Source: Chthonomonadia bacterium (GTDB lineage Bacteria > Armatimonadota > HRBIN16). From it: 45,123 nucleotides of DNA. This document shows positions 1 to 45,123 of the stretch, piece after piece. A program made the position numbers and the translations under genes. Numbering within the stretch: the first letter of the stretch is position 1; every line of letters starts with the position of its first letter. The stretch spans positions 1 through 45,123 of the forward strand of contig JABUFA010000031.1 of assembly GCA_013314755.1 (NCBI GenBank), in the 5' to 3' direction. A model generated the notes under the pieces. It ran no database searches. It saw only the letters and a list, made by a program, of their open reading frames with translations, and was not told the DNA's origin.

Positions 1-1466
1 GCATGTCGGTAGAAGTTGCCCTCCCGAATGCGGGATTCCAGCCAGCCCTCCGCAGCCAGTTTCAGGTAGCCCTGCGCGTCCAGACCGGTGTCAGGTACAG
101 GGGGCAGACCTCGCAGGCGCACATACTGCTGTACCGCCGGGATGACGGTATCTCCCTCGCCGCCGATGATGACCGCGTCCAGCACCAGCGGCTTGTTTGC
201 CTCAATCGTTTCGGGGAAGTAGGGCAGCAGGTTTCCCTCTTCGCGGTTGTCGCCGTTAGAGCCGGGGAACAGCACGCCCATCACGTGCCCATTTGAACCG
301 AACAGGCGGTCGGGTGAATCGAACAGGGCGCAGAAGTGGCTTGCCGGCTGCCAAATCATGCCCACGTAGCGCCTATCCGCCTCAACGACCATCATCGGCA
401 CGGTGATTTTCAGGCTGTCGGGAACCTGCCTTCTGGAGCCGGGACCGATAATATCCGCTTCCGAACTGCTCGGCTCGTTTTCCAGATACTCCAGACCGGG
501 GAACAGCGCCTGGTGTTTGTCGCCTCCTGGGGTGAGAGGTGGCACAGGGTTCTGCTCGAACAGGCGTGCTCCTGTGAAAAGCACCAGCATAGGCAGGAAG
601 TACACCGCTCTATCGCGGTTGACGGTTACCACCGTGCGTACGTTGATAGCGCCCTTTTCCGCGCCGGGTGTAAAGACCTGCTCGATGCGCCAGTTTGCAC
701 TGTCGGGGTCGGCGAAAGTGCAGGTAAGCACCGCGCGTCTATTGTCGCCGCTTATCTGGCACTCTGCCCGCTCCTCCAGCTTTATCCAGCGCACGCCTTG
801 CGGGGTTTCGTAGCACAGTTGCGCGGTGTTCCATCCAATAGCCGTCGGTTTGCCCTTCACCGAGATGGTGAACGCACCGGGAGCCTGCGCTCCGAACGAC
901 AGCACAAGGTCGCCCGAAGCGATAACCGGAAACGACGTCCGTCTTCCCGCAGAGACAGCATGCGGCGTCTGCCATGTGGGCAGGGAAGGAGTGACCCGTG
1001 GGGAGAAGCGAACATAGGCTATCACGCACTTCCCCGACGTGCCCGGCGGGTCAATGCGTATCCACGAGCGACGTGCCAGCGCAGGCAGAGGCATTTTCAG
1101 AGTCACCCAGTCGGTGCTGTTGACGTAGCGGCGCACGGAACGCGATTCACTGGTACCCTGTCCTTCGCTCGCATAAAAGATTTGCAACATCCCTGTCTGG
1201 TCGCTTTTCAGACGAACTTCTATCCAGAGGGGTACTCCCTGGGGGTATTCGCGAACAGGACCGTGAGTGTATGGGTCATAGCCGTTGATTTCGATAACCA
1301 TGCCTTCAGGGGAGGTGGTGATGCGCGCGATATGGTGCGTCGGCTGCCACTCGGCAACGGTTTCCGGGCGAGTGAAATCAAACGAAGGTAAATCCTGTGG
1401 AGACTGCCCTGCACAGGCGGTGCATAGCAGTAGCCCCCCGATCAGGAGTATCACGGGAGAAAACAT
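1..1466 (-). CDS. Secreted protein of unknown function, N-terminal part (runs off the window)
   Basis: The reading frame opens with ATG at 1466 and stays open for 488 codons to the left window edge, so the C-terminus is missing. AAGGAGG lies about 12 bases upstream and overlaps the end of the preceding gene, which fixes the start. Residues 4-19 are hydrophobic and end in CTACAGQ, so this is a signal peptide; a weak lipobox around the second Cys leaves lipoprotein export possible. The mature part is rich in beta-type segments, has no motif I recognise and ends in the window with a helical-looking GYLKLAAEGWLESRIREG. It is the last visible gene of the tatA-secG-YfhO run. It could be a carbohydrate-active or binding protein, but nothing in the sequence proves that. 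Confidence 0.75.
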   Translation of the reverse strand, partial: MFSPVILLIGGLLLCTACAGQSPQDLPSFDFTRPETVAEWQPTHHIARITTSPEGMVIEINGYDPYTHGPVREYPQGVPLWIEVRLKSDQTGMLQIFYASEGQGTSESRSVRRYVNSTDWVTLKMPLPALARRSWIRIDPPGTSGKCVIAYVRFSPRVTPSLPTWQTPHAVSAGRRTSFPVIASGDLVLSFGAQAPGAFTISVKGKPTAIGWNTAQLCYETPQGVRWIKLEERAECQISGDNRRAVLTCTFADPDSANWRIEQVFTPGAEKGAINVRTVVTVNRDRAVYFLPMLVLFTGARLFEQNPVPPLTPGGDKHQALFPGLEYLENEPSSSEADIIGPGSRRQVPDSLKITVPMMVVEADRRYVGMIWQPASHFCALFDSPDRLFGSNGHVMGVLFPGSNGDNREEGNLLPYFPETIEANKPLVLDAVIIGGEGDTVIPAVQQYVRLRGLPPVPDTGLDAQGYLKLAAEGWLESRIREGNFYRH

Positions 1467-1486
1467 CTTCGCTCTAAGCCTCCTTT

Positions 1487-3670
1487 TTACCGAACGGGTT
1501 CACCATTGCCCTGATTCGATGCGTTGGTCCATTTCCCTACCGTTCGCGCAAAAACCGCTACGCCCACCGCAACGGCGCATCCGAGCAGTGACAGATAAAG
1601 CCCCGTGCGGAAGGTGTCCGGCTCGTATCGCCATACGACACGCGAGGCGGGGGAAGCAAGGCTAACCTGTCGAAAGACGCCCTCGTGCAGGCGAATGGTC
1701 GCAGGATTGCCATCCACGCGCACCCGCCAGCCGGGGTAGGCGGTATCAGTCAGAATTATGTCTCCTGCCGGTACGTTGAACATCTCTACCTGCTGAGGCG
1801 ATACGTCTCTGACGGCAACCGGCGTGCCCGATGGGTGAAGCCGGGCTCGTGCGGGCTGGTGGGGCAGAGGAAACACGCGCCACTCGTCGGCGGTTTTGCC
1901 AGTAGCGATACTGCCGATGCCCGCCTTTCGCAGTGCTTCCCTCAGCTGGCTATCCTCTGGAGCGCGTTTCCACCACTGCGACAGGTGGACGTAGTGCCGC
2001 ACCGCTCGCTTCACCGGCACCGGCTCGTAGCCCGATCCCTCCGATAGCCCCCACATCATGCCGATATTGGAGCCCAGCATTTCCTGCCAGCGGCGGAGGT
2101 AATCAGGCGAGTTGGGACCGTAGTCCAGATAGCTCACATACTTGCGCCACATGGGGACCTGCTCCGGCACGAGAAGCCTGCCTCCCGAACGCGAGACCAC
2201 CTGTGCAGAGCGTGGCGGCCGGGCGAAGACGTCGGCGTCGCAGGTGGGATTGGCGGGAACCGCCAGAGGCAGGAGTTGGAACAGCAAGATCGCCATGCCG
2301 GTCCACCACCAGCGTGAAAAGGGCAGGCGCAGAACCAGCAGGGCTAATAGCGCAACCGCAAAAGTTCGCAGGCATCCTGTTACAGCGGTTTCGTGGGCAG
2401 AAGCGATAAGAGCGGGTGAGACGGTCTCCGGTCGGCTGGCTCGAATCACGTCATGTCCTGCCTCCCATTCTATCAGACTCGCCCCCTGCCACTTCCAGAC
2501 AAGCGTCAGCACAAGCAATATGAGCGGTAGCCAGAACCACTGGCGTGACAGGCGCAGGCTTCCCCAGCCCAGCCCGGCAGACACGCACAACGCAAAGTCC
2601 GTGAGGATCAGCCAGCGTGCAGGGTCATGAAACGCCTTCATGCCCGGCAAAACGTAGTAGCCGAGAAAATACAGTCCTCCCGCTGTGCCGAGCGCCAGCC
2701 AGAAAGTCATCAGGGCGACCACCAGCCAGAACCGCCCTTCGGGACGAGCGCGCCAGGCGGTGATCGCCGCCATCAGCGGCAGGATGCCGACCGTGCAGGC
2801 GACCTCCCAGTAGTTGCCTCTGCCAAGCCAGTTGCCCTGCCAGGGTGTACCGTAGAGGTCGGGCACGAAGAGCAGGGGAATCTGTTCAGGACGTAGCGCA
2901 AAACGGTCGGTCCCCCAGACGGAAAGGTTCACGCGAGGTGTTTCGCGCAATAGCTGCAGCATGGGAAGCCAGTGTATGGCGGAAAGTAACACTCCCCCAA
3001 GAGCACCGGCAACCGCAAATGTCAGGAGCCCTCGAGCTTTTTGTCCTGTATACCACCTCCACAGGAGCCATCCACCTGCCAGCAAAGACGCCATGTAGGC
3101 AACCTGTGCGTGCCCCGCCAGCCACATCAGCGCGAATACTATCGCCAGTACGGTGCTTGTTGCCGGGCTTGGGCGCTGCACCATCCGCTCCACAGCCCAC
3201 ATCAGCCAGCCAATCAACGCAATCGCCTGGAACATGCCCGGAAACTGAGCGCGTGGCACGAAGGCTCCGCAGAGCATCCAGGCGGTACTGCTCAACAGGG
3301 CGGGGCGGAGGTCCGTTCCCAGCGCACGCAGAAACAGCCACATGCCCACGCCGCCCAGCCACAGGTGCATCACCGCGTTCCACGCAAGATAGTGCGCCGG
3401 ACTTAGCAGAGGGAGCAGAAGCGTGGATGGGTAAAACAACCACTCCTGCGGATTACCGACGAAGGGTTGCCCCCAGAGGATGTGCGGGTTCCACAGAGGC
3501 AGGATACCGCGCGTGAGCCAGTGCAGGGCAAAGCTGGTCATGGGGAGGAAGTAGAGCATAATGTCGCCCCAGTAGAGCACCTGTTGCGCCAAGGCGACCT
3601 TCCAAAAAACACATACCGCTACGAGGGCGAGCCATCCCATCGCAGCGGCATGTTGCTTGCGGTGTGACAC
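1487..3670 (-). CDS. YfhO-like polytopic membrane protein
   Basis: This 727-residue protein has roughly ten or more hydrophobic segments in its first 480 residues and again near the C-terminus (about 695-715). An early loop carries the acidic GDIMLYFLP stretch and LPLWNPHILWGQPFVGNPQ, the usual signature of YfhO/GT-C-like membrane proteins. Residues about 485-690 form an extracytoplasmic region that includes a beta-rich AGDIILTDTAYPGWRV segment, typical of the family. YfhO proteins are thought to act on cell-surface glycans or lipid-linked sugars, but the substrate here cannot be read. The start is GTG at 3670, 13 bases after the secG stop, with GGAG about 7 bases upstream. It sits in a run with tatA and secG. 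Confidence 0.85.
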   Translation of the reverse strand: MSHRKQHAAAMGWLALVAVCVFWKVALAQQVLYWGDIMLYFLPMTSFALHWLTRGILPLWNPHILWGQPFVGNPQEWLFYPSTLLLPLLSPAHYLAWNAVMHLWLGGVGMWLFLRALGTDLRPALLSSTAWMLCGAFVPRAQFPGMFQAIALIGWLMWAVERMVQRPSPATSTVLAIVFALMWLAGHAQVAYMASLLAGGWLLWRWYTGQKARGLLTFAVAGALGGVLLSAIHWLPMLQLLRETPRVNLSVWGTDRFALRPEQIPLLFVPDLYGTPWQGNWLGRGNYWEVACTVGILPLMAAITAWRARPEGRFWLVVALMTFWLALGTAGGLYFLGYYVLPGMKAFHDPARWLILTDFALCVSAGLGWGSLRLSRQWFWLPLILLVLTLVWKWQGASLIEWEAGHDVIRASRPETVSPALIASAHETAVTGCLRTFAVALLALLVLRLPFSRWWWTGMAILLFQLLPLAVPANPTCDADVFARPPRSAQVVSRSGGRLLVPEQVPMWRKYVSYLDYGPNSPDYLRRWQEMLGSNIGMMWGLSEGSGYEPVPVKRAVRHYVHLSQWWKRAPEDSQLREALRKAGIGSIATGKTADEWRVFPLPHQPARARLHPSGTPVAVRDVSPQQVEMFNVPAGDIILTDTAYPGWRVRVDGNPATIRLHEGVFRQVSLASPASRVVWRYEPDTFRTGLYLSLLGCAVAVGVAVFARTVGKWTNASNQGNGEPVR

Positions 3671-3683
3671 CGCAGGTCTCCGA

Positions 3684-3914
3684 CTATTTCGGACTGGCTA
3701 TAGCAACAAGCAAGCTGACCACGAAGAAGCCAACGGCGATGTAGCGGGTGACCATCGCCAGCTGCTCATCGCGCCCCAGCTTGCCGCGAAATTGCGAGCT
3801 GACCTGTCCGCCTACCGTGCCCGATAGCCCTTCATGCCGCGTGGTTTGCATCGCGACGATGAAGATAAGGGCGATGGCAAGCAGAACCTGCAAGATAATC
3901 AGAACGGTGTACAT
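3684..3914 (-). CDS. secG: Protein translocase subunit SecG
   Basis: This 76-residue protein has the two-helix SecG layout: an N-terminal membrane segment (about 2-23), a Gly-rich loop with HEGLSGTVGGQ, and a second membrane segment (about 57-73). SecG is the small accessory subunit of the SecYEG channel and helps SecA-driven export. Its ATG follows the TAA of tatA with no base between (GTG TAA ATG), and the ribosome site AGGAGAG lies inside the end of tatA, so the two are probably translationally coupled. Length and motif order are normal for SecG. The unusual point is the pairing with a Tat gene. Confidence 0.93.
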   Translation of the reverse strand: MYTVLIILQVLLAIALIFIVAMQTTRHEGLSGTVGGQVSSQFRGKLGRDEQLAMVTRYIAVGFFVVSLLVAIASPK

Positions 3915-4355
3915 TTACACTCTCCTGCGCGTATTTCGATGCGCCGTTGCCGTACGGGTGGATGCCAGAACACGCCGTGCGTTGAACCGTTCCTTGCGTG
4001 GTTCAGACGCCGTATCGGTTTCCGACGCCGGCTGACTATCATCTACCGTGGCGTAGGGTTCCTCGGGGCTCGGCGCGACGTTCACGTCGTCCGCTGGAAT
4101 CTCGCTCTGCGCTACCGTCTGGTCCAGGTAACTGCCTCCGTAGCTGGAACTGTAGTCAGCATAGCTTCGTCGGGTGGAAGTGCTGTAGTCGGTGTCCAGC
4201 GAGAAGGTGTTCACGATGTCGTTGGACGCGCGACGGAACTCCCGAATCGCGTTGCCCAGCGAACGACCTATCTCGGGCAGCTTCTTCGGACCGAAGATAA
4301 TCAGCCCGATGATCAGTATCATCATCACTTCGCCAAAGCCGAGGCTCCCGAACAT
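3915..4355 (-). CDS. tatA: Twin-arginine translocase subunit TatA/TatE type
   Basis: The first 45 residues are classic TatA: a short hydrophobic helix after GFGE, the hinge IIFGPKKLPEIG, then an amphipathic helix LGNAIREFRRA. TatA oligomers form the passage for folded proteins in the Tat pathway. A 95-residue hydrophilic tail rich in Ser, Tyr, Thr and Arg follows; it is longer than in minimal TatA and looks disordered. The Glu after GFG also occurs in TatB, so a TatB-like role cannot be excluded, though the FGPKKLPE hinge favours TatA. GAGGGGTGAAGG precedes the ATG. No tatC is visible in the window. secG follows immediately. Confidence 0.9.
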   Translation of the reverse strand: MFGSLGFGEVMMILIIGLIIFGPKKLPEIGRSLGNAIREFRRASNDIVNTFSLDTDYSTSTRRSYADYSSSYGGSYLDQTVAQSEIPADDVNVAPSPEEPYATVDDSQPASETDTASEPRKERFNARRVLASTRTATAHRNTRRRV

Positions 4356-4421
4356 CCTTCACCCCTCTTTTCCACAGCGCATCTCCATCCGTTTATTTTA
4401 CCACAGTTTAGTAAAGGCAGG

Positions 4422-5543
4422 CTATGCTTCCACATGTATCTGTGGGGGATTCACAAAATCCTGCCACCGCTGGGCAATGCGCCCCTCGCTCGCGTTTCCT
4501 CTATGAATACATACGCGAAAACGCCATCGCAGACTCTCGCCTTTCGGCAGGGTGTACTCGCCGTTCTCCTTGCCTCCTGTGAACGCTGAAAGCCCAAAGG
4601 GGTTGACCGTCATCAGACCGTAGTCACGCACATGCCACCACGCCGGGTGACGGAAGCTGGATAGGTGTTGCATGATGGCGATGCCGACAGGATGTCCTTC
4701 CACCTGCCCGCTGTAGTCGCACCAGTGTGCACGTTTGCCCCATGTCTGCGGCTCGTTGATGCCACCTTCCGAGTTTTCGATGCGCCCGCCGCACGGCACG
4801 TCCATTGAAGATGCAACCCTCACCGAGAGGATGCCCCCCTCCTTGGTATCCCCGAAGTGCACATCACCCTCGGTTGCCGTCAGGGTGACCTCTACGTCCA
4901 TCAGGTGCTCCTCGTCGGGCTGGGGGAACACCCGTACCTTCAGGTGCTGTTCCAGTATCTTGTTGCCCTGTGCATCTGTCCAGTCGCTGAGGGTCTCGAA
5001 GCCACCGCAGACGCTTCCGCTGTAAGTGCTCAGCGTTTGTCGGTGCAGGGTGTAGCCGTGCCCGGGCTCTTCGCTCCAGTTGTCCACGCCGTTCACATCG
5101 CCAAAAGCAATCCACATGGAACGATGATGCACATGGTCAGTGGTTTCACCGGGCACATCGTGGCTCATCGGATAGTGACGGGTCACGCTGACGCCGCCGG
5201 GACCCCGCACCGGGTAGAAGCAGGGACGCGCGGGATTGCCGGATTTAATGTATGCCGTGAACAGTTTGCCGTCTGTGTAGATAGCTATCCGATCCTCGCC
5301 CTCTTCGACGCTGACACGATAGGGATGCTCGCCTTCTTCCCGCTCTACCGTCGCCTGAACGGATTGACCTGCCGGGATTTCAGGGATGACGCACCACAAA
5401 CCATCATCTGTGTACTGAGCTGGCAGGCGCAGGTTCCCGATGTTCAGCCAGTATGCTCCCTCCGCCCTTGGTATCCCGGTCAAAAGGAGGGGGCAGTAAT
5501 AACTCGGCGTGTCCCCAGACTGAATCGTCAAGACGGTTTTCAT
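4422..5543 (-). CDS. PmoA-like family protein (DUF6807)
   Basis: This 373-residue protein matches the group annotated as methane oxygenase PmoA-like (DUF6807). The family is named for a remote resemblance and is not a methane monooxygenase. Conserved-looking stretches are RPCFYPVRGPGG, DHVHHRSMWIAFGDVNG with clustered His, GGRIENSEGG and HPAWWHVRDYGLMTVNPFG. The fold expected is an all-beta domain related to galactose-mutarotase-like proteins, and such proteins often lie near sugar catabolism genes. There is no signal peptide, so it is probably cytoplasmic. The start has a strong GGAGGTG site 8 bases upstream. It lies 59 bases after the HAD gene and 66 bases before tatA. The biochemical activity is unknown. 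Confidence 0.8.
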   Translation of the reverse strand: MKTVLTIQSGDTPSYYCPLLLTGIPRAEGAYWLNIGNLRLPAQYTDDGLWCVIPEIPAGQSVQATVEREEGEHPYRVSVEEGEDRIAIYTDGKLFTAYIKSGNPARPCFYPVRGPGGVSVTRHYPMSHDVPGETTDHVHHRSMWIAFGDVNGVDNWSEEPGHGYTLHRQTLSTYSGSVCGGFETLSDWTDAQGNKILEQHLKVRVFPQPDEEHLMDVEVTLTATEGDVHFGDTKEGGILSVRVASSMDVPCGGRIENSEGGINEPQTWGKRAHWCDYSGQVEGHPVGIAIMQHLSSFRHPAWWHVRDYGLMTVNPFGLSAFTGGKENGEYTLPKGESLRWRFRVCIHRGNASEGRIAQRWQDFVNPPQIHVEA

Positions 5544-5602
5544 GAGTGTTCACCTCCGTGCACGTTTTATCTGTTCGTTGGGTGGGAAAGGGTCTCCTGC
5601 CG

Positions 5603-6340
5603 TTACAGGCTCCGCAGAATCTGGGGCAGTTCGGTGAGCGAGCAAATGTGGGCAAGGGGAGAGCCGTCGGTGTGACCTGCACAGGGGTCGGGGTCTGTTC
5701 GCCATTCCCTGGTGTAGATGCCCCGCATTCCTGCCCGAGAGGCGCCAATCATGTCCGCGCACCAGTCGTCTCCCACATATATTGCCTGTTCTGCAGATAC
5801 CCCTAACCGGTACAGGGTAACTTTGAACAGTGCTGGATGGGGCTTCACGATTCCCACCTCCGCCGAAACCATCACGGACGCAAAGTAGCGGGAGAGCTGG
5901 TGCCGATTCAGCACTCGGTGTACACACGGAGTATAGGGATAGTTGGAAAGCACAGCCAGCAGATAGCGCTCGGACAGGGTGCGCAAGAGCGAAGGAAGGT
6001 AGGGAGCAGGTTGTACTGCGCTTTCGAAGCCCACAGCGTATTGCCGCATCAGCCCATAGACCGTTTTGGGATTGGGAGGGTGACCGGTGAGACGACGCCA
6101 GAGAGTTGCCATGCGCTCGTAAAAATCGTTTTCTCGAAGATGGGGCAGGTTTCGCTCGTACTGTTCGTCGCGAATGCGCACATAGTGCTGGACGAAAGCG
6201 TCGAACGTTATATGAGGCGCATGGGGATGTACCCGCTCGTACACCGCCTGCAAAATGCGCAGAAACTCCTGCTCTCGCAGAGGCACGAGTGTGTTAACGA
6301 AATCGAAAATAACTGCCCGCACGGCGCTAGAAGACGGCAA
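5603..6340 (-). CDS. HAD-superfamily hydrolase with atypical motif I
   Basis: This 245-residue protein has the four HAD motifs: FDFVNTLV (nucleophile D13), LSNYP (motif II), VKPHPALF (motif III Lys) and YVGDDWCADM (motif IV acid pair). A helical cap occupies roughly residues 20-100. In motif I the usual second Asp (D+2, general acid) is Val15, as in haloacid dehalogenases, where this position is Tyr. A plain phosphatase reaction is therefore less certain. The start is an uncommon TTG at 6340, supported by GAAGGAG nine bases upstream; a GTG six codons in is an alternative. It lies 6 bases after the TPR gene, so the two are co-transcribed. The substrate is unknown. Confidence 0.85.
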   Translation of the reverse strand: MPSSSAVRAVIFDFVNTLVPLREQEFLRILQAVYERVHPHAPHITFDAFVQHYVRIRDEQYERNLPHLRENDFYERMATLWRRLTGHPPNPKTVYGLMRQYAVGFESAVQPAPYLPSLLRTLSERYLLAVLSNYPYTPCVHRVLNRHQLSRYFASVMVSAEVGIVKPHPALFKVTLYRLGVSAEQAIYVGDDWCADMIGASRAGMRGIYTREWRTDPDPCAGHTDGSPLAHICSLTELPQILRSL

Positions 6341-6346
6341 CCCTGC

Positions 6347-6910
6347 TTACTCCTTCGGTATCAGCTCGCGCAGCTGGCTATTCACCCGCTGCATCCCTGC
6401 GACATCTTCCACCTGGCGATAAAGTCGCTTGGCGAAATGGAAAGCGTTGATTGCCCGCACGATTTGCTCCTGCTGTTTCGCCAGCAAGCCGATGTGCTCC
6501 ATGCAGATACCTGCCTTTGCCAGGAGGTTGTGCGCGACAAAGGTCTCGTACGCGCTGGCAAGGAGCTTCTGTGCGGTTTGCAGGTTGCCGATGCGTGCGA
6601 GCGCGATACCCAGTTCCAGATTCGCCTCCGCCAGCGGCAGGGTAGAGTTCCACTCGTTCCGAAGCAGGTTTTTTGCCCACCGCGCGTAGGCAATCGCCTG
6701 CGTATAGTCACCCTGTCGGTTGTAGCATCGTGCGATCTCAATATAGCACAGCGCGCGGTCAGATGAGGAAGTCGGGTCCTTTTCCAGCCGTCTGAGTGCG
6801 GAACGCAGGAAAGCGATTGCCGAGCCGTAGTCGGCGTGCGCGATACGCTCCCGCGCCATGTGTAACCTGGCAATCGCTTTGCGGTGTATCTGCTGTGGTG
6901 AAGTGCTCAT
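6347..6910 (-). CDS. TPR-repeat protein
   Basis: This small helical protein of 187 residues is built from repeated helix pairs with the TPR spacing, for example ADYGSAIAFLRSALRRLEK, a pair around GDYTQAIAYARWAKNLL and one around GNLQTAQKLLASAYETF. Such repeats mediate protein-protein contacts. There is no signal peptide, membrane segment or enzymatic motif. The frame can be extended to a GTG at 6937. However, a TATAAT box at 6942-6947 would place transcription start near 6935, inside that codon, so ATG 6910 is preferred. It leads the run TPR, HAD, PmoA-like. Its partner is unknown. Confidence 0.78.
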   Translation of the reverse strand: MSTSPQQIHRKAIARLHMARERIAHADYGSAIAFLRSALRRLEKDPTSSSDRALCYIEIARCYNRQGDYTQAIAYARWAKNLLRNEWNSTLPLAEANLELGIALARIGNLQTAQKLLASAYETFVAHNLLAKAGICMEHIGLLAKQQEQIVRAINAFHFAKRLYRQVEDVAGMQRVNSQLRELIPKE

Positions 6911-6941
6911 TGTCGCACGTGTTTCCAGCCTGTCCACCTAT

Positions 6942-6947
6942 ATTATA
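6942..6947 (-). promoter_or_regulatory. Consensus -10 box for the TPR-HAD-PmoA run
   Basis: On the minus strand this reads TATAAT, just after the stop of the M14 peptidase gene. No good -35 is seen at 16-18 bases. The implied start of transcription is near 6935. This argues for the ATG at 6910 as translation start and for separation of this run from the upstream amidase-peptidase pair. Confidence 0.5.
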
Positions 6948-6960
6948 CCGCAAAACGTTG

Positions 6961-8655
6961 CTACTGCATCCTCCCCAGCGGGATATTCGCTTTCACCGTC
7001 CCCGCACGGTCGTGGCGAGCGGTGACCCTGACCTCTCCCCCCGCGGGAGCACGAACGACCCATTCCACCTTCAGCCGGTCCTCTGTCGGGTCTGCTGCCC
7101 AGCCGACAGGTGCACTGGATTTGTATGCCCGTCCCTCCAGCTGTCCCAGCTCCTCGCGCAGTTTACCGGCTTCCAGCGTTGCTCCCTCCGGCAGCTCAAT
7201 TTCGCAAACCACCCCGCGAACTATCTTGTTCTCCAGCGCGGTTTTGGTCACGTAGGTGGGCAGCCAGCCGGTATTGTGCACCACGAGCCGAATACGGTAG
7301 GTGTCCTCGCCCAGCGGTGTTGCACTCGCCTCGTATATCTCCAGGCGTGGGGAAATCAGCCCCTGCCAGATTACCCAGTCGGCAAGCGGGGCAATCTCCT
7401 TTTCGAGGAACGCCGGCGGAGGATTGCGGAAGGCATACAGAGCATCCCAGCCACCCAGCTCAATTTCGCCTAACTGCGGGTGCATAAACTTATACCAATC
7501 TACGTACCCTTTGCCCTCCAGCTTCTCATCGCTCCATTTCAGCATCTTCAGGTCGTCTTCGAAGGGATGCTCACGATACCAGTCGATAAACTTGTAATCG
7601 GTAATGCCGGCTTGCCGCTGCGGGCTCCAGATTTCCACCGTCCACGCAAACACCCCCAGGTGCTCATACATCCAGTCGTCAAACACGCCCGTAATCACCT
7701 CGTTGGGGTGGTAGCGGAAATCGTGATACACCGAAATGTTGGGATAGCCGGTCAGCTCGGTTCCCTTTTGCCCGATTTTCTGGTACGTCCACAGGTCCTC
7801 AGCAGGGAACTTCTCGTCGGGCTTGTCGCTGAACGGGCGCAGTAGCACTCCACCGTAGGTATGGAAGGTCACTGCGCCGGTGATGTTCGGGTGTGAGGCG
7901 ATGAACTGCGCAATCGCGCGCACTTCCGGTTCCGATGTCGGGAAGGGGCCTGCGCCACGCTGCTCTTTCTCCTGTCGCCAGTTTGCAGGGAAGTTACGGT
8001 TCAGGTCAAGCCCTTCCTTTTTGCGTTGAAGGGGTATCAGCACTCCATCGTAGTTGTCTATGACCCCCTCGGGGAGCAGACGGTAATACTGTCCGCCAGT
8101 CTCGGTGGGATCGCGCCGCACCATCAGGCGCGGTTCATCCGGCGAGATTTTCCATGCCCCGTTTGGGTCTGGAATACGCATGGTCAGCATTCGCCCATCA
8201 CCGTCGATGTCTTCCTGTCGCAGTCCTTCAATAGGGTCCTCGTCATAGGGATAGGGACGAGTGCTGGAGCGAATGAGTTTGGGCTTATCTGCCAGCGCCC
8301 ATTCCGCCCCATCGGGATTAACCCGTGGGCACAGATAAAAGGCGCGAGTATCCAGCGCACGAGTAATTTCATGGTTCTGCCCGTATTGGGTGCAGAGTTT
8401 GTTCAGCAGATAGAGCACCGCGCTGGAGGCAGAAACTTCCGTGGCGTGTATATTGCCGTCCACCCAGAAAGCGGGCTTTTCCGTGTCGGCGCCCGTTTCA
8501 AAGCGGGTAACGGTCAGCACCCAGATGTCACGTCCTTCGTAGCTTTTGCCTGCGCTTTCTACCCTTACCAGGTTAGGGTATCCTTTAGCAAAAGCGTGCA
8601 CAATCTGCGTTAACTGCTCGTAGCGATAGAAGCGGTCAAAGGCAATCTCTGGCAT
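6961..8655 (-). CDS. M14-family zinc carboxypeptidase
   Basis: This 564-residue protein carries the M14 signature: NIHATE gives the first zinc His and Glu (about H70 and E73). NPDGAEW and LDLNRNFP follow, then AVTFHTYGG (third zinc ligand His) and FAWTVEIWSPQ with the catalytic Glu. After the catalytic domain (to about residue 410) comes a helical link and a C-terminal beta domain (about 460-564). No signal peptide is seen, so a cytoplasmic role is likely. The frame is open to 8793, but GGAGGGG four bases before ATG 8655 fixes this start, 16 bases after the amidase stop. Coupling with an amidase suggests degradation of cell-wall or other peptides; the specificity is not readable. Confidence 0.88.
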   Translation of the reverse strand: MPEIAFDRFYRYEQLTQIVHAFAKGYPNLVRVESAGKSYEGRDIWVLTVTRFETGADTEKPAFWVDGNIHATEVSASSAVLYLLNKLCTQYGQNHEITRALDTRAFYLCPRVNPDGAEWALADKPKLIRSSTRPYPYDEDPIEGLRQEDIDGDGRMLTMRIPDPNGAWKISPDEPRLMVRRDPTETGGQYYRLLPEGVIDNYDGVLIPLQRKKEGLDLNRNFPANWRQEKEQRGAGPFPTSEPEVRAIAQFIASHPNITGAVTFHTYGGVLLRPFSDKPDEKFPAEDLWTYQKIGQKGTELTGYPNISVYHDFRYHPNEVITGVFDDWMYEHLGVFAWTVEIWSPQRQAGITDYKFIDWYREHPFEDDLKMLKWSDEKLEGKGYVDWYKFMHPQLGEIELGGWDALYAFRNPPPAFLEKEIAPLADWVIWQGLISPRLEIYEASATPLGEDTYRIRLVVHNTGWLPTYVTKTALENKIVRGVVCEIELPEGATLEAGKLREELGQLEGRAYKSSAPVGWAADPTEDRLKVEWVVRAPAGGEVRVTARHDRAGTVKANIPLGRMQ

Positions 8656-8671
8656 GATACCCCTCCACAGC

Positions 8672-9325
8672 TTAGCGGGATTCCAGTGTATTGGAAGCAT
8701 TCTGCGTGCGTTGTTCCAGTTCCTGCGCGATGAGCGACTGTAACCGCCTGTAAGGGAACTGGTCACCGGGGCAGTAGGTCTGGTTGACATCACGGTGCCG
8801 ACGCACGTTCTGCAGCGGGATGTTATACTTGCGCATCAGCCGTACGCACAGCTTCACCAGCGAGCGGATTTGCGCCTCGGTTGGCTGTTTGGGGCTTCGT
8901 CTGCCGTTCCACCGTCCGTGGCTGTCGAAGTCGCCGACGACGCACACGCCCAGATATCGCTGGTTGTAGTAAGTAATGCCGGAATGGGCACCCGGGCAGT
9001 TCTCTGGTCGTCCTGCCTGAACCCTCCCATCCGGCAGTATCACGTAATGATAGCCTATATGATAAGTTTTTCCCTCACAAACTATATCAAAACCCCGCTG
9101 CCGATGCATCTCATCTAACTTTTTCGCGTCCACCATGCGTCCCTTCAGTCGGAAGGGAGTGGCGGAATGATGCAGCAGGATGCCTTCTGGCGTCGGCGGC
9201 CGAACAGGGATAACACGCCTGATCACCGGAGGCAGAGGGTAGCCTGAACGAAACAGATACCAGGCTACCATACATGCAATCAACACGAACAGAGCAACGA
9301 TAGAAATATCCCGGACAACGCGCAT
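8672..9325 (-). CDS. Membrane-anchored N-acetylmuramoyl-L-alanine amidase (Amidase_2/PGRP fold)
   Basis: After one N-terminal membrane segment (about residues 7-25) comes an Amidase_2 domain with the zinc ligands expected for the family: HHSATPF, then RHRDVNQTYCPGDQFP with the second His and the Cys. GYHYVILPDGRVQAGRPE and GVCVVGDF are also typical. These enzymes cut the bond between MurNAc and L-Ala of peptidoglycan. The start at 9325 gives 217 residues; an extension to 9433 would run through the promoter at 9362-9391, so it is rejected. The M14 peptidase gene follows 16 bases downstream, which fits a two-gene unit acting on wall peptides. Confidence 0.88.
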   Translation of the reverse strand: MRVVRDISIVALFVLIACMVAWYLFRSGYPLPPVIRRVIPVRPPTPEGILLHHSATPFRLKGRMVDAKKLDEMHRQRGFDIVCEGKTYHIGYHYVILPDGRVQAGRPENCPGAHSGITYYNQRYLGVCVVGDFDSHGRWNGRRSPKQPTEAQIRSLVKLCVRLMRKYNIPLQNVRRHRDVNQTYCPGDQFPYRRLQSLIAQELEQRTQNASNTLESR

Positions 9326-9361
9326 GCTCTTCTTACCGCCCCTGAAAACCTGTGGATTTTG

Positions 9362-9391
9362 ATTGTATCCTGCACAGGCGACGGAAGTCAA
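9362..9391 (-). promoter_or_regulatory. Promoter of the amidase-M14 unit
   Basis: On the minus strand this reads TTGACT, 18 bases, TACAAT. The implied transcription start is near 9355, leaving about 30 bases of leader before ATG 9325. It lies between the divergent amidase and GH2 genes. Confidence 0.65.
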
Positions 9392-9455
9392 GCGAAGCAG
9401 GGAAACTGTCCGCCAGAGCGAATCGGTAGGCAATCAAACGCGCGAGGTGATACCC

Positions 9456-12400
9456 TTGTTGCTCTGGTTGCTGGTTGCGTCGCTGGCTCAGCCGTCGTTG
9501 CGGGTGGGCGTCATCGCGGATGAACTGGTAGACTACTCGACCTGGGCGAAACCATACGCCGCCGAATGGTCTGGGGAAAAAGTAACTCAGATCCTGCGCA
9601 GACTGGGAGTTGATGCGCAAATCGTGACCCGTGACCAGTTGACCACTTCGGGGCTACGCACGTTTGATGCCGTACTGATTGCTACCGACCATACCTATCC
9701 GGAACTAGGGACGTGGGGCGGTCCCGTCGCAAACGCTCTGATCGAATATGTGCGAAGCGGAGGCATCTATGTGATGCCCATCGGCGTACCGCACTATATT
9801 GCCAAGGACCTCGAAACCGGCAAGCTGGACACCAATCACTGGGAAGACTTCTTTGGGTTGCGCGCTTCAGTAGTTCACGGGGCAACTTCTCTCAAGTTAA
9901 CAAGGCTTGGTGCAGAACTGGGGCTACCCGAACCGCGGGATGTCGGCGTGCCGCCGATACGTGCCCTGCAATTTGAGCACGGCGCAGTGTTGGTGTGGAG
10001 CTCGGATTACGTGCCATGTATGGTGGCGATACCATATGGAAAGGGCTGGCTGTTGCACTGGGGTGGCGGGGAAAGCATGGATGTTTCCGTGCGAGACTAC
10101 TGGCTGCGTGCTGCAACCGCTGTCGTGCGAGCCGCCAGAGACGGCAGGCTGAAGGCAATGACCCTGGTGGAACAGATGCGGTTAGAAGGGCTGGAAGGTA
10201 AATCCCTGGATGATATAGATCGGGAGACATTTGCCCCGGCGCCATCGCCGCTGTCTGGCAAGCCTGTTCAGGTGAAGCTTGCGCCCGGCGCGGAGCGGGT
10301 AACGGAGTCGTCCCGGAAGGTGCTGTCACTCGACGGCACGTGGCAGATGCTCGGATTACCAAAAGGAACAGGCGATTCGCGCGCCTTGTTGCGAGGGGAA
10401 GGATGGCATGACGCCGTGCAAGCCAGTGTGCCCTGCAGTGTGCAAACCGCTCTGTTCGAAGCGGGCAGAATACCCGACCCTACCGTTGGCTTTAACGACG
10501 TCATTGCCCGCCGGGAAGTTGCCGAAAAAGAGTGGTGGTTCCGCAAAGAGTTTGAGTGGCGTCCCGGGCTGCCGACGCGACTTGTGTTTGAAGGGGTGGA
10601 TTACAGCGCAACCTTTTATCTCAACGGTGTCCGTCTTGGTGAGCATGAAGGACCCTTTGGCGGACCGGAGTTCGACATCACAGGTATTGTACGCGAGCAC
10701 AACACGCTGGTAGTAAGGGTTGATCCCATTCCTCCTGACTGGAAGCTGGTTTTCAAAACGAACTGCGTTTACGGATGGCACTATGTAAATTGTCCCCCTA
10801 TCGGCATCTGGCAATCGGTACGCGTTGAGGAAGTACCCGCGGCAGAGATTGAGGACGTCTTTCTGGCTGGTGTCGATGCAGCGAAGGGTATTGTAGACTT
10901 TCACGCGACGATAACGTCGCGTCAAAAGTACCCTCAGGGGGTATTGCGTTTAGACATATACCCGGCGAACTTCGAAGATGAGGGATATCATTTGCATCTC
11001 CCTGTTGAGCTACCGAACGGTGGCACTACTGTGCATCTGCGCTTTCAGATTCCACATGCTCGCCCGTGGTGGCCCAACGGACTGGGAGAACCAAACCTTT
11101 ATTGGTGCCATACACGGTTTATCGTAAGCGGTAAAGTACTGGACGCCCGACGCACCCGGTTTGGAGTACGCACGGTCCAGATGGCGCCCTTACCTGATGG
11201 AGCAAAACCGCACCTGTATAACTGGACGTTTGTTATCAATGGTCGCCCGACCTTTGTGAAGGGCTGTAACTGGGCAACCATAGACGCCTTTCTGCGTCTG
11301 GATGAGCATCGCTACCGCCGGTTTCTCCTGCTGGCGAAGGATGCGCACATTCAGATTATGCGAGCGTGGGGCGGGGGACTGGTTGAGACCGATACCTTCT
11401 ACGACCTCTGCGACCAGCTGGGCATTATGGTATGGCAGGAGTTTCCGCTAACATGGCAAAACTTTGACGCCATCCGGCTCGCCGTAGCCGATGAAATCGC
11501 TGTGCGAAGCATCAAACGCCTGCGTAATCACCCCAGTCTGGTATTATGGTGCGGCGGCAACGAGCACAGTGGGGCAGGATGGCTGGTTGAACTACTGGGA
11601 AGGCGATGCTACGAACTTGACGGGACACGCCCCTATCATCGCACAGACCCTTACGGTGGTAGCATCCACAATTACGACGTCTACTGGGGCTTACAACCGC
11701 TGGAGCGAAATTTGAATCTCGTGGCGCCATTTATCGGCGAGTTCGGGCTGGCTTCGCCCTGCGCCGTGGAGAGCACGTTGAAATATCTGCCGGAATCGGA
11801 ACACCATATCTGGCCTCCTGCCGACGACAGTGCGTTTATCCATCACACACCTACCTTCACCCCTCAGAACATGGTGCATTTGAACCGTTATGCCCAGGAG
11901 TTCAATCGCTGTAACGACCTGCCCGGTTTCATTCGTGGTAGCCAGATGGCTCAGGCGACAGGGCTTCGTGTGGTTCTGGAGAAGATGCGCACACGCTGGC
12001 CCGATTCCACCGGCGTCATTTACTACAAGCTGACTGATGTCTACCCGGGCGTGTCGTGGGCGACCGTTGACTGGTATGGTGTGCCCAAGATAGCGCACTA
12101 CTTCGTTCAGCGCGCTTTCGCGCCGTTGCAGGTGGTAGCCCTGTTTGATTCGTTCCAGGTGGATGCGGGAAAGCCGCTCAAACTGCAGGTGTACTTGCTG
12201 GACGACCGCGAGGAGTGGCGGGACATGGCGCAGGTGCGTGTTCGGCTGTTTGATGCTCATCTGCAAGAGGTCGCTCCACAGGTTCTGGATGTTCGCGGAG
12301 GCACGTCTCGCGTGCGTGCGCTGGGTGAAGTGAGTCTGGAGGTGCCAGCGAGTAACGCCGTGCCCCTGCTGGTTCTGGTGGATTTGACCAGGCGTGATGA

Positions 12401-12734
12401 GTTGATAACACGCAACTTCTACTGGTTCAACTTTCGTCCACAGCCCGGTTGCTTGTTCAACCTGCCTCGCACCACGCTATCCGTCTCGCGGGAGGGTAGC
12501 GACATATTGGTTGAGAACACGGGCAAACTGCCTGCGGTAGGAGTCCATTTCCATGCGCCAACGTGTTCGGATAGCCTCCGGGCGTCTGAGGGCTACTTCT
12601 GGCTACAGCCCGGGGAGAGGCGACGGATACATATCTCATTCACGCCGAATGTTGACGGCAAAATAGCCACTGAGCGACGCCTGGAGGTTGGGGCATGGAA
12701 CGCCGATTACATTGCCATAGACATGGGAGGTTGA
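9456..12734 (+). CDS. Exported GH2 glycosidase with N-terminal amidotransferase-like domain
   Basis: This large protein of 1092 residues starts at TTG 9456. GAGGTGAT sits five bases upstream, and the first residues form a clean signal peptide ending ASLA. An ATG at 9363 would hide the signal and overlap the divergent promoter. Residues about 17-230 look like a class I glutamine-amidotransferase-fold domain (RVGVIADELVDYSTW, FDAVLIATDH, YVRSGGIYVMPIG). From about 290 on it is GH2: a jelly-roll sugar-binding domain (SLDGTWQML, FYLNGVRLGEHEGPFG), an Ig-like domain and a TIM barrel. The likely acid/base is Glu in WCGGNEH (about E703) and the nucleophile Glu in FIGEFG (about E762). It resembles beta-mannosidases and exo-glucosaminidases. 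It is followed one base later by a second GH2 gene. Confidence 0.85.
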   Translation: MLLWLLVASLAQPSLRVGVIADELVDYSTWAKPYAAEWSGEKVTQILRRLGVDAQIVTRDQLTTSGLRTFDAVLIATDHTYPELGTWGGPVANALIEYVRSGGIYVMPIGVPHYIAKDLETGKLDTNHWEDFFGLRASVVHGATSLKLTRLGAELGLPEPRDVGVPPIRALQFEHGAVLVWSSDYVPCMVAIPYGKGWLLHWGGGESMDVSVRDYWLRAATAVVRAARDGRLKAMTLVEQMRLEGLEGKSLDDIDRETFAPAPSPLSGKPVQVKLAPGAERVTESSRKVLSLDGTWQMLGLPKGTGDSRALLRGEGWHDAVQASVPCSVQTALFEAGRIPDPTVGFNDVIARREVAEKEWWFRKEFEWRPGLPTRLVFEGVDYSATFYLNGVRLGEHEGPFGGPEFDITGIVREHNTLVVRVDPIPPDWKLVFKTNCVYGWHYVNCPPIGIWQSVRVEEVPAAEIEDVFLAGVDAAKGIVDFHATITSRQKYPQGVLRLDIYPANFEDEGYHLHLPVELPNGGTTVHLRFQIPHARPWWPNGLGEPNLYWCHTRFIVSGKVLDARRTRFGVRTVQMAPLPDGAKPHLYNWTFVINGRPTFVKGCNWATIDAFLRLDEHRYRRFLLLAKDAHIQIMRAWGGGLVETDTFYDLCDQLGIMVWQEFPLTWQNFDAIRLAVADEIAVRSIKRLRNHPSLVLWCGGNEHSGAGWLVELLGRRCYELDGTRPYHRTDPYGGSIHNYDVYWGLQPLERNLNLVAPFIGEFGLASPCAVESTLKYLPESEHHIWPPADDSAFIHHTPTFTPQNMVHLNRYAQEFNRCNDLPGFIRGSQMAQATGLRVVLEKMRTRWPDSTGVIYYKLTDVYPGVSWATVDWYGVPKIAHYFVQRAFAPLQVVALFDSFQVDAGKPLKLQVYLLDDREEWRDMAQVRVRLFDAHLQEVAPQVLDVRGGTSRVRALGEVSLEVPASNAVPLLVLVDLTRRDELITRNFYWFNFRPQPGCLFNLPRTTLSVSREGSDILVENTGKLPAVGVHFHAPTCSDSLRASEGYFWLQPGERRRIHISFTPNVDGKIATERRLEVGAWNADYIAIDMGG

Positions 12735-12735
12735 T

Positions 12736-15057
12736 ATGCGCATAAATCTTACCGGGGACTGGCTGTTGAGTTACCGCCCACAGCAGAGTCAATGGGTTGC
12801 GCCGGATGAAGCGGACTTCGCAAACATGCCTGCAGTAACCGCCGTCGTGCCGGGCAACGTGGAGCTAGACCTCATGCGTGCGGGTATCCTGCCCGACCTT
12901 GCCGTTGGAAACAATATCTACCGCCTGCGCGAGTTTGAAACGTACGAGTGGTGGTACAGGAAACGCTTCACCGCGCCAGCAGTCCCGACGGGACACCGCG
13001 CACAGATAGTGTTTGAGGGGCTGGACTGCCTGGCGCACGTGTGGCTTAACGGCGTGCTGGTAGGGGAGGGTACGAACGCCCTTGTGCCCCAAAGGTTCGA
13101 CGTCACGACGGCTTTGCGCGAAGGGGAAAACGAACTGGTGGTGCGGATTCGCTCGGCGGTGCTGGAAGGACGTGAGCGTGTGCCAGCCCCTCTGGAGAGC
13201 GCGCTACCGTGCGGGTTCGAGTCGCTGGCGGTGCGCAAGCCCCCCCACTGTTACGGCTGGGACATCATGCCACGCGCGGTCAGCGCAGGGATATGGCGCG
13301 TTGTGTATGTGCAGTTTCTGCCCCCCACACGCTGGCGTTCCGTCTACTGGGCGACAACGGCGATGGACCCGTCGCGCCGTTCTGCGGTGCTTTTCGTGGA
13401 CTGGGATTTCATTACTGATGTACATACGATTGACGACTGGCAGGTACGGTTGCGATTGACGCGGGATGGGAAGACCGCGCACGAGAGCCTGCACCCTGTC
13501 TTCCACACGCATGGGCGGGCACGCCTGCATGTGCAGGGAGTGGACCTGTGGTATCCGCGCGGCTATGGAGACCCTGTGCTGTACGACGCAACCGTTGAAC
13601 TGCTGGACGAACGGGGCAGAGTCCTGGACACGCACCATTGCCGAATCGGTATTCGCACGGTAGAGCTGAAGCGTACCGACATCACCACCCCGGAAGAGCC
13701 GGGAGAGTTCGTCTTCGTGGTGAACGGCGTGAAAGTGTTCGCGAAGGGAACGAACTGGGTGCCGCTGGACGCCTTCCACAGCCGTGACCTTCAACATCTT
13801 CATCGTGCAATAGAAATGCTGATAGACCTGAACTGCAACATGGTGCGATGCTGGGGCGGAAATGTCTATGAATCGGAAGATTTCTTTAACTTATGCGATC
13901 AACATGGTATCATGGTCTGGCAGGATTTTGCGCTTGCCTGTGCCATCTATCCCGGCGACATCATTCCTGCTATTCGCACCGAGGCAGAAGAGGTGGTACA
14001 TCGCCTGCGCAATCATCCCAGCCTGGTGCTGTGGTGTGGCAACAACGAGATCGACCACACGTACCTCTGGTCGGGGCAGGGGGTTGACCCCAATACGGAC
14101 CGAATCAGCCGCGAAGTGCTGGCAGAGGTAGTACGGCGGCTGGACCCGTTCCGCCCGTATTTGCCGAGCTCGCCCTTCGTCAGCGAGGAGGTCATGCGAC
14201 GCGGCGGCGACCCCAACCTCTCGCCCGAACAGCACCTGTGGGGACCGCGAGATGACTTCAAGGGACCGTTCTACACGCGGTCGTTAGCGCACTTCGTCAG
14301 CGAAATCGGCTATCACGGCTGTCCTGACAGGCGCACGCTGGAGCAGTTCCTCGAGCCGGATTACCTCTGGCACTGGCAGGATAACGAGCAGTGGCTGACT
14401 CATGCCACTCGCCCCCTGCCTCGGATGACCGATTTCAACTACCGCATCCCGTTGATGGCGAGCCAGATAGCGGTGTTATTCGACACCATCCCAGACAATC
14501 TGGACGATTTCATTCTCGCCTCGCAAATCAGCCAGGCGGAGGCGCTGAAGTTTTTCATCGAGCGATGGCGCCAACGCAAGTGGCGCACAACAGGCATCTT
14601 ATGGTGGAACCTGCGTGACGGCTGGCCCATCATTTCAGATGCTATCGTGGACTACTACTTCCGTAAGAAACTCGCCTATGAGTATGTCAAGCGGGTGCAA
14701 ACCGATGTGTGCGCCATGCTGAGCGAGCCAGAGGGTGATAGTCATACGCTGATTGTAGTGAATGACACGCTACTTCCCGCAGATGGGGAGATAGAGGTTA
14801 TCGACATCGATAGCGGAAACCAGCTGATAACCGCGGCATACCATGTGGAGCCAAACGACAGGGCGGTAATCGGTTCCGTTGCGAAGGTTCGACGTCCTGC
14901 CATGTGGCTGATTCGCTGGCGCGATGAAACGGGACGCACCTTTCTGAATCACTATCTGGTTGGTGAGCGACCGTTCAATCTGGAGCAGTATCGCCAATGG
15001 TTAAAACACCTGCAGATACCGGCGGACATCGGTTCTGTGGCAAAAATAGATACCTAA
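12736..15057 (+). CDS. GH2 glycosidase, beta-mannosidase-like
   Basis: This 773-residue protein has GH2 domains in order: sugar-binding (LTGDWLLSYRP, WLNGVLVGEGTN), Ig-like, and catalytic barrel beginning near VNGVKVFAKGTNWVPLDAF. The acid/base is probably Glu in LWCGNNEID (about E438) and the nucleophile Glu in HFVSEIGYHG (about E523). A C-terminal beta region follows. No signal peptide is present, so it is predicted to act in the cytoplasm on sugars released by the exported GH2 encoded just upstream. The ATG is one base after that gene's stop, with GGAGGT overlapping the stop. Substrate could be beta-mannosides or related pyranosides. The stop overlaps the candidate CsoR operator. Confidence 0.87.
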   Translation: MRINLTGDWLLSYRPQQSQWVAPDEADFANMPAVTAVVPGNVELDLMRAGILPDLAVGNNIYRLREFETYEWWYRKRFTAPAVPTGHRAQIVFEGLDCLAHVWLNGVLVGEGTNALVPQRFDVTTALREGENELVVRIRSAVLEGRERVPAPLESALPCGFESLAVRKPPHCYGWDIMPRAVSAGIWRVVYVQFLPPTRWRSVYWATTAMDPSRRSAVLFVDWDFITDVHTIDDWQVRLRLTRDGKTAHESLHPVFHTHGRARLHVQGVDLWYPRGYGDPVLYDATVELLDERGRVLDTHHCRIGIRTVELKRTDITTPEEPGEFVFVVNGVKVFAKGTNWVPLDAFHSRDLQHLHRAIEMLIDLNCNMVRCWGGNVYESEDFFNLCDQHGIMVWQDFALACAIYPGDIIPAIRTEAEEVVHRLRNHPSLVLWCGNNEIDHTYLWSGQGVDPNTDRISREVLAEVVRRLDPFRPYLPSSPFVSEEVMRRGGDPNLSPEQHLWGPRDDFKGPFYTRSLAHFVSEIGYHGCPDRRTLEQFLEPDYLWHWQDNEQWLTHATRPLPRMTDFNYRIPLMASQIAVLFDTIPDNLDDFILASQISQAEALKFFIERWRQRKWRTTGILWWNLRDGWPIISDAIVDYYFRKKLAYEYVKRVQTDVCAMLSEPEGDSHTLIVVNDTLLPADGEIEVIDIDSGNQLITAAYHVEPNDRAVIGSVAKVRRPAMWLIRWRDETGRTFLNHYLVGERPFNLEQYRQWLKHLQIPADIGSVAKIDT

Positions 15058-15073
15058 TACTGGTAGGGGGTAT
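15057..15073 (+). promoter_or_regulatory. Candidate CsoR-type operator
   Basis: ATACTGGTAGGGGGTAT is a 17-base imperfect palindrome with ATAC and GTAT ends around a G-tract. It has the shape of operators described for CsoR/RcnR-family repressors. It lies 11 bases before the ATG of a CsoR-family gene, so autoregulation is plausible. It overlaps the stop of the GH2 gene. Confidence 0.5.
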
Positions 15074-15084
15074 AAGCTTTTAAG

Positions 15085-15348
15085 ATGACGCAACGACAAA
15101 GCGACAGTCTGCCCTCAGAACTCATTGACAGGTTGCGCCGCATCGAAGGGCAGGTGCGGGGACTTCAGAAAATGATGAAGCAGGGGCGTGCGCCTTCAGA
15201 GGTTATCTATCAGATGGCGGCGGTTAAATCCGCTCTGGAGCAGGCAGCATTGCAATACCTCTGGTGGGAGGCACAGCAACGAGGCACTACTGAGGAGGCT
15301 GCCCAGGAGGTACGCACCACCCTGCAGCTCATCGCCAAAATCCTGTGA
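15085..15348 (+). CDS. CsoR/FrmR-family regulator without metal or thiol ligands
   Basis: This 87-residue all-helical protein has the family core LIDRLRRIEGQVRGLQKMM and QMAAVKSALEQAA. CsoR/RcnR/FrmR proteins are tetrameric DNA-binding repressors that release DNA on binding Cu, Ni/Co, formaldehyde or sulfur species through a conserved Cys and His/Cys set. Here the positions equivalent to C36, H61 and C65 of copper sensors are Ala36, Trp61 and Gln65, and the whole protein has no Cys and no His. The helical scaffold and the basic DNA-facing residues are kept. A candidate operator lies just upstream. It follows two GH2 genes and no metal transporter is near, so the inducer is unknown. Confidence 0.85.
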   Translation: MTQRQSDSLPSELIDRLRRIEGQVRGLQKMMKQGRAPSEVIYQMAAVKSALEQAALQYLWWEAQQRGTTEEAAQEVRTTLQLIAKIL

Positions 15349-15478
15349 TTCGGCGGATCTCGGTAACGGTGCGATGTATCTAATATCTCGCAGAGGCTTG
15401 CGCGGGCGAACGCAGGGGTTGTTGAGATTCTTCAGAACGACAAAGGGGCAAGGTTATTTGGTTCACCTGTCCATCTCC
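15349..15478. other. Intergenic region between convergent genes
   Basis: About 130 bases separate the CsoR-like gene from the end of the permease operon. I see no convincing hairpin with a T-run, no tRNA and no open frame with a ribosome site. Confidence 0.5.
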
Positions 15479-16318
15479 TTATCTCCTTCCCCGTCGTGGG
15501 TCCCACAGGTCGCGCAGGGCATCGCCCAGAAAGTTCAGAGACATCACCGTCAGCGAAAGCACGACCGCCGGGTATACCAGCAACAGGGGCTGGCTTCGCA
15601 TCAGCTGGCGGGCATCATCAATCATACGTCCCCATGAGGGCAGTGGTGGCTGTGCGCCCAGCCCCAGAAAACTCAGCGCGCTTTCCGCCAGCACCACTCC
15701 CGCCGCGTCCACGGTTACCGCCACCAGCACGGTGGGCAGAAGGTTGGGCAGGATGTAGCGCAGGATGATGCGTGTATGGCTCAACCCGATCGCCCGCGCC
15801 GACTCCACAAACTCTCGCTCACGCAGAGACAGCGTTTGCGAACGCACCACCCTCGCCAGGCTGGGCCACCCTGTCAGCGCCAGCGCGATGAACACGTTAT
15901 GCAGTCCCGGACCCAGTATCGCCACAATCAGTATCGCCAGCAGGATGTCGGGGAAGGCGAACATCATGTCGGTAAAGCGCATGATGAGGGCGTCCCACCG
16001 ACCGCGGAAATAGCCTGCCAGCAGACCCAGCGTGACGCCAATGAGCACCTCCAGCAGCTCCACCTGCACCACAACCGACAGCGATACCCGCGCACCGTAC
16101 ACCAGGCGGCTGAACACATCGCGCCCCAGCTCGTCGGTTCCCAGCAGGTGCTTGGCGGAGGGCGGTTGGAGAACAGCGGCGGGGTCTTGCGCATCATAGC
16201 GATAGGGCGCAATCACCGGAGCCAGAATCGCCGCGGATGCCACCGCTATCAGGTAGAGCAGTGCCAGCAGGGCGATGGGATGCCCCCTCCAGTATCTCAG
16301 CGCGGCTACTCCTCCCAT
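15479..16318 (-). CDS. ABC transporter permease, DppC/OppC type
   Basis: This 279-residue inner-membrane permease has a DppC-like N-terminal helix and the periplasmic signature HLLGTDELGRDVFSRLVYGAR. The binding-protein-dependent permease loop reads EFVESARAIGLSHTRIILRYILPN, the EAA motif that docks on the ATPase. About six membrane segments are seen. It should pair with the DppB-like permease two genes upstream to import oligopeptides or related solutes. The start overlaps the end of the dehydrogenase gene by 13 bases. No binding protein or ATPase gene lies in the window, so those must be elsewhere. Confidence 0.9.
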   Translation of the reverse strand: MGGVAALRYWRGHPIALLALLYLIAVASAAILAPVIAPYRYDAQDPAAVLQPPSAKHLLGTDELGRDVFSRLVYGARVSLSVVVQVELLEVLIGVTLGLLAGYFRGRWDALIMRFTDMMFAFPDILLAILIVAILGPGLHNVFIALALTGWPSLARVVRSQTLSLREREFVESARAIGLSHTRIILRYILPNLLPTVLVAVTVDAAGVVLAESALSFLGLGAQPPLPSWGRMIDDARQLMRSQPLLLVYPAVVLSLTVMSLNFLGDALRDLWDPRRGRR

Positions 16319-17325
16319 GGATACAGTATCACCTTCCCACAGTTACCGGTCATCTGCAGTTCCCACGCTTCCTGCACGCGGGTCAGCGGGAAACGATGGG
16401 TAATCATCCTGTCCAGCAGGTTCCCACAGGAGCGAATGACCTGCAACATGCGCGGCGTATCGGCAAGGTTCCAGTGCCAGATACCGTGCACCACCAGCCC
16501 TTTGCGCAGGAGGTCGTTGCTGATGTGTAGCGTAAACTGTCCCGCCTCCGCCACGAAGGCTATCTGACCGCGCCGACGCACGGCGTCCACCAGAAACCGC
16601 TGTGCTTCGGGCGTTCCCGCGCACTCGATGCCCTTGTCCACGCCTCTGCCGTCGGTAAGGTCCAGTACCTGCTGAAGCGCGGTGGGTTCGGTTGGGTCTA
16701 TCACAGCGAAGGCGCCAAGTTCCATCGCCAGCTGCCTGCGAAAGGGATGCGGTTCAGCTACTATCACCTTTGCACCGCGAAAGACGCCGTTAATCACGCC
16801 GCCAAGCCCAACCGGACCCGCTCCCGTAATGAGCACCGTATCAAAGGCGTCAACGCCCATTCTCTGCATCGCGCCGAAGGTGGGTCCCAGTCCACAGCAC
16901 GCCATACTGCCGTGCTCGGTGGAAATGTCTTCCGGCAGAGGTATCAACAGCCAGTCCTGTTTGAGCACATACTGCGCGTAGGTGGCGATGCCCGCTTCGT
17001 TACCCGTTGCGCTCAGCGGATTGATGTTGTTCTGGCAGTAGATGTAGTCCCCCGAAAGGCAGTAGCCGCACGTTCCGCAGGGATACTGAGGCATCACCAC
17101 AACGCGGTCGCCCACTTTCACCCTACCCGGCTGTGCCACTTCGACCACTTCGCCTGCCGCCTCGTGTCCCAGCATGTCGGTGCGGTATCCATCCCGGTAC
17201 AGCTTGTATTCCGTGCACGTCGGCGCGACGGTAATCCTGACCACCACAAAATCGCCCGCGGCGTGTGGCACCGGACGCTCCTGGATTTCTACCTGTCGTT
17301 CTCCCGTAATCACAGCCGTCTTCAT
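16306..17325 (-). CDS. Zinc-dependent medium-chain alcohol/polyol dehydrogenase
   Basis: This 339-residue medium-chain dehydrogenase has the catalytic zinc site (Cys in APTCTEYK, then GHEAAGEV) and a structural zinc lobe with four Cys (YPCGTCGYCLSGDYIYC). Its Rossmann nucleotide site is TGAGPVGLGG. It is closest in look to sorbitol or threonine dehydrogenase-type enzymes, which oxidise a secondary alcohol with NAD(P). AAGGAGGA precedes the ATG. It sits between two permease genes of one transporter, 17 bases after dppB-like and overlapping dppC-like, an unusual place. This suggests that the transported compound or a product of it is oxidised. The substrate cannot be read. Confidence 0.88.
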   Translation of the reverse strand: MKTAVITGERQVEIQERPVPHAAGDFVVVRITVAPTCTEYKLYRDGYRTDMLGHEAAGEVVEVAQPGRVKVGDRVVVMPQYPCGTCGYCLSGDYIYCQNNINPLSATGNEAGIATYAQYVLKQDWLLIPLPEDISTEHGSMACCGLGPTFGAMQRMGVDAFDTVLITGAGPVGLGGVINGVFRGAKVIVAEPHPFRRQLAMELGAFAVIDPTEPTALQQVLDLTDGRGVDKGIECAGTPEAQRFLVDAVRRRGQIAFVAEAGQFTLHISNDLLRKGLVVHGIWHWNLADTPRMLQVIRSCGNLLDRMITHRFPLTRVQEAWELQMTGNCGKVILYPWEE

Positions 17326-17342
17326 CGCAGAGTTCCTCCTTC

Positions 17343-18272
17343 TTATCTGTTTGTTCCAAAGCGCACGCGGGGGTCCAGGCGCGTGTAGATGATGTCCACC
17401 AGCAGGTTCACCACGATGAACAGGAAGGCGAACAGCAGGGTGGTTGCCTGAATGACCGGGTAGTCCCTGCGTAGGATGGCTTCAATGGACTTGTAGCCCA
17501 CGCCCGGAACGGCAAAAACCGTCTCCACGATAAACGAGCCGGTCAGCAGGTAACCGAAAGCGTTGCCCACCACCGTCACCACAGGCAGGAGGGCGTTGGG
17601 CAGGGCATGCTTCAGGATCACCATGCGTTCAGGGACGCCTTTAGCGCGGGCGGTGCGAATATAGTCCTGTTGAAGTACTTCCAGCATCGAGGTGCGGGTG
17701 AACCGCGCGATGCTTGCAGACGGGCGCGCCGCCAGCACAACGACGGGCAGAAGCAGGTACTCCGGTGCGCCCCAGCCTGCCACTGGCAACCACCCGAGGC
17801 GTACGGAAAAGAGCAGAATCAACAGCGTCGCCAGCACGAAGTTCGGTACGGAGATGCCAAGCACCACGCCGAGCATACTCAGCCGGTCGGGAAGGCGGTT
17901 GTGCCACACGGCAGACACGATGCCCGCCGGGATGCCGACCGTTACCGCCAGCAGAATCGCCAGCGTCGCCAGTGTGGCGGTGGCTGGGAATGACTCGCGC
18001 AGGATGTCGCCTACGGGTCGCCGGTTGTACAGCGAGATGCCGAAGTCGCCCTTCACTGCGTTCCACACAAAGCGTGCGTACTGTTCGTACCATGGGCGAT
18101 CCAGCCCCAGCTCACGTCGAACCTGTGCTACCGCTTGCGGGTCAGAACGTTCGCCGAGAATCATGCGAATGGGGTCGCCCGGCGCAAGGAAGCCCATGAT
18201 AAAGGTCAGAAAGGAAATGAGCAGGAGAGTGGGAATAGCCTGCAGAAGACGGTTCAGCACATAGCGTCCCAT
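17343..18272 (-). CDS. ABC transporter permease, DppB/OppB type
   Basis: This 309-residue permease begins MGRYVLNRLLQAIPTLL, the normal DppB N-terminus. It has the family stretch PGDPIRMILG, a large periplasmic loop ending in GDFGISLYNRRPV, and the EAA loop DYIRTARAKGVPERMVILKHALPNAL. About six membrane helices are expected. The frame is open to 18365, but that part lies within corA. ATG 18272 lies 2 bases after the corA stop with GGATGG about 8 bases upstream, so it is chosen; ATG 18284 is an alternative. It pairs with the DppC-like permease. Confidence 0.9.
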   Translation of the reverse strand: MGRYVLNRLLQAIPTLLLISFLTFIMGFLAPGDPIRMILGERSDPQAVAQVRRELGLDRPWYEQYARFVWNAVKGDFGISLYNRRPVGDILRESFPATATLATLAILLAVTVGIPAGIVSAVWHNRLPDRLSMLGVVLGISVPNFVLATLLILLFSVRLGWLPVAGWGAPEYLLLPVVVLAARPSASIARFTRTSMLEVLQQDYIRTARAKGVPERMVILKHALPNALLPVVTVVGNAFGYLLTGSFIVETVFAVPGVGYKSIEAILRRDYPVIQATTLLFAFLFIVVNLLVDIIYTRLDPRVRFGTNR

Positions 18273-18274
18273 GC

Positions 18275-19288
18275 CTAAATCCATCCCTTGCGCCTGAAGA
18301 TATACCACTCTACGACGCCAACCAGAACCATCAGTGCACCGGCGAAGGGGTATCCGGCTCGCCACTGCAGTTCAGGCATGTGCGCAAAGTTCATACCGTA
18401 GATACCTGCTATCAGCGCGGCGGACATCAGGATGGTGGAGATGACGGTCAGGATGCGCATGACCTCGTTCAGGCGGTTGGAGACGACGGACAGATGGGCG
18501 TCCAGCACGCCGGCGATAATATCCCGGTTCACATCCACCAGTTCGGTAATGCGCAGGGTATGGTCGTACACGTCCTGAAAGTAGGGAACCACTTCGTCGG
18601 GGATGAGTTCTACATCGCGACGGAGCAGAGCGTTAAGGATGTCGCGCAGGGGGGTGATGTGCTGCCGCAGTTCCAGCAGCCTGCGTTTCACGCGCAGAAT
18701 GTCCGCTACCTGCACACTGCCGTCGCCGGCAAAGATGGCGTCCTCCAGCTCATCCGCCTTCTCTTCCAGCGTGTCCCCAACCGGGAAGTACTCGTCCACA
18801 ATCGCATCCAGCAGGAAGTGCAGCAGGTGAGCGGGGGTTTTAACCGCCTTTGCGACCTGTTTCTGCCACCGCTCGAAGCAGTTCTGAAGGAGGGCTACCG
18901 GCTCGGTGTGTACGGTCACCAGAAAGTGTTCCCCGGCGAAGAAGGCAATTTCGTGATAGGTCTCTTCGCTGTCCTTTTGCTGAATGGCGTGCGCGGTCAG
19001 GAAGATGGTGTCCTCGTACTCCTGCAGGGCAGGGCGTTCGTACAGGCTGAGCGCGTCCTCCACCGCCAGCGGATGAAAGCCAAATTCGCCCGTAAGCAGA
19101 CTGCCGGTAGCGGCCGCGTCATGCGCACAGAGGTCTATCCACAGCCAGCGTTCACCTCTGCGAAAGGCGTGCAGTGCCTCCGTCTGCGATAGCAGACGCG
19201 CCTCCTTTCCGGGTTCCCAGTGTATCGCCCGGAGGTCGTAGGGTTCATGCGTTGTCGTCTGCTCGGCGACTACGTTCACATCCGCCAT
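18275..19288 (-). CDS. corA: CorA-family magnesium/cobalt channel
   Basis: This 337-residue protein has a long cytoplasmic alpha/beta domain and the stalk helix. Two C-terminal membrane segments follow (about 277-297 and 314-331), with the selectivity motif YGMNF at 298-300 between them. CorA pentamers carry Mg2+ (and Co2+/Ni2+) into the cell. The start overlaps the end of the amidohydrolase gene by 13 bases and the stop is next to the dppB-like start, so it is embedded in the peptide operon. Many zinc- or magnesium-dependent enzymes are in this unit, but the functional link is only by position. Confidence 0.92.
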   Translation of the reverse strand: MADVNVVAEQTTTHEPYDLRAIHWEPGKEARLLSQTEALHAFRRGERWLWIDLCAHDAAATGSLLTGEFGFHPLAVEDALSLYERPALQEYEDTIFLTAHAIQQKDSEETYHEIAFFAGEHFLVTVHTEPVALLQNCFERWQKQVAKAVKTPAHLLHFLLDAIVDEYFPVGDTLEEKADELEDAIFAGDGSVQVADILRVKRRLLELRQHITPLRDILNALLRRDVELIPDEVVPYFQDVYDHTLRITELVDVNRDIIAGVLDAHLSVVSNRLNEVMRILTVISTILMSAALIAGIYGMNFAHMPELQWRAGYPFAGALMVLVGVVEWYIFRRKGWI

Positions 19289-20184
19289 CGTTTCAGCACC
19301 TTCAGGGCGTTCCTGTAGGTGATTTTATCATACACCTCCTGCGAGATGTCACCGCTGGCGAGCCGTTCCTTCAGGTAACGCAGGTGGGGCATTCGTCCCT
19401 CCTCATCGGCAAAGCAGACGTCGGTGCCGAAAAGCAGCTTATCCTGAAACTCGTTCAGGAAGTGCACGCCGTAATCGGGGTCGCGGGTGAGGGCGTTATA
19501 GCCGCTGTGCGCCGAGATGTCCGCGTACATATTGGGGAAGTCGCGCAGGAGCTTTTGCACCATGCCCTCTTTGCTAATCGCTCCCTTTGGGTAACCGAGC
19601 ATGTCGGCAGGGGTGACGTCCGCACTGATTTGCGCCCAGAAGCCCGGACCATGCCCGATAATAACCGTCTGAGGAGCCTGCTGGAGCAGGTTCAGCAGGT
19701 GTGGGGAGCCGGGTTCGTCTATCAGTCCATACTGCCCTTCGCCGACGCCGGTGGCGTGTATCATAACCGGAAAGTTCCATTCGCCGCATTGCTGGAACAG
19801 GTTCACCACGCGGGGGTCGTCGTAGAACAGGTTCGCGCCGATTTCGCCGATGCCCACACAGCCCATCTCCACGAACCGCTCGAACAGCCACGAAAAGTCC
19901 GTTTTCGCCGTGTTGCCTCCCCAGCGCGGGTCCACGTTGCCAAAGGGGATGATGCGGTCGGGATAACACTGTGCCTCGCGAATCTGCGCCACCATGTCGG
20001 GCTGTGGCTGGAACAGTCCCGGGAACTGCAGTCCCTCCGGTGAGGCGGGCCAGGGAAGCAGTACCGCGTGGTCAATGCCCTCGTCGTCCATGCGGGCGAT
20101 GAGGTCGTACACGGTTATCGGCTTGCGCCCCATGTTGCTGAGCGCGCGCAGGTCGCCGATATGCGTGTGAACGTCGATAATCAC
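19276..20184 (-). CDS. Amidohydrolase-superfamily metal-dependent hydrolase
   Basis: This 302-residue TIM-barrel protein begins MIIDVHTHIGD with the HxH metal motif. It also has GEIGANLF, VMIHATG, IIGHGPG and the late Asp in LLFGTDVCFAD, the expected ligand order of the Amidohydro_2 group. Such proteins cut C-N or C-C bonds, including decarboxylations; the substrate is not readable. The start is a GTG sharing four bases with the prolyl oligopeptidase stop (GTGA), with GGAGG about 10 bases upstream. The tight coupling points to a common operon. Confidence 0.87.
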   Translation of the reverse strand: MIIDVHTHIGDLRALSNMGRKPITVYDLIARMDDEGIDHAVLLPWPASPEGLQFPGLFQPQPDMVAQIREAQCYPDRIIPFGNVDPRWGGNTAKTDFSWLFERFVEMGCVGIGEIGANLFYDDPRVVNLFQQCGEWNFPVMIHATGVGEGQYGLIDEPGSPHLLNLLQQAPQTVIIGHGPGFWAQISADVTPADMLGYPKGAISKEGMVQKLLRDFPNMYADISAHSGYNALTRDPDYGVHFLNEFQDKLLFGTDVCFADEEGRMPHLRYLKERLASGDISQEVYDKITYRNALKVLKRWRM

Positions 20185-22325
20185 TCTTTTGGGACCTCCA
20201 TTCCCAGGTGATACATGGCAAACGCCAGCACGTCTGCCTCTTCCTCGATAAGCAGGGAGGTCGGCTTGCCTGCGCCATGTCCGGCGCGGGTCTGGATGCG
20301 TATCAGCACGGGCGCCTCGCCAGCCTGCACTTCCTGCAATCGCGCGGCGAATTTGAACGAGTGCGCGGGCATCACGCGGTCATCGTGGTCGCCGGTGGTA
20401 ACAAGCGTGGCGGGGTATCGCACGCCCGGCTTCAGGTTGTGATAGGGTGAATAGGCGTAAAGCACCCGGAACATCTGCGGGTCATCGCTGGTGCCGTAAT
20501 CTTCCTTCCACGCCGAGCCGATGGTAAACTGGTGATAGCGAAGCATGTCCATCACTCCGACCGCGGGCAGAGCCACTCGGAACAGCTCGGGGCGCTGGCA
20601 CATCACCGCGCCGACCAGCAGTCCCCCGTTAGAGCCGCCCCGTATCGCCAGCTTTTGCGGGGAGGTGTAGCGGTGGTCTATCAGGTACTCCGCCGCGGCG
20701 ATGAAGTCATCAAACACGTTCTGCTTGCGCTCTTTGGTTCCCGCCTGATGCCACTCCTCGCCGAACTCTCCGCCGCCGCGCAGGTTGGGTACTGCCAGCA
20801 CGCCGCCGTTTTCCATCCACACGAAGTAGCTCACCGAGAAGAAGGGGGTCAGCGAGATATTGAATCCGCCGTAGCCATAGAGCAGGGTAGGGTTTTGCCC
20901 GTCGAGCTTCAGCCCCTTGCGGTGAGTGATGAACATGGGCACGCGCGTGCCGTCCTTGCTTCGGAACCACACCTGTTTCGTCTCGTATTGCGAGGGGTCC
21001 AGCCCCTCAATCTGCGGAGCGTGGAAAACGGTGCTTTCGCCCGTGCGTACCTCATACCGGTAGATGGTATAGGGGTGCACGAACGAGGTGAATCCGTAGA
21101 AAAACTCGTCCTGACTGCGCCTGCCCACAAAGCCGCTGCACGTGCCCAGCGTTGGGAGAGGTATCTCCCGGACAAACTCGCCCTTCAGGGTGTAGATGCT
21201 CACGCGGCTGGTAGCGTTATGCAGGGTAACAACCGCCATCTGTTTGCCCATCAGTGTTACCGCCTGCAAGGTGTCTTCGCCTTCTGGCAGGATGGTCTTC
21301 CAGTGTTCTTTGTCGGGGTGGCGCAGGTCAATGGCGATGACCCTGCCGCGTGGGGCATCCAGGTCGGTGCGAAAATAGAACAACGTGCCGTCGTTGCCGA
21401 GGAACTGATAGGAAGCCTCGAAGCGGTCAATCAGGGGTTGAATCGGCGACTTCACCTCGGGCTGACTGGGACGTTGCAGGTCAATCACATAGACGAGGTT
21501 CTTCGGTCCCGCCTCGGTCACTCCGATAACGGCATAGCGCCCATCCTCGCTCACGGTGATGGAGTATCGCCATTCGGGGTGGTTCGGGTCTTCCAGTATC
21601 AGGATATCTTCGTTTTGCGAGGTTCCCAAGCGGTGATAATACACCTTCTGGTTGAGGTTGGGATGCCACATTGGGTTGGCATCTTTGGGCGGTTCGGGGT
21701 ATCGGCAATAGAAGAAGCCTTTACCGTCTTTAGTCCATGCGATGCTGGAGAACTTCACCCAGCGCAGGTCGTCGGGCAGGTCTTCGCCTGTTTCCACCGA
21801 ACGCACTCGGATTTCCTGCCAGTCGGAGCCAGCCTGAGATAGACCGTAGGCGAGCCACCTGCCGTTGTCGGAGACCGCTACGTTGGAAACGGACACTGTG
21901 CCATCGGGCGAGAGCAGGTTGGGGTCCAGCAAGACGCGCGGTTTGCCCGTCAGGGTAGGTTGCCAGTAAAGCACCGCCTGATTCTGCAAGCCGTCGTTTT
22001 TGAAGTAGAAATAGCGTCTGCCCCGCTTGAAGGGGATACCGTAGCGCGGGTAATTCCAGCGGCGGGTCAGGATGCGTTTCAGCGGCTCGCGGTGGGGCAG
22101 GGCGTGCAGATAGGGCAGGGTCAGTGCGTTTTGTGCCTCGATCCATGCCTTCGTTTCCGCCGACTCGGTATCCTCCAGCCAGCGATAGGGGTCAGGCACC
22201 GGAGTGCCATGGTAGTTATCCACATGGTCACTCTTTCGAGTGGAGGGGTACTTCAGAGATTGAGCTTCAACGCTTGCTACCGCCAGCAACACGACCAGTA
22301 TCAACGCTATCCACTCTGTGTACAT
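20181..22325 (-). CDS. Secreted prolyl oligopeptidase (S9A)
   Basis: This 714-residue protein has a signal peptide (about residues 5-21, ending VEAQ), a seven-blade propeller region and a C-terminal alpha/beta-hydrolase domain. The catalytic Ser is in RGGSNGG (S565), the Asp in GDHDDRV (about 648-649) and the His in RAGHGAGKP (H683). The N-terminal DPYRWLED is typical of the family. It cleaves short peptides after proline. It is the first gene of a six-gene minus-strand operon that also encodes dipeptide-type permeases, which fits extracellular peptide digestion followed by uptake. Confidence 0.93.
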   Translation of the reverse strand: MYTEWIALILVVLLAVASVEAQSLKYPSTRKSDHVDNYHGTPVPDPYRWLEDTESAETKAWIEAQNALTLPYLHALPHREPLKRILTRRWNYPRYGIPFKRGRRYFYFKNDGLQNQAVLYWQPTLTGKPRVLLDPNLLSPDGTVSVSNVAVSDNGRWLAYGLSQAGSDWQEIRVRSVETGEDLPDDLRWVKFSSIAWTKDGKGFFYCRYPEPPKDANPMWHPNLNQKVYYHRLGTSQNEDILILEDPNHPEWRYSITVSEDGRYAVIGVTEAGPKNLVYVIDLQRPSQPEVKSPIQPLIDRFEASYQFLGNDGTLFYFRTDLDAPRGRVIAIDLRHPDKEHWKTILPEGEDTLQAVTLMGKQMAVVTLHNATSRVSIYTLKGEFVREIPLPTLGTCSGFVGRRSQDEFFYGFTSFVHPYTIYRYEVRTGESTVFHAPQIEGLDPSQYETKQVWFRSKDGTRVPMFITHRKGLKLDGQNPTLLYGYGGFNISLTPFFSVSYFVWMENGGVLAVPNLRGGGEFGEEWHQAGTKERKQNVFDDFIAAAEYLIDHRYTSPQKLAIRGGSNGGLLVGAVMCQRPELFRVALPAVGVMDMLRYHQFTIGSAWKEDYGTSDDPQMFRVLYAYSPYHNLKPGVRYPATLVTTGDHDDRVMPAHSFKFAARLQEVQAGEAPVLIRIQTRAGHGAGKPTSLLIEEEADVLAFAMYHLGMEVPKE

Positions 22326-22367
22326 CGTCTGTCTAACTCCAGATAAAAAGTTGTCTTAACGGGACAT

Positions 22368-22397
22368 ATTATAATGGGTAGGAACGGGATTTGTAAA
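22368..22397 (-). promoter_or_regulatory. Promoter of the prolyl oligopeptidase operon, overlapping a plus-strand -10
   Basis: On the minus strand this reads TTTACA, 18 bases, TATAAT, with an implied start near 22361 and a 36-base leader. The same AT-rich core also reads TATAAT on the plus strand at 22370-22375, toward nadB, but without a clear -35. The divergent units may therefore share a control region. Confidence 0.55.
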
Positions 22398-22461
22398 CTG
22401 CAGGAGAACGGTTCGCCATCGGGTAGAATAGTATTATCCAGCGCACGAAGGAAAGCGACCG

Positions 22462-24048
22462 ATGAGCGTACATCGTACCGATTTTGTGGTGATTGGAAGT
22501 GGAATTGCCGGGCTGACCTTTGCCCTGCGAGTGGCAGAGCAGGCAGAGGTGGTGGTCATCACCAAAAAGGAGCGCAGCGAGTCCAATACCAACTATGCGC
22601 AGGGCGGCATTGCCGGCGTAATGTCGCCGGAGGACACGTTCGAACTGCACATGCAGGACACCCTCAACGCCGGGGCGGGACTATGCCATGAGGATGCGGT
22701 GCGCGTGCTGGTGCAGGAGGGACCGCGCCAGATACGTCGGCTGATCGAACTGGGAGCGCGTTTTGATATGGAGCGCGATGCACAGGGCAACCCTGTGCTG
22801 GCTTTAGGACGTGAGGGAGGACATTCCCGCAATCGCATCGTGCATTATGCGGATCAGACAGGCTGGGAGATCGAGCGAACCCTGTTGGAAGCCACACGTT
22901 ATCATCCACGCGTTACCATCTACGAGCACTTTTTCGCCCTGGACCTTATCATCCAGAACGGGGAGTGCGTGGGAGTGTGGGTGCTCAACACGCACTCGGA
23001 CAAAGCGGAGGCGTTCCTGGCGCGGGCGGTGCTTCTGGCGACGGGCGGCTGTGGGCAGGTGTACCCGCACACCACCAATCCCCCCATTGCCACCGGCGAC
23101 GGCATCGGTATGGCGTGGCGAGCGGGAGCGTGTATCGCCAATATGGAGTTCATGCAGTTCCATCCCACCACGTTGTATCACCCCGGGGCTCGCAGTTTCC
23201 TCATCTCCGAGGCGGTGCGCGGTGAGGGCGCAATCCTGCGCCTGCCCGACGGAACGCCCTTCATGGAGAAATACCACCCGATGAAAGACCTGGCTCCCCG
23301 CGATGTGGTAGCCCGCGCCATCGACGCCGAGACGAAACGACTGGGTATCCCCTGTGTGTATCTGGACATCACGCATCGTCCGGAAGAGTTCCTGCGCCAG
23401 CGATTCCCCGTTATCTACAGCCGGCTGGAGAGCGTGGGCATCGACATGGCGCGAGAGTGGATACCGGTGGTTCCCGCGGCGCATTACATGTGCGGCGGCG
23501 TACAGACCGACCTGCACGGCAGAACCTCCATCCCTCGCCTTTACGCAGCGGGTGAGGTGGCGTGTACGGGGGTGCATGGCGCGAACCGCCTCGCCAGCAA
23601 CAGTTTGCTGGAAGCTCTGGTCTTTGCCGACAGGGCGGGAATCCATGCGCTCGAAGCGAGCTGGAGCGAACCCGCTATGGAATCCGTGCCTTCACCCGAC
23701 AGGATTGTCGACCAGCAGGTTGAGCCATCGGAAGAAACAGACGTGCGCCGCCGTCTGCATTCGGTGATGCATCGCAAGGTGGGGATTGTGCGCAGGCTGG
23801 CATCGCTGGAAGAGGCGGCACGGGAACTGGAGCAAATCGAGCGGATGGCGCAGGCGGTGGTGTGCAGAGAGCCTCACCGGGTGGAGGCGTGGGAAGACTG
23901 GAACCTGAGCATCACAGGCAATCTGATTGTGCAGTGTGCTCTGCGTCGGCGCGAAAGCCGCGGACTGCACACGCTGGTGGACCATCCGAACCGGGACGAT
24001 GAGCACTTCAGGCGGGATACAGTGTTGTGCCGGCGAGAGATAGGTTAG
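22462..24048 (+). CDS. nadB: L-aspartate oxidase
   Basis: This 528-residue flavoprotein oxidises L-aspartate to iminoaspartate, the first step of NAD synthesis by NadB-NadA. The FAD site GSGIAG is at residues 12-17. SNTNYAQGGIAG, AHYMCGGVQTD and ANRLASNSLLEALVFADRAG are hallmark NadB stretches that separate it from fumarate reductase or succinate dehydrogenase. The C-terminal helical domain is present, so the protein is complete. AAGGA lies about 9 bases upstream of the ATG. nadA and nadC are not in the window. The stop overlaps the end of the convergent PII-like gene by four bases. Confidence 0.94.
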   Translation: MSVHRTDFVVIGSGIAGLTFALRVAEQAEVVVITKKERSESNTNYAQGGIAGVMSPEDTFELHMQDTLNAGAGLCHEDAVRVLVQEGPRQIRRLIELGARFDMERDAQGNPVLALGREGGHSRNRIVHYADQTGWEIERTLLEATRYHPRVTIYEHFFALDLIIQNGECVGVWVLNTHSDKAEAFLARAVLLATGGCGQVYPHTTNPPIATGDGIGMAWRAGACIANMEFMQFHPTTLYHPGARSFLISEAVRGEGAILRLPDGTPFMEKYHPMKDLAPRDVVARAIDAETKRLGIPCVYLDITHRPEEFLRQRFPVIYSRLESVGIDMAREWIPVVPAAHYMCGGVQTDLHGRTSIPRLYAAGEVACTGVHGANRLASNSLLEALVFADRAGIHALEASWSEPAMESVPSPDRIVDQQVEPSEETDVRRRLHSVMHRKVGIVRRLASLEEAARELEQIERMAQAVVCREPHRVEAWEDWNLSITGNLIVQCALRRRESRGLHTLVDHPNRDDEHFRRDTVLCRREIG

Positions 24049-24347
24049 CCCACCTCCTGCAGGTTCCACACGAACATCTTGAGAGGCAGGTGTCTGGCGC
24101 TTCTCTGCTCACGTAAGGCGTTGAGCCCCTGTCGGATTGCCGGCACGCGGTCGGCAGATATGGCGCAGAGGATGACGCTGTTCAAACCGGGCCAGATGGG
24201 CGTGTTTTCACGTGGACCGCTTTCTCCCTTGCCGGTCGCATCATGGAGCACCGTGTAGCCCTGCGCACCCGCTTCCGTGAGTATCTCGGTAATACGTGCA
24301 GTCACACCCGCATCACACACAATCAGAACCATCTGTATCTCCGCCAT
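24045..24347 (-). CDS. PII-like signalling protein
   Basis: This 100-residue protein looks like a small ferredoxin-fold PII-like protein: an opening beta strand MAEIQMVLIVCDAG, a helix VTARITEILTEAGAQGYTVLHDATGKGE in the place of the PII T-loop start, and a closing IRQGLNALREQ helix. Classical PII uridylylation Tyr and full T-loop are absent, so it is not GlnB itself. Such proteins sense nucleotides or metabolites and regulate a partner. The ATG at 24347 has GGAGGAG seven bases upstream; a longer frame to 24401 would cross the hairpin at 24381-24405. It follows trpB2. Confidence 0.7.
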   Translation of the reverse strand: MAEIQMVLIVCDAGVTARITEILTEAGAQGYTVLHDATGKGESGPRENTPIWPGLNSVILCAISADRVPAIRQGLNALREQRSARHLPLKMFVWNLQEVG

Positions 24348-24380
24348 CTTACTCCTCCTGTTCGCTGTAGTCTGGGAGAA

Positions 24381-24405
24381 GGGGATGCACCTGCGGTGCA
24401 TCCCC
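24381..24405 (-). terminator. Strong hairpin between trpB2 and the PII-like gene
   Basis: An 11-base perfect stem (GGGGATGCACC/GGTGCATCCCC) with a 3-base TGC loop lies 14 bases after the trpB2 stop. On the minus strand it is followed by TTCTCCC, a poor T-run. It may be a terminator of trpB2, an RNA-stability element or an attenuator of the PII-like gene. Confidence 0.6.
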
Positions 24406-24418
24406 AGGAGGTTTCAGG

Positions 24419-25726
24419 CTAAACGTCCTGAAGCGAGCCCGACAGGTACGCCTCGTACGCGGTGAGATCCAGCATACCGTGACCGGACAGGTTGAACAGG
24501 ATAACCTTCTTTTCGCCCGATTCGCGCGCCCGAATGGCTTCATCCACCGCCGCGCGCACCGCATGGGCGGACTCTGGTGCAGGGATAATCCCTTCTGTTC
24601 GTGCGAAGGTCACGGCTGCCTCAAAGATCTTCGTCTGGGGGTAGGCGACCGCTTCGATCAGCCCCAGATGGTGCAGGTGGCTGACTGTGGGCGCCATGCC
24701 ATGATAGCGCAATCCGCCAGCGTGTATTTTTGGAGGCATGAAATCATGCCCGAGGGTGTACATCCACAGCAGAGGCGTGGTCATCGCGGTGTCGCCGAAG
24801 TCGTAGCGCAGTTCGCCCTTTGTCATGGAGGGACAGGCGCTGGGTTCCACAGCGACCACCCGATACTTTTTGCCCTCTGTTATTTTCTGGCGCACGAAGG
24901 GGAACGCCAGCCCGGCGAAGTTGCTTCCGCCACCCACACAGCCGATAATCACATCGGGTTCCTCGCCTGCCATCTCCATCTGTTTGATGGCTTCCAGCCC
25001 GATGACCGTCTGGTGCATACAAACATGGTTCAGCACGCTGCCCAAAGAGTAGCGAGTGTCTTTCGAGTGCAGGGTGTCCTCTATCGCCTCGCTGATGGCG
25101 ATGCCCAGGCTACCCGGACAGTCAGGGTCTTCCTTCAGCAGCTTGCGTCCGAACTCGGTGTTTTCGCTGGGGCTCGGATAGACGTTTGCACCCCACGTTT
25201 CCATCATCATTTTGCGATAGGGCTTCTGGTAGTAGCTGACCTTTACCATGTACACGGTGCACTCCAGACCGAACAGCCGGCACGCCAGCGACAGGGCAGA
25301 ACCCCACTGTCCTGCGCCGGTCTCGGTTGTCAGGCGTTTGATGCCTGCCACTTTATTGTAGTACGCCTGGGCGACGGCGGTGTTCGGCTTGTGGCTGCCG
25401 GCGGGGCTGACCCCCTCGTATTTGTAGTAGATATGCGCCGGCGTCTGCAGGGCTTTTTCCAGGCGAACTGCACGCAGTAGCGGAGTAGGACGCCACAGGG
25501 CGTAGATTTCGCGCACGGGGTCGGGAATCTCCACCCATCGTTCCGGGCTGAACTCCTGCATCACCAGATTCTCCGGAAAGATGGGCAACATATCCTCCGG
25601 CTTGATTGGCTGTTGCGTCGCCGGGTGGAGAGGCGGAGGCATGGGTTCTGGTAAATCGGTCAAAATGTTATACCAGTGCGTCGGAATCTCCGACTGGTTC
25701 AAGACAAAATGCGTTGTTGTGCTCAC
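24419..25726 (-). CDS. trpB2: Tryptophan synthase beta chain, TrpB2 type
   Basis: This 435-residue PLP enzyme has the cofactor Lys in AGSHKPNTA (about K113) and the glycine-rich phosphate site [19 protein letters not shown] marks the long-form TrpB2 class, which is common in thermophiles. TrpB makes tryptophan from indole and serine; TrpB2 often works without a local TrpA. The ATG at 25732 has GGAGG only one base away, too close for normal use. The GTG at 25726 is seven bases from it and is chosen. No trpA or other trp gene is near; trpS is about 16 kb away. Confidence 0.92.
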
Positions 25727-25820
25727 CTGCATTCCTCCTTACTGAATTGCTCGATTTCGGTCCTCGCTTGTCCCGAAGGACGGATGCAACGAACAGGTCA
25801 TCCCTTCCATCAAACGTCGC

Positions 25821-26498
25821 TTATGGCGGCGTCGGCTGATTGTCCTTCGGGGGCACCGTTGCCGGCACTCCTTCACCCTGAAGCAGTTGTTTCAGCTTCT
25901 GCTGCTGTTCTGGGGTCAGGATTTTGTTCACCCGTTCGTCTATCTGTTTGCGCAGTTCCGCCAGTTTTTCCTTCTTCTGCTGTTCTGACCAGCCTTTCTC
26001 GCTGGCTTCCTTTTCAATGGCTCTGATGCCCGCGCTCTGCTCGCGCAGTACCTCCAGCAGTTGCTGGCTTTGCTCTTCGGTCAGGCGCAGGGCAACCGTC
26101 AGGCGGTCTACCAGCATCGCCTCCGGGTCCAGACGACGCAGTTTCTGCATCTGCTGGGGCGTTAATATCGTCTCCAGGTTTTTCTGCAGCTTCTTGCGCA
26201 GGTCGCGCAGTTTGGTCTGCCGTTCATTTGGCGACAGCTTCTGCTGGAACAGTTCTCCATAGCTTTTGTTGTGTTCCGCAAAGAGCTGGCGCACCTTTTG
26301 TTCCTGTTCGGGGGTCAGCACCAGCAGGCGTGTCAGCATGGAGATTGGCGGCAGTGCAGGGTCGGGCGCGGCGGTGCGAGTGAATGACTGCGGCGCCTTC
26401 GTGCCGGAAGACGGTTGCGACGACTGCTGTGCCACAGACATCAAGCAAAAGCAGACTATCCCGACAACAAGCAAAGGGTGCCTGTATATCGTTTTCAT
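25821..26498 (-). CDS. Exported Spy/LTXXQ-like helical protein with a duplicated unit
   Basis: This 225-residue protein has a signal peptide (about 8-23, ending SVAQQ), a Ser/Pro/Thr-rich linker and then a long-helix region. The region holds four LTPEQ-like motifs: LTPEQEQKVRQLF, LTPQQMQKLRRL, LTEEQSQQLLEVL and LTPEQQQKLKQLL. They form two similar halves of about 65 residues. Spy and CpxP-like proteins with LTXXQ motifs are envelope chaperones or stress sensors. The tail is Pro-rich. Almost no Cys is left in the mature part. The start is preceded by a GGAGGTG site. The role is inferred only from the family. Confidence 0.82.
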   Translation of the reverse strand: MKTIYRHPLLVVGIVCFCLMSVAQQSSQPSSGTKAPQSFTRTAAPDPALPPISMLTRLLVLTPEQEQKVRQLFAEHNKSYGELFQQKLSPNERQTKLRDLRKKLQKNLETILTPQQMQKLRRLDPEAMLVDRLTVALRLTEEQSQQLLEVLREQSAGIRAIEKEASEKGWSEQQKKEKLAELRKQIDERVNKILTPEQQQKLKQLLQGEGVPATVPPKDNQPTPP

Positions 26499-26545
26499 CG
26501 GTCACCTCCTGCCAAAAGGGAAACTCTCGCCACAGGGCTAAGTGT

Positions 26546-26575
26546 ATCATACAACAGGCAGGCAGACAACGGCAA
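26546..26575 (-). promoter_or_regulatory. Promoter of the Spy-like gene
   Basis: On the minus strand this reads TTGCCG, 18 bases, TATGAT. The implied start is near 26539, giving a leader of about 41 bases before ATG 26498. The larC start is on the other side of the same spacer. Confidence 0.45.
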
Positions 26576-26595
26576 GATTCAGGGGAAAATTCGGA

Positions 26596-27771
26596 ATGCG
26601 AGTGGCATACTTTGACTGTTTTTCGGGAATCTCCGGTGATATGGCGCTGGGTGCACTGCTCTCGGCAGGAGGGCAGGAGGAGGTCCTGATGGAGGTCTTG
26701 TCCGCTCTCCCCGTGCAGAACTGGCGTTATCAGTTTGATAAAGTAACGGTCAACGGCATCGTAGCAACGGATGTCCGTATTACTTCTGGGGAGGAACAGC
26801 CTCACCGTCATCTCGCCGACGTGCTGGAGATTATCAACGGCAGTCCAGCGTCAGCACGGGCGAAAGGGTGGGCGAGCGAGGTGTTTCGTCGGCTGGCGGA
26901 GGCGGAGGCAAGCGTGCACGGAACCACGCCCGACCGGGTTCACTTCCACGAGGTGGGGGCGGTGGATGCGATTGCAGATATTCTCGGCGTGTGCGTGCTT
27001 CTGGATGTTCTGGGGGTAGACCGTGTGGAGTGTTCGCCGCTGCCGATGTCGCGCGGGCTGGTGAAGGCAGCCCATGGCGTGATACCTGTGCCTGCGCCGG
27101 CGGTGCTGGAGCTGCTGAAAGGAGTAGAGGTCGTGCCCGATGATGCGGTGCAGGGCGAGACGGTTACTCCCACCGGTGCAGCGTTAATGGTGACCTTAGC
27201 AGGTCGGTTCGGCGGCTTCCCCCGTATGAAGATAGAACGGGTGGGCTATGGAGCGGGCAAAAAGCGGTTTGAAGCGCGTCCTAACCTTTTGCGCGTGGTG
27301 ATTGGCGAGGCGGTGCCCGACCTGCCCGTGCAGGACACGGTGCTGATCGAGGTGAACATCGACGACATGAACCCGGAATGGTTCCCTGTGGTACAGAAGA
27401 ATCTTCTGGAAGCAGGTGCGCTGGACGTGTACCATACGCCCATCACCATGAAAAAGGGACGCCCTGCCACCCAGCTGAGCGTGCTGTGCGAGCCCGGTCG
27501 GGAGATAGGTCTGCTGGAACTGCTGTTCCGGGAGACCACCACCTTTGGCGCACGCTTCAGCCGCTGGCAGAGGCTGTGTCTGGAGCGACGATGGGAAACA
27601 GTGCAGACGCGCTACGGCGAGGTCAGGGTGAAAGTGGGCATCTGGAACGGCAGAGAGGTAACCGCCTCGCCAGAGCATGAAGACTGCGTCCGACAGGCGC
27701 AGGAGCACGGAGTGGCGATTAAAGAGGTCTATCTGGAGGCGATGCAGGCGTATCGGAATCGAAAGCAATGA
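26596..27771 (+). CDS. larC: Nickel pincer cofactor synthesis protein LarC
   Basis: This 391-residue protein (DUF111/LarC) inserts nickel into the pyridinium-3,5-bisthiocarboxylate pincer nucleotide, the cofactor of lactate racemase and its relatives. MRVAYFDCFSGISGDM is the family start. HFHEVGAVDAIADI, GETVTPTGAAL, NIDDMNPEW and PITMKKGRPA are typical later stretches. In some bacteria larC is split and joined by frameshifting; here it is one unbroken frame. The ATG at 26596 matches the conserved N-terminus; an extension to 26542 adds unrelated residues. Neither larB, larE nor a larA-like racemase is in the window. Its stop overlaps the rsgA start by four bases. Confidence 0.92.
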   Translation: MRVAYFDCFSGISGDMALGALLSAGGQEEVLMEVLSALPVQNWRYQFDKVTVNGIVATDVRITSGEEQPHRHLADVLEIINGSPASARAKGWASEVFRRLAEAEASVHGTTPDRVHFHEVGAVDAIADILGVCVLLDVLGVDRVECSPLPMSRGLVKAAHGVIPVPAPAVLELLKGVEVVPDDAVQGETVTPTGAALMVTLAGRFGGFPRMKIERVGYGAGKKRFEARPNLLRVVIGEAVPDLPVQDTVLIEVNIDDMNPEWFPVVQKNLLEAGALDVYHTPITMKKGRPATQLSVLCEPGREIGLLELLFRETTTFGARFSRWQRLCLERRWETVQTRYGEVRVKVGIWNGREVTASPEHEDCVRQAQEHGVAIKEVYLEAMQAYRNRKQ

Positions 27772-28739
27772 AAGCGGGAGAACGGCTACAGGGTATCGTC
27801 ATCCGCGCCAGTGCGGGCAACTACACGGTGTTCCATCAGGGGCACGAGGTGCTCTGCACTTTACGCGGCAATCTGAAGAAAGACCTGATTATGACCGAAA
27901 GCGCAAGCCGTGCGCCGCGCGTGGTTCAGGCGAAGCGCAAACGGCTGACCAACCCTGTGGCGGTAGGGGATACTGTATGGTTCCACTTCACCACCGCGCA
28001 TCAGGGTGTGATTACCGAAGTGGAGCCGCGGCGTTCGGCGGTGGTGCGGTTCATCCCCCGCACGAAAGAAGTTCAGGTTATCGTTGCCAACATCGACCTG
28101 TTGCTGGTGGTATTCTCGGTGCTGGAGCCGCGTCTGGACCCGTGGCAGCTCGACCGTTTTCTGGTTGCCGCCTATGCCAACGGATTAACACCGATTATCG
28201 TTGCGAACAAGTGTGACCTGCCCATTGAACCGCAGACCGAGCAATGCCTGCAGGTGTATGCGCAATGCGGTTACGAGGTGATTCGGGTCAGCGCGACGCG
28301 CGGCGACAATATAGACCGCCTGCGAGAACGACTGCGTGGACAAATCGCAGCGGTGTGCGGTCCCTCAGGGGTGGGTAAAAGCAGTATCCTGAACGCCTTG
28401 CAACCCGGGCTGGGACTGAAGGTGGGACAGGTAGGAGAAACCACCCACAAAGGCAGACATACCACCACGCTGGCACAGCTGTTCCGCCTGGGCGAAGATA
28501 GCTGGATTGCCGACACGCCCGGGATGCGCAATTTTGAACTCTGGGCGGTGGACGCAGAGACGATATGGGAAGCGTTCCCGGAGATACGACCGTATCTGGG
28601 AGAGTGTCGCTTCCCCGACTGCCAGCACGACACGGAACCCGACTGCGCGGTCAAAGAGGCGGTGGCGCAGGGCATCATTGACCGCCGTCGCTACGAAAGC
28701 GCGTTGGCTATGGCGAAGCAGGCTCAGGGTGAGGACTGA
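27768..28739 (+). CDS. rsgA: Ribosome small-subunit maturation GTPase RsgA
   Basis: This 323-residue protein is a circularly permuted GTPase. An N-terminal OB domain (about 1-90) comes first, then NKCD (147-150, the G4 motif), then GPSGVGKS (198-205, the P-loop), then IADTPGMR (G3). It ends with the zinc domain CRFPDCQHDTEPDC. RsgA binds the 30S subunit and releases RbfA in late assembly. The ATG shares ATGA with the larC stop, so the two are coupled. The C-terminal end overlaps the convergent surface-protein gene by 16 bases. Confidence 0.94.
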   Translation: MKAGERLQGIVIRASAGNYTVFHQGHEVLCTLRGNLKKDLIMTESASRAPRVVQAKRKRLTNPVAVGDTVWFHFTTAHQGVITEVEPRRSAVVRFIPRTKEVQVIVANIDLLLVVFSVLEPRLDPWQLDRFLVAAYANGLTPIIVANKCDLPIEPQTEQCLQVYAQCGYEVIRVSATRGDNIDRLRERLRGQIAAVCGPSGVGKSSILNALQPGLGLKVGQVGETTHKGRHTTTLAQLFRLGEDSWIADTPGMRNFELWAVDAETIWEAFPEIRPYLGECRFPDCQHDTEPDCAVKEAVAQGIIDRRRYESALAMAKQAQGED

Positions 28740-31700
28740 AAGCCCCATCCTTCAAAGAGCTGCCTGATAGCCGGGTCGCGTGTGATTTCTACAAGCGTTT
28801 CTATGATACGGGCATCCTTCTGACGGTCGGAAAGCTCCTTCAGCCCCAGTTTACCCTCGCGGTTTCGGCGGAACAGCTCCGCCCACACCCTGTTGCCGTA
28901 TCGCTGGGCGACCACCTGCATGATTTCGTTCGCTATTGCTTCACCGAGTATACGCTGTGCAGAAGGCAGTTGACGGAAATCGCTTTCCGACCACTGAAGC
29001 GGGGTAGGTGGGCTGGAATATCGCCTGCGAAACTGCAATGCGCCCGGGCGCAGAGAACGCTGATACCACACATCGGGGAAAGCGGTATCGCCTGCCAGTT
29101 TGCCCTGCTCCTCAATGTAGATGACTGCGCCGGTCTGCAGCCAATGAGGCAATCCCTCACCGACACCGTGCAGGAACACCCACTTCAGCTCGTGCGCCTC
29201 CACGCCGTCACCGCCCGATTCGTAACGCAGGTTGTAAGGTCCCACGCGCCCTGTGCAGGCGATCCACGTTTCAGAGCGCGGACCGCCCCACGTCGCCCCG
29301 CCGTAGCCGGACAGCTGCGCCGGACCCGTCAGCGAAACGAACAGGGCATCTTCCGGTTCGTAACCGCCCACGATTTGCCTCTCGCGGTCATAGATTCGCA
29401 TCAACGGGGCAAGGTATTCGGGTAGCCACCGGCGATAGAAGGGTGTGTCGGGAATATGCACGGTCATCCGGCGATAGGTTGCCGATAGCCAGCGGGTGTC
29501 CATCGCGGGGTGTTTGGCGTTGATGGTGACCACCCTGTCCTGCGGTAGACGGAACTGGAGCAGGGAACCGTCGCGCGTCTGCGGCTGAGGGACCAGCGTT
29601 TGTATCTCACCAGTGCCTTCCGGCAGGTAGACAAGCACCTCCATCTCGTGCGGCGCCTTACCCAGCCCAGCCAGCGAGCGGAAATAGAAATGTTCTTTGC
29701 GTTCGGGGGCGTAGCGGGTCATCGGCACGTTGTACGCAGCGTCCAGCCACCGGAATCGCACCGTCGCCTGCTCGCCAGCAGGCTGTAACAGTAGCACCTG
29801 CGAATGACGGAGCTCCAGTCTGGAGAGGTACTCGTATACAGGCGGTAGCAGGGAGTAACGCGCGCTCTCCACGCTCAGGTTCTCAGCGGTGAAGGGCACA
29901 GGCACTGCCAGCACACTGCGAACAGCCACCTCCACCTCTGCCGAACCGTCGGTGTGCAGGCGGTACGTCCATCGCTGGCGACTGGGGGCAGGTTTCTCGC
30001 GCGAGAGCGAGGCGCTTACCGCCACATGAAATGCCCCATCCACGCCGTCCGAGGAGCCTTCGTGCGTCACGGTGAGGCGGTACTCGCCGGCGGAAAGCTG
30101 GCATTCGCCGGTGGGGAAGGGCTGAGGCTCGTCGGTTGCCCACACCGGTTGCCAGCCTGTGCCCGTGCGCCGCTCGATGCTTGCCCGCAGAGCCAGCCCA
30201 CGCGAGTCCAGACAGACCTTCAGCCACCAGCCTGCCCTTTCAGGCGGCACCGTAAAGCGCAGCTCGCCTGCCTGAACGTCGCTATCGGGCGCACGGGGCT
30301 TCAGGTACACTCGCCAGATATTGGCGGTCAGGGCGTCTGCGCTGGCGTCGGGAGGCGGCGGTGGGGGTAGGTCAAACTCAAACTCGGGTCGGTTGCCGTC
30401 CAGCAGGCGGTACAGCTCGGCGATACGCGCTTTTGCCCTGCGGCGCAGAGGCAGGTCGGCACGAGAGACCTCCACCAGGCGTTTCCATGCCCGCAGTTCG
30501 GCGTCCGCTCTGCCCACTGATTCCGCCATTCGCGCCCGCAAGAGGTAGATCCGCGGGTTGTATTCGTCCAGCCGCTGAGCAAGGGCTAACCGCTCGGCGC
30601 ACTCGGAGGTCTTGCCTGCCCGCCACATCCTCTCCGCTTCGTCCACCAGCCTGTCGGCTCTGTGCAGACGGGCGATTGCTGAGGCATAGCCGTCGAAGAT
30701 GATCTCAGCTGGCGCCTGCGCCTGGAACGCGGACTGTGGAAGGACGGAAGAAGCCTGAAAACTCCTGCGCATCTCCGCAGTCGGATAGTAAAGCACCTGC
30801 ACGCTCTCCTGCGTGGAGTCTTCCAGCAGGTAGGGCAGGCTGGTGAGCGTGCTGGAACGCCCCTCACGTCGGTCAAAGAGCACGCCGCCCAGCAGGACAT
30901 CATCGCCGAGATTGCCATCACCGCCGTCACCGACCACGATGCGCAGTTCACCCTTTCCGCTGAGAGGAACCTTTAGCGTCTCCATGTGGTCGCGATGAGA
31001 GAGCAATCGGGTTCGCGCCCGCAGGGTTGAGCCTTCGTAAACGGAAACGGTGGCGGTAGGCTGTGCCACAGGATCTGCCTTGCCCGAATCACGCACGGCG
31101 CACCAGATCTCCAGCACGTAGGGCGCGGTCGCCACTTCGGGAGGCAAAGCGGACAGGGTATTGAGAGCGGGATACCGATACGTCAACAGCACCTCGCCCT
31201 CCGAAGGGTACACCGCCGGGTACGGTGCGCCGTTGAGGATGGGCAGGTTCGGCTTCGCGGGCGGCGTCACCATCTGGACCGACTCTGGTAGCCATCTGCG
31301 CAGAGAAACTGTGCCGCTCGCGGTTCGGCATCTGAGGCTCGCGAAAACGGGATGGGCAAACAGCCATGCTCCTGCAGGCAAGGATACCTTCAGCCGGACC
31401 GTGCTGTTTGGGACAATCGATGCGGGCAGAGTTTTCACCTCTCGTCCGTTCACCCACAGTCTCGCCCCATGCAGGTTCCCCTCCAGTTTCAGGAAGCGCA
31501 ACCGTTGCGCGGCAGCTTGCTCCTCCTTCAGCCGCTGGCGCTGTGTCTCTTGCCACTGGGCGTACCACTCCGCGTACCTCATGCGTGAGCCGGAAATAGT
31601 GCCCAGTCCGCGGCAGTAAACGTGCCCCTGCAGTTTCAGCGGCTGTCCGACGATGTTGCGGTCTTTGCGGGTGGCAATCCACTCCTGCAGAACCTGCTCC

Positions 31701-32086
31701 CGCAGGTCGCTGAGCCATATCGTGGTCTGTCCCGAATCGTCCTGAATACGGGCGTCGCACCAGTTGCCCCAGTCGCCGCCGTGTCCGTCGCCCGTGTCGG
31801 CAACCTCCAGGGTGAACGTGTCCTCTTTGCGCAGGGGGATGTGGATGGTGATAGGGTGGTCGCCCGGTTTCATCACGGGGCTTTCGTACACCTTCTGTTC
31901 GCCCACAAACACGCGGAAAATCGCCGCGCCGGGGCGACCTTGTACCATGTCGTCCACGCCGATAGTCGCGCGAAAGTGCCAGCGTTCATTCGCGCGTGCG
32001 GGTGAGAACAGGAGAACAAACAGAAACAGCGCGGAGATTACCCACGCTCGCACTGAACCTCTGCTACAGCACAACCTCTGCCTCAT
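28724..32086 (-). CDS. Large exported NPCBM/TPR protein with a degenerate metallopeptidase-like C-terminus
   Basis: This 1120-residue protein has a signal peptide (about 13-32). Residues 36-114 form an NPCBM domain (FRATIGVDDMVQG, EVADTGDGHGGDWGNWCDARI). A second related domain (about 330-430) ends VVGDGGDGNLGDDVLLGGVLF. A helical TPR-like part (about 470-570) and a beta domain (about 605-710) follow. The last 170 residues resemble a peptidase-MA gluzincin, with HELKW at 965-969 and LPHWLQTGAVIYIEE. A working HExxH would need His where Trp969 stands, and the third-ligand Glu of WLxEG is Thr. A binding role on surface glycans is more likely than proteolysis. It follows the PHP gene by 6 bases. 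Confidence 0.7.
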   Translation of the reverse strand: MRQRLCCSRGSVRAWVISALFLFVLLFSPARANERWHFRATIGVDDMVQGRPGAAIFRVFVGEQKVYESPVMKPGDHPITIHIPLRKEDTFTLEVADTGDGHGGDWGNWCDARIQDDSGQTTIWLSDLREQVLQEWIATRKDRNIVGQPLKLQGHVYCRGLGTISGSRMRYAEWYAQWQETQRQRLKEEQAAAQRLRFLKLEGNLHGARLWVNGREVKTLPASIVPNSTVRLKVSLPAGAWLFAHPVFASLRCRTASGTVSLRRWLPESVQMVTPPAKPNLPILNGAPYPAVYPSEGEVLLTYRYPALNTLSALPPEVATAPYVLEIWCAVRDSGKADPVAQPTATVSVYEGSTLRARTRLLSHRDHMETLKVPLSGKGELRIVVGDGGDGNLGDDVLLGGVLFDRREGRSSTLTSLPYLLEDSTQESVQVLYYPTAEMRRSFQASSVLPQSAFQAQAPAEIIFDGYASAIARLHRADRLVDEAERMWRAGKTSECAERLALAQRLDEYNPRIYLLRARMAESVGRADAELRAWKRLVEVSRADLPLRRRAKARIAELYRLLDGNRPEFEFDLPPPPPPDASADALTANIWRVYLKPRAPDSDVQAGELRFTVPPERAGWWLKVCLDSRGLALRASIERRTGTGWQPVWATDEPQPFPTGECQLSAGEYRLTVTHEGSSDGVDGAFHVAVSASLSREKPAPSRQRWTYRLHTDGSAEVEVAVRSVLAVPVPFTAENLSVESARYSLLPPVYEYLSRLELRHSQVLLLQPAGEQATVRFRWLDAAYNVPMTRYAPERKEHFYFRSLAGLGKAPHEMEVLVYLPEGTGEIQTLVPQPQTRDGSLLQFRLPQDRVVTINAKHPAMDTRWLSATYRRMTVHIPDTPFYRRWLPEYLAPLMRIYDRERQIVGGYEPEDALFVSLTGPAQLSGYGGATWGGPRSETWIACTGRVGPYNLRYESGGDGVEAHELKWVFLHGVGEGLPHWLQTGAVIYIEEQGKLAGDTAFPDVWYQRSLRPGALQFRRRYSSPPTPLQWSESDFRQLPSAQRILGEAIANEIMQVVAQRYGNRVWAELFRRNREGKLGLKELSDRQKDARIIETLVEITRDPAIRQLFEGWGFQSSP

Positions 32087-32092
32087 CTTCCT

Positions 32093-32950
32093 CTACTCCA
32101 GAAATACCGGCTGTGTCCATGCCCGGGCGGAGCCTTCGCCAATCGCCTCCACACGCGCATACACCCGCGCTTGGCTCAACGAGAAAGTGGCTGCGCTGCC
32201 TGTAACACGCTCCAGCACCTCGCCGTTCAGGGAGATCAGACGCAATTCCTTTGCATTGGCTGAGCGCACCCGCAGGTAGCCATCTTCTACCGCAATCTCC
32301 TCCAGTATCACCCCCCTCGAGGCATAGAAACGTCCCGTTTTCAACCCCTCCAGCAGTGCCTCCCGGCTTCGTTCCCGTACGTTGACCATATTCCATGCGG
32401 AACCAATCTGAAAGATGCGGTGCGTATCCTCGTTGGCATAGCCCCACACACGCTTGCCCTGCGAGAGCAACCTATCCCAGCGGTCCAAAGCGTAAGCACT
32501 GCCCTCCAGATATTCAATCACATTATTGTAGATTTCAATGCCGTGATACCGCTCCAGTGTGGACAGTTGCGAGTCGCGCCAGTGGTCGTAGTTTTCGCCC
32601 CAGTTGGGATGGTTGAGGATAACCAGCCCGCCCGCCTGCACCGTCAGGTCTATCACGCTCTGGTAGCTGAGGTCGTGGGGCAGGGTAGAGAGCACGTTTA
32701 CCCGCAGGATGTGCTGTTGTGCGCTGTGTTCCACTCCAGAAAGCACGATAATCTGGGGAAAGTGCTCTTCTGGCACGGCGGCTATCACATCGTGGTCGGA
32801 GAGAGCCACATAGTCATAGCCCCGCCTGACGCAAGCCTGTACGGTCTCTTCGGGAGGCAGTTCTCCGTCGCTCAACGCGGTATGCGTGTGCAGATTGCCT
32901 TTAAGCCAGAGGGGATAACGCTGGGCGTAGGGGTTGTCCGCAATCAGCAT
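32093..32950 (-). CDS. PHP-domain metal-dependent phosphoesterase
   Basis: This 285-residue protein has the PHP motif set: NLHTHTALSDGE, VALSDHD, LSGVEHS, ILNHPNW and ANEDTH, which together bind two or three metals in a TIM-barrel-like fold. The last 60 residues form a beta add-on. Families of this type hydrolyse phosphoesters such as nucleotides or sugar phosphates. AAAGGAG lies five bases before the ATG. It is 6 bases upstream of the NPCBM protein gene and downstream of a terminator, so these two form one unit. There is no signal peptide. Confidence 0.85.
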   Translation of the reverse strand: MLIADNPYAQRYPLWLKGNLHTHTALSDGELPPEETVQACVRRGYDYVALSDHDVIAAVPEEHFPQIIVLSGVEHSAQQHILRVNVLSTLPHDLSYQSVIDLTVQAGGLVILNHPNWGENYDHWRDSQLSTLERYHGIEIYNNVIEYLEGSAYALDRWDRLLSQGKRVWGYANEDTHRIFQIGSAWNMVNVRERSREALLEGLKTGRFYASRGVILEEIAVEDGYLRVRSANAKELRLISLNGEVLERVTGSAATFSLSQARVYARVEAIGEGSARAWTQPVFLE

Positions 32951-32963
32951 AGGGTCTCCTTTG

Positions 32964-33004
32964 TAAAACTCTCCTCCCCCAATAGCACAGATGAGGGAGG
33001 AGAG
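32964..33004 (-). terminator. Intrinsic terminator after the DUF1559-like gene
   Basis: On the minus strand a 10-base stem CTCTCCTCCC/GGGAGGAGAG encloses a loop of 16 bases and is followed by TTTTACAAA. It lies just past the stop of the small secreted-protein gene and before the PHP gene. Confidence 0.65.
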
Positions 33005-33014
33005 ACGTTCACGA

Positions 33015-33455
33015 CTACTTCAACCTGTTTGCCGTCTTCAGTGCCGCCAGGTCCTTCTCGGTCATCGCCTTTACCGAGCCGTCGGCGAATCCCACCAGGT
33101 ATCGTTTATCCTTGTGGGGTATGGCGTCATAAATCACCGGCACCTGTTTCAGGTCCTTGTACATGCTGGCAGGTCGCCAGGTCAGGTGCGGGTTTGTCTT
33201 GTACTCCTTGCGTGTGACCGGGCAGGTCAGGACGTACTTATCGGCAGCGTAGGGTTGAAGGGCGTCACTCAGCTTCTGCGCCGTAGTTGACGGCGGGAAC
33301 ATGTTGTCCCACTCCTGCAGGTACATCTGCACCGCCTTCAGGGCTTTCTTCATATGGGCACTGCACTTCTGGCTCTCAGGCGACATCTGCGCCCACGCCA
33401 ACGTGAAAAAGAGAATGGTTGCCACGGAGACAACCGCGATTTGTCGCCAGTTCAT
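33015..33455 (-). CDS. Small exported protein related to DUF1559 prepilin-like proteins
   Basis: This 146-residue protein has a signal peptide (about 5-22, ending LAWAQ). A helix with KKALKAVQMYLQEWDNMFPPS follows, then a Cys-containing middle (YVLTCPVTRKEYKTNPHL) and a C-terminal YLVGFADGSVKAMTEKDL. The FADGS ending resembles the last motif of DUF1559-type prepilin proteins of Planctomycetota and Armatimonadota. The N-terminus lacks the usual prepilin GFTLIE cleavage site, so it may be a free secreted form. AGGAGGT lies eight bases before ATG 33455; an extension to 33527 is rejected. A terminator follows. Confidence 0.7.
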   Translation of the reverse strand: MNWRQIAVVSVATILFFTLAWAQMSPESQKCSAHMKKALKAVQMYLQEWDNMFPPSTTAQKLSDALQPYAADKYVLTCPVTRKEYKTNPHLTWRPASMYKDLKQVPVIYDAIPHKDKRYLVGFADGSVKAMTEKDLAALKTANRLK

Positions 33456-33584
33456 TGGTTGGTACCTCCTGTCTGGTGTTCCATCGGTATAGACGGACAC
33501 AGGGTATCCGTTGTTTCGTACACTCATAAAGTAGTATTGGTCTTGTGGTGAGGCAAGTCCTGCTTTGCTACACTTCCCGGCGTG

Positions 33585-33614
33585 TTGTCAGCGAGAAAGC
33601 GAATAGACTATAAT
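33585..33614 (+). promoter_or_regulatory. Promoter of smpB
   Basis: This reads TTGTCA, 18 bases, TATAAT. The implied transcription start is near 33621. That lies after the ATG at 33619, so it supports ATG 33643 as the smpB start, which has GAGGGGG upstream. Confidence 0.7.
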
Positions 33615-33642
33615 AGGTATGCTGAACAAGAGGGGGCATCGC

Positions 33643-34122
33643 ATGGCGAAAACAGGGAGCACAAAACCATCGGGTGACCGTGTGGTACTGGTAAACCGCC
33701 GCGCCTACCACGATTACGAGATTTTAGAGACCTTCGAGGCGGGTATTGCGCTGGTGGGCACGGAGGTAAAATCTGTTCGGGCGGGCAAGGTGAACCTTCA
33801 GGACGCCTACTGCAAGGTAGAGAACGGGGAAGTATGGCTGTACAACATGCATATCAGCCCCTATTCGCACGGCAACCGCTACAATCCCGACCCGGTGCGT
33901 CCACGCAAGCTGCTTCTGCATAAGTGGGAGATTCACCGCCTGATGGGCAAGGCGGAAATGAAAGGTTTGACCATCGTGCCTCTGAAGATATACTTCAAGC
34001 GCGGCTATGCGAAGGTGGAGATAGCCATCGTGCGGGGCAAGAAGCTGTATGACAAGCGTCAAGCCATCGCGGAGCGCGACCGCCAGCGCGAGGAAGAACG
34101 CCTGATGATTAACCGACAATAA
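33643..34122 (+). CDS. smpB: SsrA-binding protein SmpB
   Basis: This 159-residue protein is a full-length SmpB, which binds tmRNA and brings it to stalled ribosomes for trans-translation. Visible family stretches are [63 protein letters not shown] and the basic tail with [14 protein letters not shown]. The start at 33643 is chosen over 33619 because of the promoter position and a GAGGGGG site seven bases upstream. The tmRNA gene ssrA, often nearby, was not seen in the window. The kinase gene follows 31 bases downstream. Confidence 0.94.
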
Positions 34123-34153
34123 AGAGTAGAGGCTAAGCGAAAGTGGTGAGGCT

Positions 34154-35740
34154 GTGGTGATAGGCACACACATCGGCAAATATCGCATCGTGCGTCAGCT
34201 GGGTGTGGGCGGCATGGCGCATGTGTACGAGGCGCAGGACGAGCTCATCGGGCGAACGGTCGCGTTGAAGGTGCTGGTTCTGCCCTCCATCATCAGCGAG
34301 AGCGAGCGGCTGGATATGGTGCGCCGCTTCGAGCGCGAGGCGCGCTCGGCGGGCAAGCTGTCGCATCCCAACATTGTGACCATCTACGAGGTGGGCAGCG
34401 CGAACGGGATGCACTATATCGCGATGGAGTTCATGCACGGCAAAACCGCGCGTGAGGTGCTGAACGAAGAGGGCAAAATCCCGCCCGACCGCGTGCTGAA
34501 CATCGTCAAGCAGGTAGCCAGTGCGCTGGATTACGCGCACGCGCGGGGGGTGGTGCATCGCGACGTGAAGCCGGATAATATCGCCCTGCTGGAGGACGGC
34601 ATTGTCAAGCTCACTGACTTCGGTATCGCGCGTCTGGCGAACGACCTGGTGCGCACGCAGGCGGGGATCATGGTGGGTTCGCCCGCCTATATGTCCCCCG
34701 AACAGATTGTGGGCGATGAGGTGGATGGGCGTTCGGACGTTTTCTCCTTAGGTGTCACGACCTACGAACTGCTGACAGGTTCCAAGCCTTTTGAAGCCAG
34801 CACCATCACCGCAGTAATGCACAAAATCATCTACGAACAGCCTGCCCCTGCCGAGGACCTATCGCCGGCGGTGGAGCGCGTCCTGCGCAAGGCGCTGGAA
34901 AAGGAACCGGCTAAGCGATACCAGTCCGCCCGCGCGTTCGCGGAGGACCTGGGTCTGGCGATGCTGACTTCGGGAGTGCAGGGCGACACCGATATCTTCC
35001 ATGCACGTCCTCAGTCCCAGCCTGAGCTGGAGAAAACGGTCATCACCCGACCAGCCGAGGATGTTCCTGTTTCCCAGCCCAGGCGGCGCTGGGGATGGGT
35101 GGCTGGGATTGTATCGGTGGTGGTAGCCATTGCCGCGGTGGGCGCGTGGATGGTGCTGAGCGGAAACGATGGGCAGTGGCGACAGTATCTGGTGGCGTGG
35201 GGGATACTGAGTGGAGGGGAACGTTCCAGCGTCTCCGCCTTCGGGGGCGCGCCGCCTGTGAGCGCGAAGCCGATTGGCGCCACGTTTGTGCTCAGCGACT
35301 TTGAGATTGCGCTTGGTGGCTGGCGAGGGGAGAAGGATACTACTGTGCTTCAGCGCGTGCGCGGAGGCGCAAGCCAGGGTGCATACTGGCTGAAGGTAAT
35401 GAGCCGCTCCTTAGAGTTTGAGCCAGCGCTGGTGGTAAGGCTGGAACCTGAGACTAGCGACTGGTCGCGCTTCGGGGACACGCTTGCGCTGGACATTTTC
35501 CTGCCGATACAGGTCAGCGTTACCTGTCGCGCGACGGTCGTGCTGGTAGACACACAGGGTCGTGAGAGTCGTCTGCCCCAGCCAGTTACTCTGCGCCCCG
35601 GTCTGTGGGTGAACGTGGAATGGCGGGCAGGAGACCTCCTGCGCAACGTCAAAGAGTTACGGGTGGAGATAGAGAACCTGCCCGTGGGCGATTCTGGCTG
35701 GTTTGGCATCGATTACCTGCGGGTGTATCGCACGCAGTAG
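34154..35740 (+). CDS. Membrane Ser/Thr protein kinase with a carbohydrate-binding-like ectodomain
   Basis: This 528-residue protein is a PknB-type receptor kinase. The N-terminal kinase domain (about 10-270) has the Gly loop GVGGMAHVY, the ATP Lys (K39 in VALKV), HRDVKPDN (135-142), DFG (155-157) and APE-like SPE at 181-183. A Pro/Arg juxtamembrane stretch leads to one membrane helix (about 313-335). The outer part (about 376-527) is a beta-rich domain (DFEIALGGWRGE, then LDIFLP and WFGIDYLRVYR), resembling carbohydrate-binding jelly-roll modules rather than PASTA repeats. The start is GTG 34154, with GTGAGG upstream. An orphan E2 gene follows after 9 bases, so the pair may be co-expressed. 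Confidence 0.85.
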   Translation: MVIGTHIGKYRIVRQLGVGGMAHVYEAQDELIGRTVALKVLVLPSIISESERLDMVRRFEREARSAGKLSHPNIVTIYEVGSANGMHYIAMEFMHGKTAREVLNEEGKIPPDRVLNIVKQVASALDYAHARGVVHRDVKPDNIALLEDGIVKLTDFGIARLANDLVRTQAGIMVGSPAYMSPEQIVGDEVDGRSDVFSLGVTTYELLTGSKPFEASTITAVMHKIIYEQPAPAEDLSPAVERVLRKALEKEPAKRYQSARAFAEDLGLAMLTSGVQGDTDIFHARPQSQPELEKTVITRPAEDVPVSQPRRRWGWVAGIVSVVVAIAAVGAWMVLSGNDGQWRQYLVAWGILSGGERSSVSAFGGAPPVSAKPIGATFVLSDFEIALGGWRGEKDTTVLQRVRGGASQGAYWLKVMSRSLEFEPALVVRLEPETSDWSRFGDTLALDIFLPIQVSVTCRATVVLVDTQGRESRLPQPVTLRPGLWVNVEWRAGDLLRNVKELRVEIENLPVGDSGWFGIDYLRVYRTQ

Positions 35741-35749
35741 GAGGAAAGG

Positions 35750-37114
35750 ATGGCGGAGTATTTCAACCTGCCCATGCTGGGGCAGACGATGGAAGAAGGC
35801 ACTATCACGAAGTGGCTGAAGGCAGAGGGCGACTATATCCGTCGTGGCGACATCATCGCGGAAGTGATGACGGACAAAGCGAATCTGGAGGTAGACGCTA
35901 CCTTCGAGGGCTATCTGCGCAAGATTCTGGTAGCGGAAGGTGAGACGGTTCCCGTCAATGCACCCATCGCGATTGTGAGCAAAACCCCCGATGAGGACAT
36001 ATCCGCGCTGTTGACCGCAGGCGCCGCTCCCACGCCACAGCCTGCCGAAGCGAAGGCAGAAGTCAAACAGCCCGAGCCTGTACGCGCCGTGCCTATCGCA
36101 GAGGCATCCACCGCAGCCGAAGAACGCCTGTTCATCAGCCCCCGAGCGCGTCGGCTGGCACAGGAAAAGGGCGTGCCCCTGCAGGCACTAGCGGGAAGAG
36201 GTTCCGGACCGCAGGGGCGCATTTTGGAGCGCGATGTGGAGAGCGTCTGGCAGGAGCTGTCCGCCGCCCGACCTCGCGTCACACCGCTGGCGGAGAAGGT
36301 GGCGGCAGAAGCGGGCGTGGATGTTTCGGCGGTAGCGGGCACGGGCGTTGGCGGACGGGTGACCAAAGAGGACGTGATGCGGGCGACTGTGCCGCCTGCG
36401 CCGAAACCTGCGGAGGTATCCGCCGGGGCGCAGGTGGTCAAGCTGGCTGGCTTGCGCAAGCTGGTGGCGGAGAACGTGGTGAAGGGCTTCTTCTCCGCGC
36501 CGCCGGTGACGCTGGTTGCCGAGGTGGATATGACCGCCTGCGTGGCGTTGCGTGAGCAGCTTCTGCCGGAGGTGGAGAAGGCATACGGCACTCGCCTGAC
36601 CTATACCGACCTGATTGTGAAGGCAACCGCCCGCGCCCTGCGCGAGTTCCCCATGATGAACTCCACCCTGCGCGAGAACGAAATCGTGCTTCATCCCGAG
36701 GTCAATATCGGTGTGGCAGTGGCGGTGGAGGATGGCTTGCTGGTTCCCGTAGTCAAATCGGCGGACCGCAAAACGCTGGGCGAGGTATCGCAGGAGCTTC
36801 GTGAGCTGGCAGAACGCGCCCGCGCCGGCAAAAGCACCCCCGAAGACCTGTCCGGCGGTACGTTCACCATCACCAATCTCGGCGCGTATGAGGTGGAAAT
36901 GTTCAACCCAGTGCTGGTGCCCGGGCAGACGGGCATTCTGGGCGTTGGGCGCATCGCCGAGAAGCCTGCAGTACGCGATGGGCAGGTGGTGGCACGGCAT
37001 CTGATGAACCTCTGCCTGACGTTTGACCATCGGGTGCTGGACGGCGCGCCCGCAGCGCGTTTCCTGCAGAGAGTGAAGCAGTTGCTGGAGACACCATTGC
37101 TAATCATGGTGTAA
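35750..37114 (+). CDS. 2-oxo acid dehydrogenase E2 acyltransferase with two subunit-binding domains
   Basis: This 454-residue E2 subunit has one lipoyl domain (lipoylated Lys K43 in MTDKANLEV). Pro/Ala-rich linkers separate two peripheral-subunit-binding domains (about 129-166 and 178-211). The C-terminal catalytic core has the active-site motif HRVLDG (427-432). It transfers an acyl group to CoA in a pyruvate, branched-chain or similar dehydrogenase complex. AGGAGGAAAGG precedes the ATG. E1 and E3 genes are not in the window. Two binding domains are more than the usual one and may bind E1 and E3 separately. A strong terminator follows. Confidence 0.92.
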   Translation: MAEYFNLPMLGQTMEEGTITKWLKAEGDYIRRGDIIAEVMTDKANLEVDATFEGYLRKILVAEGETVPVNAPIAIVSKTPDEDISALLTAGAAPTPQPAEAKAEVKQPEPVRAVPIAEASTAAEERLFISPRARRLAQEKGVPLQALAGRGSGPQGRILERDVESVWQELSAARPRVTPLAEKVAAEAGVDVSAVAGTGVGGRVTKEDVMRATVPPAPKPAEVSAGAQVVKLAGLRKLVAENVVKGFFSAPPVTLVAEVDMTACVALREQLLPEVEKAYGTRLTYTDLIVKATARALREFPMMNSTLRENEIVLHPEVNIGVAVAVEDGLLVPVVKSADRKTLGEVSQELRELAERARAGKSTPEDLSGGTFTITNLGAYEVEMFNPVLVPGQTGILGVGRIAEKPAVRDGQVVARHLMNLCLTFDHRVLDGAPAARFLQRVKQLLETPLLIMV

Positions 37115-37120
37115 GTAACA

Positions 37121-37149
37121 GCCCCTCCGCAAGCGGAGGGGCTTATATT
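37121..37149 (+). terminator. Intrinsic terminator after the E2 gene
   Basis: A 10-base GC-rich stem GCCCCTCCGC/GCGGAGGGGC around AA is followed by TTATATT. It closes the kinase-E2 unit and lies before the URO-D-like gene. Confidence 0.8.
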
Positions 37150-37163
37150 GGGGGAGGCTGTCG

Positions 37164-38273
37164 ATGACTTTTCGCGAGATGAACCTGCGCGTGTTTCGCG
37201 GTGAACCGTTGCCGCATGTATTCTTCCAACCCCGCCTAGAGCCATGGTATGCCTGGCACAAGCAGTTTGGCAAACTACCCCCGCGCTACCGCGACATGAG
37301 CCTGCTGGACCTGATAGATGACCTGAAGGTCTCTATGCGGTATGTGCACTACTATACCGGGATGCCCGACCCCGTTGTGCGCCGGTTTGATCCAAAAGTG
37401 CGCATTCGCCAGCACTTTGGAGACGAGGAGGGCTATGTAGCTTTTGAAACGCCCTTTGGAGATTTAACCGAGCGCTATACCCGCACGGTTGACCAGACCT
37501 GGCGCACAACACAGTTTGCGGTCAGAACCCCTGATGACCTGCGTGCCCTGCGCTGGCTCTACCAGCATACCACCTACCACTTTTCCCCTGAAAACTTCCA
37601 GCAGGGGAGCGAGTTTATGGGTGAGCGCGGCGAGCCGCAGTTCTGGGTTCCCAAAAGCCCCTATCAAGCACTGGCGCAAATCTGGATGCGACTGGAAGAC
37701 CTGATTTACGCACTGGCAGATTGTCCACAGGTTGTCGAGGAGACCATGCAGGCGATTGATGAGTCCTACGATCCGTTGTACGAAGAGATTATCGCCAGTG
37801 GCATGGTGCACATTGTGAACTTCGGGGAGAACATTCACGATAGTCTGCTGTCGCCGCGCTACTTCGAGCGGTATCTCATCCCCTTCTGGGAGAAGCGCAG
37901 CGGGCAATTGCGAAAAGCTGGCATCTTCACGCATGTGCACATTGACGGCTACTTCCGCTCACTCCTGCCGTATTTGAAGCACCTTCCATTTGACGGTCTG
38001 GAGGCATTGACGCCACTGCCGCAGGGGGACGTTTCCCCTGAAGAGATGAAGGAGCATATGGGCGACAAGGTGCTTCTGGACGGCATTCCCGCCATCCTGT
38101 TCCTGCCGCCTTTCACTCGTGAGCAGGTGATGGAGATGGTCGAGAAGCTGGTCAAGCTGTTCCATCCACGCCTGGTGCTGGGCATATCAGACGAACTGCC
38201 CGAGGGCGGCGGCGAGGAACCGATTGAGCGCGTGCGCATGGTGGCGGAATGGTGTCTGGCGCACAAAGCGTAG
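37164..38273 (+). CDS. Uroporphyrinogen decarboxylase-fold protein (URO-D superfamily)
   Basis: This 369-residue protein has the URO-D-type barrel, shared by true HemE and by methyl-transfer proteins such as MtaA. Supported stretches are LYEEIIASGMVHIVNFGENIH, a strand-loop FTHVHIDGYFRSLLPYLK and the late GDKVLLDGIPAILF. HemE substrate Arg and Asp motifs are not clear, so heme synthesis is not assigned. Many such proteins in Armatimonadota and Planctomycetota have unknown, probably one-carbon or sugar-acid-related, roles. Its own promoter is likely, because a terminator precedes it. GGGGGAGG lies before the ATG. The stop is one base from the convergent M20 stop. Confidence 0.8.
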   Translation: MTFREMNLRVFRGEPLPHVFFQPRLEPWYAWHKQFGKLPPRYRDMSLLDLIDDLKVSMRYVHYYTGMPDPVVRRFDPKVRIRQHFGDEEGYVAFETPFGDLTERYTRTVDQTWRTTQFAVRTPDDLRALRWLYQHTTYHFSPENFQQGSEFMGERGEPQFWVPKSPYQALAQIWMRLEDLIYALADCPQVVEETMQAIDESYDPLYEEIIASGMVHIVNFGENIHDSLLSPRYFERYLIPFWEKRSGQLRKAGIFTHVHIDGYFRSLLPYLKHLPFDGLEALTPLPQGDVSPEEMKEHMGDKVLLDGIPAILFLPPFTREQVMEMVEKLVKLFHPRLVLGISDELPEGGGEEPIERVRMVAEWCLAHKA

Positions 38274-38274
38274 G

Positions 38275-39396
38275 TTAACCTTCCGCCACCCGGCGCACAA
38301 TCTCCAGAACCCAGCGGGCGGTCTTCTCGAGGTCGGAGATGCGACAGCACTCGTTGTGTGTATGCACTTTGTCCATGCCGGTACTGAGCACGACGGTGGG
38401 GATGCCTTTGGCGTTGTACACGTTGGCGTCGCTTCCGCCACCTGCCAGCTTTGCCTCGTAGGGAAGCCCCAGCGCCAGCGCACTCTCGCGGGCGATGCGA
38501 ACCACCGGAGCGTCCTCTGACAGGCGGTAGGCTTCGTAATGGCGAGAGGTTTCAATTTCCGCCTGTGCGCCCATCGCCTCCGCCTCCTCGCGGAAGCAGG
38601 CTATCATGTGCTGTATCTGCGCTTCCAGCTTCTGCAGGTTGTGGCTGCGTGCTTCGGCGCGAATCTCCACCTCCGGGCACACCACATTGGTCGCCTGCCC
38701 GCCGTGGAACGTGCCGATATTGGCGGTGGTTTCCTCATCGATGCGCCCCAGCTTCATGCGGGCGATGGCACGAGAAGCTGCCACAATCGCGCTAATGCCC
38801 TGTTCAGGAGCTGCGCCGGCGTGCGCGGCGCGTCCAATCACGCGTACCGTCAGATGGTCATGTGTGGGAGCGCCAACCACCACCCTGCCGACAGGCGGAC
38901 CCGTGTCCAGCACGAATCCCATCGTGGCGTTGATGCGTTCAAGGGGCAGGTGCTTTGCACCCAACAACCCGATTTCCTCCGCCACACTCAGCAAAAGCCA
39001 GATTTCGCCGTGCGGCAGGTTGTTCTCGACGATGCATTCTATCGCTTCCAGCAGGGGAGCCAGCCCCGCTTTGTCGTCCGCTCCCAGGATGGAGGTACCG
39101 TCGGTGCGAATCAGGTCGTCTTCCACGATAACCTGCACGTTCGGGTTTGGCTCCACCGTGTCGAAGTGCGCGCTGAAGAAGATTGGCGGTACACCCGGTA
39201 CGTTTGCGGGCAGGCGGGCTATCACATTGTCGGCGTTGCCGCCAATCTTTTCGCCAGCATTGTCTCGCCGGACCTCCAGCCCCAGCCTGTGCAGGCGCGG
39301 AAGTACGGCATCGATCACCTCCGCCTCCTGTTTGGGCGGGCTGTTGATACGGCACAGCGCAAGAAAGTCATCCACCAGTCGTTGGGTATGAACCAC
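38275..39396 (-). CDS. M20-family metallopeptidase, PepT-like
   Basis: This 373-residue protein has the M20 zinc site: FFSAHFDTVEP, GADDKAGLA, the catalytic AEEIGLLGA, FVLDTGPP and the late KVHTHNECC His. The dimerisation domain (about 170-290) is present. PepT-like enzymes remove N-terminal residues from short peptides. The frame runs on to 39543, but GAGGGGG about eight bases before GTG 39396 gives the natural start, 11 bases after the SIS gene. It is the last gene of the trpS operon. Confidence 0.88.
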   Translation of the reverse strand: MVHTQRLVDDFLALCRINSPPKQEAEVIDAVLPRLHRLGLEVRRDNAGEKIGGNADNVIARLPANVPGVPPIFFSAHFDTVEPNPNVQVIVEDDLIRTDGTSILGADDKAGLAPLLEAIECIVENNLPHGEIWLLLSVAEEIGLLGAKHLPLERINATMGFVLDTGPPVGRVVVGAPTHDHLTVRVIGRAAHAGAAPEQGISAIVAASRAIARMKLGRIDEETTANIGTFHGGQATNVVCPEVEIRAEARSHNLQKLEAQIQHMIACFREEAEAMGAQAEIETSRHYEAYRLSEDAPVVRIARESALALGLPYEAKLAGGGSDANVYNAKGIPTVVLSTGMDKVHTHNECCRISDLEKTARWVLEIVRRVAEG

Positions 39397-39407
39397 AGGA
39401 CACCCCC

Positions 39408-40454
39408 TCAGCGTGTGATGGTGATTTTGCTCAGCCCCCGAGGACGGTCGGGGTCGTAGCCGCGTGTCTCCGACAGGTGGAACGCGAACAGCTGACCGAC
39501 CACGATGTACACCAGCGGGCTGATACGTTCGGCAATATCGCACGGCAGAACCACCATGCGGGTGGCTAACCGAAGGATTTCAGGGTTACATGAAACCACC
39601 ACAATCTCGGCTCCGCGCTCGCGCAGTTTCGCAGTGAGCTGAAGCATGGTGGCATAGGCGTTGCCGTTCGGCGCGTACACGAAGCAGGGAAAGCCCGTAT
39701 CCACCACCGCGATAGGTCCGTGCAGGAAGTCAGCGGCGGAATAGGCACGGGCAATCACGTAGCCCGTCTCCATCATCTTCAGGGCGGCTTCGTGAGCGGT
39801 ACAGAAGTTATAGCCGCGCGACAGCACCATGCAGGCGGTCATATAGCGGTATCGCTCCGCAAGCAGTTCTATCTCCTCTTCCATCGCCAGCACCTGCTCC
39901 ATGCCCTGCACCGCCTGCTCCAGGTCTTCACCGATGCGCGGCCTGCCCACCAGGGCATCCACCAGCAGGGCGATGTTTGCCAGTGTGGCGGTGTAGGTCT
40001 TGGTTGCGGCGACACTGCGTTCCTCGCCTGCGTGGCAAAGCAGCACATGTTCTGCCACCTGTGCCAGCTCGGAACTGGGGTCATTGGTAATCGCAGCGGT
40101 TAGCGCACCCGCCGCCCGCGCCGCAGAGACCACCTCCACCACGTCCTGTGCTTTGCCCGACTGGCTGATTCCAAGAACCAGCGCACGCGAGACGTTCAAC
40201 TGTCCGCCGTACAGGGTAAAGATAGAGGGCGCAGCTGAGGCGACGGGGATGCCCGCCTCTATCTCCAGACGATACTTGGTGTAAAGCGCGGCGTTGTCCG
40301 AGGTACCACGAGCACTGATCATCGCGAACTGGACGCCTCTATCGCGGATAGCCTGCGCCAGTGCCTGCGCCGGGCGCACTCCCTTTTCCGCGACGGTGCG
40401 TATCACGTCCGGCTGTTCGTGTATTTCGCGATGCATGTGATGTTGTTCTGCCAT
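39408..40454 (-). CDS. SIS-domain protein, glucosamine-6-phosphate deaminase II/GlmS-isomerase-like
   Basis: This 348-residue protein has two SIS domains and no glutaminase domain. The first holds ARGTSDNAALYTKY and LGISQSGKAQDV, the Ser-rich phosphosugar loop. The second holds RGYNFCTAHEAALKMMETGYV and DFLHGPIA. Such stand-alone GlmS-isomerase-like proteins include NagB-II deaminases and AgaS isomerases, which act on amino-sugar phosphates. HREIHEQPDVI at the start is typical of this group. GGAGGAG lies about nine bases upstream. It sits between the acetyltransferase and the M20 peptidase, which fits use of amino sugars and peptides, perhaps from peptidoglycan. Confidence 0.87.
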   Translation of the reverse strand: MAEQHHMHREIHEQPDVIRTVAEKGVRPAQALAQAIRDRGVQFAMISARGTSDNAALYTKYRLEIEAGIPVASAAPSIFTLYGGQLNVSRALVLGISQSGKAQDVVEVVSAARAAGALTAAITNDPSSELAQVAEHVLLCHAGEERSVAATKTYTATLANIALLVDALVGRPRIGEDLEQAVQGMEQVLAMEEEIELLAERYRYMTACMVLSRGYNFCTAHEAALKMMETGYVIARAYSAADFLHGPIAVVDTGFPCFVYAPNGNAYATMLQLTAKLRERGAEIVVVSCNPEILRLATRMVVLPCDIAERISPLVYIVVGQLFAFHLSETRGYDPDRPRGLSKITITR

Positions 40455-40472
40455 CTTCTCTGCTCCTCCAGT

Positions 40473-41648
40473 CTAGAACCCGTCCCATTCCCAGTATATC
40501 GCAGGTTGTCGGGGGAAAAGCACGTTCAGCAGAGCGCGGGTTTGCGGCGGCATCGGATGCGGCAGCTCTTCTGCTCCTACCAGTCCGAAAACCAGCCCCA
40601 ACAACTGCGCCTGCGTTAGTATCACCTCCGGCAGGGCGTTCGCATCTCGCACCACGCCGTCACCGGTGGCTCTCAGCCCGACCGTTCCCGATTGCAGGCG
40701 GAGGCGTACTGTTCCTTTCGCTCCCACCGTTTGCACGCGCCACGACAGTTCGGGCAGAAGCTTGTTTATCAGGGGCTGAAGGCGTATCACTCTTACCATC
40801 GGCGCGTGCTCGTACCAGACAAAACGGTGGAAAAGATTGCGCACCACGTTCATCAACACGTGGTCGCGCGGAATCTGCAGGCGAGCATGTGTGACCTGTC
40901 GCTCGGATGCCAGCCGTGCCACATGCAGTATCAGCGGAAAGACACATTCGCTGTAAGCAGGTAGCCAGCCAACCTCTATGATGGAGAGCCTGTCGCCTAT
41001 CGGTGCGACGATGTAGCCCACCAGCTTGCCTGCCGCTTCCGCCACGAATACTCCATCGGGAGTGCGTTCGTCCCAGCCCGTCCATCCGCGCAGGTAGGCA
41101 GGGGAACGCACTACCGTTAGGCTGCGCCCGGCATTGCACTGCTCGTAGCAAGCGCACAGTGCCTCCAGGTCAGCGTCGGCGAGCGGGCGGATACGGTATC
41201 CTCCTTCGGGCTCAGGCAATTCCGGGCGTATTTCGGCGGACATCACCTGCACCGGCGCGCTTTCCCAGCCCAGACGGGCGTAGAAGCCGTGAATGCCTGT
41301 GAAGAGCATGGAGAAATCAAAGCCTTCGTTTTCCATGACGGTGATGGCGTCGCGCAGAAGCTGGGTGGAGTAGCCTTTCGAGCGGTAGGCGGGCACTGTG
41401 CCCACGTTGGCGATGCCCCCCAGCGTCAGCGTCACCTGTCCGACGCGCACCTCGCGCCGCACAATCTGCACGGCAGACACCATCCGCGTGCCTTCGAACG
41501 CACAGCGGGTGTACTCGGGATGAAACCAGGGGTCGCCCGTGAAGTACTTGCGGAAATATTCGCGGGGCGTGTCTTCGAAGGCGGCGTCCCACACGTCCAG
41601 ACACGCCTCGAACTCATCAGGGCGAATAGCCCGAAAAGTCACCTCCAT
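40473..41648 (-). CDS. Eis-like GNAT N-acetyltransferase with SCP2-like C-terminus
   Basis: This 391-residue protein has a GNAT N-domain with the acetyl-CoA loop TVPAYRSKGYSTQLL and the FYARLGWE motif. A second GNAT-like domain (about 160-280) and a C-terminal SCP2-like lipid/sterol-carrier domain (about 290-391) follow. This three-part layout is that of Eis-family acetyltransferases, which acetylate amines of various molecules, including aminoglycosides in some species. The substrate here is unknown. GGAG overlapping the trpS end lies just upstream. It follows trpS after 4 bases. Confidence 0.85.
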   Translation of the reverse strand: MEVTFRAIRPDEFEACLDVWDAAFEDTPREYFRKYFTGDPWFHPEYTRCAFEGTRMVSAVQIVRREVRVGQVTLTLGGIANVGTVPAYRSKGYSTQLLRDAITVMENEGFDFSMLFTGIHGFYARLGWESAPVQVMSAEIRPELPEPEGGYRIRPLADADLEALCACYEQCNAGRSLTVVRSPAYLRGWTGWDERTPDGVFVAEAAGKLVGYIVAPIGDRLSIIEVGWLPAYSECVFPLILHVARLASERQVTHARLQIPRDHVLMNVVRNLFHRFVWYEHAPMVRVIRLQPLINKLLPELSWRVQTVGAKGTVRLRLQSGTVGLRATGDGVVRDANALPEVILTQAQLLGLVFGLVGAEELPHPMPPQTRALLNVLFPRQPAIYWEWDGF

Positions 41649-41652
41649 GCTT

Positions 41653-42633
41653 TTACTCCAGATGCATTGCTGAGCGCACGTCTTTCATGGTCTCTTGGGC
41701 GACCGCACGCGCCTTTTCCGCGCCCTCCTTCAGGATTCGCTCCAGCTCGCCAGCCTTTGCCAGCAGTTCCTGTCGCCGTTGCCGCAGGGGGTCTAAGGCG
41801 GTGTTCAGATTGCCCGCTAACTGCATCTTGCAGTCCACACAACCGCGCTGTCCAGCCCGGCACTCCGCTTCAATGGTGGCGGACTCCTCTTTACTGTATA
41901 TCAGATGCAGGGCAAACACCACACATCCTTCGGGATGTCCGGGGTCGTTTTTGCGAATCTTTTGGGGGTCGGTAAACGCCCGTTTCACCTTCTGGGTCAC
42001 GGTCTGGGCGTCGTCGGAGAGGTAGATGGCGTTATCGTAGGACTTGCTCATCTTGCGCCCGTCCAGCCCGGGTACTCGCGCGGCAGGAGTCAGCAGTGCC
42101 TGTGGCTCAGGGAAGACCTCGCCGTACAGGTAGTTGAACCGGCGGGCGATTTCGCGCGTGAGCTCCAGATGGGGCAGCTGGTCTTCGCCAACGGGCACGA
42201 CCGCCGCTTTGTAGATGAGAATGTCCGCCGCCTGCAGGACGGGATAGCCCAGCAAGCCGTAGGATACCGATTCGATCTGCAGGTTCTCGCGCTTCTCCTT
42301 GTAGGTAGGTACCCGCTCCAGCCAGCCCAGCGGTGTAATCATGGAGAAAAGCAGATGCAGTTCCGCGTGCTCCTTCACGTGCGATTGCACGAAGATAGCG
42401 CACTTTTCGGGGTCCAGTCCGGCAGCGATATAGTCAATCGCCACCTCGCGCACGTTGTGCGGTATCTCTTCGGTGCGTTCGGCAAGCGTGGTGAGCGCGT
42501 GCCAGTCCACAATGCAGAAATAGGAGTCATACTGGTCCTGCAGTTGCACCCAGTTGCGCAGTGCGCCTTCCAGGTTACCGAGGTGCAGAACCCCCGTGGG
42601 TTGCATTCCGCTGAGAAGGCGGGGCTTAGCCAT
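41653..42633 (-). CDS. trpS: Tryptophanyl-tRNA synthetase
   Basis: This 326-residue class I synthetase charges tRNA-Trp. It has the ATP signature LHLGNLEG (in place of HIGH) near the N-terminus and KMSKSYDNAI in the middle, with GEDQLPHLELTREIARRFN between. The C-terminal helical anticodon-binding part is complete. It is first in a four-gene minus-strand operon with the Eis-like, SIS and M20 genes. GGGAGGTAACG precedes the ATG. Confidence 0.95.
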   Translation of the reverse strand: MAKPRLLSGMQPTGVLHLGNLEGALRNWVQLQDQYDSYFCIVDWHALTTLAERTEEIPHNVREVAIDYIAAGLDPEKCAIFVQSHVKEHAELHLLFSMITPLGWLERVPTYKEKRENLQIESVSYGLLGYPVLQAADILIYKAAVVPVGEDQLPHLELTREIARRFNYLYGEVFPEPQALLTPAARVPGLDGRKMSKSYDNAIYLSDDAQTVTQKVKRAFTDPQKIRKNDPGHPEGCVVFALHLIYSKEESATIEAECRAGQRGCVDCKMQLAGNLNTALDPLRQRRQELLAKAGELERILKEGAEKARAVAQETMKDVRSAMHLE

Positions 42634-42674
42634 AGAGCGTCGTTACCTCCCAGGATACAGGTTAACCACACGCC

Positions 42675-42704
42675 ATTATAACGGAAGGGGCAACCCGTGC
42701 GCAA
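42675..42704 (-). promoter_or_regulatory. Promoter of the trpS operon
   Basis: On the minus strand this reads TTGCGC, 18 bases, TATAAT, with start near 42668 and a 35-base leader. No T-box-like leader can fit in so short a region. Confidence 0.65.
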
Positions 42705-42723
42705 GGGCAATCGCGCTGTTCGG

Positions 42724-42753
42724 TTGACAACCTGTCCCCGCCACCCGCATAAT
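42724..42753 (+). promoter_or_regulatory. Promoter giving a probably leaderless helicase mRNA
   Basis: TTGACA, 18 bases, CATAAT. The expected transcription start falls on the A of ATG 42760, so the message would begin at the start codon. No ribosome site precedes that ATG. Confidence 0.65.
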
Positions 42754-42759
42754 ACAGGC

Positions 42760-45015
42760 ATGAACATCCACACCCTGTATGAACACCTGCGAAACGCCGT
42801 AGAGGCAGAAATCATCGCACAGCAGGCGGACCGGGCGAACCTCAAGAGCCTGCGGGCTGTATGGGCGGAGCGTCTCCGGCAGCTGGACGAGGGGCAGGCG
42901 GTGTACCGTTTCGAGACCGCCAAACAGGTACATCCCTCCTTAGAAGACGCCCCGGTAGTGGTGGATACAGGTGACCGCGAGATACCCGGCGAGGTCGTTT
43001 TCGCCTCCGATTACGAGGTGCACGTGGTCACTGCAGACATCGGCGAGAACGTGGGAGCCTGCCAGCTGCTGATCGACCTCACCTTCATCCTGGAGCGACT
43101 GTATCATCTGCTGGAGGCACAGATACAGTCGCCGCGTCAATACGAGATGGCAACAGTGGAGGCGGTTTTCGGTCTGCGCGAGGCAATGGAGGCAGGGGAG
43201 GACGGAAGCGCAGTAGCGCTTCTGCGCTGTATGTGCGAGGAGGTAGCCTCTGCCGAACGCCCCAACGCCGAGCAACGTGTGGCGATTAACCGCTCCGTGC
43301 AGTTCCCGGTGCTGTTCGTGTGGGGACCGCCAGGCACGGGCAAGACCACCACGCTGGCGTGGATTGCAGAGGCGTGCTTGCGGCGTGGGGAGAGCGTTCT
43401 GCTGGTGTCCAACACAAACGTGGCGGTCGACCGCGCGCTGACCAAACTGCTGGATGCGGTGGGCACGGACAGCGAGTGGGTTCGCCGGGTGGCGCAGGGC
43501 GCGGTGCTTCGGCTGGGGGTATCCGAGCTTCCCGAGCTGCAACCGCTGCTGCTGAGCAACCACATCACAGCCGGCACCGGTTTGGAACCCTCCAGGGAAA
43601 AGGAGGGCGAGTACCCCTCCATGCGCCAGCGGATGCGCCTGGTGGAGCAGGCAGATCTGATTGCCTGCACGCTGGCAAAAGCAGTCACCGACCCCTTTGT
43701 GCGCGAGCGTCGGTTTGATGTGCTGTTGGTTGACGAGGGAAGCATGGCTCCCCTGCCGTACGTGGCTGCGCTGTCTGCTCTGTGCAAAAGGCGGGTGGTC
43801 GTCGGAGGGGATTTCCGCCAGCTGCCGCCCATCAGCCTGGTGGAGGACGAGGAGCAATCCCGCTGGCTTAACACCGACATCTTTCAGCAGGCGGGTATCG
43901 TAACCAAGGATGGTGAGGTGCGGGAACGTCCGAATCTGGTGGCGCTGGCTGAACAGTGGCGGATGCGTGCGCCCATCTGCGAGCTGGTGAACGAGCCGAT
44001 GTATGGGGGGATGCTCCGCACGCCAGAGCGATTGCAGGGTGATGCAGAAGAGAGCCTCTTTCTGGTGGACACCGCTTCCCTGCGAGCCTGCTCCGACCGG
44101 ACCAGCGGCTACTCGCACTTCAACATTGCCAGCGCACTGGTGTGCGTGGGGCTGGCACAGCAACTGCTGACCGAGAATCCTTTCGCGCGTGTTGGTATCG
44201 TAACTCCCTATAATGCGCAGGCGTCGCTGATACACGCTATGTTACTGGACTGTGACCTGGCGCATGAGGTGCGCGTGGCAACAGTGCACCGCTTTCAGGG
44301 TGAAGAACGCAGTGCTATCATCTTCGATTGCGTGGATGCGCCGCCCTTCGGCTGGGTGGGACAGTTTTTGCGCGGCTGCAGTCCGGCGGAAGAGAGCACG
44401 CGCCTGCTGAACGTTGCAATTACCCGCGCCCAGAACCAGCTGTATCTGGTGGGTGATTCGGGGTATCTCGATCGCAAACTGCCCGCCGAATCTCTGCTGA
44501 GATACGTGTTGCGACGTATTCGTGAGGAGGGGAGCGTGCTGGATGGCTCGCGCTATGTGGGGGTAGCGCTGAGCGGTAATCGTTCATGGCGTTGGGCGGG
44601 CGAAGCGGATTTCCTGCAGATGCTGCAGCAGGACCTTCGTGAGGCGATGCGCGGGCGGGGGAGCGTGACCGTTATGGCGCCTCTGCTTCAGCGCGACGAT
44701 AGCACAGGCATCGTCAATCTGCTTCATGACCTGTTGCGGGCGCGGGTGGAGGTAAACATCCTGCACAGCGAGGAGACGGTTTTACAAGAGCCTATCAAAA
44801 GCTTGCAAAAGGCGGGGGCAAGGTTGAGTACGCTCCGCCTGCCGCGGGGCAGGCAGGATTATCAGGACTGGTGTGTGTTTATCGACAGGCAGGCGGTGTG
44901 GTGGGGCAGTGTGGTGATGCCTTATCGGGGGGCGGCTTTTGTGCGTGTGGCTTCCCGCGCGACGATGAACGAGCTGCAGTTTTTGCGCCGCCCACGCTCA
45001 TCGGGCAATTTTTGA
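42760..45015 (+). CDS. SF1 (UPF1/DNA2-like) helicase with a degenerate PLD-like C-terminal domain
   Basis: This 751-residue protein has an N-terminal beta-rich region, then an SF1 helicase core. The core has Walker A GPPGTGKTT (190-198), Walker B VDEGS, motif III GDFRQLPPIS, motif IV QWRM, motif V HRFQGEE and motif VI VAITRAQ. The COG1112-type core is complete. The last 140 residues (about 611-742) look like a phospholipase-D-like fold. The spacing of HxKxxxxDxxxxxxGS is kept in QDWCVFIDRQAVWWGS, but His and Lys are replaced by Gln702 and Trp704; only Asp709 and GS remain. The start is ATG 42760, directly at the expected transcription start. A longer frame to 42697 would cross the promoter. 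A nucleic-acid role, perhaps defence or repair, is likely. Confidence 0.87.
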   Translation: MNIHTLYEHLRNAVEAEIIAQQADRANLKSLRAVWAERLRQLDEGQAVYRFETAKQVHPSLEDAPVVVDTGDREIPGEVVFASDYEVHVVTADIGENVGACQLLIDLTFILERLYHLLEAQIQSPRQYEMATVEAVFGLREAMEAGEDGSAVALLRCMCEEVASAERPNAEQRVAINRSVQFPVLFVWGPPGTGKTTTLAWIAEACLRRGESVLLVSNTNVAVDRALTKLLDAVGTDSEWVRRVAQGAVLRLGVSELPELQPLLLSNHITAGTGLEPSREKEGEYPSMRQRMRLVEQADLIACTLAKAVTDPFVRERRFDVLLVDEGSMAPLPYVAALSALCKRRVVVGGDFRQLPPISLVEDEEQSRWLNTDIFQQAGIVTKDGEVRERPNLVALAEQWRMRAPICELVNEPMYGGMLRTPERLQGDAEESLFLVDTASLRACSDRTSGYSHFNIASALVCVGLAQQLLTENPFARVGIVTPYNAQASLIHAMLLDCDLAHEVRVATVHRFQGEERSAIIFDCVDAPPFGWVGQFLRGCSPAEESTRLLNVAITRAQNQLYLVGDSGYLDRKLPAESLLRYVLRRIREEGSVLDGSRYVGVALSGNRSWRWAGEADFLQMLQQDLREAMRGRGSVTVMAPLLQRDDSTGIVNLLHDLLRARVEVNILHSEETVLQEPIKSLQKAGARLSTLRLPRGRQDYQDWCVFIDRQAVWWGSVVMPYRGAAFVRVASRATMNELQFLRRPRSSGNF

Positions 45016-45040
45016 CAACGGCACAAAGAGGCGATATAAT
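45012..45040 (+). promoter_or_regulatory. Full consensus promoter of the tRNA-Arg gene
   Basis: TTGACA, 17 bases, TATAAT: both hexamers match the consensus exactly. The -35 overlaps the helicase stop codon. The implied start is near 45047, nine bases before the mature tRNA. Confidence 0.8.
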
Positions 45041-45055
45041 AAAAAATGCAAGTGC

Positions 45056-45123
<68 letters not shown>

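Follow-up and report, generated by a model that had tools for sequence, protein, structure and literature searches.

A CsoR-family regulator in an Armatimonadota genus that has lost the canonical sensing residues and retains a conserved predicted operator

The stretch of DNA analysed here (the whole 45,123 nucleotides of contig JABUFA010000031.1, referred to below as the window) carries a gene at 15085–15348 on the forward strand that encodes an 87-residue regulator of the CsoR/DUF156 family. In this protein and in its orthologues across one genus of Armatimonadota, the Cys/His/Cys set of the sensing site is lost, while the residues that contact DNA and a predicted operator next to the start codon are kept. 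Members of the CsoR/RcnR family form tetramers that leave DNA upon effector binding, and the best-characterised of these regulators sense their effectors via a Cys-centred site. Our preferred reading, which the evidence favours slightly, is that the protein is a CsoR-fold autorepressor that would bind DNA as CsoR does but answer to a non-canonical signal, its sensing site having been replaced.

Family, fold and sensing residues

The open reading frame is intact and matches the Pfam profile PF02583 (DUF156) with 62.4 bits, against a cut-off of 22.8. None of the NCBIfam subfamily models scored above its own cut-off for this protein. By sequence, the nearest solved chains are those of CsoR and InrS, and the protein is the only CsoR-family member in the window genome. 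The AF2 model of the protomer has a mean pLDDT of 86 with confident helices, and consists of three helices (residues 11–32, 37–65 and 70–86), which is the all-helical arrangement of the solved CsoR/RcnR members. A fold comparison against the PDB ranks CsoR, InrS, FrmR and CstR highest; the top entries (4m1p, 5fmn, 5lbm and 7mq1) have a probability of 1.0, yet their E values are modest, at around 2e-3 to 1e-2.

Translation of the reading frame gives no Cys and no His, as the sequence-only reading of this DNA had stated. That reading had also placed Ala36, Trp61 and Gln65 at the ligand positions, which is off by one because equal numbering was used rather than an alignment. Alignment to M. tuberculosis CsoR pairs Pro37 with Cys36 and Glu62 with His61, and the family profile puts Arg66 at the position of the second Cys. 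The copper site of CsoR (C36, H61 and C65 in M. tuberculosis) is consequently occupied by Pro37, Glu62 and Arg66. The pair of reactive cysteines that characterises CstR (positions X and Z) is likewise missing from this Cys-less protein, and so is the set found in FrmR, RcnR and InrS (Pro2/His3 together with Cys35 and His60), the N-terminus being variable and the other positions holding neither Cys nor His. The absence of the Cys/His/Cys set rules out a canonical metal or thiol signal, which agrees with the earlier proposal that the signal must be a different one.

The comparison with known regulators can be drawn in the same terms. The window protein resembles CsoR from S. lividans, G. thermodenitrificans and M. 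tuberculosis in its fold, Pfam family, RLXR motif, contact Gln and TAC-N9-GTA operator core with a G-tract, but it has Pro/Glu/Arg for the copper ligands and no copper genes adjoin it. FrmR, RcnR and InrS share its fold and DNA-binding surface (with a Foldseek probability of 1.0 for FrmR and InrS), but not their own conserved ligand residues. The regulators of reactive sulfur and sulfur oxidation, CstR and TTHA1953, are similar in the type of their neighbours (OsmC, DUF302 and thiol chemistry); the window protein differs in having no Cys, and hence no persulfide chemistry on the protein.

Loss of the ligand residues across the genus

Of the 10 genomes in the genus, 8 yielded an orthologue; the G002 copy is truncated by the end of its contig, and only its readable part was judged. 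Outside the genus no orthologue was found in the 291 phylum genomes compared: the orthologues score 151–174 bits, the next protein 62 bits. A scan of 84,980 species genomes gave one close relative, apparently that of G006, and the next matches align over only part of the length, with approximately 51% identity. None of the eight orthologues has the Cys/His/Cys set, and all eight have Pro37; in a set of 194 other family members, by comparison, Cys occupies the first ligand position in roughly 95% and the third likewise in roughly 95%. The complete lack of Cys and His that had been noted for this protein holds for the window copy and for the readable part of the G002 copy, but it does not extend to the clade, in which other copies carry His57 (5/8), His66 (G009) or Cys49 (G008).

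Pairs of orthologues have dN values of 0.09–0.25 with dS mostly above 1, which indicates that the gene is under purifying selection. Residues 41–48 and 50–56 are identical in all orthologues, and nine positions (P10, D15, P37, I41, Y42, M44, Y58, W61 and Q64) are invariant within the clade and rare outside it. On these comparisons the ligand loss in the genus is not random. The sequence-only reading had named random residue loss and an unconserved upstream palindrome as grounds for abandoning it; what we found instead is Pro37 throughout the orthologues and an upstream site that is kept in 7/7.

These results bear on the possibility that the protein is a constitutive autorepressor, which senses nothing, is locked in the apo, DNA-binding state, and by its concentration determines how strongly its own operon is expressed. 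Such a protein could well have lost all its ligand residues and kept those that bind DNA, and salt bridges among Glu62, Arg66 and Lys48 could steady the old site. However, the aromatic and polar residues that have become invariant on α2 go beyond what plain DNA binding needs in the relatives, and the stretch 41–56 is near-invariant despite saturated synonymous divergence. We regard a constitutive autorepressor as possible but unlikely.

No paper on a Cys-less member of the CsoR family was found among the papers of an open-access library. A second Cys-less lineage is nonetheless present within the same phylum, in genus g41 (G054 and G261–G264), where the ligand positions read Gly-His-Tyr, Thr-Arg-Leu or Ala-Ala-Ala. 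As in the window clade, the first Cys is lost (to Gly, Thr or Ala) and so is the second (to Tyr, Leu or Ala); unlike it, some g41 proteins keep the His, and the neighbours are a TPR protein and a dTDP-sugar reductase-like protein. The g41 proteins form a separate, well-supported clade in the tree. A single origin of the two clades is not rejected (AU p = 0.27), and we therefore dropped an independent origin of the g41 lineage as an established point; the backbone of the family tree, including the nearest neighbour of the window clade, is weakly resolved on approximately 95 columns. The sensing site may have been lost more than once in the phylum.

We note some further features of these other lineages. 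At five g41 loci (L025, L180, L192, L203 and L219) the CsoR-family gene is divergent to a TPR-like gene, several g41 loci have an adjoining dTDP-sugar reductase-like gene, and an upstream sequence, TTATATGGTATCATCTT, is common to 4/5 loci. Separate Cys-containing, CstR-like CsoR paralogues occur in G001, G004 and G008 (L116:7029–7325, L118:7760–8053 and L120), and the one in G001 is found with genes for rhodanese, TusA and a PF03601 (Cons_hypoth698) membrane protein.

DNA-contact residues and the predicted operator

The RLXR arginines on α1 are present in R16-L17-R18-R19 (RLRR, 16–19) and the DNA-contact Gln on α2 is present as Q43, and these residues are conserved in all orthologues. R19 and Q43 are the counterparts of R57 and Q81 in S. 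lividans CsoR, in which the substitutions R57A and Q81A abolished detectable operator binding (PMC3902906).

Upstream of the gene, a TAC-N9-GTA core with a G-tract on its right-hand side lies at 15058–15072 (TAC-TGGTAGGGG-GTA). The common core of CsoR operators is TAC-X9-GTA (PMC3902906), and an inverted TAC/GTA repeat around a G-tract, as in operators of the family, is found as a predicted site in all 7 orthologues that have readable upstream DNA. In each of these the distance to the start codon is 2–11 bases, taken from the last base of a 17-mer described below; the chance of a TAC-N9-GTA within 45 bases is only about 0.6% per genome by composition. A 17-base palindrome had been claimed 11 bases before the ATG. 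It is there, as ATACTGGTAGGGGGTAT at 15057–15073 and with the right spacing, but its arms are only 4 bp long (ATAC/GTAT), and it is better described as belonging to a conserved symmetric element of 22 bp, whose right part it forms. This element, the predicted operator, is a double dyad TAC-N4-TAC-N2-GTA-N4-GTA (TACCTAATACTGGTAGGGGGTA) at 15051–15072; like the core, it is assigned to neither strand. It is exact in 5/7 orthologous upstream regions and retains three of the four triplets in the remaining 2/7. Its left end falls within the final codons of GH2, the gene upstream, and it overlaps the GH2 stop codon. The operator of TTHA1953 from Thermus, TAC-N2-TAC-N4-GTA-N2-GTA (PMC10318464), similarly has two TAC and two GTA triplets, with a spacing of N2/N4/N2 as against N4/N2/N4 in the window.

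The operator columns are near-invariant across the orthologues, and the flanks are not. Part of this conservation can be put down to an overlap between the G-rich half and the Shine-Dalgarno sequence: in the congeners the right arm of the dyad holds AGGAGG. The window copy has AGGGGG, approximately 15 nt from the ATG, so that the Shine-Dalgarno sequence is weakened while all four triplets are retained. Given the RLXR arginines, the invariant Gln and the conserved predicted operator, it is very likely that DNA binding is kept, and here we concur with what had been proposed from the sequence alone.

Matches to sigma-70-type promoters end just 5′ of the predicted operator in G005 and G006, and G003 has TATAAT only, seen by eye. 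No promoter match was found upstream of the gene in the window, and its transcription may therefore depend on that of GH2. Elsewhere in the ten genomes, occurrences of the 17-mer or of the 22-bp element were considered as signs of a regulon beyond the gene itself and were rejected: they are about as numerous as chance and conserved coding stretches would give, and mostly look intragenic, although not each was checked. Within the window there is an exact second copy of TAC-N4-TAC-N2-GTA-N4-GTA at 21048–21069, inside a prolyl-oligopeptidase-like gene, which is probably due to chance.

Gene neighbourhood

A gene for a GH2-family glycosidase is located directly upstream on the forward strand (12736–15057, leaving a 27-bp gap), and is a neighbour in 6/7 readable congeners. 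The presence of GH2 had led to the guess of a sugar signal. This guess is not borne out: in G006 there is no GH2 upstream of the csoR-like gene, the gene has its own promoter-like sequence in G005 and G006, and the usual downstream partners encode OsmC and DUF302. No positive evidence for a sugar ligand was found.

The order csoR-osmC-DUF302 occurs in 6 of 8 genomes (G001, G002, G003, G005, G006 and G009). The OsmC partner (PF02566) has two Cys, at 52 and 118, and both it and the DUF302 partner (PF03625) keep cysteines. In the window genome (G000), osmC and DUF302 are together on another contig, C73, and in G008 they are on C66, away from the csoR-like gene. The broken ends of the two loci have no common sequence, and the separations therefore look independent. 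In these two genomes the gene is preceded by its own predicted operator and has no osmC-DUF302 beside it, as would suit the constitutive autorepressor described above. The joint absence of csoR, osmC and DUF302 from G004 was withdrawn as evidence for a functional unit: the GH2 orthologue of G004 runs off the end of its contig, and the locus may therefore lie in an assembly gap.

The sequence GAATC-N18-ATCTAA, with a spacing of exactly 18, is found ahead of osmC in the other 7 genomes (in the csoR-osmC gaps of L111, L113, L114, L115, L117 and L119, and upstream of osmC in L278). It is promoter-like, and looks like a promoter for an alternative sigma factor, perhaps of ECF type. After the separations the element is found beside osmC in G008; in the window it remained beside csoR, and its remnant there, GGATC-N18-ATCTAA, lies at 15346–15399 on the forward strand with osmC no longer downstream. 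The extent of the regulon is thus uncertain, because of the separation in G000 and G008 and because osmC-DUF302 seemingly has its own promoter-like element. We also considered whether the relocated osmC of the window genome is preceded by an operator, and discarded this, since there is no TAC-N9-GTA there; what is found, 149 bp before osmC (L143:5245), is the perfect palindrome GGTATATACC, with half-sites reversed relative to the csoR operator.

The window gene might alternatively be a declining copy, drifting after a rearrangement split it from osmC-DUF302. Besides the separation itself, this would account for the change from AGGAGG to AGGGGG with its spacing of approximately 15 nt, the variant GGATC in the downstream element, and a dN that is the highest of the set (0.16–0.25). 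We consider it very improbable, as the open reading frame is intact and has kept all contact residues together with all four operator triplets.

Genes for Cys-type members of the family are found next to the same partners elsewhere: one adjoins thioredoxin and OsmC in G235 (L206), and another adjoins DUF302 in Tomitella (L097). The G235 locus, from another Armatimonadota family, has the Cys-type CsoR gene, then a thioredoxin-like gene and then an OsmC gene (L206:984–2981). Because OsmC and DUF302 are encoded downstream in the genus and, elsewhere, beside Cys-type regulators, the gene context is more indicative of thiol or reactive-species chemistry than of sugar, though the protein cannot itself do thiol chemistry. 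A way around this would be for the Cys-less regulator to receive a redox or reactive-sulfur signal through OsmC, DUF302 or a small thiol molecule, as the shared operon with OsmC (Cys 52 and 118) and DUF302 and the neighbours of the Cys-type members might suggest. The gene order is, however, uncoupled in G000 and G008, and we know of no precedent for such signalling in the CsoR family; we regard this relay as rather improbable.

Proposed mechanism and significance

According to the autorepressor reading that we prefer, the repressor would bind the TAC/GTA double dyad where its own message begins. The occupied operator would cover the starts of both transcription and translation and so shut off the repressor's own gene; in most congeners, osmC and DUF302 would also be shut off by the same repressor. 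With the metal, persulfide or formaldehyde site replaced, release from the operator, if it is regulated, would be by a signal that needs no Cys/His site, and most likely via the rebuilt surface of α2 (Pro37, Tyr42, Tyr58, Trp61 and Gln64). We only tentatively suggest that these residues form a site for a ligand that is neither thiol nor metal, controlling an OsmC-DUF302 stress operon; the new clade-invariant residues could serve packing only.

When proteins of this kind are annotated automatically as metal-sensitive repressors, the label can mislead about the signal, and this family name should not be taken as a function. A whole genus has naturally lost the sensing residues while keeping the operator and the residues that bind DNA, which offers a test of whether allostery in the CsoR fold needs a Cys-centred site. 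If the proposed ligand site is real, it would be the CsoR family's first organic or otherwise new effector to be read without Cys chemistry.
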